From Gemmatimonadaceae bacterium (GTDB taxonomy: Bacteria > Gemmatimonadota > Gemmatimonadetes > Gemmatimonadales > Gemmatimonadaceae): a stretch of 64,000 bases of DNA. Position numbers and translations under genes: made by a program. How positions within the stretch are numbered: the first letter of the stretch is position 1; each line of letters opens with the position of its first letter. The notes under the pieces are model-generated. The model made no database searches. It was not told the DNA's origin and saw nothing but the letters and a program-made list of their open reading frames with translations. The stretch spans positions 1-64,000 of the forward strand of contig DASXKV010000020.1 in assembly GCA_036496605.1 (NCBI GenBank), in the 5' to 3' direction. Below are positions 1 to 64,000 of the stretch, one piece after another.

Positions 1-333
1 CTACGCGAGCGCTGGGAGCTACGGCGCGCCGAGTTGCAGCGGCTCGGCGCGTTGGTGAACGGTGCGGCTATCGCCGGCGAGATCCTGAACGATCTCGATC
101 AGCTCGAGCGCGCTGAAGCTGAGGCCGTGCTATCGCTCGAGGAGGCGTCTCGCGCGAGTGGCTACAGTGCCGACCATCTGCGGCACCTGGTCGCCGACGG
201 ATCGATTCCGAACGCGGGCCGGAAAGGAGCTCCGCGGATTCGGCGCGCGGATCTCCCGCGCCGGCCAGCGCACTCGACGTCGGCGCGTTATGACCCCGAT
301 GCTGATGCGCGCTCGCTAGTTGAGCGACGGTGA
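1..333 (+). CDS. Excisionase-like helix-turn-helix protein, 5' end cut off by window edge
   Basis: The frame is open from the first base, so the true N terminus lies to the left; 110 residues are visible. An acidic helical leader is followed by a helix-turn-helix block containing SGYSADHLRHLV and then a basic proline-rich tail (GRKGAPRIRRADLP), a pattern typical of excisionase/MerR-like small DNA-binding proteins. Such proteins commonly sit beside integrases of phages or integrative elements and act as directionality factors or small regulators. No integrase is visible because the window begins inside the gene. The family call rests on the motif only; the role is inferred. Confidence 0.55.
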   Translation, partial: LRERWELRRAELQRLGALVNGAAIAGEILNDLDQLERAEAEAVLSLEEASRASGYSADHLRHLVADGSIPNAGRKGAPRIRRADLPRRPAHSTSARYDPDADARSLVERR

Positions 334-1052
334 TGAGGTTTCGCGGCCGTGCAATGTTTCCAGAAGCGGCGGACTCAGCATATCTTTCGGTCTCACACAT
401 TCAGGAGCTTTCGAACGTTGCCACGATCTCATTCCTTCCTCGCCGCGACAGATCCATCGGTCGGTTTCTTTAGCTCAGGCTGCACGCGGGAAATCCCTGT
501 GGATCGATGGCCCTCACCCATGTACAGCGCTCTCTGCACTGCTGTGTGGGCCTACGGCGGTGTTGCAGGCGAAGCAGCGTCCTCAGTGAGCGCCGAGCTT
601 CTTGCCCGCATTGTCACGGAGCGACACGACCCGCGCCACGGGCTTTTCAAGTACAACTTCTACGAGTTGTGGCGCAGCGGCAGCGACATCTGCCTGTCTG
701 GACCATCGAGGGATGTCGATTTCAGGCATCACCGACTGGATCGCGTGTCACCCGACGCTCTGGGCATGAACAGCAATCGAAGCTGCTAGAAACTGCGGCT
801 CCCCTCGGCACGCGAGGTGAGCTTGGACTGTCCTTACGGCACCGGAGAAAGCCGGCGAAAGTCGGCGCTGAGGTCGGCGACGCCTCGGCGCTCTGCACTA
901 TGAGAACGGCGAAGATCGCCGACTCGCCTAACGGGCCGGGCGTCCAATTGGGAAATCTGAGAAGCTGCTCGCGTTGACCAATCCGGTCATCTCGTCGTCA
1001 AAATCCCGGTACTGCGTTGCAACTTCATGACTTCACCATCTCTTGACAGCTG
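334..1052. other. 719 bp without a recognisable gene
   Basis: Several overlapping open frames of 90-150 codons exist here on the plus strand, but they overlap each other in different frames, show no recognisable domain, no hydrophobic or repeat pattern and no good ribosome binding site. Codon use in them is unlike the neighbouring genes. The stretch follows the excisionase-like gene and may be decayed element DNA, but nothing in it can be named. Confidence 0.5.
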
Positions 1053-1316
1053 ATGGCTCGCCGGCGTTTTACTGATACAAAGGGTGTAGAGTGGGAGGTC
1101 TTCGACGTCATCGTGCGAGCCGAACCCACCATACGACGACCCGCCCACTCTCAGCAAATGGCTGCGACGAAAGCGTGGCTCGTGTTTGAGAATGCTCGGG
1201 AGCGCCGGCGCCTCTCGCCCTTTCCTATCGCCTGGGAAGATGCTTCGCCCGAGGAGCTCGAGCGATATCTCGCTCAGGCGACCCAGATCAGCATCTCGAT
1301 GAAACGTCCCGAGTGA
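1053..1316 (+). CDS. Small hypothetical protein (87 aa)
   Basis: An 87-residue, mildly basic protein opening MARRRFTDTKGVEWEVFDV and ending in a short acidic helix (SPEELERYLAQA). It has no signal peptide, membrane segment or metal motif. The central ERRRLSPFPIAWEDASPEEL looks like a compact alpha/beta protein of the sort found as lineage-specific conserved hypotheticals. The ATG lies just after a stretch reading CTCTTGACAGCTG, which has no convincing Shine-Dalgarno. It is convergent with the next gene, ending 6 bp before it. No function is proposed. Confidence 0.55.
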   Translation: MARRRFTDTKGVEWEVFDVIVRAEPTIRRPAHSQQMAATKAWLVFENARERRRLSPFPIAWEDASPEELERYLAQATQISISMKRPE

Positions 1317-1322
1317 CCCGGC

Positions 1323-1715
1323 TTAGACCGCCGCCTTGGGATAACAGACGTCACAGTACGCCGCCGTCGCTGCGACAATTGGCTCGTTAGGCGCGAGCTT
1401 CGGGACATAGTAGAGCCCGCGCACGGCCTGACACCGCGTGCATCGTCTCTCCGACGCATCAAACGTCGCGGCGCCGCCATCTGCCAACGGCGTCAGCTCT
1501 TCACCATAGCGTACGACGCTGTCCGCCGACCGTGCGCGGCGAAAATGCAGCTCGATGGCCGGCGCGGCCGGCTGGACGCGGACGATTGCCTCCGGCAGCG
1601 GTACCGGGACTGCAATCGAGTCCATGCTGCCATCGCTGAACAGCAACACGGCTTGCAAGGTCGCGCCAACAATCGGGCTACGAGCGCTCTCGCTCGGCAG
1701 AGGTTCGCTGTTCAT
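1323..1715 (-). CDS. Small protein with C-terminal zinc-ribbon-like CxxC pair
   Basis: This 130-residue protein has an N-terminal beta-rich half without recognisable family features and a C-terminal CTRC...CDVC pair (about residues 92-95 and 121-124) spaced like a zinc ribbon or rubredoxin knuckle. It starts with an ATGA overlap with the stop codon of the upstream gene (1712-2206), so the two are translationally coupled and probably work together. It contains one CGTTAGG motif (1385), read here as Pro-Asn. No function is assigned; a metal-binding or redox-sensing role is only inferred from the cysteines. Confidence 0.6.
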   Translation of the reverse strand: MNSEPLPSESARSPIVGATLQAVLLFSDGSMDSIAVPVPLPEAIVRVQPAAPAIELHFRRARSADSVVRYGEELTPLADGGAATFDASERRCTRCQAVRGLYYVPKLAPNEPIVAATAAYCDVCYPKAAV

Positions 1716-2206
1716 TGACTGGCTCTGGTCGGTGGCAGCGAGAGGTACGTGGCTGCGCTCCGTAATCGCTCGAAGTGCTCATGGACGAAATCCCGCAGCG
1801 TGCGTGCTCCGGTGACGGAGCGATCTTCGACCATCAGCAGGGCCTCGCGGTGCGTCGCGAGGTTGTAGTGGCCCGTGAGCAGCCACTCGGGATCGACTGC
1901 GAATTCATGAACGAACGCAGCGACGACTTCAATGAGAAACAGTGCGTCGATCGACTGCTCGCGGTCATTGATCAGCGTCCTGAACTCCCCCAAAGGAACG
2001 ACAAGGGTCGTGGCAAATGCGTCGAGCGAATCCGCCGACTGTCTGGCGACCACGTCGCGGATTCGCTCGACAATGGCTTCGATGAACGGCTCGTTGACCG
2101 ACGGCGGCAGGGCGGACTCCGCGGAGGCGGGCGGAAAAGGGCGAACTCTACTGCAAATCGAGTGCGCGGGCCTCCCCAATCGATCGACGACCTGTCGAAA
2201 AATCAT
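1712..2206 (-). CDS. Hypothetical protein with repressor-like segment
   Basis: A 164-residue protein, first gene of a two-gene unit with the cysteine-pair protein (ATGA overlap at 1712-1715). Residues about 50-115 are helical and contain FAVDPEWLLTGHYN, which resembles the VSxxWLLTG signature following the helix-turn-helix of XRE/CI-type repressors. That suggests a DNA-binding or transcription-linked role. The first 35 residues are arginine/proline-rich and may be untranslated if a later start is used. No strong ribosome binding site was seen. The regulator reading is tentative. Confidence 0.55.
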   Translation of the reverse strand: MIFRQVVDRLGRPAHSICSRVRPFPPASAESALPPSVNEPFIEAIVERIRDVVARQSADSLDAFATTLVVPLGEFRTLINDREQSIDALFLIEVVAAFVHEFAVDPEWLLTGHYNLATHREALLMVEDRSVTGARTLRDFVHEHFERLRSAATYLSLPPTRASQ

Positions 2207-2254
2207 TCACCAAGTCTACCAGCATATGAAGCCGCGTCGCGGAGCGCCGCAGTG

Positions 2255-2515
2255 TTACTTGCTATCGGCCACCCGATGCGCCGGCGTCACATGCATCCCG
2301 CTCGCGATAATGCGCTGTGTGCAGCCGTCGACGATCGTAGCGCGCGCGCTGTCCGTTGTCGCGAATCGCAGGGAATCCTGACACGCGGGATCGTGCACTG
2401 CGAGCAGGCGCGCTTCCGCGCGCGTCACGACGTCGTGCTGTTCGTGTCGGACGGAAACCTCACGTGCGGACAAACCCAGGGCCGCGATCGCGGCCGCGAC
2501 GAGAACAAATGGCAT
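2255..2515 (-). CDS. Small secreted hypothetical protein
   Basis: The 86-residue product opens with a hydrophobic stretch (MPFVLVAAAIAALGLSA) that fits a signal peptide or single membrane anchor, followed by a hydrophilic body with two cysteines (AC at about 49, GC at about 65) that could form a periplasmic disulfide. There is no recognisable family. It lies downstream of a 250 bp spacer that carries a perfect 12 bp hairpin. Probably a real envelope protein, judged from the signal-peptide pattern only. Confidence 0.45.
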   Translation of the reverse strand: MPFVLVAAAIAALGLSAREVSVRHEQHDVVTRAEARLLAVHDPACQDSLRFATTDSARATIVDGCTQRIIASGMHVTPAHRVADSK

Positions 2516-2667
2516 GATTGACCCATGGAGCGCTGAGAGCGCGCGGTGGAATGCCGTGAGTTGGGATCAGCGCTGTCGGTGGGATGCGCAGCGCTCGCGA
2601 ATGGAGGGAACTACTTATTGTCGGCGCTCGCTTCGCGCCGATCGGAACATATACCCGACGAAAGACA

Positions 2668-2707
2668 GTTGAGGTCCCATTCTCTGAGATTCACCTGGGA
2701 CCTCAAC
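2668..2707. terminator. Perfect 12 bp inverted repeat
   Basis: GTTGAGGTCCCA at 2668-2679 is exactly complementary to 2696-2707, with a 16-nt loop. It lies 60 bp downstream of the lipoprotein gene read leftward (2768-3232), which suggests an end-of-transcript hairpin, although there is no T tract on either side. The core GGTCCCA/TGGGACC is the same as in the hairpin at 23013-23038. Confidence 0.5.
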
Positions 2708-2767
2708 CACCGAGGCGGGTTCAGCCGCTAGACGAGCCGAAGATTGCTAGGGCAACCTTCGCCCGGC

Positions 2768-3232
2768 TCAACGCAGTGCGGTCTCGAGCTGGCGCTCGAT
2801 CGAGCCATTGCTCACGCAATCGGTGTCGTTCGGCGCGATCTCCATTGCCGTTCCTTGATAGCCGGGATACGACGTCAACACTCGGCCGCCGACCGTCACC
2901 GCGCTGCCGGACGTCGTATCTCGCTGCGCTCGGAAGGTGATAAACAGCGTCGTGGCGCGATTGGCGGCTGCGTCCGACCCCTTGGGATAGCGACAGCGAA
3001 CGAAGTCCTCGTTTCCGTTGTGCGTCGCCCAGCGATTGGCGGTCAATGTCGTTCCTTGCGAATCGCTCTGCGCCACGCGAAAGCCGGCGCTGGCGAGCGT
3101 GAGCGCCGCGATCTGAGTTGCCTGCGTTGCCGGCCGCGACGCATGAAAGAGGAGCGGTGATGGCGCGACGATCGGCGACGAAAGACAGCCTGAAACGAGC
3201 ACGACCATGCCGGCGATGAGCGTTCTATACAT
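2768..3232 (-). CDS. Lipoprotein of unknown function
   Basis: A 154-residue protein with a clear lipoprotein signal: MYRTLIAGMVVLVSGC puts the lipid-modified cysteine at residue 16. The mature part is a small alpha/beta domain with the features of envelope lipoproteins (threonine/alanine-rich, two further cysteines that may pair). It would be anchored in the outer or inner membrane facing the periplasm. It stands alone, divergent from the small membrane protein gene at 3265 and followed by a hairpin. No family is recognised. Confidence 0.75.
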   Translation of the reverse strand: MYRTLIAGMVVLVSGCLSSPIVAPSPLLFHASRPATQATQIAALTLASAGFRVAQSDSQGTTLTANRWATHNGNEDFVRCRYPKGSDAAANRATTLFITFRAQRDTTSGSAVTVGGRVLTSYPGYQGTAMEIAPNDTDCVSNGSIERQLETALR

Positions 3233-3264
3233 CTGTCACTCCGCGGAGGGGGATCCGGTGGGTC

Positions 3265-3645
3265 ATGCCGCATCTCGTGAGCCACGTCACCAAATTCTCA
3301 AGGATGACCCCGGCTTCCGTCCACTTTCACCTATCGAACAGTAACGGCTCGGACGTGATTGACTCCAGCGGTCTGTCCCGACAGCTTCGATCGGGGAGCC
3401 ACGCCGGAGGTGTGGTGCTCGTTGCCGTTGTTCAGCAGCCGCAGACCTTCGAACAGTCGACGCCTGACGACACGTTCCGCGATGTGCTGGACGTCGCGGG
3501 GGTCGCCGTTCCGCTTGCCGTGGTCGTGCTGCTCGTGGCCGTCGGCTGGCCGGGCATCAAGCGCTGGGCGCGCCATCGGATGCGTCGCCGCCGTCGACGT
3601 CGCCATCACCACGACGCGCATCCTGGCTCACCAACGACGCCCTAA
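3265..3645 (+). CDS. Small membrane protein with strongly basic tail, start uncertain
   Basis: Up to 126 residues. A single hydrophobic segment (about residues 78-98, AGVAVPLAVVVLLVAVGW) is followed by an Arg/His-rich tail, so the protein would be anchored with a basic cytoplasmic end. GGAGGGGG lies 11 bp upstream of the ATG at 3265. A shorter form starting at the GTG near 3412, also preceded by GGAGG, is equally possible and would drop an unstructured leader. Its stop codon TAA shares the tetranucleotide CTAA with the TAG stop of the convergent gene, inside a CCTAACG motif. No function is proposed. Confidence 0.4.
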   Translation: MPHLVSHVTKFSRMTPASVHFHLSNSNGSDVIDSSGLSRQLRSGSHAGGVVLVAVVQQPQTFEQSTPDDTFRDVLDVAGVAVPLAVVVLLVAVGWPGIKRWARHRMRRRRRRRHHHDAHPGSPTTP

Positions 3646-4481
3646 CGAGTCACCCAGCCGCGACCTCGATACTCGATCCACGCCGCCCATTCGTACAACC
3701 ACGCGCGAAAGAGATCGAGCCGATCGTCGGCGGATTGAGCGCGATCCACCGAGTACACGCGAGAGGCCGCCGCCACACAGCTGACGGTGAAGCCGACGTG
3801 CTCGAAAGTCGCGCAGGCGCGGCGGGTATGCAGCGGTGAGGTGACGACCGCCACGCGCGTGACGCCGCGCTGATGAAGGAGCCGCCACGCGCCGACGGCT
3901 TCGTCGTGTGTCACGTGCACGGAGTCGACCGTCAACATCGGGAAAGGACGCAGGACGAGCGCGCGCACCCGAGCCTGATCGGGAGCGGCCGTGATACCGT
4001 CGCTTTGTCGGCGTGGCTGCGTGACGACGAGCACGGGCGCGATGCTATCGCGCATCAGCGCGAGCCCCGTGAGGAGACGGTCGAGTGCCTCGGGCGCGAG
4101 CAGTGAGTCTGGGGTAATCCCGGTCGAGAGCACGATGACGGCGCCGAGCGAGTCCTTCGACAGCTTGTCGTTGCGAACGAGGTTCTTCGTCGGCAACACC
4201 GTGGTGACGAAGGGCGTCATGGCGACGAGGCAGAAGGAGCCGACCGCCAGCGCCGTCGCTGCCCAGAGCAGCACCCCTGCTCGCGTGAGCGCCAGCAGTG
4301 CGCCCGCGAGCGTGACGACGAGTGCAAGAGGGTAGAGAAGCGACGGCGTCTTGCCCACGCCGGTCAGAGCCCCGAAGGCGAGCCACGCGATCAGCGCGCA
4401 GGCGCCGCCCAAGCACATGCGCAGGCGAGTCAGCTCGTCGGTCGAGCGCAGGGGTGATCCTGACGGGCGTGTCGTCGTCAT
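3642..4481 (-). CDS. YdcF/SanA-like DUF218 membrane protein
   Basis: A 279-residue protein with about four hydrophobic segments in residues 25-100, then a periplasmic-type alpha/beta domain of the DUF218 (YdcF/ElyC/SanA) family: AVIVLSTGI opens the first strand, THDEAVGAWRLL and VTSPLHTRRA are the conserved blocks. Family members act at the envelope in peptidoglycan-precursor or barrier homeostasis, but their chemistry is unsettled. It is divergent from the permease at 4539 and convergent with the small gene at 3265, sharing stop codons. Family assignment is good, function is not known. Confidence 0.8.
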   Translation of the reverse strand: MTTTRPSGSPLRSTDELTRLRMCLGGACALIAWLAFGALTGVGKTPSLLYPLALVVTLAGALLALTRAGVLLWAATALAVGSFCLVAMTPFVTTVLPTKNLVRNDKLSKDSLGAVIVLSTGITPDSLLAPEALDRLLTGLALMRDSIAPVLVVTQPRRQSDGITAAPDQARVRALVLRPFPMLTVDSVHVTHDEAVGAWRLLHQRGVTRVAVVTSPLHTRRACATFEHVGFTVSCVAAASRVYSVDRAQSADDRLDLFRAWLYEWAAWIEYRGRGWVTR

Positions 4482-4538
4482 CTTTCGCAGGCTGTGTTAT
4501 TGAACTGCCCGATCACGAAACTCTCCTGTTATCCGAAC

Positions 4539-5783
4539 GTGACCTCGATTCGCCTCGCGATTCTACTCGTTACGTATCTGCTCATCGCCGCTCAGGGGCT
4601 GCGGTGGCTGCGCCTGAGCCGGCCCGCGGCATCGCTGCTCGGCGCCGTGGCGATGGTGAGCATCGGCGGGCTCGCGCTGCCCGATGCATACGCAGCGATC
4701 GACATGAATGTCATCGTCTTTCTCCTCGGCGTGCTACTCCTCACGGCGTACCTCGAGATCGGTGGCTTCTTCGAGTGGATCGCAGCCAGGATCGTTAGGT
4801 ATGCGCACGCGCCGACGTCGCTGCTTGCCGTGGTCGTCGGCGTGAGCGGGCTCTTGTCGGCCTTTTTCGTCAACGACACAATCTGTCTCGTGCTGCCGGC
4901 GCTCGTGCTCGCCGTCGTGCGGCCGCTCGGCCTCCGGCCGTTGCCGTACCTCCTTGGCATCGCACTCGGCTCCAACGTCGGAAGTGCAATGACGCCCACG
5001 GGGAATCCGCAGAACATGCTCATCGGCGTCTCGAGCGGCATCCCCTTCGCGCGATTCGTCGGACTGCTGGCCCTGCCATCGGTCGGCGGACTTGCCATCG
5101 TCTTTGCGGTACTGGCCGTCGTGCATCGGCGTGATTTTTCCGGACCAGTCCGTCGCCTAACGGCCGGCGAGACATTGGTCGTCGAGCATCCCTTCGATCG
5201 CGCGCTCGTAACGAAGGCGCTCCTGCTCTTTGCCGGTGCGCTTGCGGGCTGGCTCGCCGGGTTGTCGATGCCGCTCGTTGCGATCTCCGCCGCGGCGCTA
5301 CTCATCGCCGTCGCGCGGCGCGACCCCACCCAGGCGTTCGCGAACGTCGAGTGGGAGTTGCTGCTGTTCTTCGCGGCGCTCTTTGTCGTCATGCGTGGCG
5401 TGCGAGATGTGCCGCTGGTACAGGAGTTGACCTCTGCCAGCGCGGCACATTTGTCAGGCGCGCGTCTTCACGATGCCAGTGTGGTGACCGCGGCGATGCT
5501 CGCACTCTCGAACCTCGTATCGAACGTGCCTGCGGTCATTCTCTGGCTTCCGATCGCGCCGCGAACCGCGCATCCGGAGTTCGTGTGGGTCGTGATGGCA
5601 ATGAGCTCGACCTTCGCCGGGAACCTCACGCTGATCGGCTCGATGGCCAACCTCATCGTTGCCGAGCGCGCGGGCGCGCGCGGAGAGCACATTGGATTCG
5701 TCGACTATCTCAAAGTGGGAGTACCGGCGACGATCGGGACCATGTTATGGGGAATTCTCTGGGTCGTCATATTCGCGAGATGA
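4539..5783 (+). CDS. ArsB/NhaD/SLC13-type anion or Na+ permease
   Basis: About 414 residues with ten or more hydrophobic segments. The two-repeat architecture and blocks such as SAFFVNDTICLVLPALV, NVGSAMTPTGNPQN and the C-terminal LSNLVSNVPAVIL / STFAGNLTLIGSMANLIV pair are those of the ion transporter superfamily (ArsB, NhaD, CitM, SLC13). Substrate could be Na+/H+, arsenite or a dicarboxylate; sequence alone does not decide and no ars or citrate genes are nearby. I use the GTG at 4539, just before the first membrane helix; a GTG at 4494 would add 15 residues. Neither start has a good ribosome binding site. Confidence 0.8.
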   Translation: MTSIRLAILLVTYLLIAAQGLRWLRLSRPAASLLGAVAMVSIGGLALPDAYAAIDMNVIVFLLGVLLLTAYLEIGGFFEWIAARIVRYAHAPTSLLAVVVGVSGLLSAFFVNDTICLVLPALVLAVVRPLGLRPLPYLLGIALGSNVGSAMTPTGNPQNMLIGVSSGIPFARFVGLLALPSVGGLAIVFAVLAVVHRRDFSGPVRRLTAGETLVVEHPFDRALVTKALLLFAGALAGWLAGLSMPLVAISAAALLIAVARRDPTQAFANVEWELLLFFAALFVVMRGVRDVPLVQELTSASAAHLSGARLHDASVVTAAMLALSNLVSNVPAVILWLPIAPRTAHPEFVWVVMAMSSTFAGNLTLIGSMANLIVAERAGARGEHIGFVDYLKVGVPATIGTMLWGILWVVIFAR

Positions 5784-5793
5784 ACGCGGTGTA

Positions 5794-5961
5794 TCATTTC
5801 TTGGGCCTCGGATGTGCGCGATCACCGCGCACAGCGATGCGCCAGATGAGCATCGACACGCCGATCGTCAGCAGCAGGTGAATCCAGCCTGGACCGTCGA
5901 GCAGCGTGCCAATTGCCCAGATGACGAGCAGTGCGATTGCCGCGATGATGCCGATGTCCAT
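5794..5961 (-). CDS. Small two-helix membrane protein (lmo0937-like)
   Basis: About 55 residues: MDIGIIAAIALLVIWAIGTL, a short Gly-Pro-containing turn, then a second hydrophobic helix (IHLLLTIGVSMLIW) and a basic tail. This matches the tiny lmo0937/DUF5670-type membrane proteins often found near stress genes. The start at 5961 is chosen because GAGGA sits 9 nt upstream; an ATG three codons earlier (5970) directly abuts it and is too close. It is convergent with the permease gene, 10 bp apart. Function unknown. Confidence 0.7.
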   Translation of the reverse strand: MDIGIIAAIALLVIWAIGTLLDGPGWIHLLLTIGVSMLIWRIAVRGDRAHPRPKK

Positions 5962-6323
5962 TGATTGCATTCCTCGTTTCGCGCTCGTAGATTGCGCGAC
6001 GTTCTTACAGGAGAATTTCGGGGCGGAGAACCATCGTTTTCGAGCCAACAAGTCCATTCGGTGGGTTCGATAATCTATGCTGACGTCATGCCCCCAGTGC
6101 GGGGGAAGGCGGAAGGCGTGGTGAGGGCCTCATACATTCGACTGGGCTTCGCAAAACCCTTCTTCGTTCCGACCTCTCGAGCCTCGCGGGAAACCGCGGG
6201 GCTCGACTCGTTCTGGGTGGTTGGTGGTAGCTGGTAGTTGGTGGTTGGTAGTTGGTAGTTGGTAGTTGATCTCCGACTCGCGCTAATATTCCGCAGGCAA
6301 CCAGCAACCAGCAACCAGCACCA
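5962..6323. other. Intergenic region before the pterin synthase gene
   Basis: This 362 bp spacer has no gene. It contains a 12 bp hairpin closed by a GAAA tetraloop (6178-6205) and, next to the pterin synthase start, a low-complexity G/T arm and C/A arm (6215-6332). The divergent small membrane protein gene must have its promoter at the left end; no clear -35/-10 pair was recognised for either gene. Confidence 0.6.
6178..6205. other. 12 bp hairpin with GAAA tetraloop
   Basis: CGAGCCTCGCGG, GAAA, CCGCGGGGCTCG: all 12 positions pair (one as a T-G/U-G wobble when transcribed rightward), and the loop is a GNRA tetraloop. Such a compact stem is likely to be functional as RNA, for instance a leader structure for the gene at 6324, but no known riboswitch class was recognised. 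Confidence 0.45.
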
Positions 6324-6332
6324 GTGGCCACC
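6215..6332. repeat. Low-complexity inverted repeat A (GGTTGGT arm / CAACCAGC arm)
   Basis: The left arm (6215-6268) is a degenerate string of GGT and AGTTGGT units; after a 27-bp spacer the right arm (6296-6332) is a string of CAACCAG units, roughly its complement. The GTG start codon of the next gene (6324) lies inside the right arm, where a ribosome binding site would be expected. Member of the nine-element family described in the findings. Confidence 0.7.
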
Positions 6333-6737
6333 GTCACCGTCGTCCGCCGCATGCAATTCAACGCGGCGCATCGCGTGCACAATCCCGCGCTCTCCGAGGA
6401 AGAGAATCGCGCGCTGTTCGGGAAATGCAACAATCCGAACTGGCACGGGCACAATTATACGCTGGACGTGTTTGTCACCGGTCCTGTCGACGACCGGACG
6501 GGCTACGTCATCGACCTCGCAAAGCTCAAGGCAATTGTGCAGCGCGAGGTCGTCGACAAAGTCGATCATCGAAACCTGAATCTCGAGGTCGATTTCATGC
6601 ACGGTGTCATCCCGACGACGGAGAATATTGTCGTCGGTATGTGGCGCGCGATCGAGCCCCACGTTACGCCGGGCCGCTTGACGCGCCTCGTGCTCTGGGA
6701 AACGCCGAACAACTACGTCGAGTACGACGGCCGGTGA
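6324..6737 (+). CDS. 6-pyruvoyl-tetrahydropterin synthase / 6-carboxy-tetrahydropterin synthase family
   Basis: A 137-residue T-fold enzyme. The zinc histidines are His16 (FNAAHRVH) and the HGH pair in GKCNNPNWHGHNYTLDV (about residues 32-48), and the catalytic cysteine is in the same block. The cysteine-to-HGH spacing with NNPN matches the animal and cyanobacterial pyruvoyl-tetrahydropterin synthases rather than E. coli QueD. It turns dihydroneopterin triphosphate into a tetrahydropterin in the cytoplasm, for either biopterin-type cofactors or the queuosine path. The GTG start sits within a CA-rich repeat arm. The next gene, 23 bp downstream, is a short-chain dehydrogenase that could act as sepiapterin reductase. 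Confidence 0.9.
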   Translation: MATVTVVRRMQFNAAHRVHNPALSEEENRALFGKCNNPNWHGHNYTLDVFVTGPVDDRTGYVIDLAKLKAIVQREVVDKVDHRNLNLEVDFMHGVIPTTENIVVGMWRAIEPHVTPGRLTRLVLWETPNNYVEYDGR

Positions 6738-6760
6738 CTGGCCGCCGCCGTTAGGCAGCC

Positions 6761-7474
6761 GTGAGCGCCACGCCGCTCGCCGGTCATCGCGCCGTCGTCA
6801 CCGGCGCATCGCGCGGCATCGGCCTCTCCATCGCGACCGCGCTCGCCGAAGCGGGCGCGAGTCTCACGCTGATGGCTCGTGACGAGCGCGCGCTCGACAA
6901 GCTGGCGTCGAAGCTCGGTGCGCGCGCGTTGCCATGCGACGTTGGCGACGGCGCAGCGGTCGAGCGCGCCATCACTGCCATCGAACGCGATGGCGCCTTC
7001 CCGCACATTCTCGTCAACAACGCGGGACTTTTCCGTCCCGCGGCGATCGACGCGACGACGCCCGAGGCGCTCACCGCTGCGCTCGACGTCAATCTCGTCG
7101 CGCCCTTCCGGCTCGTGCGCGCGTTCCTGCCCGCGATGCTCGAGCGCGGCGCCGGGCACATCGTGAGCATCGGCTCGATTGCCGATCATACGAGCTTTCC
7201 CGAGAACGCCGCGTACGGCGCGAGCAAACACGGACTGCGTGCGTTGCACGACGTTCTGCGCGCCGAGCTCCACGGGACTGGGGTTCGCATCACTCTGATT
7301 TCACCCGGGCCCGTCGATACGTCGCTCTGGGACGAGATCGATCCCGATTCACGCGAGGGGTTCACGCCACGCTCGCGGATGCTCCTGCCTAACGCCGTGG
7401 CCGCGGCAGTGCTCTTTGCACTGACCCAGCCGCCCGACGTCGACATCGAGCTGATCCGGCTTTCACGCAGCTGA
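6761..7474 (+). CDS. Short-chain dehydrogenase/reductase (possible sepiapterin-reductase role)
   Basis: A 237-residue classical SDR. The NAD(P) site is TGASRGIG (residues 15-22), NNAG is near residue 86, the catalytic Ser is in SIGSIA, and the YGASK motif supplies Tyr and Lys (about residues 148-152). It reduces a carbonyl with NAD(P)H. It follows the pterin synthase by 23 bp, with a CGTTAGGC motif in the gap, and is followed 11 bp later by the Trm112-like gene, so all three are probably one transcript. Position suggests reduction of 6-pyruvoyl-tetrahydropterin or sepiapterin; this is inference only. GTG start. Confidence 0.85.
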   Translation: MSATPLAGHRAVVTGASRGIGLSIATALAEAGASLTLMARDERALDKLASKLGARALPCDVGDGAAVERAITAIERDGAFPHILVNNAGLFRPAAIDATTPEALTAALDVNLVAPFRLVRAFLPAMLERGAGHIVSIGSIADHTSFPENAAYGASKHGLRALHDVLRAELHGTGVRITLISPGPVDTSLWDEIDPDSREGFTPRSRMLLPNAVAAAVLFALTQPPDVDIELIRLSRS

Positions 7475-7485
7475 GGACTCGCATT

Positions 7486-8118
7486 GTGTTCATCGAGCTC
7501 GTCGACGTTCTGCGCTGTCCGAATCCGCATGCGGAGACGTGGCTCGTGCTCTCCGCCGACGGGATGGCCGGTCGCGATGTCATGTCCGGCACGCTCGGCT
7601 GCCCAATTTGCCGCGCCGAGTTTCGGATTGTGGATGGCATCGCGCGCTTCGGCGACGCTCCCCGTGCACGCATGGACGGGGACGTGCCTGACGAGAGCGA
7701 GGCGCTGCGCCTGGCAGCGCTGCTCGGGCTATCGGATGCGCACGGCTACGTGATTCTCGTCGGCGACACGGGCCGCCATGCCCTTCGCCTGCGCGACCTC
7801 ACGGACGTGCAGCTGATGCTCGTCAATCCGCCAACTGGCATCGTCATGGGCGCCGGACTGTCCGGCCTAACGATGCCACCGAATGGAAGGTTTCCACTCG
7901 CCGCGACGAGTGCCCGCGCGATCGCGCTCGGCGCACTCACGTCGGCGGAAGAGATGGCCAACGCGATCGAGGTTCTCGCGCCCGGTGGACGTCTCCTCGC
8001 CCCCGTTGGGCTCGTATTCCCGGACGGCGTGACTGAGCTGGCGCGCGACGACCGGCACTGGCTCGCGGAGCGCGCAGCGGCGTCGTCCGGGATAATCGGC
8101 CTCACACGGCGTCGCTGA
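7486..8118 (+). CDS. Trm112-like zinc domain protein
   Basis: A 210-residue protein whose N terminus (LRCPNPH...GTLGCPICRAEFRIVDGIARF, residues 10-56) is a Trm112/UPF0434-type zinc fold; here one of the usual four cysteines is replaced by an Asn-Pro-His stretch. The rest has a Rossmann-like look (VILVGDTG, MLVNPPTG, LAPGGRLLAPVG) similar to the end of a methyltransferase domain but without the glycine-rich AdoMet motif I. It may be a degenerate or partner-dependent methyltransferase subunit. It ends the pterin synthase-SDR unit; GTG start. Confidence 0.65.
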   Translation: MFIELVDVLRCPNPHAETWLVLSADGMAGRDVMSGTLGCPICRAEFRIVDGIARFGDAPRARMDGDVPDESEALRLAALLGLSDAHGYVILVGDTGRHALRLRDLTDVQLMLVNPPTGIVMGAGLSGLTMPPNGRFPLAATSARAIALGALTSAEEMANAIEVLAPGGRLLAPVGLVFPDGVTELARDDRHWLAERAAASSGIIGLTRRR

Positions 8119-8132
8119 TCCGTGTCGTCATC

Positions 8133-8161
8133 AGATCCTTCGCGTCACTCAGGATAACAAG
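8133..8161. repeat. Fragment of the TCATCCTGAG...GAAGGATC intergenic repeat
   Basis: Read on the minus strand the piece runs TATCCTGAGTGACGCGAAGG, the core of a short palindromic sequence scattered between genes in many unrelated bacterial genomes. It lies between the convergent ends of the Trm112-like and fadD genes, where it could act as a weak bidirectional hairpin (ATCCT/AGGAT arms). Confidence 0.5.
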
Positions 8162-8166
8162 TGACC

Positions 8167-10005
8167 TCACACGCCGGCGGGCTCCCCTTCGTCGACGTAG
8201 AGCGCGTCGATGACCGACTTGTACGTCTGATCGATCACTCTCCGCTTCACCTTCAAGGTCGGCGTCAGCTCCCCGCGCTCGATCGAGAAATCATTCTCGA
8301 GTAGCGCGATCTTCTTCGGCATCTCGAAGCGCGCGAGTCCCTGCAGCTCTTCGCCAACTTCCTTCTCCATCTTCGCGTGCACCGTCGGCATCTGGAGTAA
8401 CTGTGCGCGGTCGGTCCAGATGATATTCCTGTAACGCGCCCATTTCTCGAGTTGCTCCCAGTTCGGAACGACGAGCAGCACCGGAAACCTGCGCTTGTCG
8501 CCGATCATCACGGCTTGCGACACGTACTTATTGGTCTTGACTTTATTCTCGATCGGTTGCGGCGCGATCTTTTTACCACCGGCCGTCGCGATGATGTCCT
8601 TCTTGCGATCCGTGATGCGGAGGAAGTCGTCTTCGAGCTCGCCGATATCGCCGGTGTGGAACCAGCCCTCGTCATCGATCGCTTCGCGCGTCGCGTCGGG
8701 CTTGTTGTAGTAACCCTTCATCACGTGCGGACCGCGCGTGCAGATCTCGCCGTCCCCGGCGATCATGACTTCGACGCCTGGAACTGGCTTGCCGACGGTG
8801 CCGATGCGGAACGCCGACGGCGTGTTCACCGCAATTACCGGCGACGTCTCGGTCAAGCCGTATCCCTCGAGAATCACGAGTCCTGCGGCATAGAAGAACT
8901 TGTTGATCTCGGGCGCGAGCGGCGCACCGCCCGACACGAAGTAGCGAAGCTGGCCGCCGGTTCGTGCCTTGAGCTTCGAGAAGACCAGTTTCTGCGCGAT
9001 CGAATACTGCATCGCCAGGAAACCGCCGGGCGAACGACCAGCGAGCTTCTCCGTCGCCCAACGTTCGGCGACGCCACGCGCCCAGAAAAAGATCCGCTTC
9101 TTGATCGCCCCGCCCGCAAGCGCGTTCTCGAGCACACGCGCATACATCTTCTCGTACAGGCGCGGGACGGATAGCACGAGGCTTGGCTTCACCGCCTGCA
9201 TGTCGATCGGCACCGTGTCGATCGACTCCGCATACGCGATCGACGCGCCGACGTGCAGCATCAGATAGTGCCCGGCCATTCGTTCGAAGATGTGCGACAG
9301 CGGCAGAAAGCTGAGGCAGCTGTCCTTGCCAGCGAAAGGTATTTGAACCGCGCTAGCCACAACGTTCGAGTAGATGTTGTCATGACTGAGCATGACGCCC
9401 TTCGGCTCACCCGTCGTCCCTGACGTGTAGATGATCGTCGCGACATCGTCCGGACGCACCATGTCGGCGCCGCTGCGGTACGCGGCGATCGACGCCGGCG
9501 ACTCCGCCGCCGTGCCTTTCGCCTCCAGCTCCGTCATCGTCAGGTCGACGCCGTCGTTGCGCGTTGCGCTGAAGCCGATCACCGTATGCAGCGCTGGACA
9601 CTCGCGACGGATCTGTCTGATCTTGTCGGCCTGGGCCGCCGTCGACACGAAGATCGCCGTGGCTCCGCAGTCGCGCAGGATGTACGCGACCTGGTCGGGC
9701 GGCAGATTCGGGTAGATCGGGACGTCCGTGAGCGCCGCGGTGAGGCACGCGTAATCGGCAATTGCCCACTCCGGGCGATTCTCGGAAAGGATCGCGACCC
9801 GCTCGCCCTGCTTGATGCCTAACGCGTGCAGGCCGAGTGCAGCGCGACGCACGCGTTCGGCGAGCGTGCGGTGCGAGATCGGCTGATATGTGCTGCCAAC
9901 TTTCACCTGCAGCGCGTCCGGCCGGTCGAACTTCCGCACGGCCTCGAAGAAGAGGTGGTTGAGCGTGCCTGGTGCCGAATTCCGCGGGCCACCGCTAGCG
10001 ATCAT
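8167..10005 (-). CDS. fadD: Long-chain fatty acid-CoA ligase
   Basis: A 612-residue AMP-forming acyl-CoA synthetase. The adenylate-forming signature YTSGTTGEPKGVM lies at about residues 192-204, YGLTETSP and FHTGDIGELEDDFLRITDRKKD are the A5-A8 motifs, and the C-terminal lysine is in LTPTLKVKRR. It activates long-chain fatty acids to acyl-CoA at the inner membrane for beta-oxidation or lipid synthesis. The start at 10005 is preferred over 10077 because GGAGG lies 5 nt upstream. It is a single-gene unit; an enoyl-CoA hydratase at 30675 could share the pathway. Confidence 0.93.
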   Translation of the reverse strand: MIASGGPRNSAPGTLNHLFFEAVRKFDRPDALQVKVGSTYQPISHRTLAERVRRAALGLHALGIKQGERVAILSENRPEWAIADYACLTAALTDVPIYPNLPPDQVAYILRDCGATAIFVSTAAQADKIRQIRRECPALHTVIGFSATRNDGVDLTMTELEAKGTAAESPASIAAYRSGADMVRPDDVATIIYTSGTTGEPKGVMLSHDNIYSNVVASAVQIPFAGKDSCLSFLPLSHIFERMAGHYLMLHVGASIAYAESIDTVPIDMQAVKPSLVLSVPRLYEKMYARVLENALAGGAIKKRIFFWARGVAERWATEKLAGRSPGGFLAMQYSIAQKLVFSKLKARTGGQLRYFVSGGAPLAPEINKFFYAAGLVILEGYGLTETSPVIAVNTPSAFRIGTVGKPVPGVEVMIAGDGEICTRGPHVMKGYYNKPDATREAIDDEGWFHTGDIGELEDDFLRITDRKKDIIATAGGKKIAPQPIENKVKTNKYVSQAVMIGDKRRFPVLLVVPNWEQLEKWARYRNIIWTDRAQLLQMPTVHAKMEKEVGEELQGLARFEMPKKIALLENDFSIERGELTPTLKVKRRVIDQTYKSVIDALYVDEGEPAGV

Positions 10006-10103
10006 CGAAACCTCCGTTGTCGTCTTCGCTCGGTATGAAGAGCGCTGCTGCTGACAACTACTAGCCCGCGAATGCAACTACGGGTATGCGACAACTGACG
10101 TAG

Positions 10104-10931
10104 CTACGGATTCGGATTCAACTTGATGGGTATGACGAATGTGTCGTCTTGGGTAATCTGCAGCGGTTGCCCCTGATATTGGACCCGGACGACGACAACA
10201 GCCGAGTCGGTTGTCTGTCCCAGAAAGAGATTCGCATCGATGGCTGACTGCCTGAGTCGCAGTTGAAGCGAGGCTTGCCCAGCCGCGTTCGTCACGGCGA
10301 CGGTGCTGTCCGCGCCACTCCCTCGGAGCTTGAGGGTTGGACCAGTCGCGCCAGACTTCGTCGGAGGCATGTAGGCGATTCGATATGAGACGACGTACTT
10401 CTGAACCACGGTGTCGGACGCAAGTATCGTAACCGTCAGTGGTGGAGAGAGTAGCGTAGACGAAAGCGTGTCGGTCGATGGCGTAAAGAGAAAAGTGGTA
10501 TCCGGCCCTCTTGTTGCCCCGACAGGGATTGGCACGACCGGCAGTGACATTGTCGGCGTTTGGACGAAGGCACCGACGCCATTTGCTTGACGTACTGTTG
10601 CCACGACGGCCGCCGCCGGTGATAGCGAGATGCCATGCGCAACGCCCGTCGCGCTGTCCACGGTGAGACCACCTGTCGAATCCACGGCGTAGAACCTCAC
10701 AATCACGTCTTCCGGCAGTAGTGAGTCGCCGTTCGTTGCGAAGACTGTCACGTGCAGTGGCGTCGGACTCCCGCCCGTATCTCGCGACACGTCATTGACG
10801 ACAACCGACGGCGACGGCAGGATGACCGGCGTGATCGAGCCGATCTTCGGCACGTTCGACGTGATGTCGAGGCACGCAGCGGCGATCCAGAGCGCGACGA
10901 GCGCGGTGAGTCCCCCAGCGCGTCGCATCAC
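10104..10931 (-). CDS. Lipoprotein with Ig-like beta domains
   Basis: A 275-residue protein with lipobox WIAAAC (cysteine at residue 20) and a mature part rich in Thr, Val and Ser. It contains two repeats of the bacterial Ig-like type, with the SxxVVVNDVSRDTGGSP and NAAGQASLQLRLRQS blocks near each end. It should sit on the cell surface or periplasmic face. Its start overlaps the stop of the ParA gene by ATGA (10928-10931), so it is the third gene of the TPR-ParA-lipoprotein operon. Function unknown. Confidence 0.75.
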   Translation of the reverse strand: MMRRAGGLTALVALWIAAACLDITSNVPKIGSITPVILPSPSVVVNDVSRDTGGSPTPLHVTVFATNGDSLLPEDVIVRFYAVDSTGGLTVDSATGVAHGISLSPAAAVVATVRQANGVGAFVQTPTMSLPVVPIPVGATRGPDTTFLFTPSTDTLSSTLLSPPLTVTILASDTVVQKYVVSYRIAYMPPTKSGATGPTLKLRGSGADSTVAVTNAAGQASLQLRLRQSAIDANLFLGQTTDSAVVVVRVQYQGQPLQITQDDTFVIPIKLNPNP

Positions 10932-11692
10932 TGCAGCCGCGGTGCCAACTGGTCGGCGAGCGTCGTGTACGCGCGGGACGCCGGGTCGTTAGGTGCGCGC
11001 AGCACCACCGGCTGGCCAGCGGCCACCGCATCCACGGAAGCGATCGTCCTTGGCACCGCCACGTCGAAGACGAGCTGTGGGAGCTGCGCGCGCACGTGCG
11101 CCGCGACGCGCTCCGACACGGCATTGCCCGGCTCGTACATCGTGAGCAGGATTCCGTCGAAGGTGAGCTGCTGGTTCTGACTGACCACGCCGCGAATACC
11201 GCGCAGAATCTGCGCCGTCGTCTGCACCGCTGCCGGCTCGCACTGCAGCGGCACGAGGACGTGATCGCTGTTGGTCAGCACCCGCTGCACGATCGGTCCG
11301 AGTCCCGGCGGCGTGTCGATCACGACGACGTAGCCGCGCTCCCGGGCACGCGTCAGCAATTCCTCGAAGCGAGCGGAGCTTGCAAAGCGGACGTGATAAT
11401 CCTCATGTGTCCCACCGTCCGCGATCGTGCCCGCCAGCGCCACCCGCAACCACGGCAGCGCCGTCGCGCGGATGATCTCCTGCATCTCGATCTGGCCGTT
11501 GAGATAATCCGAAACTCCCATTCGATAATGCGGCGCGAGCATTCCGAGCCCGTATCGCACGGATCCCTGTGGGTCCACGTCGACGAGCAGCGTCTTCACG
11601 CCGCGGCGAGCCATCGCGACGGCGAGATTGATTGCCGTCGTCGTTTTCCCCACGCCCCCCTTTTGGCTGACAATCGCGAGCACGCGCCCCAC
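10928..11692 (-). CDS. Orphan ParA/MinD-family ATPase
   Basis: A 254-residue deviant Walker-A ATPase: KGGVGKTT at residues 11-18, VDVDPQGS (switch I/A' motif) near 38 and VVIDTPPGLG as Walker B near 122. Family members move or position plasmids, chromosome regions or protein clusters by ATP-driven binding to DNA or membrane. No parB follows; instead it is flanked by a TPR gene (1 bp gap) and a lipoprotein gene (ATGA overlap). That arrangement argues for positioning of an envelope or protein complex rather than DNA segregation, which is inference. Confidence 0.88.
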   Translation of the reverse strand: MGRVLAIVSQKGGVGKTTTAINLAVAMARRGVKTLLVDVDPQGSVRYGLGMLAPHYRMGVSDYLNGQIEMQEIIRATALPWLRVALAGTIADGGTHEDYHVRFASSARFEELLTRARERGYVVVIDTPPGLGPIVQRVLTNSDHVLVPLQCEPAAVQTTAQILRGIRGVVSQNQQLTFDGILLTMYEPGNAVSERVAAHVRAQLPQLVFDVAVPRTIASVDAVAAGQPVVLRAPNDPASRAYTTLADQLAPRLQ

Positions 11693-11693
11693 G

Positions 11694-12149
11694 TTACGGC
11701 TTTGGTTCCTCCGAGATGGTATCGACGCCGGAGCGCAGTTCCTCCAGCGTCATTTCTGCGTGCCGCACCCAGCGCTCCGCCTCCGGACTCGAAGGCGGTT
11801 TCGCCAGAAATGCTTGCAGGTGCTTCTCCGCCGAAGCGCGGTCGTTGCGCTTGAGGAGGAGGAACGCGAGCCCGTAGTGCGAACCCGACAACTGCGGCGC
11901 GATCTCCAACGAACGACGATAACACCGGATCGCGTCATCCAAGCGACCGGTCTTGGAAAAAGCGATTGCCATGTTCTGCAGTATCTTCGGATCATTCGGC
12001 CGATCGCGTAGCGCCAAACGATACGACGTCAGTGCGGCGTCAAAGTCACCCTGCCGCTCCAGTGCGAGCGCCTCGCTCAGATAATCGAGGCGTTGCGGCT
12101 TCATGCCGCCTTGCGACTTACCGCCGACTAAGCGGCTCCACCAGGACAT
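11694..12149 (-). CDS. TPR protein, first gene of the ParA operon
   Basis: A 151-residue cytoplasmic protein with three tetratricopeptide repeats between about residues 23 and 125 (for example EALALERQGDFDAALTSYRL and MAIAFSKTGRLDDAIRCYRR). TPRs mediate protein-protein contacts. It is followed 1 bp later by the ParA gene, so it is probably its partner or adaptor. The first ten residues (MSWWSRLVGG) could be a membrane-touching amphipathic start. Divergent from the phosphoribosyltransferase gene across repeat element B. Confidence 0.8.
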   Translation of the reverse strand: MSWWSRLVGGKSQGGMKPQRLDYLSEALALERQGDFDAALTSYRLALRDRPNDPKILQNMAIAFSKTGRLDDAIRCYRRSLEIAPQLSGSHYGLAFLLLKRNDRASAEKHLQAFLAKPPSSPEAERWVRHAEMTLEELRSGVDTISEEPKP

Positions 12150-12254
12150 TGATTTGGACGGAAGGGCAGTGAAGCGGGTGTCGCTCAGGCGGGGCGCGAC
12201 GCGGCCCAGGCGGCAAAGCTATGCACGGATTGCGGTCAGGGCTAGCTTTGCCAC

Positions 12255-12328
12255 GGTGACTGGTGCTTGGTGGCTGCTCACTGGTCTAGGCACCCACCAC
12301 CACCAATCGGCAATCACTAACTACTACC
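12255..12328. repeat. Low-complexity inverted repeat B
   Basis: G/T-rich arm 12255-12285 (GGTGACTGGTGCTTGGTGG) faces a C/A-rich arm 12292-12328 (CACCCACCACCACCAATC and on), which ends on the base before the ATG of the phosphoribosyltransferase gene. No Shine-Dalgarno is left for that gene. The element lies between divergent genes. Confidence 0.65.
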
Positions 12329-12856
12329 ATGGCACCTCGCCGCACTTCCGTCGAACACTCCAAGGGCGTCTTCAACGTCGAGTGGCCGCTCTTTGGCGAG
12401 CTGTCGCGAGCGCTGGCCCTCAAAGTCTCGCGCGCCTACGATCCTGAAATCGTCATCGGCATCGCTACCGCCGGCGTCATTCCAGGCGCCGTGATCGCAG
12501 CGATCCTCGATCGTGAGTTTCATTCGATCGTCGTCAGCCGCCGTTATGGTGCCGACGCGCCACGCGACATACCTGCCGTGCTCGGCGGCGTCCCGTCGGC
12601 GGTTCGAAATCGACGTGTCCTCATCGTCGACGAGACGTGCGACAGCGGCGACACGATGCGTCTCGCGGTCAGCGCGCTCACCAGCGCTGGCGCCGCGGCC
12701 GTGCGCACCGCCGTCGGATTCAAGACCGGATCGTACGAGCCCGACTTTCATTCCATCGCGACGGAGAGCACGATCGTGCTGCCCTGGGATCGCGAGATCC
12801 TCATCGACGGCGAGTTGGTTACGAATCCACTCTACGCAGGCGTGCTCGGGACGTAG
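12329..12856 (+). CDS. Phosphoribosyltransferase-domain protein
   Basis: A 175-residue type I phosphoribosyltransferase fold. The PRPP-binding signature VLIVDETCDSGDTM lies at about residues 92-105 and the preceding GIATAGVIPGAVIA (45-58) forms the PPi loop. Length and layout fit the hypoxanthine/xanthine-guanine PRT or ComF-like groups, which move purine bases or unknown substrates onto PRPP; the specificity hood is not recognisable. The gene stands alone between two low-complexity inverted repeats (B and C). Confidence 0.8.
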   Translation: MAPRRTSVEHSKGVFNVEWPLFGELSRALALKVSRAYDPEIVIGIATAGVIPGAVIAAILDREFHSIVVSRRYGADAPRDIPAVLGGVPSAVRNRRVLIVDETCDSGDTMRLAVSALTSAGAAAVRTAVGFKTGSYEPDFHSIATESTIVLPWDREILIDGELVTNPLYAGVLGT

Positions 12857-12958
12857 TTGGTGGTTGGTGGTTGGTTATTCGTCGTTGGTGCAGAAGGAGC
12901 GCTCGCGAGCTTGGCTCGCAGCCAATCCGCCTGAGCAGCAACCCGCAACTAGCACCAG
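12854..12958. repeat. Low-complexity inverted repeat C
   Basis: The arm 12854-12890 begins with GTAGTTGGTGGTTGGTGGTT, a string of GG pairs able to form a two-tier G-quadruplex. The arm 12934-12958 (GCAGCAACCCGCAACTAGC) is its loose complement. A small GAGCTTGGCTC stem sits in the loop. It fills the gap between convergent genes, and the stop codon TAG of the phosphoribosyltransferase gene lies at its left edge. Confidence 0.65.
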
Positions 12959-12960
12959 CT

Positions 12961-13520
12961 CTATCCTGCGCTCGCGACAGCAGCATCGTACGCCATGCCA
13001 TTGCCCATAGCGTCGTAGACGTGCTGCATCACTTCGGCGCTCGCGATGAGAAAGCGGCAGCGCTGCGCACCCATCGACCGGCACTCGACCTCCATCACCG
13101 CCAGCGGGCTGCCCGCGAGACGGCCGAAGAAGTCGGCGAATAGCCCCGTCGTGAGATAGCAGCCAGGGAACTCGAGACCCGTCGACGCATCGGCCTCGGC
13201 CCAATCGCCGCTGTCGACCGTCGCGACCGAGTCGCCCACGGTGCCCAGCTCGAGCGAGCCCCAGCCGAGCTCTCCGAAAAATTGCGTTGCCCTCTGACCG
13301 AACCTGGTCGCGGGTTGTGCCTCGGGCGCACCATACCCGCCCGCTTTCAACCATTCCGTGAATGCGTCGAACAGCGTCGCGCCGCCGGCGTAACCGGCAT
13401 TCTGCAGATGCATCGCAGCTTGCGGCCCGTTTTCGCGGAGCAGGGAAGCACACAGTGCGACGAGCGTCTCGCGCGTCATTCCCACCATCGCATTTGCCGG
13501 CAGGTCGATCGAGTGCGCCA

Positions 13521-13521
<1 letters not shown>
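12961..13521 (-). CDS. V4R (4-vinyl reductase-type) domain protein
   Basis: A 186-residue protein whose C-terminal half carries the V4R domain: LEFPGCYLTTGLFADFFGRL and VECRSMGAQRCRFLI are the conserved blocks, with the usual Cys pair in the latter. V4R domains bind small hydrophobic ligands and occur in BchJ and in sensor or regulator proteins; enzymatic activity is not certain. It starts on the last base of the ligA stop codon (TGATG), so it is the fifth and last gene of a leftward operon with signalling genes. It may be the ligand-binding output or input of that unit, by inference. Confidence 0.75.
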
Positions 13522-15575
<2,054 letters not shown>

Positions 15576-16430
15576 CTAGCCCCGTGACTCTTCTTCGAGG
15601 ACCTGCATCGCGACCGACACCAGGCGGTCCAGCTCCTGATCGGAGGCCTTCGGTAAGAGCGTTTCCGCCCACATATGATCTTCCGTGGTTGCGTAACGAT
15701 CCAGGAGGCGCCGAACAAAACCGATCAGCGCGATGCGCTGCAGCTCGGACCGCCGCTGAACTTCGTTCGCTCCCTTCTGCGAGCGCATCAGGGTCTCGAA
15801 CCGATGCGCGTTGCGCAGCGCCTTCGCCGTGAGCGACGCGACAACCTGGCAGAAATGCACGTCTGCGTCGGAGAACGGCTCGGCGTCGCGCTCCGTGCGC
15901 AGAAAAATCGCTCCGATCACCGTGCCCTGCCATTGAATCGGCACGACGACGATCGATCGCACATTCCGTGTATCGAGCGCCGATTTGATCGAGCGCAGCA
16001 TCGGATCCGTCGTTGCATCCGGAATGAAGACGGTCTCCTTCGAGTCGAAGGCGCGCTTCAATTCCGGGTAGCGATTCAGATCGACGACCAGATTGCGAAT
16101 CGCCGGATCTTCGTAGCTCGCGACGAGCCGCACTTCGTCCTTCTCGCCGGCGAGAAAGATCGCGCAGCGGTCGAGCCCAAACGCATCGCCGAGTTTGCGA
16201 GCAATGCTCTGTAAAATGTCGACGAAGTGCAGTGATGAGGAGATTTCCTGCAGAATGTCGACGACTGCAACGAGATGATCGCGCTCGCGCTGGAGCTCGG
16301 CGACGCGGCTTCGCAGCCGCGCCACCTCGTCGTCATGGCCGAAGCTCGCCTCCGACGTCGGCGACCCCGGATTGCTCGCCGATGGGTCGTTCCCGGTCGT
16401 TGCTCCCCTCGTCGAGTTGCTCTGACTCAT
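15576..16430 (-). CDS. GAF-domain sensor protein
   Basis: Up to 284 residues: a disordered Ser/Asn-rich leader, a coiled coil (about 34-65), a GAF domain (about 65-205; LDRCAIFLAGEKDEVRLVAS, VVVPIQWQGTVIGAIFLRT) and a helical C-terminal tail with no enzymatic domain. GAF domains bind small ligands or mediate dimerisation. The ATG at 16430 gives a 98 bp overlap with the diguanylate cyclase gene; a GTG at 16325 would remove the overlap and start right at the coiled coil, but has no better ribosome binding site. Likely a sensory partner of that cyclase. Confidence 0.82.
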   Translation of the reverse strand: MSQSNSTRGATTGNDPSASNPGSPTSEASFGHDDEVARLRSRVAELQRERDHLVAVVDILQEISSSLHFVDILQSIARKLGDAFGLDRCAIFLAGEKDEVRLVASYEDPAIRNLVVDLNRYPELKRAFDSKETVFIPDATTDPMLRSIKSALDTRNVRSIVVVPIQWQGTVIGAIFLRTERDAEPFSDADVHFCQVVASLTAKALRNAHRFETLMRSQKGANEVQRRSELQRIALIGFVRRLLDRYATTEDHMWAETLLPKASDQELDRLVSVAMQVLEEESRG

Positions 16431-17412
16431 GTTCGGCGGTGTGCGCGTTGAAAGCGTCGCTGTCGAAACGGATCACGCGATTCCGACCCGTCTCTTTAGC
16501 AACGTAGAGCGCGTCGTCCGCCGCGCGAACCAGTGCATCGCAACTCGCAATGCGGGGATGGGGCCATCCGGCGACGCCGAAGCTTACCGAGCGCTTGATC
16601 GTGCCGCCGTCGAAGGTGAATGTACGCGACTCGACCTCTTTGCGCACCCGCTCCGCGAACGTTACCGCCGCGTCGAGCACTGTTCCCGGCAACAGGAGCA
16701 TGAACTCCTCGCCGCCGTACCGCCCGACGCGGTCGACTTTTTCGCGTGCTTCGTTCTTCAGAATGCGCGCGAACTGCTTGAGCACCGCGTCTCCCGCCTG
16801 GTGGCCGTACGTGTCGTTCACAGCCTTGAATCGGTCGAGATCGCACATGACGCACGACAGCGGCTCGGAGAGTCGCTTCGCATGCGCGAACATCGCGTCG
16901 AGTTGTTGCTCGAGATGTCGGCGATTGTCGAGTCCCGTCAGTCCGTCGGTCTGCGACATGTAGCGCAGCCGCTCATTCGCCTCGAGGAGCTGCCGCTCTC
17001 GCTCCTCGAGCTCTTCCTGCAGACGCTTGATGCGTAGCATCGAACGCAGCCGAGCCTTGAGCTCCGGAAATTCGATCGGCTTCGTTATGTAATCGTCAGC
17101 GCCCGCCTCGAGTCCTTCGACCTTGTCTTCGGTCGTATCGAGCGCCGTCTGCATGATGATTGGAATGAAGGGCAGGTTCGTGTTCGATTTCACGCGGCGC
17201 GCGACTTCCATTCCGTCGATGTGCGGCATCATGACGTCGAGGAGGATCAGATCGGGCGGTTCGGCCTCGACCTTCTCCAATGCCTGACCACCATCCATGG
17301 CCGACTCGGTCGTGTAACCCCACGACTCCAGTCGCGCGCGCAACAACTCGATGTTGTCCTCGTGATCGTCGACGATCAGGATGCGCGCCGGTGATTCCAG
17401 CTCATCTGCCAT
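16333..17412 (-). CDS. Response regulator diguanylate cyclase (REC-GGDEF, PleD-like)
   Basis: About 359 residues: REC domain (7-125) with phospho-acceptor Asp59 in LILLDVMMP, a coiled linker (about 130-165), and a GGDEF domain with active-site GGEEF at about residue 231. It makes cyclic di-GMP from two GTP when phosphorylated. The product-inhibition RxxD site is degenerate (EKVD just before the active-site loop), so feedback may be weak. A 35-residue acidic tail follows the domain. The start at 17412 overlaps the CheY-like gene stop by 11 bp; the longer in-frame extension lacks coding character. Confidence 0.9.
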   Translation of the reverse strand: MADELESPARILIVDDHEDNIELLRARLESWGYTTESAMDGGQALEKVEAEPPDLILLDVMMPHIDGMEVARRVKSNTNLPFIPIIMQTALDTTEDKVEGLEAGADDYITKPIEFPELKARLRSMLRIKRLQEELEERERQLLEANERLRYMSQTDGLTGLDNRRHLEQQLDAMFAHAKRLSEPLSCVMCDLDRFKAVNDTYGHQAGDAVLKQFARILKNEAREKVDRVGRYGGEEFMLLLPGTVLDAAVTFAERVRKEVESRTFTFDGGTIKRSVSFGVAGWPHPRIASCDALVRAADDALYVAKETGRNRVIRFDSDAFNAHTAEHESEQLDEGSNDRERPIGEQSGVADVGGELRP

Positions 17413-17791
17413 TGTCCTTCCCGAGGAATCGCTGCACCTCGGCGACCACGGCGCGTGGCTCGCACGGCTTTGCCAGATATCCATCACATCCGACTTCCAT
17501 CGCCTTCTCGCGATCCGATGCGAGCGCATGCGCCGTGAGGGCGATGATCGGAATCTGCCGAGTCTCCGGATCGTGCTTCAGCACTTGCGTCGCTTCCCAT
17601 CCGTCGATGATGGGAATCGAAATGTCCATGAGAATCAGGTCCGGCTTTTCCGACCGCGCCTTTGCGATGCCTTCCTCGCCATTGAGTGCCTCGGTTACGG
17701 AGTAGCCGAAGTGACGCAGGATCGTGGAATAGACGATGCGGTTGTCTTCGTTGTCTTCAACCAGCAGTACCGTCTTGCCGTTCGTGGACAT
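17402..17791 (-). CDS. Single-domain response regulator (CheY-like)
   Basis: A 129-residue receiver domain: acidic pocket VEDNEDN, acceptor Asp56 in LILMDISIP, the switch Thr in PIIALTAHA and the conserved Lys in GYLAKPCEP. It is phosphorylated by a histidine kinase not present in the window and passes the signal on without an output domain. It is the first gene of the CheY / cyclase / GAF / ligA / V4R leftward operon and overlaps the cyclase gene by 11 bp. ATG at 17791 is preferred to 17803 because it directly precedes the receiver fold. Confidence 0.88.
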   Translation of the reverse strand: MSTNGKTVLLVEDNEDNRIVYSTILRHFGYSVTEALNGEEGIAKARSEKPDLILMDISIPIIDGWEATQVLKHDPETRQIPIIALTAHALASDREKAMEVGCDGYLAKPCEPRAVVAEVQRFLGKDNGR

Positions 17792-17942
17792 GAGTCTTCT
17801 CACACGCCGGCTCTGGCCAGCGCGATGGGGTGGGATCAGAGTGGCGTGCGGCGGTGTGTGATGGATGCCCTAGACCGGTGAATACCGGAAATCTGTTGTC
17901 TTGCTCGCAAGTTTCTTACCACACAACAGGAGGTTCGACTCG

Positions 17943-18416
17943 ATGTCTTATGCCGGGAAGGATTCTCGCTCCAGACGTACCGCGTCAAGCGCGACGATCG
18001 ATTCGCCAGTGGCGACGCGGGCGCGGCGCGGAGCGGGCGCCCGCCTCCTCGAGCGCGAGCTTCCGATTAGATCCCGCGGCGCGGCTCGACCGTACCCGGA
18101 GCAGTCCGGCGAGGACGGAGAGCTCGACTGGCAGCACATAGCGATCTTCGCCGCCGGCGCGCTCCTGGGCGCGGCCGTTGGCGCCGGTGCGGCGCTCTTG
18201 TTTGCGCCGCAAAGTGGCGCCGACGCGCGGCACAATCTGGCGCGGCGCGGTCGTCATCTGCGCGCGCGCACCGCCACGGCGTGGGACGACTTGCGACACG
18301 AGCTTCGTTATGCGGCACGCACCGGCCGGCGCAGGCTGGCTCGCAAGTTCAGCGGCACCTTCCGCCATCACGATGAGCGGCGCGAGCGGCACAACGGCGA
18401 CCTCGCCGATGATTAG
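17943..18416 (+). CDS. YtxH-like small membrane protein
   Basis: A 157-residue basic protein with one glycine/alanine-rich membrane helix of the YtxH type (IAIFAAGALLGAAVGAGAAL followed by LFAPQSGADAR), an arginine-rich N-terminal region and a helical, basic C terminus that may bind nucleic acid or acidic lipid. YtxH-like proteins are general-stress membrane proteins of unknown mechanism. AGGAGG lies 9 nt before the ATG at 17943, fixing the start. It ends convergently with the TPR gene, the stops sharing TTAG. Confidence 0.72.
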   Translation: MSYAGKDSRSRRTASSATIDSPVATRARRGAGARLLERELPIRSRGAARPYPEQSGEDGELDWQHIAIFAAGALLGAAVGAGAALLFAPQSGADARHNLARRGRHLRARTATAWDDLRHELRYAARTGRRRLARKFSGTFRHHDERRERHNGDLADD

Positions 18417-19180
18417 TGCAGCGCCCGGAGCCGTTCTTCGGCCAGCTGTTTGTATCGTGGATCGTTGTAGTCTGTAACCGGCAGCTTCGCGATCGTTTCG
18501 TATTCCGCGCGCGCTTTCGCGCTCTCGTCGCGATCGGCATACACGCCCGCGAGGTCGAGGCGATGCGTAATCCGATTCGGTTCTAGGGCCACCGCGCGCT
18601 CCAGATACCGCTGCGCGTTCTCCCAGCTTGCCTCGCCCAGGACCCCGCCTCCGAGCAGATTTCTGGCCGCCCACCGCTCGAATCCGCTGAGGCGCATGAT
18701 CTCAGCGTTCCACATGCCGAGAACGTGCAGCGCGCCCGCGTTCAACGAATCAAGACGAAGTGCGGCTTGGACCTCGTCGTGAACGACGCCGGCGTATTTC
18801 ACCTTGTCGCGCTTCCCTTTCGACAACGCGACACGACCGAGTGCTTTCGCGAGTGCGAAGTGCGCGTTCGACGAGTTGGGATCGGCCTTTACCGCAAGTC
18901 GTCCAAGCTGCTCACCGCGTGCGTAATAGCTCTGCCGCTCGGCATCGCTGAATTCACCGAGATCGACAGCGGCGTTCGACGCCTTCCACAGCGCCTCGAC
19001 GCTCGACGAATCGGCGGCGACCGCGGCTTCGTACTGCTCTAGCGCCGCCGCCAGATTGCGCGCCGTGAACTCCTTGTCGCCGAGAGCGATGTGCTCAGCC
19101 GCGCTCTGTCCAGCGGCGACCTGCGTGATGAGGAGCATTGCGGTCGCCACCGTCGCGCGTATGCTCATGCGAATGCTCAT
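18413..19180 (-). CDS. Secreted TPR protein
   Basis: A 255-residue periplasmic protein: signal peptide MSIRMSIRATVATAMLLITQ ending near VAAGQS, then four or more TPR-like helix pairs (EFTARNLAAALEQYEAAVA, HFALAKALGRVALSKGK, YLERAVALEPN). Such proteins scaffold envelope complexes. The start at 19180 is chosen because GGGAG precedes it and it opens the signal peptide; the extension to 19303 is not coding-like. Divergent from the nucleoside phosphorylase gene, convergent with ytxH. Partners unknown. Confidence 0.8.
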   Translation of the reverse strand: MSIRMSIRATVATAMLLITQVAAGQSAAEHIALGDKEFTARNLAAALEQYEAAVAADSSSVEALWKASNAAVDLGEFSDAERQSYYARGEQLGRLAVKADPNSSNAHFALAKALGRVALSKGKRDKVKYAGVVHDEVQAALRLDSLNAGALHVLGMWNAEIMRLSGFERWAARNLLGGGVLGEASWENAQRYLERAVALEPNRITHRLDLAGVYADRDESAKARAEYETIAKLPVTDYNDPRYKQLAEERLRALH

Positions 19181-19302
19181 ACCCGAAGCTCCCTGATGCG
19201 TGAGAGAGACCGAAAGCGAGCAACGCTCGTCGCTCGTCCGGGGCGCTCGCGTCCGCCGTCCGTGGACCGGCGCCAACGTAGGTCTACCCCGAAGACCGGT
19301 CA

Positions 19303-20637
19303 ATGCTCGCGCAACGGCTGATCGAACGAAAGCGGGATGGCGGGCGACTCGAGCCGGGTGAGTGGCGGGCCCTAACGTTGGCGTACACCGCTGGTCACGT
19401 CCCCGACTATCAGATGGCCGCGTTCCTCATGGCCTGTTTCATTCGTGGCCTCGATCGTGAGGAAACGTCAGCGTTGACGGAAGCAATGCTTGGCAGCGGC
19501 GCACGCCTGGTGCTCGCCGATCTCGCAGTCGCGCGCGTGGACAAGCACTCAACGGGCGGTGTCGGTGACAAGGTGTCGCTGGTTCTCGCCCCGCTGATTG
19601 CGTCGCTTGGCGTCACCGTGCCGATGATGTCCGGCCGCGGCCTCGGCCACACCGGCGGCACGTTGGACAAGCTCGAATCAATCCCGGGGTTTCGGACGAG
19701 CCTAACGCTGGCCGAGGCCCGTGCACAGATCGAGGCCATTGGCTGCGCATTGATTGGGCAAACGCAGGAGATCGCCCCGGCGGATCGAAAGATGTATGCC
19801 TTACGAGACGCGACGGGCACGGTCGAGTCGATTCCGCTCATCGCTGCCTCGATCATGAGCAAGAAGCTGGCGGAGGATCTCACCGGCCTCGTGGTCGACA
19901 TCAAGCGCGGGAGCGGATCATTTCTTCCGCAGCTCGAGCGCGAGCTCGAGCTCGCCGACGCGATGATCCGCCTCGGATCCGACCACGGCTGCCCCGTCGT
20001 CGCGCTCATTACGGCAATGGATCGACCGCTTGGTCGTGCCTGCGGCAACGCGCTCGAGATCGAGGAGGCCATTCACACCTTGAAGGGTGAAGGACCGCCT
20101 GATCTGCTCGAGGTGACTTATGCGCTCGGCGTTGAGATGTTGCTCATGGCCGGCGCGTCGTTGACGCCGGACGAGGCCCGCCGGCAGATGGAAAAGGCCA
20201 TCGGTACAGGCAAGGCCGCGGAGCATTTTCAGAAGATCATCGAAGCGCAGGGCGGCAATCCCGGCGTCGTCGACGACCCCGCCGTGCTCCCGCAAGCGGC
20301 CGAGTGCGAGCTATTCAGCGCGCCGCGACGAGGATTCGTTGCGCGCGTCGAGCCGAAGGTCATCGGACGTGGCATCATCGCGATCGGCGGCGGCCGCGCA
20401 AAGATGGAAGACCGTGTGGATCCCAGCGTGGGATTCGTGATCACCGCGCGTCCCGGTGATTGGGTCGAGCAGGGTGAGCCGCTGGCGACCATCTTCGCGC
20501 GGGATCGCGCCGGTGTCGAGGCGGGCCGCCAGGCGCTGCGTCAAGCGATAGTCGTTTCCGACGAAGCCGATCCTCCACTTCCGCTCGTTTCACATCGCGT
20601 GAGCAGTGCCGGAGTGGAGGTCGTACCAGGCATCTGA
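19303..20637 (+). CDS. deoA: Pyrimidine-nucleoside (thymidine) phosphorylase
   Basis: A 444-residue member of nucleoside phosphorylase family II. The signature KHSTGGVGDKVSL (about 81-93) binds phosphate, and MSGRGLGHTGGTLDKLE (107-123) and MSKKLAED complete the active site. It splits thymidine, uridine or deoxyuridine with phosphate into base and (deoxy)ribose-1-phosphate for salvage in the cytoplasm. The length fits both DeoA and Pdp; sequence does not tell me which. It contains two CCTAACG motifs (19370, 19701), both read as Leu-Thr. Single gene followed by a small membrane protein. Confidence 0.93.
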   Translation: MLAQRLIERKRDGGRLEPGEWRALTLAYTAGHVPDYQMAAFLMACFIRGLDREETSALTEAMLGSGARLVLADLAVARVDKHSTGGVGDKVSLVLAPLIASLGVTVPMMSGRGLGHTGGTLDKLESIPGFRTSLTLAEARAQIEAIGCALIGQTQEIAPADRKMYALRDATGTVESIPLIAASIMSKKLAEDLTGLVVDIKRGSGSFLPQLERELELADAMIRLGSDHGCPVVALITAMDRPLGRACGNALEIEEAIHTLKGEGPPDLLEVTYALGVEMLLMAGASLTPDEARRQMEKAIGTGKAAEHFQKIIEAQGGNPGVVDDPAVLPQAAECELFSAPRRGFVARVEPKVIGRGIIAIGGGRAKMEDRVDPSVGFVITARPGDWVEQGEPLATIFARDRAGVEAGRQALRQAIVVSDEADPPLPLVSHRVSSAGVEVVPGI

Positions 20638-20717
20638 TCGCGCATGCTCGGCGTGTCCTTTGCTGTTGTCAGCGAAGCAGTCAGTAATCCCTTGGCCCCT
20701 AGCTCCTCGCTCTTGTC

Positions 20718-20960
20718 ATGCCTCCTCGCATCGCAAAGCTGATCGCCGTAAGCGCCTTCGGCGCCATCGCGCTCTTCGTTTTTGTTTTCGTCGTCATCGC
20801 GATCGCCGTCGTCCCTCGACGCACCGGTGGCATCGACATCACCCAGGCTATGGTGACGTGGATCTCCGTTGGAATCGCCGTCCTCGCGCTGATTGCCGTC
20901 CACATCATCATCGGCCGCGGACTCTTCGCCTTCGCTCGCGGCGCTCGGAGCGAGATCTGA
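20718..20960 (+). CDS. Small two-helix membrane protein
   Basis: An 80-residue protein with two hydrophobic helices (about residues 12-32 and 47-68) joined by a short loop with an RRTGG turn, and a basic C-terminal tail. No family is recognised. It lies 80 bp downstream of the nucleoside phosphorylase and could be its last operon partner. The convergent TPR gene ends 20 bp away. Confidence 0.6.
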   Translation: MPPRIAKLIAVSAFGAIALFVFVFVVIAIAVVPRRTGGIDITQAMVTWISVGIAVLALIAVHIIIGRGLFAFARGARSEI

Positions 20961-20979
20961 GCGAATCGTCGAAGCTTGC

Positions 20980-22242
20980 CTAACGGCTGTACAACATGTT
21001 GAGGTGCGTACTGGCCCAGCCTCGTTCGACGGCGTTTCGCGGCGCGCGAGCCAGATAGAGCCCGTACTCCAGCCGCGCCATGGTCGTGTCGTTGCGCTGT
21101 TCGGCGGCAAGGCCGAGAAAGACGTGCGGCAGCGCGTAGTCCGAGTCCGCGCTCAGGGCCGTCCGGAGTTGGTGTTCCGCCTCGGTGATCTTTCCCGATC
21201 CCAACAACAGGCTCGCCTGAAACACGAGCGCGAGCGGGTCATCGGCTCGAATGAGCAGAGCGGTCTGAAGCTCGTTCAGCGCCGTCGCCGTGTCGTGCAG
21301 TGCCGCCGCGGCGGCGGCGAGGCGCACGTGGGCCATGTAAAAACCAAGATTCTCCACGAGCGCCTGCTCGTACGCCGCGCGCGCTTCACGATACCGGTGC
21401 CGGCTCGCATGCAGCGAGCCGATGGAGTAATAGAGAAACTCCTTCGACACGTATGGCGCAACCGTCGAATCGCGTTGAATACTTTCTAAACGCTGGACGA
21501 GCGTCGTCAGATCGCCAATCGCGCTGTCAGGTTCGTTGAGATGCACCCACGCGTAGGCGCGCGGGATCCGCAGCATCACGGCACTCGGGTCTTTCCGCAT
21601 TGCTTTCGCCCACTCGTCGACCGCCTTTCGGTAATTACCGACGCCGTACGCATGCATGCCCGCGGTGACGGGGTCACGGTCCGCCTGAGCCCCTCTCAGG
21701 CCGATGATCCATGGCGGTATGTCCAGCGTACCCTCGAGGAACGGGCTGTACGCGAGCGCGATCGTGGCAAGTGAATCGGTCGCGAGTGCCACGTTAGGCT
21801 CCACCGCAAAGATCCGTCGGATCGCGCCGTCGGGCATCGCGCGCCAGGGGAACTGCTGGCGCAGCAGCTTGAACCGCGCGTAGTAGGCGTCGGAAAAGGT
21901 CGGGTCGAGCCGCAACGCCCAGTAGAACGCCTGATCGGCGAGACCGGGAAGGACTCGGCGCACACTATCGCCCAATCGGTAATACGACAGCGCATCGTTC
22001 GGGTCAGCCGCGGAATCACCGAGGGCGGGTCGCGGATACGGTCCGTGAAGGTTGGCGATCGGATAGTGCGACGCTCGCCATACCGGGCCTTTCTCTCGCG
22101 CCGCGCTATCCAGGGCCGAGTCGTATCGCGTGACCAACGGTCGCGACCGTGGGGGTGGCGGCGCGATCGGTTGACAGCCGATCGCCCACACCGAGCCGGT
22201 GAAGGCCGCTAAGCCGAGCATACGCCGATAGACCGTGTGCAT
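20980..22242 (-). CDS. TPR lipoprotein
   Basis: A 420-residue protein with a lipoprotein signal (MHTVYRRMLGLAAF...VWAIGC, cysteine near residue 23) and at least six TPR-like helix pairs, for example SYYRLGDSVRRVL, AYGVGNYRKAVDEWAKAM and AARAAYEQALVENLG-like blocks. It would be an envelope scaffold. Its TAG stop is formed within a CCTAACG motif at 20979. The start at 22242 is taken because it begins the signal; there is no good ribosome binding site. Stands alone; function unknown. Confidence 0.8.
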   Translation of the reverse strand: MHTVYRRMLGLAAFTGSVWAIGCQPIAPPPPRSRPLVTRYDSALDSAAREKGPVWRASHYPIANLHGPYPRPALGDSAADPNDALSYYRLGDSVRRVLPGLADQAFYWALRLDPTFSDAYYARFKLLRQQFPWRAMPDGAIRRIFAVEPNVALATDSLATIALAYSPFLEGTLDIPPWIIGLRGAQADRDPVTAGMHAYGVGNYRKAVDEWAKAMRKDPSAVMLRIPRAYAWVHLNEPDSAIGDLTTLVQRLESIQRDSTVAPYVSKEFLYYSIGSLHASRHRYREARAAYEQALVENLGFYMAHVRLAAAAAALHDTATALNELQTALLIRADDPLALVFQASLLLGSGKITEAEHQLRTALSADSDYALPHVFLGLAAEQRNDTTMARLEYGLYLARAPRNAVERGWASTHLNMLYSR

Positions 22243-22446
22243 TGGCGAGGGCTGCCGAGCCTGGATGCTCGTATCATGCGCACGGGCTGCGTCTTTTCTC
22301 AAGGGCTCGCCAGGGGTCATTCCGTCGAGCTCAGCGCACAAAGAAGACCCACCTAACGGCTGCTGGCGCCCGCGAGGTCAGTCGCGGCGAAGATGGCGGG
22401 TCCGGGCCGTGCGTTGCCCGACAGCCCCTTCAGTGAGGAGGCAGTT

Positions 22447-23001
22447 ATGAATCCCCGATTTGTCGTCGCTGGGCTCGCCTTGGCGGCCGCAGCATGCAGT
22501 GGCGGAAGCAACGTCCACGTTCAGACCGAATCGGCACCGAGTTTCTCGACGGCCAGTCGGTCCACATTCAGGATTCTGCCGGTGCCATCGCGTTCGGACG
22601 GAGCGAGTCTGGGTTCGAACGATCCGATGCTGGCGAACTCGATCACCAATCAGAAGCTGCGCGAGGACGTGCGGCAGGCGCTGGAGGCGCGTGGGTATCG
22701 TCCCGCCGACGGCGAGCGCGCGGATCTCGACGTCGCGGTCTACGCCGCAGCCAATCAGGCGCTGGACATTCGGACGTATAATTACGGGTATACCTGGCGC
22801 GGCTGGCCGCGAGAGTACACTTCGGTGACGCCGTACGAGAAAGGCACGGTTATCGTCGATCTCGTCGATCCCGGTTCGCGCCAGTTGTTGTGGCGCGGTC
22901 AGGGCGTCGCACAGGTCTCGAACAATCCCAATAAGTACGTCAACGAGTTGGGCAAGGTCGTGAACTCGATCGCGAAGAAGCTTCCCGCGGCTCACTCCTA
23001 G
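22447..23001 (+). CDS. DUF4136 lipoprotein
   Basis: A 184-residue protein starting MNPRFVVAGLALAAAACSGG, a clear lipobox with cysteine at residue 17. The mature part matches DUF4136: STFRILPV, ALEARGYRPADGERADLDV, and the C-terminal GTVIVDLVDPGSRQLLWRG. Members are outer-membrane-associated lipoproteins of unknown function. GAGGAGG lies 6 nt before the ATG, a strong start. A perfect 10 bp hairpin follows the stop by 11 bp. Confidence 0.88.
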   Translation: MNPRFVVAGLALAAAACSGGSNVHVQTESAPSFSTASRSTFRILPVPSRSDGASLGSNDPMLANSITNQKLREDVRQALEARGYRPADGERADLDVAVYAAANQALDIRTYNYGYTWRGWPREYTSVTPYEKGTVIVDLVDPGSRQLLWRGQGVAQVSNNPNKYVNELGKVVNSIAKKLPAAHS

Positions 23002-23012
23002 GACGAACTGAC

Positions 23013-23038
23013 GGTCCCAGGCCCGACGGCCTGGGACC
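23013..23038 (+). terminator. Perfect 10 bp hairpin after the DUF4136 gene
   Basis: GGTCCCAGGC and GCCTGGGACC pair completely around a 6-nt loop (CCGACG), 11 bp after the stop codon. The position fits a transcript end, but no T run follows, so it may instead protect the 3' end. It shares the TGGGACC core with the hairpin at 2668-2707. Confidence 0.6.
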
Positions 23039-23068
23039 ACGGGTTGGCTCGGACCGCCGGACGGCGAG

Positions 23069-23441
23069 ATATTGGGTTCTTCGCGAATGTTGGGATAAGT
23101 CGATTCGAGGTCGGCCAGAACCGAAACGCGCGTAATGCCATGCGGAGATCTGCATGGCGAGGCAGCCTTGGAGAGCTTTGGGACGCGAATGGCGCGAAGG
23201 AGGGCGAATCCCACCCAAAAGTTCTATCGCTTCGTCGATTCCATCGAGAAACGATAGCTACTGAAAGGAGCTGGATACGATTCGCTCACATTCGCGGAAT
23301 TCGCGTCGCAAAAAACGTGGACTGTCCACGCGGCACAGGCTTGGAGGGCCGTCGGGACGCGCATGGCCCGAATGAGGGCGATTCTCGTCAGTGAGCTCAA
23401 GCTCGCGCTTTCCCGAAATTTCCCTAAGAACCCGATATTGG
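23069..23441. mobile_element. Possible MITE-like 370 bp element with inverted ends
   Basis: Imperfect terminal inverted repeats: ATATTGGGTTCTT near 23070 and AAGAACCCGATAT at 23427-23439, with looser complementarity to about 29 nt. Inside lie two direct copies of a roughly 45-bp piece (23160-23216 and 23334-23391, about three-quarters identical). No long gene is present. This fits a non-autonomous element or a tandem remnant between the DUF4136 and GH3 genes; no transposase or target-site duplication was identified. Confidence 0.3.
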
Positions 23442-23508
23442 AATCCGTGCGGCAGCGGCACTGTCGAGTTCGTCGCTGTCGGCGCGGAGCCTAACGAGCC
23501 AACCCATA

Positions 23509-26091
23509 GTGAAACGAACTTTCTTCATCGCGTTAGGCGCCGTCGTCCTGCTGTTGGATCGCGCGGCCGGTCAGGCGCCGTACAGGAATCCGGCACTCCC
23601 GATCGACATTCGCGTCCGCGACCTCCTCGGCCGCATGACGCTCGACGAGAAGTTCTGGCAGCTCTTCATGCTCCCTGGAGGACGTGATTCCGCGGCGGAC
23701 TACTCGCACGGAGTGTTCGGACTGCAGAACCGGAGTGCGACGGATGCGCGAAGCGATGCCCAGCTCCAGAACGCGCTCCAGCATTACTTCGTCGATTCAA
23801 CACGGCTCGGCGTTCCGATCATTCCGTTCGAGGAGGCCGTACACGGCGTGATGCGGAGCGGCGCAGTCGTCTATCCCGCCGCAATTGCGCTTGCCGCGAC
23901 GTTCGATTCCGAGCTCGTTCGTGACGTCACATCGCATATGGCGCGCGAAGCACGCGCCCGCGGGATACGCCAGGTGCTGTCACCGGTGGTCAACCTCGCC
24001 ACGGATGTGCGCTGGGGCCGCGTGGAGGAGACGTACGGCGAAGATCCGGTGCTCGCGTCGGTCATGACGCGGGCCTATGTCGGCGCGTTCGAGCGACAGA
24101 GTGTGATCGCCACGCCGAAGCACTTCGTCGCAAACGTCGGTGAAGGAGGACGCGACAGCTATCCGATTGACATCGACGCGCGCTTGCTCCAGGAGCTTTT
24201 CTATCCGCCCTTTCGCGCCGCGATCCTCGATGCTGGCGCTCGCTCCGTAATGGCCGCGTACAACTCCGTGGATGGGATCCCGGCCTCACAGAACCGCGCG
24301 CTGCTCGACGGCACATTGAAGCATGATTGGCGATTCAAAGGGTTCGTCATCTCGGATGAATCGGCGGTCGGTGGCGCCGTGGTTTTACATCGCACTGAGG
24401 CGGACACGAGGTCCGCGACGAAGAATGCACTCGAGGCGGGGCTCGACGTCATCTTCCAGGCGGAGTACAACGACCACGCTCCCTACCTTGCGGCCTTCAA
24501 GAGCGGCGCTATTCCTGAGAGGGTAATCGACAGCGCCGTCGCCCGGGTGCTTCGGGCCAAGTTCCAACTCGGCCTCTTCGAGCATCCATACGTGGACGCG
24601 GACAGCGCGTCTCCTGGGTCGGACAGCGTCGGTTCACGCGCACTCGCTCGTAACGTGGCGCGCAAGTCCGTGGTCCTGCTCGCGAATCGCGGGAGCATGC
24701 TGCCATTAGCCGCGAGTGTTGGCGGCGTTGCGTTGATCGGCACGGATGCCGTCGACGCCCGTTTGGGCGGCTATACGCTCGACAGCGCTCACGGCCTGTC
24801 CATTCTGGAAGGACTGCGTGCCCGACTCGGCGGCCGCGTGCACTACGCCGCCGGTCCCGGCCGATCGAGGGATGACTACGGCGTGGTCCCGGCGCAATAT
24901 CTGGACCCGCTACGTGGTGAGTACTTTGATAACATCGCGCTCGAGGGAATGCCGCGTCGTACGCGGATCGACGAGAATATCGATTTTCACTGGACCTTCA
25001 ACGCGCCCTCGCGCAGGCTCCAGGTCGGCTGGTACTCGGTGCGTTGGACGGGACGATTACGCGCTCCGACGAGTGGTGCGCGTCGTCTCGGCGTGGAAGG
25101 GAACGACGGCTACAGGTTGTACCTCGACGGCAAGCTGCTGATCGACAACTGGCGCAAGCAGTCGTATCGCACTGCACTGGTTCCTGTTCCGCTCTCACCC
25201 GGTTCGACGCACGACCTCCGGCTGGAGTTTTTCGAGAGCGCCGGCAACGCTCGCGTACGTCTCGTCTGGGACACGACCGCGGCCGACTTTCAGCAGCAGC
25301 AAATCGACTCCGCCGTTGCCCTCGCGCGTCGGAGCGACGTCGTCATTGTCGTCGCGGGCATCGAAGAAGGGGAGTTTCGCGATCGCTCATCGCTCGCCCT
25401 TCCGGGGCGTCAGGAGGATCTGATCCTGAGTGTGGCGGCGCTCGGCAAGCCGGTGATCGTCATTCTCGTCGGCGGCAGCGCGATCACGATGTCACGCTGG
25501 GTCGACAAGGTCGGCGCCGTACTGATGGCGTGGTATCCCGGAACGGAGGGCGGCGATGCCGTTGCCGACGTGTTGTTAGGCGACGACGATCCAGGTGGTC
25601 GATTGCCAGTGACTTTTCCGATGACCGAGGGACAGCTGCCGCTTCGCTACAATCACAAACCGACGGGCCGCGGCGACGACTACGTCGACCTCACGGGCGA
25701 GCCCGCGTTTCCCTTTGGCTTCGGATTGAGTTACACGCAGTTCGAGTACAGCGCGTTGAGAATCGAGCCCGACATGATCGGAGCGACGGGGCGCGCACGA
25801 ATCACATTCCGCGTGCGCAATAGCGGCGCGCGGGCAGGGGACGAAATCCCACAGCTATATGTGCGTCCGGTCGTCTCGCCCGTCGCGCAGCCGGTGATGG
25901 CACTGAAGGCATTTGGCCGACTGCATCTTGCTCCTGGCGAGGCACGCGACGTGACGTTCCTGTTGAACGCGAGCGATCTCCGCGTTCTCGACGATCGCAT
26001 GCGGTGGCGCTTGCCGGCGGGCAGGACGATCGTCCTGGTTGGCGCGTCGTCGAAGGACATCCGCCTTCGGGGAGAGCTGTCGACTCGTTAG
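23509..26091 (+). CDS. Secreted GH3 beta-glycosidase with inserted PA14 domain
   Basis: An 860-residue protein: signal peptide (1-21), GH3 N-terminal TIM barrel with TPKHFVAN and the catalytic nucleophile Asp283 in GFVISDES, GH3 C-terminal domain interrupted by a PA14 carbohydrate-binding module (about 470-595), and a C-terminal fibronectin-III-like domain (about 745-855). It removes terminal beta-glucosyl or xylosyl units from oligosaccharides in the periplasm or outside. PA14 insertion is usual for bacterial BglX/beta-glucosidase of this size. GTG start; no ribosome binding site seen. Its TAG stop overlaps the TAA of the convergent gene within CGTTAGG. Confidence 0.93.
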   Translation: MKRTFFIALGAVVLLLDRAAGQAPYRNPALPIDIRVRDLLGRMTLDEKFWQLFMLPGGRDSAADYSHGVFGLQNRSATDARSDAQLQNALQHYFVDSTRLGVPIIPFEEAVHGVMRSGAVVYPAAIALAATFDSELVRDVTSHMAREARARGIRQVLSPVVNLATDVRWGRVEETYGEDPVLASVMTRAYVGAFERQSVIATPKHFVANVGEGGRDSYPIDIDARLLQELFYPPFRAAILDAGARSVMAAYNSVDGIPASQNRALLDGTLKHDWRFKGFVISDESAVGGAVVLHRTEADTRSATKNALEAGLDVIFQAEYNDHAPYLAAFKSGAIPERVIDSAVARVLRAKFQLGLFEHPYVDADSASPGSDSVGSRALARNVARKSVVLLANRGSMLPLAASVGGVALIGTDAVDARLGGYTLDSAHGLSILEGLRARLGGRVHYAAGPGRSRDDYGVVPAQYLDPLRGEYFDNIALEGMPRRTRIDENIDFHWTFNAPSRRLQVGWYSVRWTGRLRAPTSGARRLGVEGNDGYRLYLDGKLLIDNWRKQSYRTALVPVPLSPGSTHDLRLEFFESAGNARVRLVWDTTAADFQQQQIDSAVALARRSDVVIVVAGIEEGEFRDRSSLALPGRQEDLILSVAALGKPVIVILVGGSAITMSRWVDKVGAVLMAWYPGTEGGDAVADVLLGDDDPGGRLPVTFPMTEGQLPLRYNHKPTGRGDDYVDLTGEPAFPFGFGLSYTQFEYSALRIEPDMIGATGRARITFRVRNSGARAGDEIPQLYVRPVVSPVAQPVMALKAFGRLHLAPGEARDVTFLLNASDLRVLDDRMRWRLPAGRTIVLVGASSKDIRLRGELSTR

Positions 26092-26951
26092 GATTTGGAT
26101 GTCTGGGATCGGTCGCGCCGTTGACGGAACCACAGATGGCCGACGATCAGCCCGAAGAAGATCGACACGAGGCCGAAAGTAACAAGCGATTCGGCCATTC
26201 CGTTCTTCGTGAGCTCCCTCCTATCACCCGCGACGGTCATGAGCATCAAGACAGACCCCAAATACCCGCAGACGGTGATTATGCCTGCGAGATACGGACC
26301 CAGCACCGGCACGCGACGCACCGGTCGCCCGATCAAGGAGTAAACGAGTCCACCGCCTGCACCGCCGGCGGAGGCCAAGACGATAGCACCCAGCGCCGGG
26401 AGAAGAAGCCGTGGCTGGCGAACCGCACCTAGGAGCATGAAGACAGCACGAACTGAGGTTACCGCCGCGAGAATCGCTGCTCCGTAGATGGCCGGACGCG
26501 TCCACTCCGGGCGTGCCTCGACCCAGTTCGCGGCGCTCCCCAGCACCCGCATCCAGCCGGCGACCGGAAGCTGCGGCATGTCGGGAAAGTGCTCCTTTTC
26601 GAATTTCTCACGTGCCTGGCAGATCGTGCACATCTTCGCGTGGAGCGCGGCTCGCTCGCCGTACGCGATACGCGACTCGAGCGACGCGTCGCTGGCGGGC
26701 GCTTCGCGCTCCCACTGCTCGGTCCATCGACACGTCGGCAGACCGCTCTTCGCAAATGCCTCGTCTCGCTCGGCGCATGCGAGACGGAACGCGACGACTT
26801 GTGCTTGGTATTTCGGCAACTTCACGCGGCCGGCCTCGCAGGCAGCGTAACTGTGGGGAGGCAGCCCGAGTTCCGCTGCAAATTCGTCTGCAGTAAGACC
26901 CAGACGCGCTCGAGCAGCGCCAAGTTCAGATGCGGTTATCGTGGTCGGCAT
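26088..26951 (-). CDS. HTH-CxxC-membrane fusion protein
   Basis: A 287-residue protein in three parts. Residues 1-60 form an XRE-like helix-turn-helix (ARARLGLTADEFAAELGLPP). Residues 100-120 hold an HC2-type zinc-finger-like motif (HAKMCTICQAREKF). Residues 145-275 contain four hydrophobic helices. Membrane-anchored DNA-binding proteins of this build are uncommon; a HC2 cysteine motif is typical of anti-sigma factors. It may therefore be a redox- or envelope-responsive regulator, which is inference. It is convergent with the GH3 gene and ends tail-to-tail with it. Confidence 0.7.
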   Translation of the reverse strand: MPTTITASELGAARARLGLTADEFAAELGLPPHSYAACEAGRVKLPKYQAQVVAFRLACAERDEAFAKSGLPTCRWTEQWEREAPASDASLESRIAYGERAALHAKMCTICQAREKFEKEHFPDMPQLPVAGWMRVLGSAANWVEARPEWTRPAIYGAAILAAVTSVRAVFMLLGAVRQPRLLLPALGAIVLASAGGAGGGLVYSLIGRPVRRVPVLGPYLAGIITVCGYLGSVLMLMTVAGDRRELTKNGMAESLVTFGLVSIFFGLIVGHLWFRQRRDRSQTSKS

Positions 26952-27039
26952 GATGATGCGGCTGCCAGGGAAAGGTGTAGCAGAGACTCAACTTTGTCGC
27001 CTGGTGCATCAACCCGCAATGAGCTCGTCCGCCAAGAAT

Positions 27040-27077
27040 CAAAGGGCAGAACGACGTGGGTCGCCCTGCCCCTTTTG
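27040..27077 (-). terminator. Hairpin terminator of gyrB
   Basis: Read leftward, AAAAGGGGCAGGGCGAC pairs with GTCGTTCTGCCCTTT with small bulges around a CCAC loop, 16 bp after the gyrB stop. The A-rich left and T-rich right feet resemble a rho-independent terminator although the T run is short. Confidence 0.6.
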
Positions 27078-27092
27078 ACTCCAGACGGAATC

Positions 27093-29063
<1,971 letters not shown>

Positions 29064-29228
29064 TCACATCCGAAGAAAATCCGAAAATTTGCGCCGGTCC
29101 AACCTGAAAAAGCTAACCTCCGACACAGCGTATCGCAACCCGTGATTTCCGCTGCAAACTTCATTGCCCCAACGACTTATCACTTTTCGCCGAGCTCCGC
29201 TTCCATGAACACCGGCGGGCCCGTCGCC

Positions 29229-29540
29229 TCAACGCGCCAACTGCCAGCGTATCCTCCTGATCGGAGCCCGTTTTGCCCTCGTATTGAGCGACCTCAGGAG
29301 CTCCGGCTCCAACAACGACAGCTCGTTCATCCACGCGTTCGTCTGCACCGCGACGAAGAGCGTCCCATTCGCGGAAATCGAGAGCGGCTCCGTCACGGCC
29401 GCGATCTGATCGCCTACCAGCCGCGCCCACTCGGGAATGATCCCAGCCTGTTCGACGCGATCCCGCAGTCCGCGTTGGTCGAGGAAATTGGCGACGACGT
29501 TCGCGACGGGCTCGGGCTTCCTCTTCTTCCGCTCACTCAC
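29229..29540 (-). CDS. dciA: DciA/DUF721 helicase-loading protein
   Basis: About 103 residues from GTG at 29540, which overlaps the recF stop by 8 bp. It carries the DUF721 core (WARLVGDQIAAVTEPLSI, TLFVAVQTNAWMNELSLLE). DciA loads or remodels the replicative helicase DnaB in bacteria lacking DnaC/DnaI. The open frame could be read further upstream inside recF, but that extension is the shadow of recF. Position between recF and gyrB is the usual one for this gene. Confidence 0.88.
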   Translation of the reverse strand: MSERKKRKPEPVANVVANFLDQRGLRDRVEQAGIIPEWARLVGDQIAAVTEPLSISANGTLFVAVQTNAWMNELSLLEPELLRSLNTRAKRAPIRRIRWQLAR

Positions 29541-30678
29541 CGCGTAAGGCTCCGGCCGTGATTCGAAAACGCTGAAGCTTCGGCAAGCCGCCCGGAACGT
29601 CGGTCTCGCGCGGCACGGCGAGAATCGTCTGGCCCAGCCCGCTCTCCGACAGCAGGTCGACAATGCGCTGCGTCCGCGGCGCGTCGAGCTCGGCGAAGGG
29701 ATCGTCGAGCAGAACCAGCGGAGCGCCGCCGCGTCGGTCGTGTAACGTCGCGGCTTCGAGCAGCCGTAGCGCGATCGCCGCCGTGCGCTGCTGACCCGCC
29801 GAGCCGAAGACGCGCAGCTCGCGTGACACGCCGTCCGCGCCCGCGATCGTGATGAGCAAATCATCACGGTGTGGACCGGAACGCGTGAGGCCAAAGCGCA
29901 GGTCGGCGGTGCGCTGCTGCTCGAAGAGTCGCGCCAGCGAGGCGCGGCGATCGGTGCCCTCGAGTGGGGGAGCCGCGCTCGCATAGCGGATGGCGAGGGC
30001 GTCGCCGCCAATCGTGCGCGCGAGATCGGCGAAGCGTGTCGCGACGCTCTCCACCCAGCCTTCGCGCTCGGCCCAGAGCACTGTGCCGTACTCGGCGAGT
30101 GGCTCCTCCCAGACCTCGACGCGCGCGTCGGTGCGGGCGGCCGGAAGACGCGCCATATCCCGCAACGCGGCGTTTCGCCTGACGAGCGCAGCCCGGTATC
30201 GCTGCAGCGCGCGCAGGTAGGCCCGCGAGCTCACGGCAAGCAGGATGTCGAGGAATCGCCGGCGGAGGGCGGGTGCGCCCGCGACGAGCTCCACGTCCGT
30301 GGGCGAAAACATCGCCACGGGCATCGCCCCGACCGCGTCACCCAGCCGCTCGCAGACGACGCCGTCGAGCCGAACGCGTTTTCGTTTGCCGACGCGCTCG
30401 AAGCCGACACCGATCTCACTCACGCGATCGCTCGCGACGTGAGCACCGAGATGAAATCCAGCGGTGCCGAAACGGACAAGATCCTGATCGCGAGCCCCTC
30501 GCACCGATCGGAGCAGCTGCAAGTAGTAGATCGCCTCCAGCAGGTTCGTCTTCCCCTGACCATTCTGCCCGACGATGAGCATCCCGTTCCCGGGAAGCGT
30601 CAAGTCGATACGTTCGAGATTGCGAAAGTCGCGGATCGAGAGTGTATCGATCCGCGCCGCGGTGGCCACGCTGCTCAC
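29533..30678 (-). CDS. recF: DNA replication and repair protein RecF
   Basis: A 381-residue SMC-like ATPase: Walker A GQNGQGKTN (about 36-44), ABC signature-like SAGQQRTAAIALRL (about 290) and Walker B PLVLLDDPFAELD (about 315-327). RecF loads RecA at gaps with RecO and RecR. The GTG start at 30678 overlaps the enoyl-CoA hydratase stop by GTGA, so translation is coupled; longer readings of the frame to 31104 run antisense through that gene and are not used. It is followed by dciA with an 8 bp overlap. Confidence 0.95.
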   Translation of the reverse strand: MSSVATAARIDTLSIRDFRNLERIDLTLPGNGMLIVGQNGQGKTNLLEAIYYLQLLRSVRGARDQDLVRFGTAGFHLGAHVASDRVSEIGVGFERVGKRKRVRLDGVVCERLGDAVGAMPVAMFSPTDVELVAGAPALRRRFLDILLAVSSRAYLRALQRYRAALVRRNAALRDMARLPAARTDARVEVWEEPLAEYGTVLWAEREGWVESVATRFADLARTIGGDALAIRYASAAPPLEGTDRRASLARLFEQQRTADLRFGLTRSGPHRDDLLITIAGADGVSRELRVFGSAGQQRTAAIALRLLEAATLHDRRGGAPLVLLDDPFAELDAPRTQRIVDLLSESGLGQTILAVPRETDVPGGLPKLQRFRITAGALRGE

Positions 30679-31454
30679 GCGCCGGCGAATCGGGGCGGTC
30701 GCTTTTCCAGAAATGCTCGCGTGCCTTCCGCCGTGTCGCGCGTCGAGATGAGCACGCCGAAGCACGTCGCCTCGAGCGCGAGCGCGTCGTCGAGTGGCAT
30801 CTCCAGACCGCGGTCGACCATCTCGATGCAGGCGGCGAGGCCGAGCGGCGCATTCATGAGCATTTGCTGAATCATCGCCGCCGCGATGGCGAGCAGCTGA
30901 TCGCCCGGCACCACACGATTCACGAGCCCGATGCGATGGGCTTCCTGCGCGTCGATCATCTCCCCCGTGAGGAGCAGCTGCAACGCGCGCCCGCGCCCGA
31001 CGAGTCGTGGCAACCGCTGCGTCCCGCCGTACCCCGGAATGAGGCCGAGCTTCGACTCCGGCTGCCCGAACTTCGCTGCTTCGGATGCAATGCGAATGTG
31101 ACACGCCATCGCCAGCTCGCAGCCGCCGCCGAGCGCAAATCCATTCACCGCGGCGACCGTTGGTTTAGAGCACGTCTCGAAGCGCCGGAAGATCTCCTGG
31201 CCGCGACGCGCCAGTCGCTGGCCCTCGAGCGCACTCTGGCCCGACAACTCGGAGATGTCCGCACCCGCAATGAACGCGCGACCAGCCCCGGTGAGAATCA
31301 CGCCCGCCACGTCATCGCGCGATTGCAACTCGTCGATGGCCACTCCGAGCTCGCCGATCGTTACTCCGTTCAACGCGTTCAGCTTGTCGGGGCGGTTGAC
31401 CGTCAGCGTCGCGATGCGATCCTGGACGGACAACGTCAAATGCTGGTAAGCCAT
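30675..31454 (-). CDS. Enoyl-CoA hydratase/isomerase (crotonase family)
   Basis: A 259-residue crotonase: the oxyanion-hole region is GAGRAFIAGADISEL (about 57-71) and the catalytic glutamates lie in ALGGGCELAMAC and PESKLGLIPGYGG (about 107-140). It hydrates trans-2-enoyl-CoA in fatty-acid beta-oxidation or a related acyl-CoA path. It is the first gene of the unit that continues into recF (GTGA overlap), an unexpected partner for a replication-repair block; the upstream side is divergent from topoisomerase IB. Confidence 0.93.
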   Translation of the reverse strand: MAYQHLTLSVQDRIATLTVNRPDKLNALNGVTIGELGVAIDELQSRDDVAGVILTGAGRAFIAGADISELSGQSALEGQRLARRGQEIFRRFETCSKPTVAAVNGFALGGGCELAMACHIRIASEAAKFGQPESKLGLIPGYGGTQRLPRLVGRGRALQLLLTGEMIDAQEAHRIGLVNRVVPGDQLLAIAAAMIQQMLMNAPLGLAACIEMVDRGLEMPLDDALALEATCFGVLISTRDTAEGTRAFLEKRPPRFAGA

Positions 31455-31565
31455 GGTGTGCCAGCGGGGAGGGAAAGGCGAAGACGAGACTCGAGAAAGG
31501 CGGGAACGACGGTCGCGAGGAATCTAATTGACTCGGGTCTCCTTCTTGCCCTCCCCTACTGTCGT

Positions 31566-32609
31566 ATGGCGACCAAGTGGTTACTCCGCCAAGGCACGAA
31601 GCGATCGGGTTTTCGCTACGTCGACGAAGCGGGCCGCGCCGTCCGGGACAAGCGCACGCTTCATCGCATCGACACACTGCGGATTCCGCCGGCGTGGCGC
31701 GACGTGCGCATTGCCGCGAGTGCGCAGAGTCGCATCCAGGCATGGGGCTACGACGCGCGCAACCGAAGGCAATATCGCTACCACGAGCGCGCCGTCGAGC
31801 GCAGAGAGCTGCGGAAGTATTACCGAGTGCGTGAGCTTGCCAAGTCGTTGCCGCAAATGCGGGCCGTGCTCCGCCGCGATGCCGCGCAGCGCCGACTCTC
31901 CCGCGAGACGGTCGCAGCGACGGTGCTGCGGCTCATCAGTGAAAGCTTTTGCCGCGTTGGCGGCGAGCGGTATGCCCGCGAAAATGGCACGTTCGGCATA
32001 ACGACGCTGCGCAAGAAGCATGTATCGATCGATGGCGATTGCGTCGTTCTCTCATACCTCGGCAAGAGCAACAAGAAGCAACGCCAGGTGATCGTGAGCC
32101 GCGAGCTCTCCAAGCTGGTCGCACGGCAGCTCGCCGCGCCGGGCTCGCGCCTCTTCCGCTATCGCAGCGTCGACGGCGGCTGGTGCGACGTCACGGCGCG
32201 CGATGTGAACAACTACCTGCACGATCGACTCGGCCGACAGTTCAGTGCGAAAGACTTTCGCACGTGGGGCGGGACGCTCCGCGCGGCGACCGTGCTCGCC
32301 GAACTGGGCGCACCACACAGCGAGCGCGAAGCCAAACGCAACGTCGCGCTCGCGATGCGACTCGTGTCGTCGGAGCTCGGCAACACACCGACGATTTGCC
32401 GGAAGTCGTACGTGCATCCCATCGTGATCGCGCGTTACGTCGACGAGGGTGACGCGATCGCATTTCCACCAGCGCGCCGTGCCGCCGCAAATCGAGGCCA
32501 GGCACATTCACCCGAAGAGCGAGCCCTCATCGGTTTCCTCGATCGCCATTTCCCCGAGCGCCGTCGACGTCCGCGGCACGAGGAGGAGGACGAGCGAGAC
32601 GCTGCCTGA
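31566..32609 (+). CDS. Type IB DNA topoisomerase
   Basis: A 347-residue eukaryote/poxvirus-like topoisomerase IB. The N-terminal beta domain (FRYVDEAGRAVRDKRTLHRI) contacts DNA and the C-terminal catalytic domain has the tyrosine in CRKSYVHP (Tyr282), with the supporting arginine and lysine in the FRTWGGTL and HHDRLG-like region. It relaxes supercoils of both signs without ATP. The ATG at 31566 is used; a large in-frame extension upstream lies antisense to the crotonase gene. Ends in a Lys/Arg/Glu tail. Common in soil bacteria by transfer. Confidence 0.92.
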   Translation: MATKWLLRQGTKRSGFRYVDEAGRAVRDKRTLHRIDTLRIPPAWRDVRIAASAQSRIQAWGYDARNRRQYRYHERAVERRELRKYYRVRELAKSLPQMRAVLRRDAAQRRLSRETVAATVLRLISESFCRVGGERYARENGTFGITTLRKKHVSIDGDCVVLSYLGKSNKKQRQVIVSRELSKLVARQLAAPGSRLFRYRSVDGGWCDVTARDVNNYLHDRLGRQFSAKDFRTWGGTLRAATVLAELGAPHSEREAKRNVALAMRLVSSELGNTPTICRKSYVHPIVIARYVDEGDAIAFPPARRAAANRGQAHSPEERALIGFLDRHFPERRRRPRHEEEDERDAA

Positions 32610-32667
32610 TGCACGCACTCCGGCGGAACTTCGCTTCTCCCGATGACACGATGACTAACTTTCCCCG

Positions 32668-33693
32668 GTGCAAATCATTGAAGCCGTGCGCTGGTCCGAT
32701 GATGGGCTCGGCGTGCGCATCATCGATCAGCGTCTACTTCCCGGCCAGCTCGTCGAGCGCGACCTTCGGACCCTGGACGACGTAACGGACGCCATCCGCA
32801 CGTTAGCCGTGCGTGGCGCGCCCGCGATCGGCATCGCCGGCGCCATGGGACTCGTCGTCGCGCTGGCGCCTAACGCGAGAGGTACACGCGAGGCGCTGCT
32901 CACGCGTGCAGGCCAGGCGTCGTCCGCGATTCGAGCGACGCGGCCGACGGCGGTGAATCTTCCGTGGGCACTCGATCGCATGCTGCGGTGCGCCGAGCGA
33001 GTGAGCGGCGATGGCATGGCGATCATCGCCGCGTTACATGACGAAGCGTCGTCGATTCTCGAGGACGATCGCCGCATGTGTCGGCGGATCGGCGAGCACG
33101 GCGCACCGTTGTTGAGAGACGGCGCTCGCGTTCTCACACACTGCAACGCCGGCGCGCTCGCGACCGGCGGCATTGGCACCGCCCTCGCCGCCATCTACGT
33201 CGCCGTCGAGAATGGTCGTTCGGTGGAAGTCTTCGTCGACGAATCACGGCCGTTACTCCAGGGCAGCCGGCTCACCGCGTGGGAGCTACAGCGCGCCGGC
33301 ATTCAGGTCACCGTGCTGGCGGACGGTATGGCGGCGTCCCTCCTGCGCGAGCGGGGAATCGATCTCTGTCTCGTCGGCGCTGATCGGATCGCCGCGAACG
33401 GCGATGTTGCCAACAAGATCGGGACATACAACCTTGCGATCGCCTCGCGGTACCACGATGTGCCATTCATTGTCGCCGCGCCGACCTCGACGCTCGATCC
33501 GGCAACCGAACGCGGCAGCGACATCGTCATCGAGCAGCGAAACGCGGACGAAATAACACACCTCGGCACCACCATGACGACGCCGGCCGGTGTCTGCATC
33601 TATAATCCAGCATTCGATGTCACGCCCGCGGATCTGGTGACGGCGATCGTCACCGACCGCGGCGTTCACCGCCCGCCGTATCGACTTGGATGA
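32668..33693 (+). CDS. mtnA: S-methyl-5-thioribose-1-phosphate isomerase
   Basis: A 341-residue eIF2B-like enzyme: RGAPAIGIAGAMG (about 49-61), the catalytic Cys in THCNAGALAT (about 158-167) and the catalytic Asp in GADRIAANGDVANKIGTY (about 236-253). It turns methylthioribose-1-phosphate into methylthioribulose-1-phosphate in methionine salvage. Starts with GTG; the UDG gene begins with an ATGA overlap at its stop (33690-33693). No other salvage gene is in the window. Confidence 0.95.
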   Translation: MQIIEAVRWSDDGLGVRIIDQRLLPGQLVERDLRTLDDVTDAIRTLAVRGAPAIGIAGAMGLVVALAPNARGTREALLTRAGQASSAIRATRPTAVNLPWALDRMLRCAERVSGDGMAIIAALHDEASSILEDDRRMCRRIGEHGAPLLRDGARVLTHCNAGALATGGIGTALAAIYVAVENGRSVEVFVDESRPLLQGSRLTAWELQRAGIQVTVLADGMAASLLRERGIDLCLVGADRIAANGDVANKIGTYNLAIASRYHDVPFIVAAPTSTLDPATERGSDIVIEQRNADEITHLGTTMTTPAGVCIYNPAFDVTPADLVTAIVTDRGVHRPPYRLG

Positions 33694-34340
33694 CCGTTAG
33701 GCAGAGCAAGCTCGCGCAGGACCTCGAGAGACACTGCCGCGCCCTTTCGGCATGCCGGCGATGCGAGCTCCGCGATGTTCAGCCGATCGTGTCGCTCGCG
33801 CGACGCCCGCGCGTGATGCTCGTCGGTCAGGCACCCGGCCGGGTCGAGAGCGGCGGTGGACACGCGTTCGCCGGACGAGCAGGCAAGACGCTCTTCAGAT
33901 GGTTCGAGCGAATCGGACTGGACGAGGCGACCGCGCGCGATCGCATCTACATCGCCGCCGTCACTCGCTGCTACCCCGGACCGAGTCCGAGCGGCCGTGG
34001 TGATCGCGTGCCGTCGCTCGATGAGCGTGCGAACTGCGCAGGCTGGCTCGACGCGGAACTACAGCTCCTTCGGCCGCGGCTCTTGATTCCGGTTGGCCGG
34101 CTGGCGATCGAACGCTTTCTGCCCCGGCTTCCGCTCGAGGACTTGATCGGCCGCGAGCACATGGTCGATCATGTCGCTGGGCAGTGCGTCGCGATACCGC
34201 TGCCGCATCCCTCTGGCGCGAGCAGCTGGATCCATCAGGGCGATCATGGCTTGCTGCTGGCTGGTTCGCTCCAGTTGATCGGCGCGCGCCTCGGCCAACT
34301 CGGTGTCGTTCGAAGAGCTAGCGCGCAGAACGTCGCCTGA
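33690..34340 (+). CDS. Uracil-DNA glycosylase, iron-sulfur family
   Basis: A 216-residue UDG of the family 4/5 type: four cysteines for a 4Fe-4S cluster (CRRCEL, TRCYPG, NCAGWL), motif 1 GQAPGRVE (about 47-54) and motif 2 HPSGAS near 171. It removes uracil or related damaged bases from DNA. GQAPG with HPSG points to the UDGb side of the family, known for broader substrate range; the assignment between 4 and 5 is not certain. It overlaps mtnA by ATGA and contains a GTT-AGG motif copy at its first codons. Confidence 0.88.
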   Translation: MTVRQSKLAQDLERHCRALSACRRCELRDVQPIVSLARRPRVMLVGQAPGRVESGGGHAFAGRAGKTLFRWFERIGLDEATARDRIYIAAVTRCYPGPSPSGRGDRVPSLDERANCAGWLDAELQLLRPRLLIPVGRLAIERFLPRLPLEDLIGREHMVDHVAGQCVAIPLPHPSGASSWIHQGDHGLLLAGSLQLIGARLGQLGVVRRASAQNVA

Positions 34341-34341
34341 A

Positions 34342-34659
34342 ATGCTTCGACTCCTTCTCGTCTTACAACTCCACGGTCCCGGTGACCATCCGGGTGGCGA
34401 CAGCTGGTTTGGCGTGGACAAGGTGAAGCACTTCTTCATGGGCGCCTTCGTGCAGAGCGTAGGCTACAGTGCGGTTCGTGCCACTGGCGCAAGCCATAGT
34501 GCGTCATTGGTTGCCGCGACGGGGATCACTGCAGCAGTGAGCGTGGGGAAAGAAGTATGGGATGCGCACAGCGGAGGAACGCCGAGCGTGCGGGATCTCA
34601 CATGGGACGCGGCGGGGGCGGCAGCGGCGACGCTTCTGCTCCAGCAGTCGGTCCGATGA
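34342..34659 (+). CDS. DUF2279/YfiM-like protein
   Basis: About 105 residues starting one base after the UDG stop. The block WFGVDKVKHFFMGAF, the G-K-E-V-W-D segment (SVGKEVWDA) and the closing DLTWDAAGAAAATLLL match the YfiM/DUF2279 family of small membrane-associated proteins. His in DKVKHF and Asp in DLTWDAAG are conserved. Function of the family is unknown. A longer start at 34303 would overlap the UDG gene and is not preferred. Confidence 0.68.
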   Translation: MLRLLLVLQLHGPGDHPGGDSWFGVDKVKHFFMGAFVQSVGYSAVRATGASHSASLVAATGITAAVSVGKEVWDAHSGGTPSVRDLTWDAAGAAAATLLLQQSVR

Positions 34660-34753
34660 GGACCGGGCGACGAGTGCTTGCCTTATATTGCGCCAGGTTG
34701 AACTATCGACGGGCTCGGCGATTTACCGGTGGACCCTCCAACCGTTCCGACGC

Positions 34754-34987
34754 ATGGCCAAACCGCCAAGTCCGGTGCCCACTCATGAGCAGCCGTCGAG
34801 TGAATCGTTGCACGATCGCCGGTCCAACCCGGAGCTCCGACGACTGATCGAGGAAATGCTGGAGCGAGTTCGGCAAATGAATCGCAACATCGGCGTCTGG
34901 AGTCCCGAGGAGCGTGCGCGTGCGGAGGCCGACCTGGACTCGGTGATGGCACGCGTGCGGCGGCTCGCGGGTGAGCGCCGCGGGTGA
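34754..34987 (+). CDS. Small helical hypothetical protein
   Basis: A 77-residue charged helical protein: a disordered Pro/Ser-rich start, then LRRLIEEMLERVRQMNRNIG and an ERARAEADLDSVMARVRRL helix, a likely two-helix coiled coil. The start at 34754 follows a transition from non-coding composition. No family recognised. It precedes the ccm operon by 34 bp and could be its leader gene. Confidence 0.5.
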   Translation: MAKPPSPVPTHEQPSSESLHDRRSNPELRRLIEEMLERVRQMNRNIGVWSPEERARAEADLDSVMARVRRLAGERRG

Positions 34988-35021
34988 TGCATCGTTTGGA
35001 ATTGCCTAACGGATTACGGAC

Positions 35022-35477
35022 ATGAAAGCGCGAACGAAGTTTTTGCTCGGTGGCCTGCTGGTCCTTGGCCCGGTCGGCTACCTGATGGCGAGCTCGATCA
35101 AGCAGACCGGCGTCTATTACATGACGCCGACCGAGCTTTCGGCAAAGCTCGCGGCCGATTCGACCTTCCGCGACGTTGGCGTGAAGGTGGGGGCGCGTGT
35201 CGTGCCGGGCTCGATTCAGCGCGATCCAGGCGGACGTGAGTACGCTTTCCGCGTGACCGATGGCGCGCGAACGTTGCCAGTCGTGTATCGCGGGATCGCG
35301 CCCGACACGTTCACCGATAGCGTCGACGTCGTCGTCGAGGGACGTATGGGGCGTGACGGCACCTTCCGCGCGACGACCTTGCTCGCAAAGTGCGCGTCTC
35401 GCTATGAGAACGCTCCGGAGAAATACCGCGACACGCCCGGCTACAAGAGCGCGGCCGGCGGAGGATCACGCGCGTGA
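35022..35477 (+). CDS. ccmE: Cytochrome c maturation protein CcmE, cysteine variant
   Basis: A 151-residue periplasmic heme chaperone anchored by an N-terminal helix (FLLGGLLVLGPVGYLMAS). The OB-fold is recognisable (TPTELSAKL, VPGSIQRDPGGREYAFRV, VVVEGRMGRDGTFRATTLLAK). The heme-binding residue, normally His in LAKHxxxY, is Cys here: LAKCASRYE (about 122-130), so the motif is CxxxY. Such variants are known from Desulfovibrio and some archaea. It overlaps ccmF by GTGA (35474-35477). Confidence 0.93.
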   Translation: MKARTKFLLGGLLVLGPVGYLMASSIKQTGVYYMTPTELSAKLAADSTFRDVGVKVGARVVPGSIQRDPGGREYAFRVTDGARTLPVVYRGIAPDTFTDSVDVVVEGRMGRDGTFRATTLLAKCASRYENAPEKYRDTPGYKSAAGGGSRA

Positions 35478-37510
35478 TTCTCATTGGGGAGTTGGCATTG
35501 TGGGTTGGGCTCCTGATGGCGGCCTGGGCGACGACGGTCTCCTTCGCCGGCGGCGCCCTTCAGCGCGACGATCTGATCGCAAGCGGGAGACGCGCGATCT
35601 ACGCGACCTTCGCCATGGTGCTCGCCGCATCGATCGGTCTGTGGACGGCGCTGCTCTCGCGGGATTTCTCGCTCGAGTACGTGGCCGGTCACATCAGCGC
35701 CAACATGCCGAACGTCTACGTCTTCACGGCGTTCTGGAGCGGTCAGGCCGGCTCGATGCTTTTCTGGGCTCTGATCCTGTCCCTCTATTCGGCGATCGCC
35801 GTCTACGCGAATCGTGACCGCAATCGAGCGCTCATTCCGTATGCAGCCGGCACGTTAGGCGCGATTCTCGTTTTCTTCCTCGCGACGACGTGCTTCAAGG
35901 CGAATCCATTCGCGCGCCTCGACTGGACGCCGATGGATGGCCGGGGAATGAATCCGCAGCTCCAGAATCCGGGGATGGCGATCCACCCACCCAACCTCTA
36001 CCTCGGCTACGTTGCGACGGCGATACCGTTCGCGTTCGCCATCGCGGCGCTGATCACGCGCCGACTCGACGCCGAATGGCTCGCGGTCGTTAGGCGATGG
36101 TCGCTGCTTTCCTGGTTCTTCCTCACCTGTGGCATTGTGCTCGGCATGTGGTGGGCATACGTCGAACTGGGATGGGGCGGCTATTGGGCATGGGATCCGG
36201 TCGAGAATGCATCGTTCCTGCCGTGGCTTACCGGCACCGCGTTCCTGCATTCGATCATGATTCAGGAAAAGCGGGGGATGCTGCGCAAGTGGAATGTCGT
36301 GCTCGTCGTCGTAACCTTCCTGCTCTCGATCTTCGGTACGTTCATAACGCGCAGCGGAGTGGTCGAGAGCGTACACTCGTTTGCGCAGTCGCCAGTGGGA
36401 TCGTGGTTCGGCGCGTTCTTCTTCCTTGCGACAGGCACGACGATCTATCTCGTTGCAACGCGTCTCAAGAGCCTCGAGGCGAAGGCGGAGCTCGAGAGCA
36501 TGGTGAGCCGTGAGGCGGCATTCCTGTACAACAATCTTGTCCTCGTCGGGATCGCGTTCGCCGTGCTGTGGGGGACGCTGTTCCCGATCCTGTCCGAATG
36601 GGTGCGGGGACAGAAGATCACCGTGGGACCGCCCTTCTTTAACGCGGTGAATCGCCCGCTCGGGTTGTTGCTGCTCGCGCTCACGGGGATCGGGCCACTC
36701 ATTGCCTGGCGCAAAGCATCGACGGCGAATCTCAAGCGGCAATTTCTGGTGCCGGCGCTCAGTGCTGTCGTGTTCGGCGGCCTGCTCGCGGCGTTAGGCA
36801 TGGGGCGCGGGTACGCGATCGTGACCTATACCCTCGCGGCCTTCGTCTCCGCAACGATCATCCAGGAGTTCTACAAGGGGGTTTCGGCGCGACGGTCCAT
36901 TCACGGCGAGAGCATTCCCGTTGGATTCGTCAGGCTCGTCGCGCGGAATCGCCGGCGCTACGGCGGTTACATCGTTCATGCCGGAATCGTGATGCTCTTC
37001 GCCGCGTTCGCGGGGCTCGCGTTCAAGAGCGAGTACGATATCACGCTGCGGACGGGACAGGAGTTTGAGACGAATGATCCCTACGGCCATCACTGGCGCT
37101 TCGTCAGCCAGGGCGCTTCGACTGACAAGCGTGAGAATCGCATGGTCACGTCTGTCGCCCTCGAGACGTTCCGTGATGGGCAACCGACGGGGTTCATCAA
37201 GTCGGAGAAGCGCCAGTATTTCGACAGCGCCGAGCGGCCGACGTTCGACCCGTCGACCGAAGTCGGCATCCGGACGACGGCGAAATTGGACACGTACGTC
37301 GTGCTTGCGGGCGTTCGCGGAGACGTCGCCGAGCTGCGCGTGACCTTCAACCCGCTCGTCGTGTGGGTGTGGCTCGGTGGCGCGCTCATGGCGATCGGCG
37401 GCTTGATTGTCATGTGGCCCCAGGCCGAACGGCGCCGTGTTCGTCAGGCAGGCTACGTGTCCGTGCTCGCGCCGGCCCACGCCGAGCCCGTTGCCGCGGC
37501 CATGGTTTGA
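35474..37510 (+). CDS. ccmF: Cytochrome c heme lyase subunit CcmF
   Basis: A 678-residue multi-spanning membrane protein with the WWD motif (GYWAWDPVENASFLPW, about 236-251), conserved periplasmic His pairs and about fourteen hydrophobic segments. It receives heme from CcmE and attaches it to apocytochrome CxxCH sites. Length is normal. Translationally coupled to ccmE by a GTGA overlap; ccmH follows 15 bp later. Two CGTTAGG motifs (35857, 36795) are read as Leu-Gly and one (36088) as Val-Arg. Confidence 0.95.
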   Translation: MILIGELALWVGLLMAAWATTVSFAGGALQRDDLIASGRRAIYATFAMVLAASIGLWTALLSRDFSLEYVAGHISANMPNVYVFTAFWSGQAGSMLFWALILSLYSAIAVYANRDRNRALIPYAAGTLGAILVFFLATTCFKANPFARLDWTPMDGRGMNPQLQNPGMAIHPPNLYLGYVATAIPFAFAIAALITRRLDAEWLAVVRRWSLLSWFFLTCGIVLGMWWAYVELGWGGYWAWDPVENASFLPWLTGTAFLHSIMIQEKRGMLRKWNVVLVVVTFLLSIFGTFITRSGVVESVHSFAQSPVGSWFGAFFFLATGTTIYLVATRLKSLEAKAELESMVSREAAFLYNNLVLVGIAFAVLWGTLFPILSEWVRGQKITVGPPFFNAVNRPLGLLLLALTGIGPLIAWRKASTANLKRQFLVPALSAVVFGGLLAALGMGRGYAIVTYTLAAFVSATIIQEFYKGVSARRSIHGESIPVGFVRLVARNRRRYGGYIVHAGIVMLFAAFAGLAFKSEYDITLRTGQEFETNDPYGHHWRFVSQGASTDKRENRMVTSVALETFRDGQPTGFIKSEKRQYFDSAERPTFDPSTEVGIRTTAKLDTYVVLAGVRGDVAELRVTFNPLVVWVWLGGALMAIGGLIVMWPQAERRRVRQAGYVSVLAPAHAEPVAAAMV

Positions 37511-37525
37511 GTTGAGTAATTGCTG

Positions 37526-38128
37526 ATGCAACGGCGGGACTTTCTCACGCGTGCCATCGCGGGGGCAGCCGGAGTGGCCCTTGCCCCCTCGCTCGGTGCG
37601 CAGGCGCCGCAAGCCGGGAGCCGACTCGATTCGGCCAACCTGTTCGCGATGGATCAATCCGCGTCGCGGCCAGTCCGTCTGCCGCCGAAGCCAGGGGCGC
37701 GCATCGTCGTCAGCGCCGCGGAGCGGGACGACCTCGAGCACCGCATCCGCTGCCAGTGCGGGTGCACGCTCGACGTCTACACGTGTCGTACGACTGATTT
37801 CACCTGCCAGGTGTCTCCAGGGATGCACCGCGACGTCATGGCGCTCGTCTCCGGCGGCTACAGTGCGCAGGAGATCATCGAGGCGTTCGTGGGCACCTAT
37901 GGTGAGCGAGTGCTCATGGCGCCGCCGGCAGCAGGATTCAATCTCTTCGGCTGGCTCGCGCCATTTGTCGCGCTCGCGGGCGGGGCGGCGTTCGTCCTCG
38001 TCGTGTTGCGCAACTGGAAGAAGACGACGCCCGCGGTCGTGTCCGCGCCGAAGCGATCCGCGCGTCCCGAAGGCGCAACCGATGACGAGATCGCACGGCT
38101 CGAACAAGCAGTGCGCGACGATCGATGA
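37526..38128 (+). CDS. ccmH: CcmH-type apocytochrome thiol reductant with Tat-like signal
   Basis: About 200 residues. It begins with a twin-arginine-type signal (QRRDFLTRAIAGAAGVAL). The mature domain has the CcmH three-helix pattern but the usual LRCxxCQ is changed to IRCQCGCTLDVYTC with further cysteines (five in about 30 residues). A C-terminal helix (FGWLAPFVALAGGAAFVLVV) anchors it. CcmH reduces apocytochrome thiols or holds them for CcmF. The altered, cysteine-rich site is unusual. ATG at 37526; a TTG two codons earlier is less likely. Confidence 0.85.
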   Translation: MQRRDFLTRAIAGAAGVALAPSLGAQAPQAGSRLDSANLFAMDQSASRPVRLPPKPGARIVVSAAERDDLEHRIRCQCGCTLDVYTCRTTDFTCQVSPGMHRDVMALVSGGYSAQEIIEAFVGTYGERVLMAPPAAGFNLFGWLAPFVALAGGAAFVLVVLRNWKKTTPAVVSAPKRSARPEGATDDEIARLEQAVRDDR

Positions 38129-38625
38129 GCGCAGCGATCGCTGCGCTCGTCGTGGGCACGCTGCTCGCCATTGGCGCGCTCGGCTTCGTCTTATACCCGC
38201 TCTTCTTCGAGCCGGCACGGTCGCGCCCGGTAGCCGCGACGAAGCGTCCGCGTGCCTTGTCCGACGACATCGCGGTCGCCGCGCTCCGGGAGATCGAGTT
38301 CGATCGTGCGACTGGCAAGCTCTCCGAGGCAGACTACGCGCAGCTCAAAGAGCAGTACACTCGTCAGGCACTCGCGAGCATGCGAGCGTCGGTTCCACAC
38401 TCCGAGACCGACGCCGCCAACGACGACGATGTCGAGACGGCGATCCGGGCCTATCGAGCGGCGCGTCCGACGTGTGCGGTGCACGGACCACGGCCGGAGC
38501 CGAACGCGATCTTCTGCTCCGAGTGCGGTCGCTATCTGGCGGGGCGCTGCGAGCAGTGCGGACGGCACGTCGAGGAGCCAGGCGCGCGTTATTGCGCGGC
38601 GTGCGGCCATCGACTCGCGGCATGA
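38125..38625 (+). CDS. CcmI-like membrane protein fused to zinc ribbons
   Basis: A 166-residue protein: an N-terminal helix (ALVVGTLLAIGALGFVLYPL) followed by the CcmI-type segment (ALREIEFDRATGKLSEADY, about 49-67) and then two CxxC zinc-ribbon pairs (CSECGRYLAG, CEQCGRHV, CAACGH). CcmI proteins present apocytochrome c to the lyase; the C-terminal zinc part is not usual for CcmI. It starts with an ATGA overlap with ccmH and ends the ccm operon at a strong terminator. Confidence 0.8.
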   Translation: MSAAIAALVVGTLLAIGALGFVLYPLFFEPARSRPVAATKRPRALSDDIAVAALREIEFDRATGKLSEADYAQLKEQYTRQALASMRASVPHSETDAANDDDVETAIRAYRAARPTCAVHGPRPEPNAIFCSECGRYLAGRCEQCGRHVEEPGARYCAACGHRLAA

Positions 38626-38644
38626 GCAGACACTCAAGATACCA

Positions 38645-38676
38645 AAAGCCCCGGACGACGACTCGTCCGGGGCTTT
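38645..38676. terminator. Bidirectional rho-independent terminator
   Basis: AAAGCCCCGGACGA and TCGTCCGGGGCTTT pair perfectly over 14 bp around CGAC. T runs follow on the right and A runs precede on the left, so it ends the ccm operon and also the leftward gene at 38697-38963. Confidence 0.9.
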
Positions 38677-38696
38677 CTGTTCGAACCAGATAGAAC

Positions 38697-38963
38697 TTAT
38701 TCGCTCTTCTTCGCGGCCGTGCTGTCGGTCTTGGCCTTGGTCGACTTCTTGGCCCTCTTCGACTTGGTGCTGGCCGTCTTGGCCGACGCTTCCGACTTGG
38801 GCGCAGCGGCGCTGGCGGAGGCCGATTTCTTGGACGACTTGGCGCCCTTCTTCGCAGCGGCGGTCGTGTCCGGCTTCGCCTGCTGCGTGGCCTGGGCGTG
38901 GAGCCGTGGAGCAACAGCAAGCATCAGAGCCGCGGCAGCCGCGGCGATGGTGAGGCGCTTCAT
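38697..38963 (-). CDS. Secreted Lys/Ala-rich protein
   Basis: An 88-residue product: signal peptide MKRLTIAAAAAALMLAVAPR up to about ALA-type AHA cleavage near residue 24, then a tail made almost only of Lys, Ala, Ser and Thr, histone H1-like in composition. Such tails bind polyanions (DNA, lipopolysaccharide or polyphosphate). GGAGG lies 4 nt before the ATG at 38963, which fixes the start. The strong terminator lies right after its stop. No family. Confidence 0.7.
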   Translation of the reverse strand: MKRLTIAAAAAALMLAVAPRLHAQATQQAKPDTTAAAKKGAKSSKKSASASAAAPKSEASAKTASTKSKRAKKSTKAKTDSTAAKKSE

Positions 38964-39136
38964 ACTTCCTCCGAAAGGGTGGGTGGGGGCACACGAGAAA
39001 ACGTGGCCTGACATCATCGACCCTCGCTTTCACCGGGGCGTCACAGTCTTGGCGGGAAGCGCGTAACTGCCTGACGGCGCAGCTGATCGAGGGCGCAACC
39101 GACGCACGGCGTTGCCCCGTATGGCGGCGTTGTCTC

Positions 39137-40852
39137 TTATCGCTCGATCGAGGCGAGTCGTCTCAACGCAACACGAATCGGAACGAGCGTCGAGCACAGA
39201 CAGAGCCCGGCGGCGAGGCCGAAGCCGAGGACCATCTCGCCAATGTCGCTTGGGCCCCCAAAAGCGCGGGCGCTCAAATAGCCGTACACCGGACGCGCTT
39301 CGAGGACCACGACGCCGCCGATGACCGCCACCGACGCCATCATGAAGAGAAGGCCGCCGAACGAGGTTGGAATCTGCGCGGCGTTCTCGGTTTCGAATTG
39401 CGGAAACAGCGTTCCAAAGCCAAGGGCGAGACCCGCGAGCGCAAGCGTCATCGCCGCGATGGTCACGACCGACACCACGAACATGAACGCGCTCACCTGG
39501 AGCAGATAGTTCGTCACGCCGACGATGACGAGGGCCAGCACGAGAAGGGGCAGCGTTCCGACCCAGAACTTCGACCACAGCAGATCGCGCACGGACATGG
39601 GGCTCGATCGCAGCAGCCACAGCGTACGCCCCTCGAGGCTCACTCCAGGGAAAATAAAGCGCGCGGCGATGGAGGCGAGCACAAAGCCAGCCAGAACGAG
39701 ATTCAAAAAGGGCACGACATTGCGCAGGAAAAACGTCATGCCGTCGCCCTTCAGCGGGAGAAACTTGATGTTGAACACATACACGACGACCAGCACTGCA
39801 AGAAGCAGCAGCTGCGACCACTGCGTGGTGTCGCGAAAGAAGACTCGCAGCTCTTTGAGGACGAGCTCCCGACGTAACACGCCTAACGGTGCGAGTGCCC
39901 AATCGGCGAACCGGCGCAGCAGCGTCCCCCGCACCCACCGTTCGGCGCTCTCCTGCGCCTTGCTGAAGCCTTGGGGATACAGGCGCCAGTGCAGCAGCGC
40001 GCCGAGTACGACCGCTGCCGCAGCAGTCGACCAGAGCAGATACCAGGGAAGGAGATCGATCTTGTAGGTGAGCCATGCCATCGTTGCGCGCTGCACCCAC
40101 TCGCTAGGCAGCAGCGGCGACGTCGGCGTCCGCAGCAGCGTGATGAAATCGACGAGCGAGCGAAAACCCTCGGGCTTGGCGAAGCGCTCCGGCCGGACGA
40201 GGCGGAAGAGTAGTACGATTCCGCTCGCCGTCAGAATCGCGATCACGCTCAGGATATCGCGGGTCCGCCGCGCCGGGAAAATGTTGACGAGGAGAAGGGT
40301 GACGGCGGAGCCGATTGCCGCGGGAATGACGAAGAAGGGAATCAGCAGCGCGGCGACGACGAGCGGAAAAAACCAGCCACCAGAGAACACCACGCCGAAC
40401 GCCGCGAAAAGCGGTACGGCCATCAGCAAGACCATCCAGCTCGAGTACACGAGCGTCTCGAGCAGTTTCGCGCCATACAACTTGAGCCAATCGACTGGTC
40501 CGGCGACCAGAAGGTCGAGGTCTCGCGCGAGAAAAAAGCTCGAGAGCGCGGTGATGACGTTCGACAGCAGCAAGATCGAGAAGAAGCCGATGAGAATCAG
40601 GCCGAGCAGCTTCCCCGCGAGCAACGGACCAATCTCCTGCACGTCCCGGAAATACCGCAGCAGCCGAAAGACGACGCCGAAGATGAACGCCCAGAAGAAC
40701 ACACCGAAAACTCCGAGGACGAGCCAACGCGCGCCGCGACGGCGCTCGCCAGCGAGCGCGCGCGATTTCGCCGTTAGGTATTTCGGCAATAGCAGGTGAA
40801 GAAGTCCAGGATTCGGTACGCCGACTGGCTCCGTGTCCGCTCTCGGATCCAC
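39137..40852 (-). CDS. ABC exporter permease
   Basis: A 571-residue protein with about twelve hydrophobic segments in two bundles and no signal peptide. It matches the putative ABC-exporter permease family that carries a long cytoplasmic opening and pairs with a single ATPase. It starts 10 bp after the ATPase gene stop (40863-41621), both leftward, so the two make one exporter for an unknown hydrophobic or lipid substrate. CCTAACG at 39889 is read Leu-Gly; CGTTAGG at 40772 as Leu-Thr. Confidence 0.85.
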   Translation of the reverse strand: MDPRADTEPVGVPNPGLLHLLLPKYLTAKSRALAGERRRGARWLVLGVFGVFFWAFIFGVVFRLLRYFRDVQEIGPLLAGKLLGLILIGFFSILLLSNVITALSSFFLARDLDLLVAGPVDWLKLYGAKLLETLVYSSWMVLLMAVPLFAAFGVVFSGGWFFPLVVAALLIPFFVIPAAIGSAVTLLLVNIFPARRTRDILSVIAILTASGIVLLFRLVRPERFAKPEGFRSLVDFITLLRTPTSPLLPSEWVQRATMAWLTYKIDLLPWYLLWSTAAAAVVLGALLHWRLYPQGFSKAQESAERWVRGTLLRRFADWALAPLGVLRRELVLKELRVFFRDTTQWSQLLLLAVLVVVYVFNIKFLPLKGDGMTFFLRNVVPFLNLVLAGFVLASIAARFIFPGVSLEGRTLWLLRSSPMSVRDLLWSKFWVGTLPLLVLALVIVGVTNYLLQVSAFMFVVSVVTIAAMTLALAGLALGFGTLFPQFETENAAQIPTSFGGLLFMMASVAVIGGVVVLEARPVYGYLSARAFGGPSDIGEMVLGFGLAAGLCLCSTLVPIRVALRRLASIER

Positions 40853-40862
40853 GTTCAGCCCT

Positions 40863-41621
40863 CTACGCGTTCAAGACCGCGACCAGTTCGCGCGCCGCGT
40901 TCTCGCCTGTGAGCTTGAGGAAGATGTGCTCGAGGCCCGTTGCGCCTGCTTCGGCATCGCGGCGCAGCTCGTCCATGGTGCCGCACGCGCGAATCTTCCC
41001 GCCCTGGATGATCCCGATCCGATCACACAACGCCTGCGCGACCTCGAGCGTGTGCGTCGACATCATTATCGTATGGCCGCGACGCGTGTACTCGCGGAAG
41101 AGATCCTTCAGGATCTTTGCCGCTTTCGGATCGAGACCGACCATCGGCTCATCGACGACGATGACGTCGGGACGATGAACGAACGCGCTCGAGATGATCA
41201 GTTTCTGGCGCATGCCGTGGCTATAGCTCTCGACCAGCTCGTCGCGCCACTCCTCGAGGTCGAACAGTGCAAGCAGTTCGCGCGCGCGATGGTCGATTTT
41301 TGGGCCGCTCTGATCGTAGAGTCCGGCCACGAATCGGAGGAATTCCGCGCCGGTGAGCTTTTCGTATATGAAAGGGCGATCCGGAATGAATCCGAGCTTG
41401 GACTTGGCCGCCGTCGGATCGGCGACGATGTCGATGCCCGCGATCTCGATGCGGCCGGCGGTAGGACGCAGGATACCAGCGATCATGCGGAGCGTCGTCG
41501 TCTTGCCAGCGCCGTTAGGCCCGAGAAACCCAAACAGCTCACCGCGCGGCACCGAAAGATCGATGCTGTCGACGGCGGTGAACGAGCCGTAGCGCTTGGA
41601 CAGGGACGAGAGCCGGATCAT
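40863..41621 (-). CDS. ABC transporter ATP-binding protein
   Basis: A 252-residue nucleotide-binding subunit: Walker A GPNGAGKTT (about 35-43), signature YSHGMRQKL (about 133-141, the LSGGQ position of DRA/NatA-like exporters), Walker B VIVVDEPMVGLD (about 155-166) and the switch His in MSTHTLE. It powers the permease encoded directly downstream. CGTTAGG at 41513 is read as Pro-Asn inside Walker A. Confidence 0.95.
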   Translation of the reverse strand: MIRLSSLSKRYGSFTAVDSIDLSVPRGELFGFLGPNGAGKTTTLRMIAGILRPTAGRIEIAGIDIVADPTAAKSKLGFIPDRPFIYEKLTGAEFLRFVAGLYDQSGPKIDHRARELLALFDLEEWRDELVESYSHGMRQKLIISSAFVHRPDVIVVDEPMVGLDPKAAKILKDLFREYTRRGHTIMMSTHTLEVAQALCDRIGIIQGGKIRACGTMDELRRDAEAGATGLEHIFLKLTGENAARELVAVLNA

Positions 41622-41628
41622 CGGAGAG

Positions 41629-41703
41629 CCTAGGGGCTAGGGGATTAGGGGCTAGAGAAACGAGCCGGATCGATACACCCGAGCCCCCAGGCTCTAGCCC
41701 CTC
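41629..41703. repeat. Low-complexity inverted repeat G (GGGGCTA arm)
   Basis: Left arm CCTAGGGGCTAGGGGATTAG... (41629-41655) and right arm GAGCCCCCAGGCTCTAGCCC (41682-41703) complement each other loosely around a 26-nt loop. The left arm has three runs of four G. The right arm supplies the TAG stop codon of the transglutaminase gene, so the element reaches into the coding end. Confidence 0.65.
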
Positions 41704-43265
41704 AGTACGTTGAGTTTCAGTCTTCCCATTAGACGAATCATCTCGGCCTGGCGTCCCAAGCCGCCCACGGTGAAGCGCAGGTGCGCAGCGTCGGCGGGGA
41801 ATTCGCCAAAGGTCGGATCGACCGATACCCAGTCGCGAAGGAAGACCTCCGGCCACGCATGGTAGTAGAACTTGCCGTCGATGTAGGCGAGGCCCGCGTC
41901 GACGCGCGCTGGGATGCCTGCCGCTCGCGCCAGCGCGACGAACAATTGCGCGTGCTCGTTGCAGTCCCCGCCGCGCGCCCGTAGCACCTGAAGTGCGCTG
42001 GGAATACCAAAAGTGATACGCTTCGTGAGCGAATCATAAACCCACTGATTGATTCGCTGGGCGACGATGCGTGGATCGTGCTGGCCGCGCGCAAGCCGCC
42101 GCGCCAAACGCACGATGTCCGGGTGATTGCTCTGTACGAGCGGCTCGGCCATCGTGAGCTCCGGCAGTATCTTCCGGCCGCCGTCGGGCAGCGCATATGG
42201 CGCAGCGAGTGCTTCCGGTGGTTCTCGCGTCACGATCATCGTGTCGCCGTGCATGCTCTGGCGCGGGCTACGGAGATCGAAGCCGCGGAGGTCGGCGTTG
42301 CCTAACGTGACACGGAGCGATGCAATGTTCGGATCGACGCGCCGATTCGCACCGATCGCGGTCGTCTCGAGAATGTCGCGGTCCTCCGAGATCGGCTCCG
42401 CCACGACGCGCTTGACCGTCGAGAGTCGCCAGTTCTCGAATGCCACCTCGTACGGCGAACGTCGCAACTCGAATCCCAGCTGTGACGTCTGAATGACTCG
42501 TCCCTGCTCGTCGATCCAGCCCGAGAAGCCGGCCGCGCCTGCGCCCGTATCGGTGACGACTTGGTAGGCACGCAACGTGTCGGGCTGTACGCCATGCCAG
42601 ATCTCCGTCGCTCGATCGAGCGCCGAGCTGTCGTTCACAACGAAGCTCGATTCGGCGGCGATGCGGAGTGACACATCGCGCGGCGTGAGACCGACAGGAT
42701 CGAAGACCGGCATGTTGTACTTGCGGCCAACCTTCGGTTGTTCGCCGAGGGCAACGGCGAGCGGGAGGAGCGTGGGCAGGAGAATCGGCCCGGAGAGCTT
42801 GATGCGCTGCGTGTCCACCGGCGCATCATTGCCGGTGGAAAGCATGAGAATCAGTAGGGAGTCACCGAGAACGCGACCGCGGGCCACGATTGGTCCCGCG
42901 TCAGCCTCGAAGGTGACGACGAAGGCCTTCGTCCGCAGCGCGCGCGTGAGCACGACATGGGTGCGCGCCGACGCGCGATGCGTTCGGCCGCCCACCGGCA
43001 AATCGGCGACGAGGTAGTCGTCGACCGAGATCGTCGTCGTCGCCGTGTCGATCGAGGACGACGCGAAGCCAATCTGCCGATTGCCCTGCATCACCGCGTA
43101 ATACACCGCGCCCGGCGAAACGCGCATCGCTGCTTCCGCGAGACGCTCCGTATTCGGCCGGAAGTACTCGCGCCTAACGAGAAATCCGAGCCCGCCCATC
43201 CAGAGCAGGAGCACGAGCAACGCCGCCAGCGCCCGCGGACTCGTGGGGCGGAGTCGCGTAGTCAT
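41694..43265 (-). CDS. Secreted transglutaminase-like protein
   Basis: A 523-residue protein with an N-terminal membrane anchor (ALAALLVLLLWMGGLGFLV), a beta-rich middle and a C-terminal transglutaminase-like domain: catalytic Cys in GGDCNEHA (about 431), His in YYHAWPEV (about 470) and Asp in VDPTFGEF (about 482). Bacterial members act as proteases or cross-linkers in the periplasm. It follows the macro-domain gene by ATGA overlap (43262-43265) and precedes the ABC exporter; the set may handle one peptide or wall substrate, by inference. Confidence 0.88.
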   Translation of the reverse strand: MTTRLRPTSPRALAALLVLLLWMGGLGFLVRREYFRPNTERLAEAAMRVSPGAVYYAVMQGNRQIGFASSSIDTATTTISVDDYLVADLPVGGRTHRASARTHVVLTRALRTKAFVVTFEADAGPIVARGRVLGDSLLILMLSTGNDAPVDTQRIKLSGPILLPTLLPLAVALGEQPKVGRKYNMPVFDPVGLTPRDVSLRIAAESSFVVNDSSALDRATEIWHGVQPDTLRAYQVVTDTGAGAAGFSGWIDEQGRVIQTSQLGFELRRSPYEVAFENWRLSTVKRVVAEPISEDRDILETTAIGANRRVDPNIASLRVTLGNADLRGFDLRSPRQSMHGDTMIVTREPPEALAAPYALPDGGRKILPELTMAEPLVQSNHPDIVRLARRLARGQHDPRIVAQRINQWVYDSLTKRITFGIPSALQVLRARGGDCNEHAQLFVALARAAGIPARVDAGLAYIDGKFYYHAWPEVFLRDWVSVDPTFGEFPADAAHLRFTVGGLGRQAEMIRLMGRLKLNVLRG

Positions 43266-43765
43266 GGGCCAATCCGGGCGAGCGCCAGTGACAGGGCTCG
43301 TTCTTCCTCAGGCGTTTCGGCGACGAGCGTGATCGATTCGGGATAGCGTGCACCGAGCAGGTGCTGAGAAATCACACCAAGCATGATCTTCGCGCTCTCG
43401 TCGACCTCGAGATTGCCGGCGCCGAGTCCAAAAGGCGGGATGGCGACATCCTTGATCTGCCACGACTCGACGCGTTGCAGCGCGCTCGTCAGCGCTCGAC
43501 GCACGGAATCGGAGGTCACGCGCTCGTTGCGACTCATTACAACGGCGTGCACGAGCAACTTCGCGGAAAGCGCTCCCGCCGCCGTGACGACGGCCGCACC
43601 GACCGGCAGCGGCTCTTGAAGACGAATCTGATCGTGCAATTGCGCCCCCGCGGCGAGCTCGAGCCGCCGGAGAAGCGGTGTCGTCGCACCGAGATCTTCG
43701 TTCACCGGCCGGACGATTGCCTCTCCGTCGAAGAACGCGAGATCATCGATGCGGACTCGAATCAC
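43262..43765 (-). CDS. Macro-domain-like protein
   Basis: A 167-residue macro-domain fold: DGEAIVRPVNEDL for the first ADP-ribose loop, VGAAVVTAAGALSAKLLVHAV, SVRRALTSALQRVE and AIPPFGLGAGNL. The usual NAAN and GGGGV loops are altered (RPVN, no glycine run), so ADP-ribose binding may be lost or changed. It lies between a TPR gene and the transglutaminase gene with overlaps on both sides. A nucleotide-derived ligand is likely, its identity unknown. Confidence 0.78.
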   Translation of the reverse strand: MIRVRIDDLAFFDGEAIVRPVNEDLGATTPLLRRLELAAGAQLHDQIRLQEPLPVGAAVVTAAGALSAKLLVHAVVMSRNERVTSDSVRRALTSALQRVESWQIKDVAIPPFGLGAGNLEVDESAKIMLGVISQHLLGARYPESITLVAETPEEERALSLALARIGP

Positions 43766-44538
43766 CGTCGTTGGGCTTCTCGGGCTCTCTGGTATGCGGC
43801 GGTGGCTTCGGCCGGCCGCCCTAGCTTGTCGAGGACGATTCCGACGCCCTTCAGGGCACGGTAGTTCGACGGCTGGAGCTTGGCGGCTTCTTCATATGAC
43901 GCCAACGCAAGCTTGTGCTGGTCCGTCTGGTTGTACGCCTCGCCCAGGTAATAGTGCCCTTGGGGATTGGATGGATCGAGCTCCGCCGCGCGTTGCAATG
44001 GCTCTATGGCTTCACGCCACCGCGCCTTCTTGCAAAAGAGCACGCCGAGGTTGAACAGCACCTCGGCGCTGTCGACATCGATCTTCGCCGCGCGGCGAAG
44101 GTCTGCCTCGGCCTGCTCATACCGCTGCAGTGCCATCTGGACCGCGGCGCGTCCACAAAGCAGCGACACATCGTCAGGTTGGGCGTCGATGGCGCGTCCG
44201 AGCTCCCCGAGCGCGCCGAGGAAGTCGCCGTTTTGCTCGAGAACATCGGCGAGCCCGCGACGCGCGCTGACGTCATCCGGATGACGCGTGAGATGTGCGC
44301 GATATGCGCTTGCCGCTTCCATGAGATCCCCGTTGTTCGCGAGCTCCGCCGCCCGTGCGACCGGATCATTCTCGCGCTGCGCTCGATCGGCTGGCCCGCT
44401 GCTCGCATCCGCGAGCGGCGCGGGAACCGGTGCGGCGCTACGATCGATCTCCATCGGTATTTGCTCAGGCGGCTGCTGTGGACTCCGAGCTTCACGATTC
44501 GCATCGGAGCGGTCCGTTGGGTTCTTCGACTGCGTCAT
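43762..44538 (-). CDS. TPR protein
   Basis: About 258 residues from ATG at 44538 (a start at 44577 would overlap cutA by 37 bp). A disordered Pro/Ser/Ala N terminus is followed by five tetratricopeptide repeats (ARAAELANNGDLMEAASAYR, LGELGRAIDAQPDD, and so on). It starts 2 bp after the cutA stop and overlaps the macro-domain gene, so it belongs to the cutA-TPR-macro-transglutaminase run. Partner unknown. Confidence 0.82.
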   Translation of the reverse strand: MTQSKNPTDRSDANREARSPQQPPEQIPMEIDRSAAPVPAPLADASSGPADRAQRENDPVARAAELANNGDLMEAASAYRAHLTRHPDDVSARRGLADVLEQNGDFLGALGELGRAIDAQPDDVSLLCGRAAVQMALQRYEQAEADLRRAAKIDVDSAEVLFNLGVLFCKKARWREAIEPLQRAAELDPSNPQGHYYLGEAYNQTDQHKLALASYEEAAKLQPSNYRALKGVGIVLDKLGRPAEATAAYQRAREAQRR

Positions 44539-44540
44539 CT

Positions 44541-44873
44541 TCACGTCAAGGCCAAAGAAGTCTCGCCATTGATCCAATCGAGGTATTTGCCTAACCCTGC
44601 CGAAACCGGCAGCGCGAGCAGCTCCGGCACTTTGTACGGATGCAGCTCGCCAAAAGCAGTTTGCAACGATTCCAATCGCGCCGATCGCGTCTTGAGGAGT
44701 ACGACCACTTCACGCTCGTCGGCAATCTTGCTTTGCCAGCGATAAAGCGACCGAGCGGCGGGAAGAAGTGTCCCGCAGGCGATCAGCCGACGCTCGAGCA
44801 AGGTCCGTACGAATTTTACGGCCTCATCCTCGGAGGCGACGGTTGTGAGAACGACGATGGCGTCGGTGTGCAC
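44541..44873 (-). CDS. cutA: Divalent-cation tolerance protein CutA
   Basis: A 110-residue trimeric ferredoxin-like protein: [21 protein letters not shown] at the start, [19 protein letters not shown] in the middle and [16 protein letters not shown] at the end are the CutA blocks. Proposed roles are copper tolerance and signalling, still unsettled. The GTG at 44873 is used because the upstream frame runs into the GT-rich repeat arm. Divergent from uvrA. Confidence 0.92.
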
Positions 44874-44953
44874 GTGGTGGATGGTGATTGGTGACTGGTG
44901 CAATGTATCGAGCCACCAGCAACCAACCACCAGCAACCTTCCGCCCACCACCG
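44874..44953. repeat. Low-complexity inverted repeat D
   Basis: G/T arm 44874-44900 (GTGGTGGATGGTGATTGGTG) and C/A arm 44912-44953 (CCACCAGCAACCAACCACCAG) between the divergent cutA and uvrA starts. The G/T arm directly abuts the cutA start codon. Any promoters for both genes have to overlap it. Confidence 0.7.
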
Positions 44954-45001
44954 ACCCTTTCCCTTGTCTCGATCCGGTTCGCGCCACAGCTTTCCCTGGC
45001 T

Positions 45002-47842
45002 ATGGCAGAAGACGCACTGGTCATTCGCGGCGCGCGCGAGCACAATCTTCGGAACATCGACGTCAGGATCCCGCGCGATCGGCTGACGGTAGTCACCGGC
45101 CTGTCGGGTTCGGGAAAGTCCTCGCTGGCGTTCGATACGATCTACGCCGAGGGGCAGCGACGGTATGTCGAGTCGCTGTCGGCGTACGCGCGGCAGTTCC
45201 TCGGTCTCATGGAGAAGCCCGACGTCGACTCGATCGAAGGATTGTCGCCGGCGATCTCCATCGAACAGAAGTCGGCGGGCCACAATCCGAGATCGACGGT
45301 GGGCACGGTCACCGAGATCTACGATTACTTGCGTCTGCTGTACGCACGGGTCGGCACGCCGCACTGCCCGAACTGCGGCCGGCCCGTTCAGCGCCAGAGC
45401 GCCGGCCAGATCGCGGACATTATCCTATCATGGCCGGAAGGCGCGCGCATCGAGGTGCGAGCGCCGCTCGTGCAAGGTCGAAAGGGCGAGTTCCGCGAGC
45501 TTTTCGAGACGGTGCGCAAGCAAGGATTCATTCGCGCGTATGTCGATGGAGAGCTGATCGAAGTCTCCGATCCGCCGAAGCTCAATCGCCGTCAGAATCA
45601 CACCATCGAGGTAGTGGTCGATCGTCTCGTCGTGCGCGCGGAAGATCGCGGACGACTCGCTGACTCGCTCGAGACGGCGCTGAAGCTCGCGGACGGACTC
45701 GTGCAGGTGAGCCGAGCGGAGGACGAGCACGTCGAGCTCTTCTCGGAACGGTATGGCTGCCCGACCTGCGGTATCTCGTTGCCGGAGCTCGAGCCGCGCC
45801 ACTTCTCGTTCAACTCGCCCTTTGGCGCCTGCACCGCGTGTGGCGGTCTCGGCACGCGACGGCGTGTCAGCGAAGAGCTCATCCTCGGTGATCCGCGCAT
45901 TTCGATTCTCGAGGGTGTGATAATTCCCTGGGGAGAGCCTCAGGGATATCTGCGCAAGATCGTACTGCCGGCGATCGCTCGCGCGCTCAAGTTCGATCTC
46001 AACGCGCCGTGGGGCGAGCTCCCGAAGAGCGTGCGCGACACGATCCTCGGCGGCGACGGCGGCAAGAAGAAGGGCGAGTTCGAGTGGGAAGGAGTGCTCG
46101 CCAACATCGAGCGTCGTTATGCAGAGACGGACTCGGACACCGTGCGGGCCGAGCTCGAGGCCTACATGGTTGCGGTGCCGTGTGCCGAGTGTGGCGGACG
46201 CCGGCTCAAGCGCGAAGCCCTTGCCGTGACCGTGGCCGACCGGAACATCGGGGAGCTCACGGAGCTTGCCGTCACGGAGGCGTTGGAGTTCTTCGAGAGG
46301 GTTCCGGTGCGCGGTCACGGACGTCCGGGCATCGATCCGGAGATCGCCGGTCCGATCCTCAAGGAAGTGCGCGAGCGGCTCCGTTTCCTCGTCGACGTGG
46401 GGTTGGACTATCTCACGTTAGGCAGAGCGGCCGAATCGCTCTCCGGCGGCGAGGCGCAACGCATTCGCCTGGCCACGCAGATTGGCTCGCGACTCGTGGG
46501 CGTGTTGTACATCCTCGATGAGCCGTCGATCGGGCTGCATCAGCGCGACAACGCCCGTCTCATCGCCACGCTCGAGCAGCTGCGCGACCTCGGAAACACC
46601 GTCATCGTCGTCGAGCACGACGAAGAGACGATGCGCGCCGCGGACTACATCATCGACCTTGGTCCTGGCGCCGGAAAGCACGGTGGAGAGGTGATCGCCG
46701 TGGGGACGATCCGCGACATCGTGCAGAACTCGAATTCGATCACGGGCAAGTACCTTAGCGGCGAGATGGAGATCCGCACGCCGAGTGGCCGCCGTTCTGT
46801 GGATCGGCGGCGTGTGATTCGCGTCGAGGGCGCGCGCGAGCACAACTTGCGGAATCTCGACGTCGAAGTGCCGTTAGGCGTATTCGTCGCCGTGACGGGT
46901 GTGTCGGGCTCGGGGAAGTCGACGTTGATCGAGGACATTCTCCATCGATCACTCGCGCGGCATTTCTATCGGGCGCGTGTCATTCCCGGGCAGCACCGGC
47001 GGATCACTGGTCTCGAGCACATCGACAAAGTCATCGACATCGATCAGAGCCCAATCGGTCGCACGCCTCGCTCGAATCCGGCAACGTACACCGGACTTTT
47101 CACGCCGATTCGCGAGCTGTTCGCCGAACTGCCGGAAGCGAAGATTCGCGGCTACGGCCCTGGCCGATTCTCCTTCAATGTGAAGGGAGGTCGGTGTGAG
47201 GCGTGCCAGGGCGACGGCCTCGTCAAAATCGAGATGCACTTCCTCCCCGACGTTTACGTTCCGTGCGAGGTGTGCAAGGGGAAGCGCTACAATAGAGAGA
47301 CGCTCGAGGTGCGATTCCGCGGCAAGAGCATCGCCGACGTTTTGGAGCTCACCGTCGAGGACGCATTGCACTTTTTCGAGAACCAACCGCGGATTCGACA
47401 GAAGCTCGAGACCGTAAACGATGTCGGGCTCGGTTACATCCATCTTGGCCAGAGCGCGACGACGCTGTCCGGTGGAGAGGCGCAACGAGTGAAGCTCGCG
47501 ACCGAGCTCTCGAAGCGAGACACAGGCCGCACGTTATACATCCTCGACGAGCCGACGACCGGCCTGCACTTCGAGGACGTGCGTCTGCTGCTCGACGTGT
47601 TGCATCGTCTGGTCGATCGGGGGAACACGGTGCTCGTGATCGAGCACAATCTCGACGTGATCAAGACAGCGGATTGGATCATCGATCTCGGGCCGGAGGG
47701 CGGGACCCGCGGCGGCGCTGTTGTCGCCGCGGGAACGCCGGAAGAAGTCGCGATGATTGAGGACAGTCATACGGGGCACTACCTCAAGCCCTTGCTCGAG
47801 CGGAAGCGGCAGTCGCGGCGAGCACTTTCAGCCATTGGGTAA
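45002..47842 (+). CDS. uvrA: Excinuclease ABC subunit A
   Basis: A 946-residue damage-sensing ABC ATPase with two nucleotide-binding halves: Walker [10 protein letters not shown] (about 34) and GVSGSGKST (about 634), zinc fingers CPNCGRP, CPTCG...CTACGG and CEACQG...CEVCKG, and two LSGGEAQR signatures. It finds bulky lesions with UvrB. The ATG at 45002 gives the normal family length; the upstream open frame runs through the repeat. Followed by the serine dehydratase gene. Confidence 0.97.
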
Positions 47843-47845
47843 CGG

Positions 47846-47867
47846 TTGTCACCCTGAGCACAGCGAA
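47846..47867. repeat. Fragment of the TGTCACCCTGAGC intergenic repeat
   Basis: TTGTCACCCTGAGCACAGCG between uvrA and sdaAB is a partial copy of the same widespread intergenic palindrome seen at 8133. It is too short for a terminator on its own. Confidence 0.4.
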
Positions 47868-47875
47868 TTGAGAAA

Positions 47876-48550
47876 ATGGTCAGCCTTCTCGATATCATTG
47901 GCCCGGTGATGGTCGGCCCCTCCAGCTCGCACACGGCTGGAGCGTGCCGCCTCGGATTACTCGCGCGTTGTCTCGTCGGTGGAACGCCCGAGCGCGCGCG
48001 CATCGAGCTGCACGGCTCGTTCGCGCGCACGGGTGAAGGGCACGGTACGGACAAGGCAATCGTCGGCGGCTTGATGGGCTTTCGTCCCGATGATGAGCGT
48101 TTACGAACGTCGCTCGAGATCGCCGAGCACGAAGGGCTCGATTATCAATTCGAGAAAACGAAGCTCGGCGAGGAAGGCGTCGTGCATCCGAACACGGCGC
48201 GCATCTCCGTCGAGCGGGGCGATCGCAAGTCGGTGATGGTCGGCTCGTCGCTGGGGGCGGGGCGCGTCCTCGTGACCGAGATCGATGGCTATCCGGTCGA
48301 GGTCACCGGCAACTATCACACGGTCGTACTCGTCGCCGAGGACATTCCCGGGTCGGTCGCGCGCATCGCCGGCATTCTCGCCGACCATCACATCAATATC
48401 GCGACGTTGCGCCTAACGAGAAAAGAGCGCGGGGGCGATGCATTCATGGTCATCGAAACCGACGACGTGCCGGACGAAAAGGTCCGGGATGAGATTCGGA
48501 CCCTCTCGTGGGTGAAGTGGGCGTTCCGGCTCGACAAGGTTTCCGCGTGA
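47876..48550 (+). CDS. sdaAB: L-serine dehydratase beta subunit with ACT domain
   Basis: A 224-residue subunit: SDH beta fold with GPVMVGPSSSHTAGACRLG (residues 9-27) and GHGTDKAIVGGLMG, and a C-terminal ACT domain (about 148-220) that senses serine or another amino acid. With SdaAA it deaminates serine to pyruvate using an iron-sulfur cluster held by the alpha subunit. The alpha gene follows after a 116 bp gap containing the CCCTAG array, so they are separate but probably co-transcribed. Confidence 0.93.
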   Translation: MVSLLDIIGPVMVGPSSSHTAGACRLGLLARCLVGGTPERARIELHGSFARTGEGHGTDKAIVGGLMGFRPDDERLRTSLEIAEHEGLDYQFEKTKLGEEGVVHPNTARISVERGDRKSVMVGSSLGAGRVLVTEIDGYPVEVTGNYHTVVLVAEDIPGSVARIAGILADHHINIATLRLTRKERGGDAFMVIETDDVPDEKVRDEIRTLSWVKWAFRLDKVSA

Positions 48551-48602
48551 AGAGAGGAGGTACTGAGTGCTTGTTGCTGGGTGTTAGAGGACGGCGGAAG
48601 AG

Positions 48603-48654
48603 CCCTAGCCCCTAGCCCTAGCCCTAGCCCTAGCCCCTAGCCCCTAGCCCCTAG
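48603..48654 (+). repeat. Tandem CCCTAG/CCCCTAG array (element H)
   Basis: Eight head-to-tail units of 6 or 7 bp, CCCTAG or CCCCTAG, fill most of the gap between the two serine dehydratase genes. On the other strand this is eight GGG(G)CTA units, close to the telomeric GGGTTA pattern and able to fold into G-quadruplexes. Only one arm of the repeat is clear here. Confidence 0.85.
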
Positions 48655-48666
48655 CAACTTTGAGTC

Positions 48667-49545
48667 ATGTATCGCTCACTCCATGAAGCCGTCCGCGACG
48701 CCGAGGCACAGAAGAAGAGCCTCGCCCAGTTGGCGCTTGAAACGGAATCGCGCGATCAGGGCCGGCCTGTCGCCGAGATACGCGGAGCCTTGCAGCGGGC
48801 GCTCGACGTGATGCGCGGTGCGATCGCGCAGGGACTCACCGGCGAGCTCCGCTCGGCGAGTGGGCTCGTCGGCGGTGACGCGGCCAAGCTGCACACGGCG
48901 GCCGCCGGCCCGCTCGCTGACACACCGTTTCGCGATATCCTGTCTCGCGCGCTCGCCGTACAGGAAGTGAATGCCGCTATGGGAGTGATCGTCGCCGCAC
49001 CGACCGCCGGCGGTGCCGGCGTGCTGCCAGCGGTGCTCACCGGACTCGCGGACGCGCGCAAGCTCGAGGATGAGCAAATCGTCGACGCGCTAGCCACCGC
49101 CGGCTTGATCGGTGCCGTCGTCGCGGAGCGGGCCTCGCTTTCCGGAGCCGAGGGCGGTTGTCAGGCCGAGACGGGAGCGGCGGCGGCGATGGCCGCGGGC
49201 GCAGCAACGGAGATGCTCGGTGGCACACCGACACAAGTCGCGCACGCGGTCGCGCTGGCGCAGCAGGGCACGTTGGGCCTCGTGTGCGATCCCCTCGGCG
49301 GTTTGGTCGAGCTTCCTTGCGTCTTCCGTAACGCGACGGGCGCCGCGATCGCGCTCGCGGCGATCGAGATGGCGCTTGCCGGAATCACCTTCGCGATCCC
49401 GGCCGACGAAGTCATCGACACCATGGGCGAGATCGGGCGTGAGATGGACGTGCGCTATCGCGAGACCGCCGGCGGCGGACTCGCTGCAACGCCTACGGGT
49501 CGTCGGCTGGCACGCGAGCGATTGGTGCAGATCAAGAAAGGCTGA
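48667..49545 (+). CDS. sdaAA: L-serine dehydratase alpha subunit
   Basis: A 292-residue subunit: AAPTAGGAGVLPAVL (about 114-128) and the three iron-sulfur cysteines (GCQAETGAAAAMAAGAAT, CDPLGGLVELPCVFRN) are present. It carries the catalytic 4Fe-4S cluster. Together with sdaAB it degrades L-serine to pyruvate and ammonia. ATG at 48667 lies 12 bp after the CCCTAG array, no ribosome binding site was recognised. Confidence 0.94.
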   Translation: MYRSLHEAVRDAEAQKKSLAQLALETESRDQGRPVAEIRGALQRALDVMRGAIAQGLTGELRSASGLVGGDAAKLHTAAAGPLADTPFRDILSRALAVQEVNAAMGVIVAAPTAGGAGVLPAVLTGLADARKLEDEQIVDALATAGLIGAVVAERASLSGAEGGCQAETGAAAAMAAGAATEMLGGTPTQVAHAVALAQQGTLGLVCDPLGGLVELPCVFRNATGAAIALAAIEMALAGITFAIPADEVIDTMGEIGREMDVRYRETAGGGLAATPTGRRLARERLVQIKKG

Positions 49546-49550
49546 GGTTT

Positions 49551-49684
49551 GCGGGTAGTGGGTAGAGGGCGGAGGGCATAGGGCAGAGCGTATGTCGATG
49601 CGTGTCTGTCTCATCGCTCGGCATGGCGCTATCTTGCGCCGGCGGAGGCTCTTACCCTCTGCCTTCTACCCTCTGCACGCTACC
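49551..49684. repeat. Low-complexity inverted repeat I with G-quadruplex motif
   Basis: The left arm (49551-49588) holds five GGG runs separated by 4-nt loops (TAGT, TAGA, CGGA, CATA; 49553-49583), a textbook three-tier G-quadruplex motif. The right arm (49649-49684) is CCCTCTGCC and ACCCTCTGC strings, its complement. It lies between sdaAA and the YbjN-like gene. About 60 bp of ordinary sequence separate the arms. Confidence 0.75.
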
Positions 49685-49750
49685 GTTGTCGAAACCGTTC
49701 TATCCCCGACTCCCGTAGTGGGCTTCACGTACTTCAAACCAGGTCAAGCG

Positions 49751-50155
49751 ATGGTCACCAAGGAAGACGTCGAAGGCTTCCTCGATCGCATCAGCGCTGA
49801 AGGCGCGAGTTATCGCGAGGTGGAGCCCGGACTGTGGATCGTCAAACCCGGCGGCGAGCTCGATTTCGCGGTCGTCGTGAACTACACGCCGCCGGTCGTG
49901 CTGATGCGCGTGAAAGTGATGTCGCTGCCGAAGAACGAGAACGAACTGGCTACGCTCAGTCGTCGTCTCCTCGAGCTAAACGCGACGGATCTGGTCCACG
50001 GGTCGTATGGCATCGAGGAAGACTCGATCGTCATGACGGAGGCGCTCGAGCTTGCGCACCTGGATTACGAGGAGTTTCAGGCCGCCTACGAGAGCATCAG
50101 CCTCGCTCTCGCGTCGCACTTGCGCGAGCTTGGGACCTATCGGCAGGCACACTGA
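49751..50155 (+). CDS. YbjN/type III chaperone-like protein
   Basis: About 134 residues from the ATG at 49751 (MVTKEDVEGFLDRI). The alpha/beta pattern with LWIVKPGGELDFAVVVNYTP and EALELAHLDYEEFQAAYESI matches the YbjN fold shared with type III secretion chaperones. These bind partner proteins. It precedes pspA by 12 bp and may be its chaperone or regulator, by position. Earlier in-frame starts run through repeat element I and are not used. Confidence 0.72.
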   Translation: MVTKEDVEGFLDRISAEGASYREVEPGLWIVKPGGELDFAVVVNYTPPVVLMRVKVMSLPKNENELATLSRRLLELNATDLVHGSYGIEEDSIVMTEALELAHLDYEEFQAAYESISLALASHLRELGTYRQAH

Positions 50156-50167
50156 GGCCAATCCAAC

Positions 50168-50968
50168 ATGGGACTCTTCGATAGACTGTCGACGCTGCTG
50201 CGGTCGAATATCAATGATTTGATTTCTCGGGCCGAGGATCCCGAGAAGATGCTCGGTCAGATACTCGTCGACATGCGGTCGCAGCTTGCCAAGGCGAAGC
50301 AGCAGGTCGCAACGGCGATCGCGGACGAGAAGCGGCTGCGCGACCAGGCCGATGGCGAATATCGTCAGGCCGCGGACTGGGAAAAACGCGCGATGCTCGC
50401 GCTCCAGGAAAATCGCGAAGATCTGGCGAAGCAGGCGCTCGTTCGACAGAGCGAGCACATGTCGCATGCGCAGCAGCTCGAGCAGACGTGGGAAGCCCAC
50501 CGGCTCGAGACCGAGAAGCTCAAGAACTCGCTCCGCGATCTGAACGACAAGATCGAGGAAGCGAAGCGCAAGAAGAATCTCCTCGTCGCGCGCCAGCGAC
50601 GCGCGCAGGCACAGAAGCGCATCGCCGAAACGATGTCGTCGCTCTCCGAGAAGTCGGCGTTCGAGGCGTTCGCGCGGATGGAAGAGCGCATCGAGCAGAA
50701 CGAGCGGCAGCTCAAAGCCGCGGTGGAGATTGACGAGGAGTTCACCGGCGACCAGCTCTCGAATCAATTCAAGCAGCTCGAGCGAGGTGCGGCGTCGACG
50801 AGCGTCGACATGCGATTGATCGAGCTGAAGCAGAAAATGGGAATGCTTCCGCCACCGTCGCCGGCGCAGGCCCAGCGTCAGATCGGTGGCGGTAACGCCA
50901 AGCACGACGAAGAGACAGTGCACGCCGAGATCGACGAGGACATCGAGAGCGAGAAAAAGGGAAGTTGA
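50168..50968 (+). CDS. pspA: PspA/IM30-family membrane-stress protein
   Basis: A 266-residue ESCRT-III-like protein: N-terminal amphipathic helix (MGLFDRLSTLLRSNINDLI), then a long coiled coil from about residue 25 to 190, and a disordered acidic C terminus. PspA/Vipp1 proteins coat damaged inner membrane. Followed by the AI-2E permease gene with a TTGA overlap, in a four-gene unit with the YbjN-like gene and the DUF1611 gene. Confidence 0.9.
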   Translation: MGLFDRLSTLLRSNINDLISRAEDPEKMLGQILVDMRSQLAKAKQQVATAIADEKRLRDQADGEYRQAADWEKRAMLALQENREDLAKQALVRQSEHMSHAQQLEQTWEAHRLETEKLKNSLRDLNDKIEEAKRKKNLLVARQRRAQAQKRIAETMSSLSEKSAFEAFARMEERIEQNERQLKAAVEIDEEFTGDQLSNQFKQLERGAASTSVDMRLIELKQKMGMLPPPSPAQAQRQIGGGNAKHDEETVHAEIDEDIESEKKGS

Positions 50969-52161
50969 GCAACGATTCACCGCGACGCTTCAAATTTGCG
51001 CCAATTCTGACGGCCACAGTCCTCACGGTTCTGGGACTGTGGCTGTTTGCCAGGGTTGCGCAAGTTCTCATCCTGCTCTTCATCGGCGTTCTGCTGTCGC
51101 TCTACCTGCGGGCGGTCGCCGGATGGTTCGAGCGCCGATGGCACTTTCCGGAGCGGCTGGCATTCTTGACGTCGCTGCTGCTGAGCCTCGCCGGCGTCGT
51201 CGCGATCTTCTATATCCTCGTCCCGCCGGTGATCTCGCAGACCCAGGCACTGATCAAGGTGCTCCCGAACTACATCACCGGTTGGGAGGATAGCCTCGAT
51301 CGCACGATCGGCCGTGTGCCGGCGCTCCGAGAGTTCTGGCCCCCGGGGGAGCACAAGATCCTCGGCGCTATCTACAATGAAATCTCCAGCACCTTTGCCA
51401 CCATACCGACGCGAGTGTTGAGCGTCGTCCAGGGTGCGATCAGCATCTTCTCGATTTCGGTCATCGCGATCTACCTGTCGCTCCACCCCGCGCTCTATCG
51501 CGAGTGGCTCATCGCGTTGTTCCCGCCGATCCATCGCGACCTGGTTCGTGACCTCCTCGGTGACCTCGGCGACACGCTGCGCTCGTACATCGTCGGGCAG
51601 CTCCTCGTCATGGCTTTTCTCGCCGCGCTGACCGCGATCTTTCTTTATATCCTCAACGTTCCGTTTGCCCTGACGTTCGGGATCTTCACCGGGCTCGTCG
51701 CGATCATTCCCTTCTTCGGCACGTTGTTGTCGACGACGCTGCCGGCGCTCTTCGTGCTCAACACGCCGAATGGCGGCTTCCGTGCACTCGCCGTCCTTGG
51801 TGTCGGCGTGATTGTGCACCTCACCGAGGGGAACATCGTGTCCCCGTACGCGATGTCGAAGAAGGTGGATCTCCCGCCGGTGCTGACGATCATGTCCGTG
51901 CTGATCATGGGCCAGCTGCTCGGCGGCATCGGACTCATCGTCGCGCTGCCGACACTCGCGATGTTGATGGTGATCGTGCGACGCATCCTCATCACACGCA
52001 TCTACGAAGGGCAGGGCTTCCGGCGTACCACGCGCGAGCGGCCGCTCGTGCTGCGACTGCCAGCGCCCGGCGGCGGCGTCCTCGTGCCCGCGGGACCGCC
52101 AATCGACGTCGTGTCCATCGCCGAAGTTACCACGACGAACGGACGACACGGCACTCAATGA
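50965..52161 (+). CDS. AI-2E family (PerM-like) transporter
   Basis: A 398-residue protein with about eight membrane segments, including the GLVAIIPFFGTLLSTTLPAL block of the AI-2E/PerM family. Members export autoinducer, amino acids or act as ion-driven permeases. It starts TTG, overlapping pspA by TTGA, and ends overlapping the DUF1611 gene start by ATGA (52158-52161). A C-terminal basic tail may be cytoplasmic. Substrate not deducible. Confidence 0.85.
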   Translation: MSNDSPRRFKFAPILTATVLTVLGLWLFARVAQVLILLFIGVLLSLYLRAVAGWFERRWHFPERLAFLTSLLLSLAGVVAIFYILVPPVISQTQALIKVLPNYITGWEDSLDRTIGRVPALREFWPPGEHKILGAIYNEISSTFATIPTRVLSVVQGAISIFSISVIAIYLSLHPALYREWLIALFPPIHRDLVRDLLGDLGDTLRSYIVGQLLVMAFLAALTAIFLYILNVPFALTFGIFTGLVAIIPFFGTLLSTTLPALFVLNTPNGGFRALAVLGVGVIVHLTEGNIVSPYAMSKKVDLPPVLTIMSVLIMGQLLGGIGLIVALPTLAMLMVIVRRILITRIYEGQGFRRTTRERPLVLRLPAPGGGVLVPAGPPIDVVSIAEVTTTNGRHGTQ

Positions 52162-53258
52162 ATTCGCGTTTTCTCATTCTCGCCGAAGGCGCCTTCAGCC
52201 CCCTTCGGTCGAAGACAGCCAATGCCTGCATCCGGTACACGCCCGAGAGCGTCGTTGCCGTCATCGACTCGACGCGCGCCGGGCAGACTGCGCAGGACGT
52301 CCTCGGCTTCGGGGGCGCGATCCCCGTCGTTGCCTCGCTCGCGGAAGGTCTCCGGCGAAAGCCAAATGCGTTGCTCATTGGCATCGCGCCGCCGGGAGGT
52401 CAGCTGCCGGCGAGCTGGCGCTCGCTGATCCTCGACGCCATCGATCACCGGCTCGACATCTGGAGCGGTCTCCACACGCTGCTTGGCGACGACGACGAGT
52501 TTGCCGCGTGCGCTCGGGATACGGGCGTGACGATCCACGATCTGCGGCGGCCGCCTAACGACATCGACGTCGCGCGGGGACGCGTGCGCGAGCTCGACGA
52601 TCGCGCGACGGTCATCCTCACCGTCGGCACCGATTGCAACATCGGCAAGATGACGACGCAGCTGCAGCTGCGCGATGCGATGCGCGCGCGCGGCATGCGT
52701 GTCGCCTTCGCGGCGACCGGACAGACCGGCATCCTCGTCGAGGGCTGGGGCATTTCCGTCGACGCGGTGATCGCCGATTTCATTGCTGGGGCAGCCGAAC
52801 GCCTAACGCTACAGGCGGGCAAGGAAGCCGACATCGTTCTCGTCGAGGGGCAGGGCTCCATCATTCACCCGAGCTACTCGGGCGTGACCTACGGCCTGCT
52901 GCACGGCTCGCTTCCGCACGCGATGATCATGTGCGCGCAGCCGTCGCGGACGGCGATCAACAACCATTCCTGGGTGAAGATTCCACCGCTCGCGGAGTTC
53001 ATCGAGATGCAAGAAGCGGCCGTCGCGCCTCTGAGGCCCGCGCCAGTCATCGCGGTGGCGCTCAACACCTACGATCTGAGCGAAAACGATGCGCGCGCCG
53101 CAATTGACCGCGCCATGCGCGAGACCGAACTGCCGGCAACCGATCCCGTTCGCTTCGATCCCACGCCGATCATCGACGCGATCGATGAATTCCACCGAGG
53201 GCGTTTTGGTGCCGTCCACCATCGCAACCGGCTTTCGGCGTCGCAATCGCAGCGCTGA
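52158..53258 (+). CDS. DUF1611 family (DgcN-like) ATP-binding protein
   Basis: A 366-residue two-domain protein: N-terminal Rossmann-like part, then a P-loop NTPase-like domain with GTDCNIGKMTT (about 156-166) and a later ATGQTGILVEGWG. DUF1611 members include DgcN, which acts with a racemase DgcA in D-glutamate breakdown; no dgcA lies here. The role may instead be tied to the AI-2E and PspA genes that it is coupled to. Two CCTAACG copies (52554, 52802) are read Pro-Asn and Leu-Thr. Confidence 0.82.
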   Translation: MNSRFLILAEGAFSPLRSKTANACIRYTPESVVAVIDSTRAGQTAQDVLGFGGAIPVVASLAEGLRRKPNALLIGIAPPGGQLPASWRSLILDAIDHRLDIWSGLHTLLGDDDEFAACARDTGVTIHDLRRPPNDIDVARGRVRELDDRATVILTVGTDCNIGKMTTQLQLRDAMRARGMRVAFAATGQTGILVEGWGISVDAVIADFIAGAAERLTLQAGKEADIVLVEGQGSIIHPSYSGVTYGLLHGSLPHAMIMCAQPSRTAINNHSWVKIPPLAEFIEMQEAAVAPLRPAPVIAVALNTYDLSENDARAAIDRAMRETELPATDPVRFDPTPIIDAIDEFHRGRFGAVHHRNRLSASQSQR

Positions 53259-53386
53259 ACGCGGCGGCACAAAGATCCGGGCTCGACTGACGACCACGCA
53301 AGTGAAATGATGATTCGGGACAGCGAACGGTTGTGCGATCGGGGCGCACCGCATTAGTCATTCGCCTAACGTTGTCAGGAGCGGCA

Positions 53387-53917
53387 GTGAGCAGTGCCTG
53401 TGTGGTTCGCGTTCTCGGCTTGAGCAAGACGTATCGGGCCGGACTGGTGGGATGTACGGCGAGCGCTCGCGCGCTCCACGACGTCCACCTCGACGTGAAG
53501 TGCGGGGAAGTCGTAGCGGTCGTCGGTCCCGAAGGCGCCGGCAAAACGACGCTGTTGCTCTGTGCGGCTGGCTCGCTCGCCTGCGATGACGGTGTCATCG
53601 ATCGGGCCGGACATGCCATGTATTTTCGCGATGTCCTGCATGCCAAGGCGTGCGCGGACGCGCCGGCGTGGGATCTCGCGCTCATCGACAACGTCGATCG
53701 AGTGTATGGTGACGTTGCCGCGGCCTTTGTGTTGCTATCGGCGGCACGTCGTGCGCGCGAGGCTGGCGCCGCCATGCTGGTCGCCGCGCGCGAAGCACGG
53801 GCGGTCGAGAGAATTGCCGATCGCATTCTGCGCATCGAGCGCGGTCGCCTTTCTTCAATCGCGCCGACGATGTACGCGTCCGTGAGATCGAGGGTTGCGG
53901 AGATCGTCGTCCGTTGA
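53387..53917 (+). CDS. Short ABC-type ATPase lacking signature motif
   Basis: About 177 residues from the GTG at 53387. The start (VVRVLGLSKTYRAG) and Walker A GPEGAGKTT are those of ABC ATPases, and WDLALIDNVD stands at the Walker B position, but the LSGGQ signature and helical domain between them are shortened or absent. No permease gene adjoins. It may be a degenerate copy or a non-transport ATPase of the ABC fold; catalysis is doubtful. Confidence 0.65.
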   Translation: MSSACVVRVLGLSKTYRAGLVGCTASARALHDVHLDVKCGEVVAVVGPEGAGKTTLLLCAAGSLACDDGVIDRAGHAMYFRDVLHAKACADAPAWDLALIDNVDRVYGDVAAAFVLLSAARRAREAGAAMLVAAREARAVERIADRILRIERGRLSSIAPTMYASVRSRVAEIVVR

Positions 53918-53948
53918 CCGTCATTCCGGGTGCGTCTAGCATTCGCGA

Positions 53949-55361
53949 ATGCAGGAATTCAGGCTCTACAATACGCTCACTCGCCAAGTCGAGCCGTTCG
54001 CTCCTGCCGACGGCGACACCGTCCGCATCTACAGCTGCGGTCCAACGGTCTATAACCCTGCGCACCTAGGAAATTTTCGCACCTTTCTTTTCGTCGATCT
54101 CCTTCGGCGCACGCTGCGCTTGCGCGGCTGGAAGGTGCGTCAGGTCATGAACCTCACCGACGTCGACGACAAGATCATTCGTCGCGCGGCGGAGCAGGGA
54201 AAGACAATCCGCGAAGTCACCGAGCCAATCACGGAGATCTTCTTCCGTGACCGCGACTATCTCCGCATCGAGCCGGCAGAGGCCTATCCCAAGGCGACGG
54301 ATTACGTGCCGCAGATGATCGCGCTCGTGCAGCGGCTCATCGACAAGGGCGTGGCGTATCAGGCAGAGGATCGATCCGTGTACTTCGCGATCGATCGCTT
54401 TCCCTCGTACGGCAGGTTGTCACGGCTCGACAAGCGCGAGGTGAAGACCGGCGCGCGTGTCGCGCAGGACGACTACTCGAAAGAGAACGCCCAGGACTTC
54501 GCTCTCTGGAAAGCGGCGAAGCCGGAAGACGAACGGGTCCACGCGGCGTGGGATTCGCCGTGGGGCCGCGGTCGCCCCGGTTGGCACCTCGAGTGCTCGG
54601 CGATGGCGATCGATCTGCTCGGCGAAACACTCGACATCCACTGCGGTGGCATCGATCTCATCTTTCCGCATCACGAGGACGAGATCGCCCAGTCAGAAGC
54701 CGCGACCGATCGCACCTTTTCACGCTTTTGGTGTCACGGAGCCTTCCTTCTAACCGAGGGCGCGAAGATGGCGAAGCGTCTCGGCAACGTGACGACCGTG
54801 AAGGACATGCGAGAGTCGCGGATACCGGCCGCGGCCGCGCGTCGCTTCGTCTACAACACTCATTATAGGAAGGAGCTGAACCTCACCGAGGAGGCGCTCG
54901 AGGCGTCGATCGACGCCGTGCGGCGAATCGGCACCTTCGCCGACCGGCTGAGGCGAGCGAGCGGGGGCACTCCCGCGCTGGCCAAGGCGGCCGACGAGCT
55001 GACCCGCGATGCCGAGTCTGCCTTGTTCGACGACTTGAATGCGCCGGAGGCCATGGCGGCGCTGTCGGTCTTCGTCAACCGGGCGAACGCCGAATTTGAC
55101 CGTGGTGGCAACGACGCGGCGGCGATCGTCAAGGCGCGCGAAGCATTCGCCCGGGTCAATGGCGTCCTGGACATCGTCCCTGAATCCGAGGAAGCCGAAT
55201 CGGCGCTGAAGGTGTGGGTGGAGGAGCGATTGGCGGCTCGTCGGGAGGCGCGGGCGAAGCGGGATTTCGCCACGGCGGATCGGATTCGACAGGAGCTGGC
55301 AGACCGAGGCGTACAGATCGAGGACACGCCGGAGGGAACGACATGGCGTTTGAGCAGGTAG
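53949..55361 (+). CDS. cysS: Cysteinyl-tRNA synthetase
   Basis: A 470-residue class I synthetase: SCGPTVYNPAHLGN (HIGH motif, zinc Cys) at residues 29-42, HLECSAMA and HCGGIDLIFPHHEDE as zinc ligands, and KMAKR at the KMSKS position (about 277-281; altered from KMSKS). It charges tRNA-Cys in the cytoplasm. Stands immediately before the tRNA cluster with its own promoter. ATG start at 53949 fits the family length. Confidence 0.96.
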   Translation: MQEFRLYNTLTRQVEPFAPADGDTVRIYSCGPTVYNPAHLGNFRTFLFVDLLRRTLRLRGWKVRQVMNLTDVDDKIIRRAAEQGKTIREVTEPITEIFFRDRDYLRIEPAEAYPKATDYVPQMIALVQRLIDKGVAYQAEDRSVYFAIDRFPSYGRLSRLDKREVKTGARVAQDDYSKENAQDFALWKAAKPEDERVHAAWDSPWGRGRPGWHLECSAMAIDLLGETLDIHCGGIDLIFPHHEDEIAQSEAATDRTFSRFWCHGAFLLTEGAKMAKRLGNVTTVKDMRESRIPAAAARRFVYNTHYRKELNLTEEALEASIDAVRRIGTFADRLRRASGGTPALAKAADELTRDAESALFDDLNAPEAMAALSVFVNRANAEFDRGGNDAAAIVKAREAFARVNGVLDIVPESEEAESALKVWVEERLAARREARAKRDFATADRIRQELADRGVQIEDTPEGTTWRLSR

Positions 55362-55444
55362 TGGACGGAGAGCGAGCGCATCGCGAACGACTCCAGATTG
55401 GCCGCGCGAGCGAAGGGAGCCGTAACTCCGCGTGAGGTCGCGGC

Positions 55445-55473
55445 TTGACACTCATTTTCTGGCCGACTATTGT
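55445..55473 (+). promoter_or_regulatory. Sigma-70 promoter for the tRNA operon
   Basis: TTGACA, exactly 17 bp, TATTGT: a near-consensus housekeeping promoter starting transcription at about 55480, twenty bases before the first tRNA. It should drive the tRNA cluster and possibly the ribosomal-protein genes behind it. Confidence 0.85.
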
Positions 55474-55499
55474 ACGAGTCTCGCGCAAAAACGGCCCTT

Positions 55500-55572
55500 G
55501 CTGACGTAGCTCAATCGGCAGAGCTCCGGTTTTGTAAACCGGCGGTTGTGGGTTCGATTCCCACCGTCAGCT
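55500..55572 (+). tRNA. tRNA-Thr (anticodon TGT)
   Basis: Full cloverleaf: acceptor GCTGACG/CGTCAGC, D-stem GCTC/GAGC, anticodon stem CCGGT/ACCGG with loop TTTGTAA, T-stem GTGGG/CCCAC with TTCGATT. CCA is not encoded. First of four tRNAs; matches thrU by position. Confidence 0.97.
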
Positions 55573-55665
55573 CTCGGACGAGACGCACCGTTCGTCGTCG
55601 AGCGCCGAGAGCGCGCGTGTAGCACGAGGGTGGAGGGCGAAGCGGAGGAAGGGAGGCGCGTGTCC

Positions 55666-55748
55666 GGTGGGGTACCCAAGCGGCCAACGGGAGCAGACTG
55701 TAAATCTGCCGGCTCACGCCTTCGAAGGTTCGAATCCTTCCCCCACCA
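55666..55748 (+). tRNA. tRNA-Tyr (anticodon GTA)
   Basis: Acceptor GGTGGGG/CCCCACC, anticodon stem GCAGA/TCTGC with loop CTGTAAA, a long variable arm (class II), T-arm AAGG...CCTT with TTCGAAT. Discriminator A. Corresponds to tyrU in order. Confidence 0.96.
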
Positions 55749-55785
55749 TGCGACTCGTCAGGCGAGTCGAGCGGGACGAGAAGTC

Positions 55786-55858
55786 GCGGGAGTAGCTCAG
55801 TTGGTAGAGCGCAAGCCTTCCAAGCTTGATGTCGCGGGTTCGAGCCCCGTCTCCCGCT
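55786..55858 (+). tRNA. tRNA-Gly (anticodon TCC)
   Basis: Acceptor GCGGGAG/CTCCCGC, anticodon stem CAAGC/GCTTG with loop CTTCCAA, T-arm GCGGG/CCCGT with TTCGAGC. Corresponds to glyT in order. Confidence 0.97.
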
Positions 55859-55898
55859 CGTAGACGAGTAGTAGAGTGATGCAGGACAAGAAGGAGTT

Positions 55899-55971
55899 GC
55901 TCGCGTAGCTCAGTTGGTAGAGCACACCCTTGGTAAGGGTGAGGTCATCGGTTCAATCCCGATCGCGAGCT
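55899..55971 (+). tRNA. tRNA-Thr (anticodon GGT)
   Basis: Acceptor GCTCGCG/CGCGAGC, anticodon stem CACCC/GGGTG with loop TTGGTAA, T-arm ATCGG/CCGAT with TTCAATC. Corresponds to thrT; in E. coli tufB follows, here rpmG follows instead. Confidence 0.97.
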
Positions 55972-56105
55972 CCTGGTGAGAGAGATTGAGAGAGTTTGAA
56001 AGCGGTGCGGAACGAGCAGCCGGTCGGAAGGCGCGCGCCTTTCGGCGGGCTGTCGGCTGCGTAGCGACGACTCCTGCACAGCCGCAACCTGGGAGCTGAT
56101 GTCGA

Positions 56106-56258
56106 ATGCCACGAGAAAAGATCATCCTCGCCTGCGGCGAGTGCAAAAATCGGAATTACTTCACCACGAAGAACAAGCGCCTGCATCCGGAACGCGTGGA
56201 GTGGAAGAAGTACTGCCCGCGTTGTGACAAGCATCAGGTCCATAAGGAAACGAAGTAA
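56106..56258 (+). CDS. rpmG: Ribosomal protein bL33
   Basis: A 50-residue large-subunit protein with two zinc-binding CxxC pairs (ACGECKN, CPRCDKH), so it is the zinc-containing (C+) paralogue form. It starts [14 protein letters not shown] and lies 1 bp before secE. It is short enough to be missed by length filters. The C+ form is replaced by a zinc-free copy in zinc limitation in some bacteria. Confidence 0.95.
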
Positions 56259-56259
56259 C

Positions 56260-56520
56260 ATGGCCGTCGACGTCGCACGACCACCGCAAGGCGCGCCACC
56301 TGCGCCAGCGGGGAGCAGCTGGTGGACGCGGCTCGTCGCGTTCTACCACGGCGTAATCGCGGAGCTGAAGAAGGTGACCTGGCCCGATCGCGGCCAGGTA
56401 CAACAAGCCACGATCGCCATCATCATCTTTGTCCTCGTGCTCGCGCTTTTCATCACCGTGCTGGATTGGGCGCTCAGTCTCGTGCTCGTTCGTGGCGTCC
56501 CGTCGCTCTTTGCACGATGA
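56260..56520 (+). CDS. secE: Preprotein translocase subunit SecE
   Basis: An 86-residue protein: a Pro/Ala-rich start, then the SecE amphipathic helix (FYHGVIAELKKVTWPDRGQV) and one membrane helix (TIAIIIFVLVLALFITVLDW). It clamps SecY in the translocon. It starts 1 bp after rpmG and overlaps nusG by ATGA. Usual position upstream of nusG. Confidence 0.95.
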   Translation: MAVDVARPPQGAPPAPAGSSWWTRLVAFYHGVIAELKKVTWPDRGQVQQATIAIIIFVLVLALFITVLDWALSLVLVRGVPSLFAR

Positions 56521-57071
56521 ACGCAATGGAACAGCGCTGGTACGCCATTCAGACGACAGCCGGGCACGAAAACAAGGTCCGTTCGCTGATTCAGCGGAAG
56601 ATCGAGCTCGACACTCGACCGGCCGAGGACCGGCAGCTTCGTCAGGCACTCGTGCCAACGCAGGAAGTGGTCGAGATCAAGAATGGCAAGAAGGTCACGG
56701 TCGAGCGCAAGCTGTACCCAGGTTACGTGCTCGTCGAAATGATAATGAATCAGGAGACGGCGCACGTCATCAATTCAATTCAGGGCGTGATCAAGTTCGT
56801 CGGTCACGACCAGCGCTTTCCGCAGCCGCTCCGGGCCGATGAAGTGAACCGCCTCCTCGGCATCGCCGACGAGACGGAGCAAGAGGAGCCGAAGGAAGAG
56901 ATTCCGTTCCTCGTTGGACAGGCGGTCGCGATTACGGAGGGTCCATTCACCGACTTCAACGGAACCGTCGAAGAGGTGATTGTGGACAAGGGAAAGGTGC
57001 GCGTGTCGGTCAGTCTGTTCGGTCGACCGACGAGCGTGGAGTTGGATTATCTGCAGTTGAGAGCGTACTAA
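56517..57071 (+). CDS. nusG: Transcription termination/antitermination factor NusG
   Basis: A 184-residue factor: NGN domain (RWYAIQTTAGHENKVRSL, LYPGYVLVEM) and C-terminal KOW domain (VAITEGPFTDFNGTVEEV). It binds RNA polymerase and links it to ribosome or Rho. The ATG at 56517 overlaps the secE stop (ATGA); a second ATG at 56526 would also work. Confidence 0.96.
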   Translation: MNAMEQRWYAIQTTAGHENKVRSLIQRKIELDTRPAEDRQLRQALVPTQEVVEIKNGKKVTVERKLYPGYVLVEMIMNQETAHVINSIQGVIKFVGHDQRFPQPLRADEVNRLLGIADETEQEEPKEEIPFLVGQAVAITEGPFTDFNGTVEEVIVDKGKVRVSVSLFGRPTSVELDYLQLRAY

Positions 57072-57075
57072 AAAT

Positions 57076-57152
57076 GGTTGTTGGTTCTCGGTCGTTGGTG
57101 GTTGGTGAAGACGGACGCACCAACAACGAACGACCAATCACCAACCACCACC
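57076..57152. repeat. Low-complexity inverted repeat E
   Basis: G/T arm 57076-57107 (GGTTGTTGGTTCTCGGTC) and C/A arm 57118-57152 (CACCAACAACGAACGACC and on), 10 nt apart, a long near-perfect hairpin between nusG and rplK inside the ribosomal operon. Confidence 0.72.
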
Positions 57153-57189
57153 GTCAGCCACCACTCTGACGCAAAACTCCAGTGGGAGT

Positions 57190-57220
57190 CTGGGGCGCGA
57201 AAGCGCCACGGTCGAACCAG
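57190..57220 (+). promoter_or_regulatory. Possible L1-binding leader structure of rplK
   Basis: CTGG pairs with CCAG around an inner GGCGC/GCGCC stem with a GAAA loop and an asymmetric 9-nt bulge, 13 nt before the rplK start. Two short helices separated by an unequal loop are the shape of the L1 operator that autoregulates rplKA. The identity is inferred from shape and position. Confidence 0.35.
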
Positions 57221-57232
57221 CAGTGAGGTAAC

Positions 57233-57658
57233 ATGGCCAAGAAAGTCGCGGGATTCGTGAAGCTGCAGATCCCCGCGGGTCAGGCGACGCCGGCACCACC
57301 GGTGGGTACGGCGCTTGGTCCGCAGGGCATCAACATCATGGCGTTCGTGAAGGAGTTCAACTCGCGAACCCAGAAGGAGGCGGGGACGATTCTCCCCGTC
57401 GAGATCACCATCTTCTCGGACAAGTCCTTCACCTTCATCACGAAGACGCCGCCAGCGGCGGTGCTCCTCAAGAAGGAGGCGGGGATCGAGAAGGGTTCGG
57501 GTCAGCCGAACCGCAACAAGGTCGGGAAAGTGACCAAGGCGCAGATCCGCAAGATCGCCGAGATCAAGCTGCCTGATCTGAACTGTGATTCACTCGAGTC
57601 GGCCATGGCGATGGTCGCCGGCGCCGCGCGCTCCATGGGCGTGGAGGTCGTCGACTGA
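57233..57658 (+). CDS. rplK: Ribosomal protein uL11
   Basis: A 141-residue protein with the L11 N-terminal domain ([20 protein letters not shown]) and the RNA-binding C-terminal domain ([14 protein letters not shown]). It binds the GTPase-associated centre of 23S rRNA. GAGG precedes the start; the stop overlaps rplA by one base (TGATG). Confidence 0.97.
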
Positions 57659-58347
57659 TGCAGACGCATGGGAAGAAGTACAACAACGCGGCGAAGAACC
57701 GCGACATCACATCGCTGTATCAGCCACGGCAGGCACTCGAGATCGTGAAGAAGTCAGCGTACGCCAAGTTCGACGAGACAATCGAAGTGGCGGTACGCCT
57801 CGGAGTCGATCCGCGTCACGCCGACCAGGTCGTGCGTGGCACTGTCGTGCTTCCGGCGGGTACTGGTAAGTCCGTTCGCGTGCTCGTGATCGCGGCGGGT
57901 GACCGAGCGCGCGAGGCGCAGGAAGCCGGTGCGGACTTCGTCGGTCCCGAGTACATCCAGCGCATCAAGGACGGGTGGCTCGAGTTCGACGTTTTGATCG
58001 CGACGCCGGATCAGATGGGTCAGCTGGGTCAACTCGGACGCGTTCTCGGTCCCCGCGGCCTCATGCCGAACCCGAAGGCCGGCACTGTGACAATGAACGT
58101 TGGCAACGCGGTGCGGGAAACCAAGGCGGGTAAGATCGAGTTCCGCGTCGACAAGAGTGGCAACGTACACGCGGCGATCGGCAAGGTCTCGTTCGGCGTC
58201 GAGGCGCTCGAGACGAATTTCACGGCGTTCATGGACCAGATCGTTCGGCAGAAGCCAGCGGCCGCGAAGGGTGTGTACGTCCAGAACGTATGCATCTCGA
58301 GCACGATGGGACCGGGCGTCACAATCGACACTACACCATATCGGTAA
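57658..58347 (+). CDS. rplA: Ribosomal protein uL1
   Basis: A 229-residue protein with the L1 two-domain pattern ([50 protein letters not shown]). It forms the L1 stalk and in many bacteria represses its own operon by binding an rplK leader site. Coupled to rplK by TGATG; rplJ follows 6 bp later. Confidence 0.97.
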
Positions 58348-58353
58348 CGAGCG

Positions 58354-58875
58354 ATGAACCGCACCGAGAAAGAGCAGCTCGTCACCGAGCTGAAAGACAA
58401 GATCAAGAACGCTCCGGCGCTCTATTACACCGACTTCACGGGATTGAACGTGAAGCGGATGACGGAGCTGCGGCGTCGTTTGCGCAGAGCAAACATTGAG
58501 TATGTCGTCATCAAGAACACACTCGCGTTGCGTGCCGTGAACGAAAGTGGGCTCGTTGCCGATCGCCTGCGTGGTCCGACGGGGCTCGTCGTCGCCAGGG
58601 ATCCGGTGACGGCCGCGAAGGTGCTGCAGGACTTCGCGAAGGAGAACGATCAGAAGCCGGCGCTGAAGGGCGGCATGCTGGACGGCCGTTCGATCGCCGT
58701 CGCGCAGGTGAAGCAGTTGGCCTCGATGCCGTCGCGCGAGCAGATGCTCGCTCAGCTCGGCGCCGGGCTGCAGTCGCCATTGGCCGCCTTTGCCGGCGCG
58801 CTGAATGGCTTGTTGTACATGTTCGCTGGAGCGCTTGAAGCGCTGCACCAGCAGCGCGGCGGCTCCGCCGCTTAA
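58354..58875 (+). CDS. rplJ: Ribosomal protein uL10
   Basis: A 173-residue protein, base of the L7/L12 stalk. [19 protein letters not shown] and [12 protein letters not shown] are typical, and the alanine-rich C-terminal helix binds L12 dimers. Only 6 bp after rplA, so rplKAJL form one block. An inverted CCCAGG/CCTGGG stem follows before rplL. Confidence 0.96.
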
Positions 58876-58939
58876 TCCCCAGGCACCGAGCCTGACTTAC
58901 TGCCCAGGATTGCCTGGGATTACGAGGAGACAAATCACG

Positions 58940-59335
58940 ATGCCAACGACGCTGAGCAAGGACGAGATTATCGAAGCGATCGGCAATATGAGCGTTTTCG
59001 AACTGCATGATCTGATCGAGACGTTCAAGAGCCGTTTCAATGTGACCATCGCCGCCGCCCCGGTGGGCGCCGCCCCGGCCGCAGGTGGCGGCGGCGGTGC
59101 TGCTGCACCGGTCATGGAGGAGCAGACGGAATTCGATGTCGTCCTGAAGGAAGCGGGCGCGAAGAAGATTCAGGTCATCAAGGTCGTGCGTGAGCTGACC
59201 GGACTGGGCCTGAAGGAAGCGAAGGATCTGGTCGACGGTGCACCGCAGACGGTGAAGTCGGGTGTATCGAAGGACGAATCGGCCACTGTCAAGGCGAAGC
59301 TCGAGGAGCAAGGCGCGACGGTAGAAGTGAAGTAG
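58940..59335 (+). CDS. rplL: Ribosomal protein bL12
   Basis: A 131-residue stalk protein: N-terminal dimerisation helices ([20 protein letters not shown]), an Ala/Gly hinge, and the factor-binding C-terminal domain ([31 protein letters not shown]). GAGGAG precedes the ATG at 58940. Followed by repeat element F and the rpoB leader. Confidence 0.96.
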
Positions 59336-59399
59336 GGTGTTTGGTGGTTGGTGGTTCGTGCCAGCTCGCACCAATCACCAACAACCAACCACCAACAAC
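59336..59399. repeat. Low-complexity inverted repeat F
   Basis: G/T arm 59336-59360 (TTTGGTGGTTGGTGGTTCG) and C/A arm 59368-59399 (ACCAATCACCAACAACCAAC) with a 7-nt loop, starting on the base after the rplL stop. The tightest hairpin of the set. Confidence 0.75.
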
Positions 59400-59458
59400 T
59401 TCACTTCAGCCAACGCGTCAGTGAAAGAAATCAAGCGAAACATTTCCTTTCTGCGGTA

Positions 59459-59506
59459 CCACAACCCCGCCCGCCCGCGACCGTCGCGGCGCCGGCGGGG
59501 ATGTGG
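59459..59506 (+). terminator. Probable attenuator hairpin before rpoB
   Basis: CCACAACCCCGCC pairs with GGCGGGGATGTGG (one A-A mismatch) around an inner CGCGA/TCGCG stem, followed two bases later by CGTTTT. It is a stable GC-rich hairpin with a short T run, 29 bp before the rpoB start, where E. coli also has its rplL-rpoB attenuator. Confidence 0.65.
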
Positions 59507-59535
59507 CCGTTTTCTCGCCTGTGCGCGGGTGAACA

Positions 59536-64000
<4,465 letters not shown>

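Follow-up and report, generated by a model that had tools for sequence, protein, structure and literature searches.

A Conserved Gemmatimonadota Gene Run Linking CutA, TPR, Macro and Transglutaminase-Fold Proteins to a Putative ABC Exporter

Introduction

The GldA-GldFG type comprises ABC-2-type exporters with periplasmic auxiliary proteins, and control of transporters by PII-family proteins is known from GlnK-AmtB and SbtB. CutA is a PII-fold protein; it is widespread and, to our knowledge, its function is unsettled. Macrodomains, for their part, are treated as ADP-ribose modules.

Here, we describe a run of six genes that touches on all of these systems. It lies in a 64,000-nucleotide stretch of Gemmatimonadaceae DNA (contig DASXKV010000020.1), hereafter the window. 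Like the GldA-GldFG type, the run has a separate ATPase, an integral permease and an anchored extracytoplasmic partner, and its ATPase is nearest to the DrrA/GldA models, although under their cut-offs; it differs in its PF16949 permease, its partner domain and an added CutA/TPR/macro module. Like GlnK-AmtB and SbtB, it encodes a small PII-fold protein together with a membrane transporter, but this protein is CutA instead of PII, and it is absent or encoded elsewhere in many lineages. The macro protein shares its fold and diphosphate-loop glycines with the TTHA0132-type macrodomain (PDB 2dx6) and the MacroD/YmdB hydrolases; however, most copies have Arg-Pro...Arg-Arg in place of the NAAN motif and the Gly-rich loop, and the gene sits in an exporter operon. 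The transglutaminase-fold protein (TG) has the TG-core fold, the Cys-His-Asp residues and the periplasmic side in common with LapG/HvyA (BTLCP) and TgpA, and HvyA is likewise encoded in an export locus (PMC4241560). Unlike these proteins, it has a different N-terminal domain, a single anchor, no BTLCP match and a dispensable head. No paper on this operon was found in a literature search of titles and abstract openings, the coverage of which excluded most subscription journals and preprints.

Results

All six genes lie on the minus strand, as assigned from Pfam matches and open reading frames with start codons picked by eye. The first is CutA (44541-44873; GTG start; PF03091, E 7.8e-32, 109.4 bits against a cut-off of 22.4), followed after a 2-base gap by a TPR protein (43762-44538; ATG at 44538; PF00515, PF13432 and other Pfam TPR models). 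The TPR stop overlaps the start of the macro domain gene by 4 bp (43262-43765; GTG start; PF01661, 50.0 bits against 22), and the macro stop overlaps by another 4 bp the start of the gene for TG, a membrane-anchored protein (41694-43265; ATG start; PF01841, E 5.1e-21, 75.4 bits against 23). Beyond a gap of about 72 bases (41622-41693, minus strand) come the ABC ATPase (40863-41621; PF00005, E 2.2e-27) and the ABC permease (39137-40852; PF16949, E 6.6e-113, 378.8 bits, model positions 8-541 of 542). The genes, the leftward strand, the 4-bp overlaps and the 2-base gap are, therefore, all present where the sequence-only reading had placed them and, judging by gene order and overlaps, the run looks like one operon.

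The gap between TG and the ATPase contains a predicted 11-pair stem made of 7-base units, which is present in two congeners too (folding z −1.9, equalled by 8 of 200 shuffles). Promoter and terminator scans returned no sigma-70-like site (0.8 expected) and six terminator-like sites (5.0 expected). The six run genes are under purifying selection, with dN/dS values of 0.05-0.16 against two congeners (one only for the permease); the values are 0.055 and 0.062 for CutA, and 0.048 and 0.063 for the ATPase, the latter over 73 codons. By eye, the ATPase has an intact Walker A (GPNGAGKTT) and Walker B (VVDEP), and its best NCBIfam model, TIGR01188, scores under its cut-off, the nearest type being DrrA/GldA. 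A simple hydropathy scan gave 10 hydrophobic segments in the permease and none in the TPR protein, the match of which scored >180 in 97 fetched loci. An anti-phage defence system was considered and rejected; PADLOC matches at E up to 1e-5 were obtained only for the ATPase, which is generic.

How far does this arrangement extend? The order CutA-TPR-macro-TG-ATPase-permease is maintained in six families of Gemmatimonadota and is thus not confined to the window. All six genes stood in the window's order in 56 of 99 tallied loci (selected by macro match, some cut by contig ends), which is far beyond chance, while the macro and TG proteins showed 35-61% identity to those of the window in the aligned sets. 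The 4-bp TPR/macro overlap was found in 80 of 83 loci, and the TG and ATPase genes likewise share 4 bp in 56 of the 99 loci fetched. Wherever TG and the ATPase occurred together (99 loci), TG lay upstream and in the same orientation. Since the two overlaps recur, the ABC pair would belong to the operon and appears often to be translationally coupled to TG rather than independent of the run.

Searches of 395 genomes of the phylum, from which the prevalences are taken, matched TG in 259, the permease in 277 and the macro domain in 179, absence meaning that a gene had no match to models built on relatives of the window. The loci were fetched by macro match (L033-L132), by TG match (L133-L171) or for a permease without TG (L172, L173), and proportions within this set of 113-115 loci should not be read as prevalences. 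PF16949 occurred in 1 of 14 control genomes (Deinobacterium chartae), and a scan of genome contigs matched two congeners. In the one other class sampled (f11), TG is followed by the ATPase in five of six loci; a PF16949 permease was not detected beside these five, two of which had room for one (L166, L167). A plasmid-borne system was rejected, as 72,556 plasmid records gave two partial TG matches, two partial macro matches and none to the permease.

The run-type macro domain is nearest to 2dx6 by sequence and by fold, 2dx6 being the first fold match of a structure model of modest quality (pLDDT 53). In the window protein, both the NAAN motif and the Gly-rich catalytic loop of ADP-ribose-binding or -hydrolysing macrodomains are missing and are replaced by Arg19-Pro20 and Arg33-Arg34 (IVRPVNEDLGATTPLLRRLE), while the diphosphate loop (G113xG115xG117-N118) is kept. 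Among 97 run-type macros, position 19, the first Asn of NAAN, is Arg in 88, Trp in 7 and Asn in 1, and the loop glycines are retained in 96 (G113), 90 (G115) and 94 (G117); most copies also retain an Asp at the place of the one in the usual GDI motif. The run-type macros group together on one side of one branch of the tree, and the altered residues are common to several families. On the other hand, all 12 sampled paralogues, handpicked from among the weaker macro matches listed, keep the canonical NAAN/GxGVAGA.

The protein had been called a degenerate macro domain. This holds for its catalytic loop, but not in the sense of a decayed gene: dN/dS against the two congeners is 0.11 and 0.10 (rough figures, because dS is near 1) and the replacement motif is consistent, and on these grounds decay was rejected. 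Because the catalytic loop is lost, we also consider an active ADP-ribose hydrolase unlikely. The role of these loops in OiMacroD is described in PMC5413906.

By its gene content, the run is divisible into two separable modules, an envelope module (TG and the ABC pair) and a cytosolic module (CutA, TPR and macro). At the genome level, macro and permease occur without a TG match in 10 genomes, and in all five loci examined (G008, G018, G066, G341, G214), macro adjoins the ABC pair without TG. Conversely, six genomes keep CutA-(TPR)-macro although neither TG nor the permease was detected in them, counting one with macro at a contig end and its downstream side unseen (G337, 88% complete), one without a TPR match (G093) and one with macro split over two matches (G253); a seventh, G143, was excluded, as its macro scored like a canonical paralogue and had no neighbours. 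For these co-occurrence counts, macro matches above ~2e-17 (53 of 179) and TG matches above ~1e-10 (30 of 259) were dropped, and all 277 permease matches were retained. TG is frequently found without macro in its locus. The permease tree requires at least nine changes in macro presence and at least six in catalytic TG. In eight independent locus pairs differing in macro, the TG state differs in about two, both in the same direction as macro, a hint of shared loss from too few pairs for a test; for correlated gain or loss of macro with TG, TPR or CutA, differing pairs are likewise few.

Such separability could mean that unrelated housekeeping genes were packed together by chance and kept so by translational coupling. 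CutA fits this, being present as one copy in 21 of 36 genomes and located on another contig in some, and each gene upstream in the run is dispensable in some loci. However, the order has persisted across six families at the identities given above, the TPR/macro overlap is nearly constant, and the run-type macros form one group with a consistent new loop; we therefore find it doubtful that co-expression is the whole explanation.

The TG protein is predicted to lie on the periplasmic side from one N-terminal hydrophobic segment (residues 12-30 by hydropathy). Its N-terminal domain reaches about residue 285-370 and is followed by Transglut_core (386-484) with C435/H469/D483. Of 112 homologous domains, the window's included, 95 have the full triad and 14 carry altered catalytic residues, the latter in proteins that remain in the operon. 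In seven genomes (G010, G033, G120, G325, G359, G209, G274), TG is reduced to the N-terminal domain before the ABC pair; this domain ends 5-65 bases before the ATPase, leaving no space for a TG domain. No fetched locus had the catalytic domain without the N-terminal domain. The latter had no convincing Pfam match in the 24 members of alignment A1 (a Pec_lyase_N match in 1 of 24 was of marginal significance, at E 0.006), and no PDB sequence match was obtained outside the TG core, which matches 6g49, presumably TgpA. The AlphaFold model, built on an alignment of three rows (mean pLDDT 37.9), was too poor for a fold search.

Could the TG head be a periplasmic cysteine protease of the LapG/HvyA kind, one that governs how an adhesin or surface polymer served by the exporter is assembled or set free, with the cytosolic genes conveying the signal? 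The fold, the intact triad and the membrane anchor would suit such a switch, and there is a precedent in HvyA, a protease of transglutaminase-like type that requires its triad and whose gene belongs to a capsule export locus (PMC4241560). But Pfam gave no BTLCP match for the window TG (E up to 1) or the 24 A1 members (E up to 0.01), and the triad alterations in 14 of the 112 domains also speak against a protease, which we consider unlikely.

The flanks differ with depth in the phylum. In the window, uvrA (45002-47842, plus strand; Pfam UvrA domains) is divergent from the run, and this flank is conserved in families f1 and f2; in deeper families, an acyl-CoA ligase gene stands there (AMP-binding, PF00501 and PF23562 in L071, L081, L148 and L063). 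Among 115 permease loci, UvrA was found in 71, the ligase in 30, both in 1 and neither in 15. The ligase is also upstream in the six loci keeping CutA-(TPR)-macro without TG or permease. The operon might, then, export a fatty-acyl compound whose precursor is made by the ligase heading it in the deep families. Against this stand the divergent uvrA in the ligase's place in f1 and f2 loci, including the window, the single locus of 115 with both genes, and the ligase's persistence beside CutA-macro in loci lacking the exporter, which suggests that it marks the cytosolic module and not export; as a general account, lipid export is improbable.

Downstream of the permease, the window encodes a small secreted Lys/Ala/Ser-rich protein of 88 amino acids (38700-38963, minus strand). 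Such a Lys-rich gene is a lineage-restricted neighbour of the operon: of the 108 loci whose downstream sequence was long enough, 7 have it, and these belong to genera g1, g6 and g21. By raw count, 37 of the 108 have at least one short frame with a hydrophobic N-terminus within 700 bases past the permease.

The sequence-only reading had taken macro and transglutaminase together as a hint that an exported protein or peptide is modified; spelled out, TG would process or cross-link the ABC-exported product and macro would handle an ADP-ribose-linked step. The window's complete triad, the position of TG before the ATPase, the secreted Lys-rich protein and the roughly two of eight pairs in which TG follows macro agree with it, but against it stand the separability of the modules, the loss or alteration of the TG head while the N-terminal domain, the ABC pair and in several loci macro stay, the replaced macro loop, the rarity of the Lys-rich gene and a lasso-peptide B2 leader-peptidase score of 13.4 bits on TG against a cut-off of 33, so that we hold it to be quite improbable.

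Discussion

We favor a reading in which an exporter of the ABC-2 type works with a periplasmic protein and is controlled by a cytosolic CutA/TPR/macro module, and we give this reading as a whole a probability of roughly 0.4. Judging from the protein families, the envelope module would consist of an inner-membrane exporter (the ATPase and the PF16949 permease) and an anchored periplasmic partner, of which the TG N-terminal domain is the part kept longest, while the TG-fold domain would be a detachable head with an enzymatic or binding role. As to the substrate, one may reasonably guess at a fatty-acyl compound in those families in which the operon begins with an acyl-CoA ligase.

CutA, TPR and the remodelled macro may be translated in step as the cytosolic module, the probable role of which is to tune the exporter in response to a phosphorylated ligand. 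The macro protein would no longer bind or cleave ADP-ribose in the usual way, as conserved Arg residues seem to occupy the loop expected to accommodate the distal ribose. Because most copies retain the diphosphate loop and the GDI-aligned Asp and have these conserved Arg residues, we propose instead that it binds a phosphorylated, probably nucleotide-like ligand. PII proteins set the activity of other transporters, and CutA, a TPR scaffold and macro could set that of this exporter in a similar manner. On the other hand, CutA-(TPR)-macro persists in six genomes without a detectable exporter and CutA is sometimes encoded elsewhere; therefore, this module may serve a purpose that has nothing to do with the exporter.

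The operon, conserved over much of the phylum, places CutA and a family of macrodomains whose pocket has been replaced alongside an exporter and so gives both a concrete experimental context. Furthermore, it offers a natural series (no macro, altered TG, N-terminal domain only, ABC pair alone, CutA-macro alone) that shows which parts can work without which. In its boldest form, a new class of macrodomain, its ADP-ribose catalytic loop rebuilt as an Arg-rich phosphate site, would act with CutA and a TPR scaffold as a cytosolic ligand sensor gating the ABC exporter. That is a long shot, but, if true, it would give CutA its first defined function and show a macrodomain signalling by something other than ADP-ribose.

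Organization and conservation of the operon

All six leftward genes that the sequence-only reading had placed in the window, with their overlaps, were confirmed, each by a family model and each on the minus strand with its start chosen by eye. CutA (44873–44541; CutA1 family) is followed after 2 bases by a TPR gene (44538–43762; TPR models), which overlaps by 4 bases a macro gene (43765–43262; Macro model, 50 bits against a cut-off of 22); this in turn overlaps by 4 bases the gene for TG, a transglutaminase-fold protein with a predicted membrane anchor (43265–41694; Transglut_core). About 72 bases beyond lie an ABC ATPase (41621–40863; ABC_tran) and then a permease (40852–39137; PF16949). The upstream neighbor is a divergent uvrA; on the 3′ side, the same strand carries a gene for a small secreted protein, and the opposite strand carries ccm genes.

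A macro search matched 179 of 395 phylum genomes, and 100 neighborhoods were fetched and annotated by models grown from the window proteins. All six genes were found in order in 56 of the 99 loci with a scored macro; the remainder were truncated at contig ends or lacked one or more genes. A TPR match ahead of CutA appears in five rows of this tally, some resembling a weaker TPR gene further upstream. The TPR stop and macro start share a 4-base overlap in 80/83 loci, the TG stop and ATPase start likewise overlap by 4 bases in 56/99, and comparison with two congeners gave dN/dS of 0.05–0.16 for the six genes, with dS near 1 (the permease against one congener only). Because of this conserved order and tight coupling, neither objection to the sequence-only reading holds: the order recurs in many loci across families f1, f2, f3, f4, f5 and f9, and the ABC pair appears, from its overlap with TG, to be coupled to the run rather than independent. 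One genome (G157) carries two copies of the run on separate contigs (L118, L044), possibly a second operon or a mixed assembly.

The small secreted protein (38700–38963; 88 aa, 19% lysine) has lineage-restricted relatives with up to 25% lysine. A Lys-rich scan found similar genes 3′ of the permease in genera g1, g6 and g21 only (7/108 loci), and tblastn added one at locus L134. A close form occurred in 3 of 148 family genomes (G000, G390, G360), with 2 weak matches elsewhere; this search is not sensitive, since the permease-adjacent copies in g6 and g21 escaped it. By raw count, small frames of any kind with a hydrophobic start lie 3′ of the permease in 37/108 loci.

Intergenic arrays of 7-base units (e.g., TTGGTGG, CTAGCCC) also occur, several facing inverted copies as potential hairpins. 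A lag-7 scan gave 6 clusters in the window versus none in any of 10 block-shuffled sequences, with arrays at 6214–6325, 12852–12883, 48622–48661 and 59332–59399; others were located by eye or inverted-repeat search at 41622–41693, ~44880–44960 and 57093–57153, and at other loci (L031, ~8310–8400; L032, ~9820–9885). Their sequence varies by site, and between congeners at corresponding sites, while the build is constant.

A remodelled macro site

The closest solved structure to the window macro, by sequence and by fold, is TTHA0132 (2dx6). In OiMacroD, N27, N30, D40 and G35–V39 lie in a loop and helix that contact the distal ribose and take part in catalysis, whereas S130–Y134 lie in the diphosphate loop (PMC5413906). 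Of 97 operon-type copies, window included, 88 have Arg and 7 have Trp in place of the first NAAN Asn, and Pro comes next in 83. They lack the Gly-rich loop, with Arg33 in 83 and Arg34 in 78, yet the second-loop glycines are kept in 96, 90 and 94, and 76 copies retain Asp8, which aligns with the Asp of the usual GDI motif. The NAAN motif and Gly-rich loop are intact in 12/12 paralogues chosen from other places in the phylum genomes, and the operon-type copies fall on one side of a single branch (SH-aLRT 100) in a quick unrooted tree. The site is remodelled and under selection rather than decaying; the protein may bind a phosphorylated nucleotide-like ligand. Of 36 sampled genomes, 21 have CutA, each as a single copy that lies either within the operon or on a different contig.

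Two modules

Could the macro and transglutaminase proteins together modify an exported peptide? Their co-occurrence beside an ABC exporter had hinted at this. TG carries hydrophobic segments at residues 12–30 (strong) and 155–173 (weaker), and comprises an N-terminal domain, without a convincing Pfam match among 24 members, followed by the TG core. A structure model built on three sequences failed (mean pLDDT 37.9). The Cys-His-Asp triad is complete in 95 of 112 TG domains and altered in 14 (AHD 7, SRD 3, and SHD, THD, PHD and DGD one each; 2 others were truncated and 1 masked), so that it is usual yet dispensable.

TG and the permease matched 259/395 and 277/395 genomes. When strict cut-offs were applied, the permease was present in 118 and TG in 109 of the 126 genomes with macro, and 221 of 229 TG genomes had the permease. 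In 19 loci selected because they had TG but no good match to macro, TG-ATPase-permease was kept in all 19, TPR in 18 and CutA in 10. Ten genomes had macro and permease matches without TG (strict cut-offs), and in the five examined (G008, G018, G066, G341, G214) macro directly precedes the ATPase. In family f7 (G120, G325, G359, G209, G274), G010 and G033, a protein with the TG N-domain alone ends 5–65 bases ahead of the ATPase, leaving no space for the catalytic domain; the N-domain is the part kept longer. Stand-alone proteins of this unnamed domain family (open frames of 261–299 aa) lie directly ahead of the ABC pair at L154, L155 and L171. Next to uvrA in G269 and G039, no operon gene other than the ABC pair was detected.

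In six genomes (G318, G134, G093, G151, G253, G337), an acyl-CoA ligase gene is followed by CutA-(TPR)-macro, and at the cut-offs used neither TG nor the permease had a match anywhere in the genome; sequence continues for >5 kb past macro in five of them, and the G337 locus lies at the end of its contig. Where other loci have divergent uvrA, the operon of deeper families begins with an AMP-binding acyl-CoA ligase (30/115 permease loci; e.g., L071 2883–4757, L148 3032–5044, L063 3043–4920, L081 3418–5661), and this ligase remains with CutA-macro even after exporter loss. In f11, of the other class sampled, the ATPase follows TG in 5/6 loci; the PF16949 permease was not found beside it, although L166 and L167 had room. 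On the permease tree (113 loci), minimum changes were 9 for macro, 9 for CutA, 10 for TPR and 6 for catalytic TG. Paired co-loss tests had too few informative pairs, in which macro and TG moved the same way. A single frame joining part of macro to part of the permease (L122 of G015, 5864–6835, plus strand), with TG and ATPase not detected, looks like a deletion within the operon.

Since both enzymes are replaced, altered or absent in places while the rest of the operon persists, we consider peptide modification by macro and transglutaminase improbable.

Proposed mechanism

Gene order, coupling, selection, domain identities and modularity are observed here. As their explanation we tentatively favor, at a probability of roughly 0.4, an exporter of the ABC-2 type that has an anchored partner in the periplasm and is controlled from the cytosol by the CutA/TPR/macro module. 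The ABC pair would export a substrate, the anchored TG protein would be its periplasmic partner, and the cytosolic module may sense a ligand and thereby regulate export.

The components all belong to known families; no paper describing their combination was found in the literature searched (titles and abstract starts, mostly without subscription journals or preprints). A macro subfamily with one replaced loop, and a CutA linked to an exporter, may surprise specialists.
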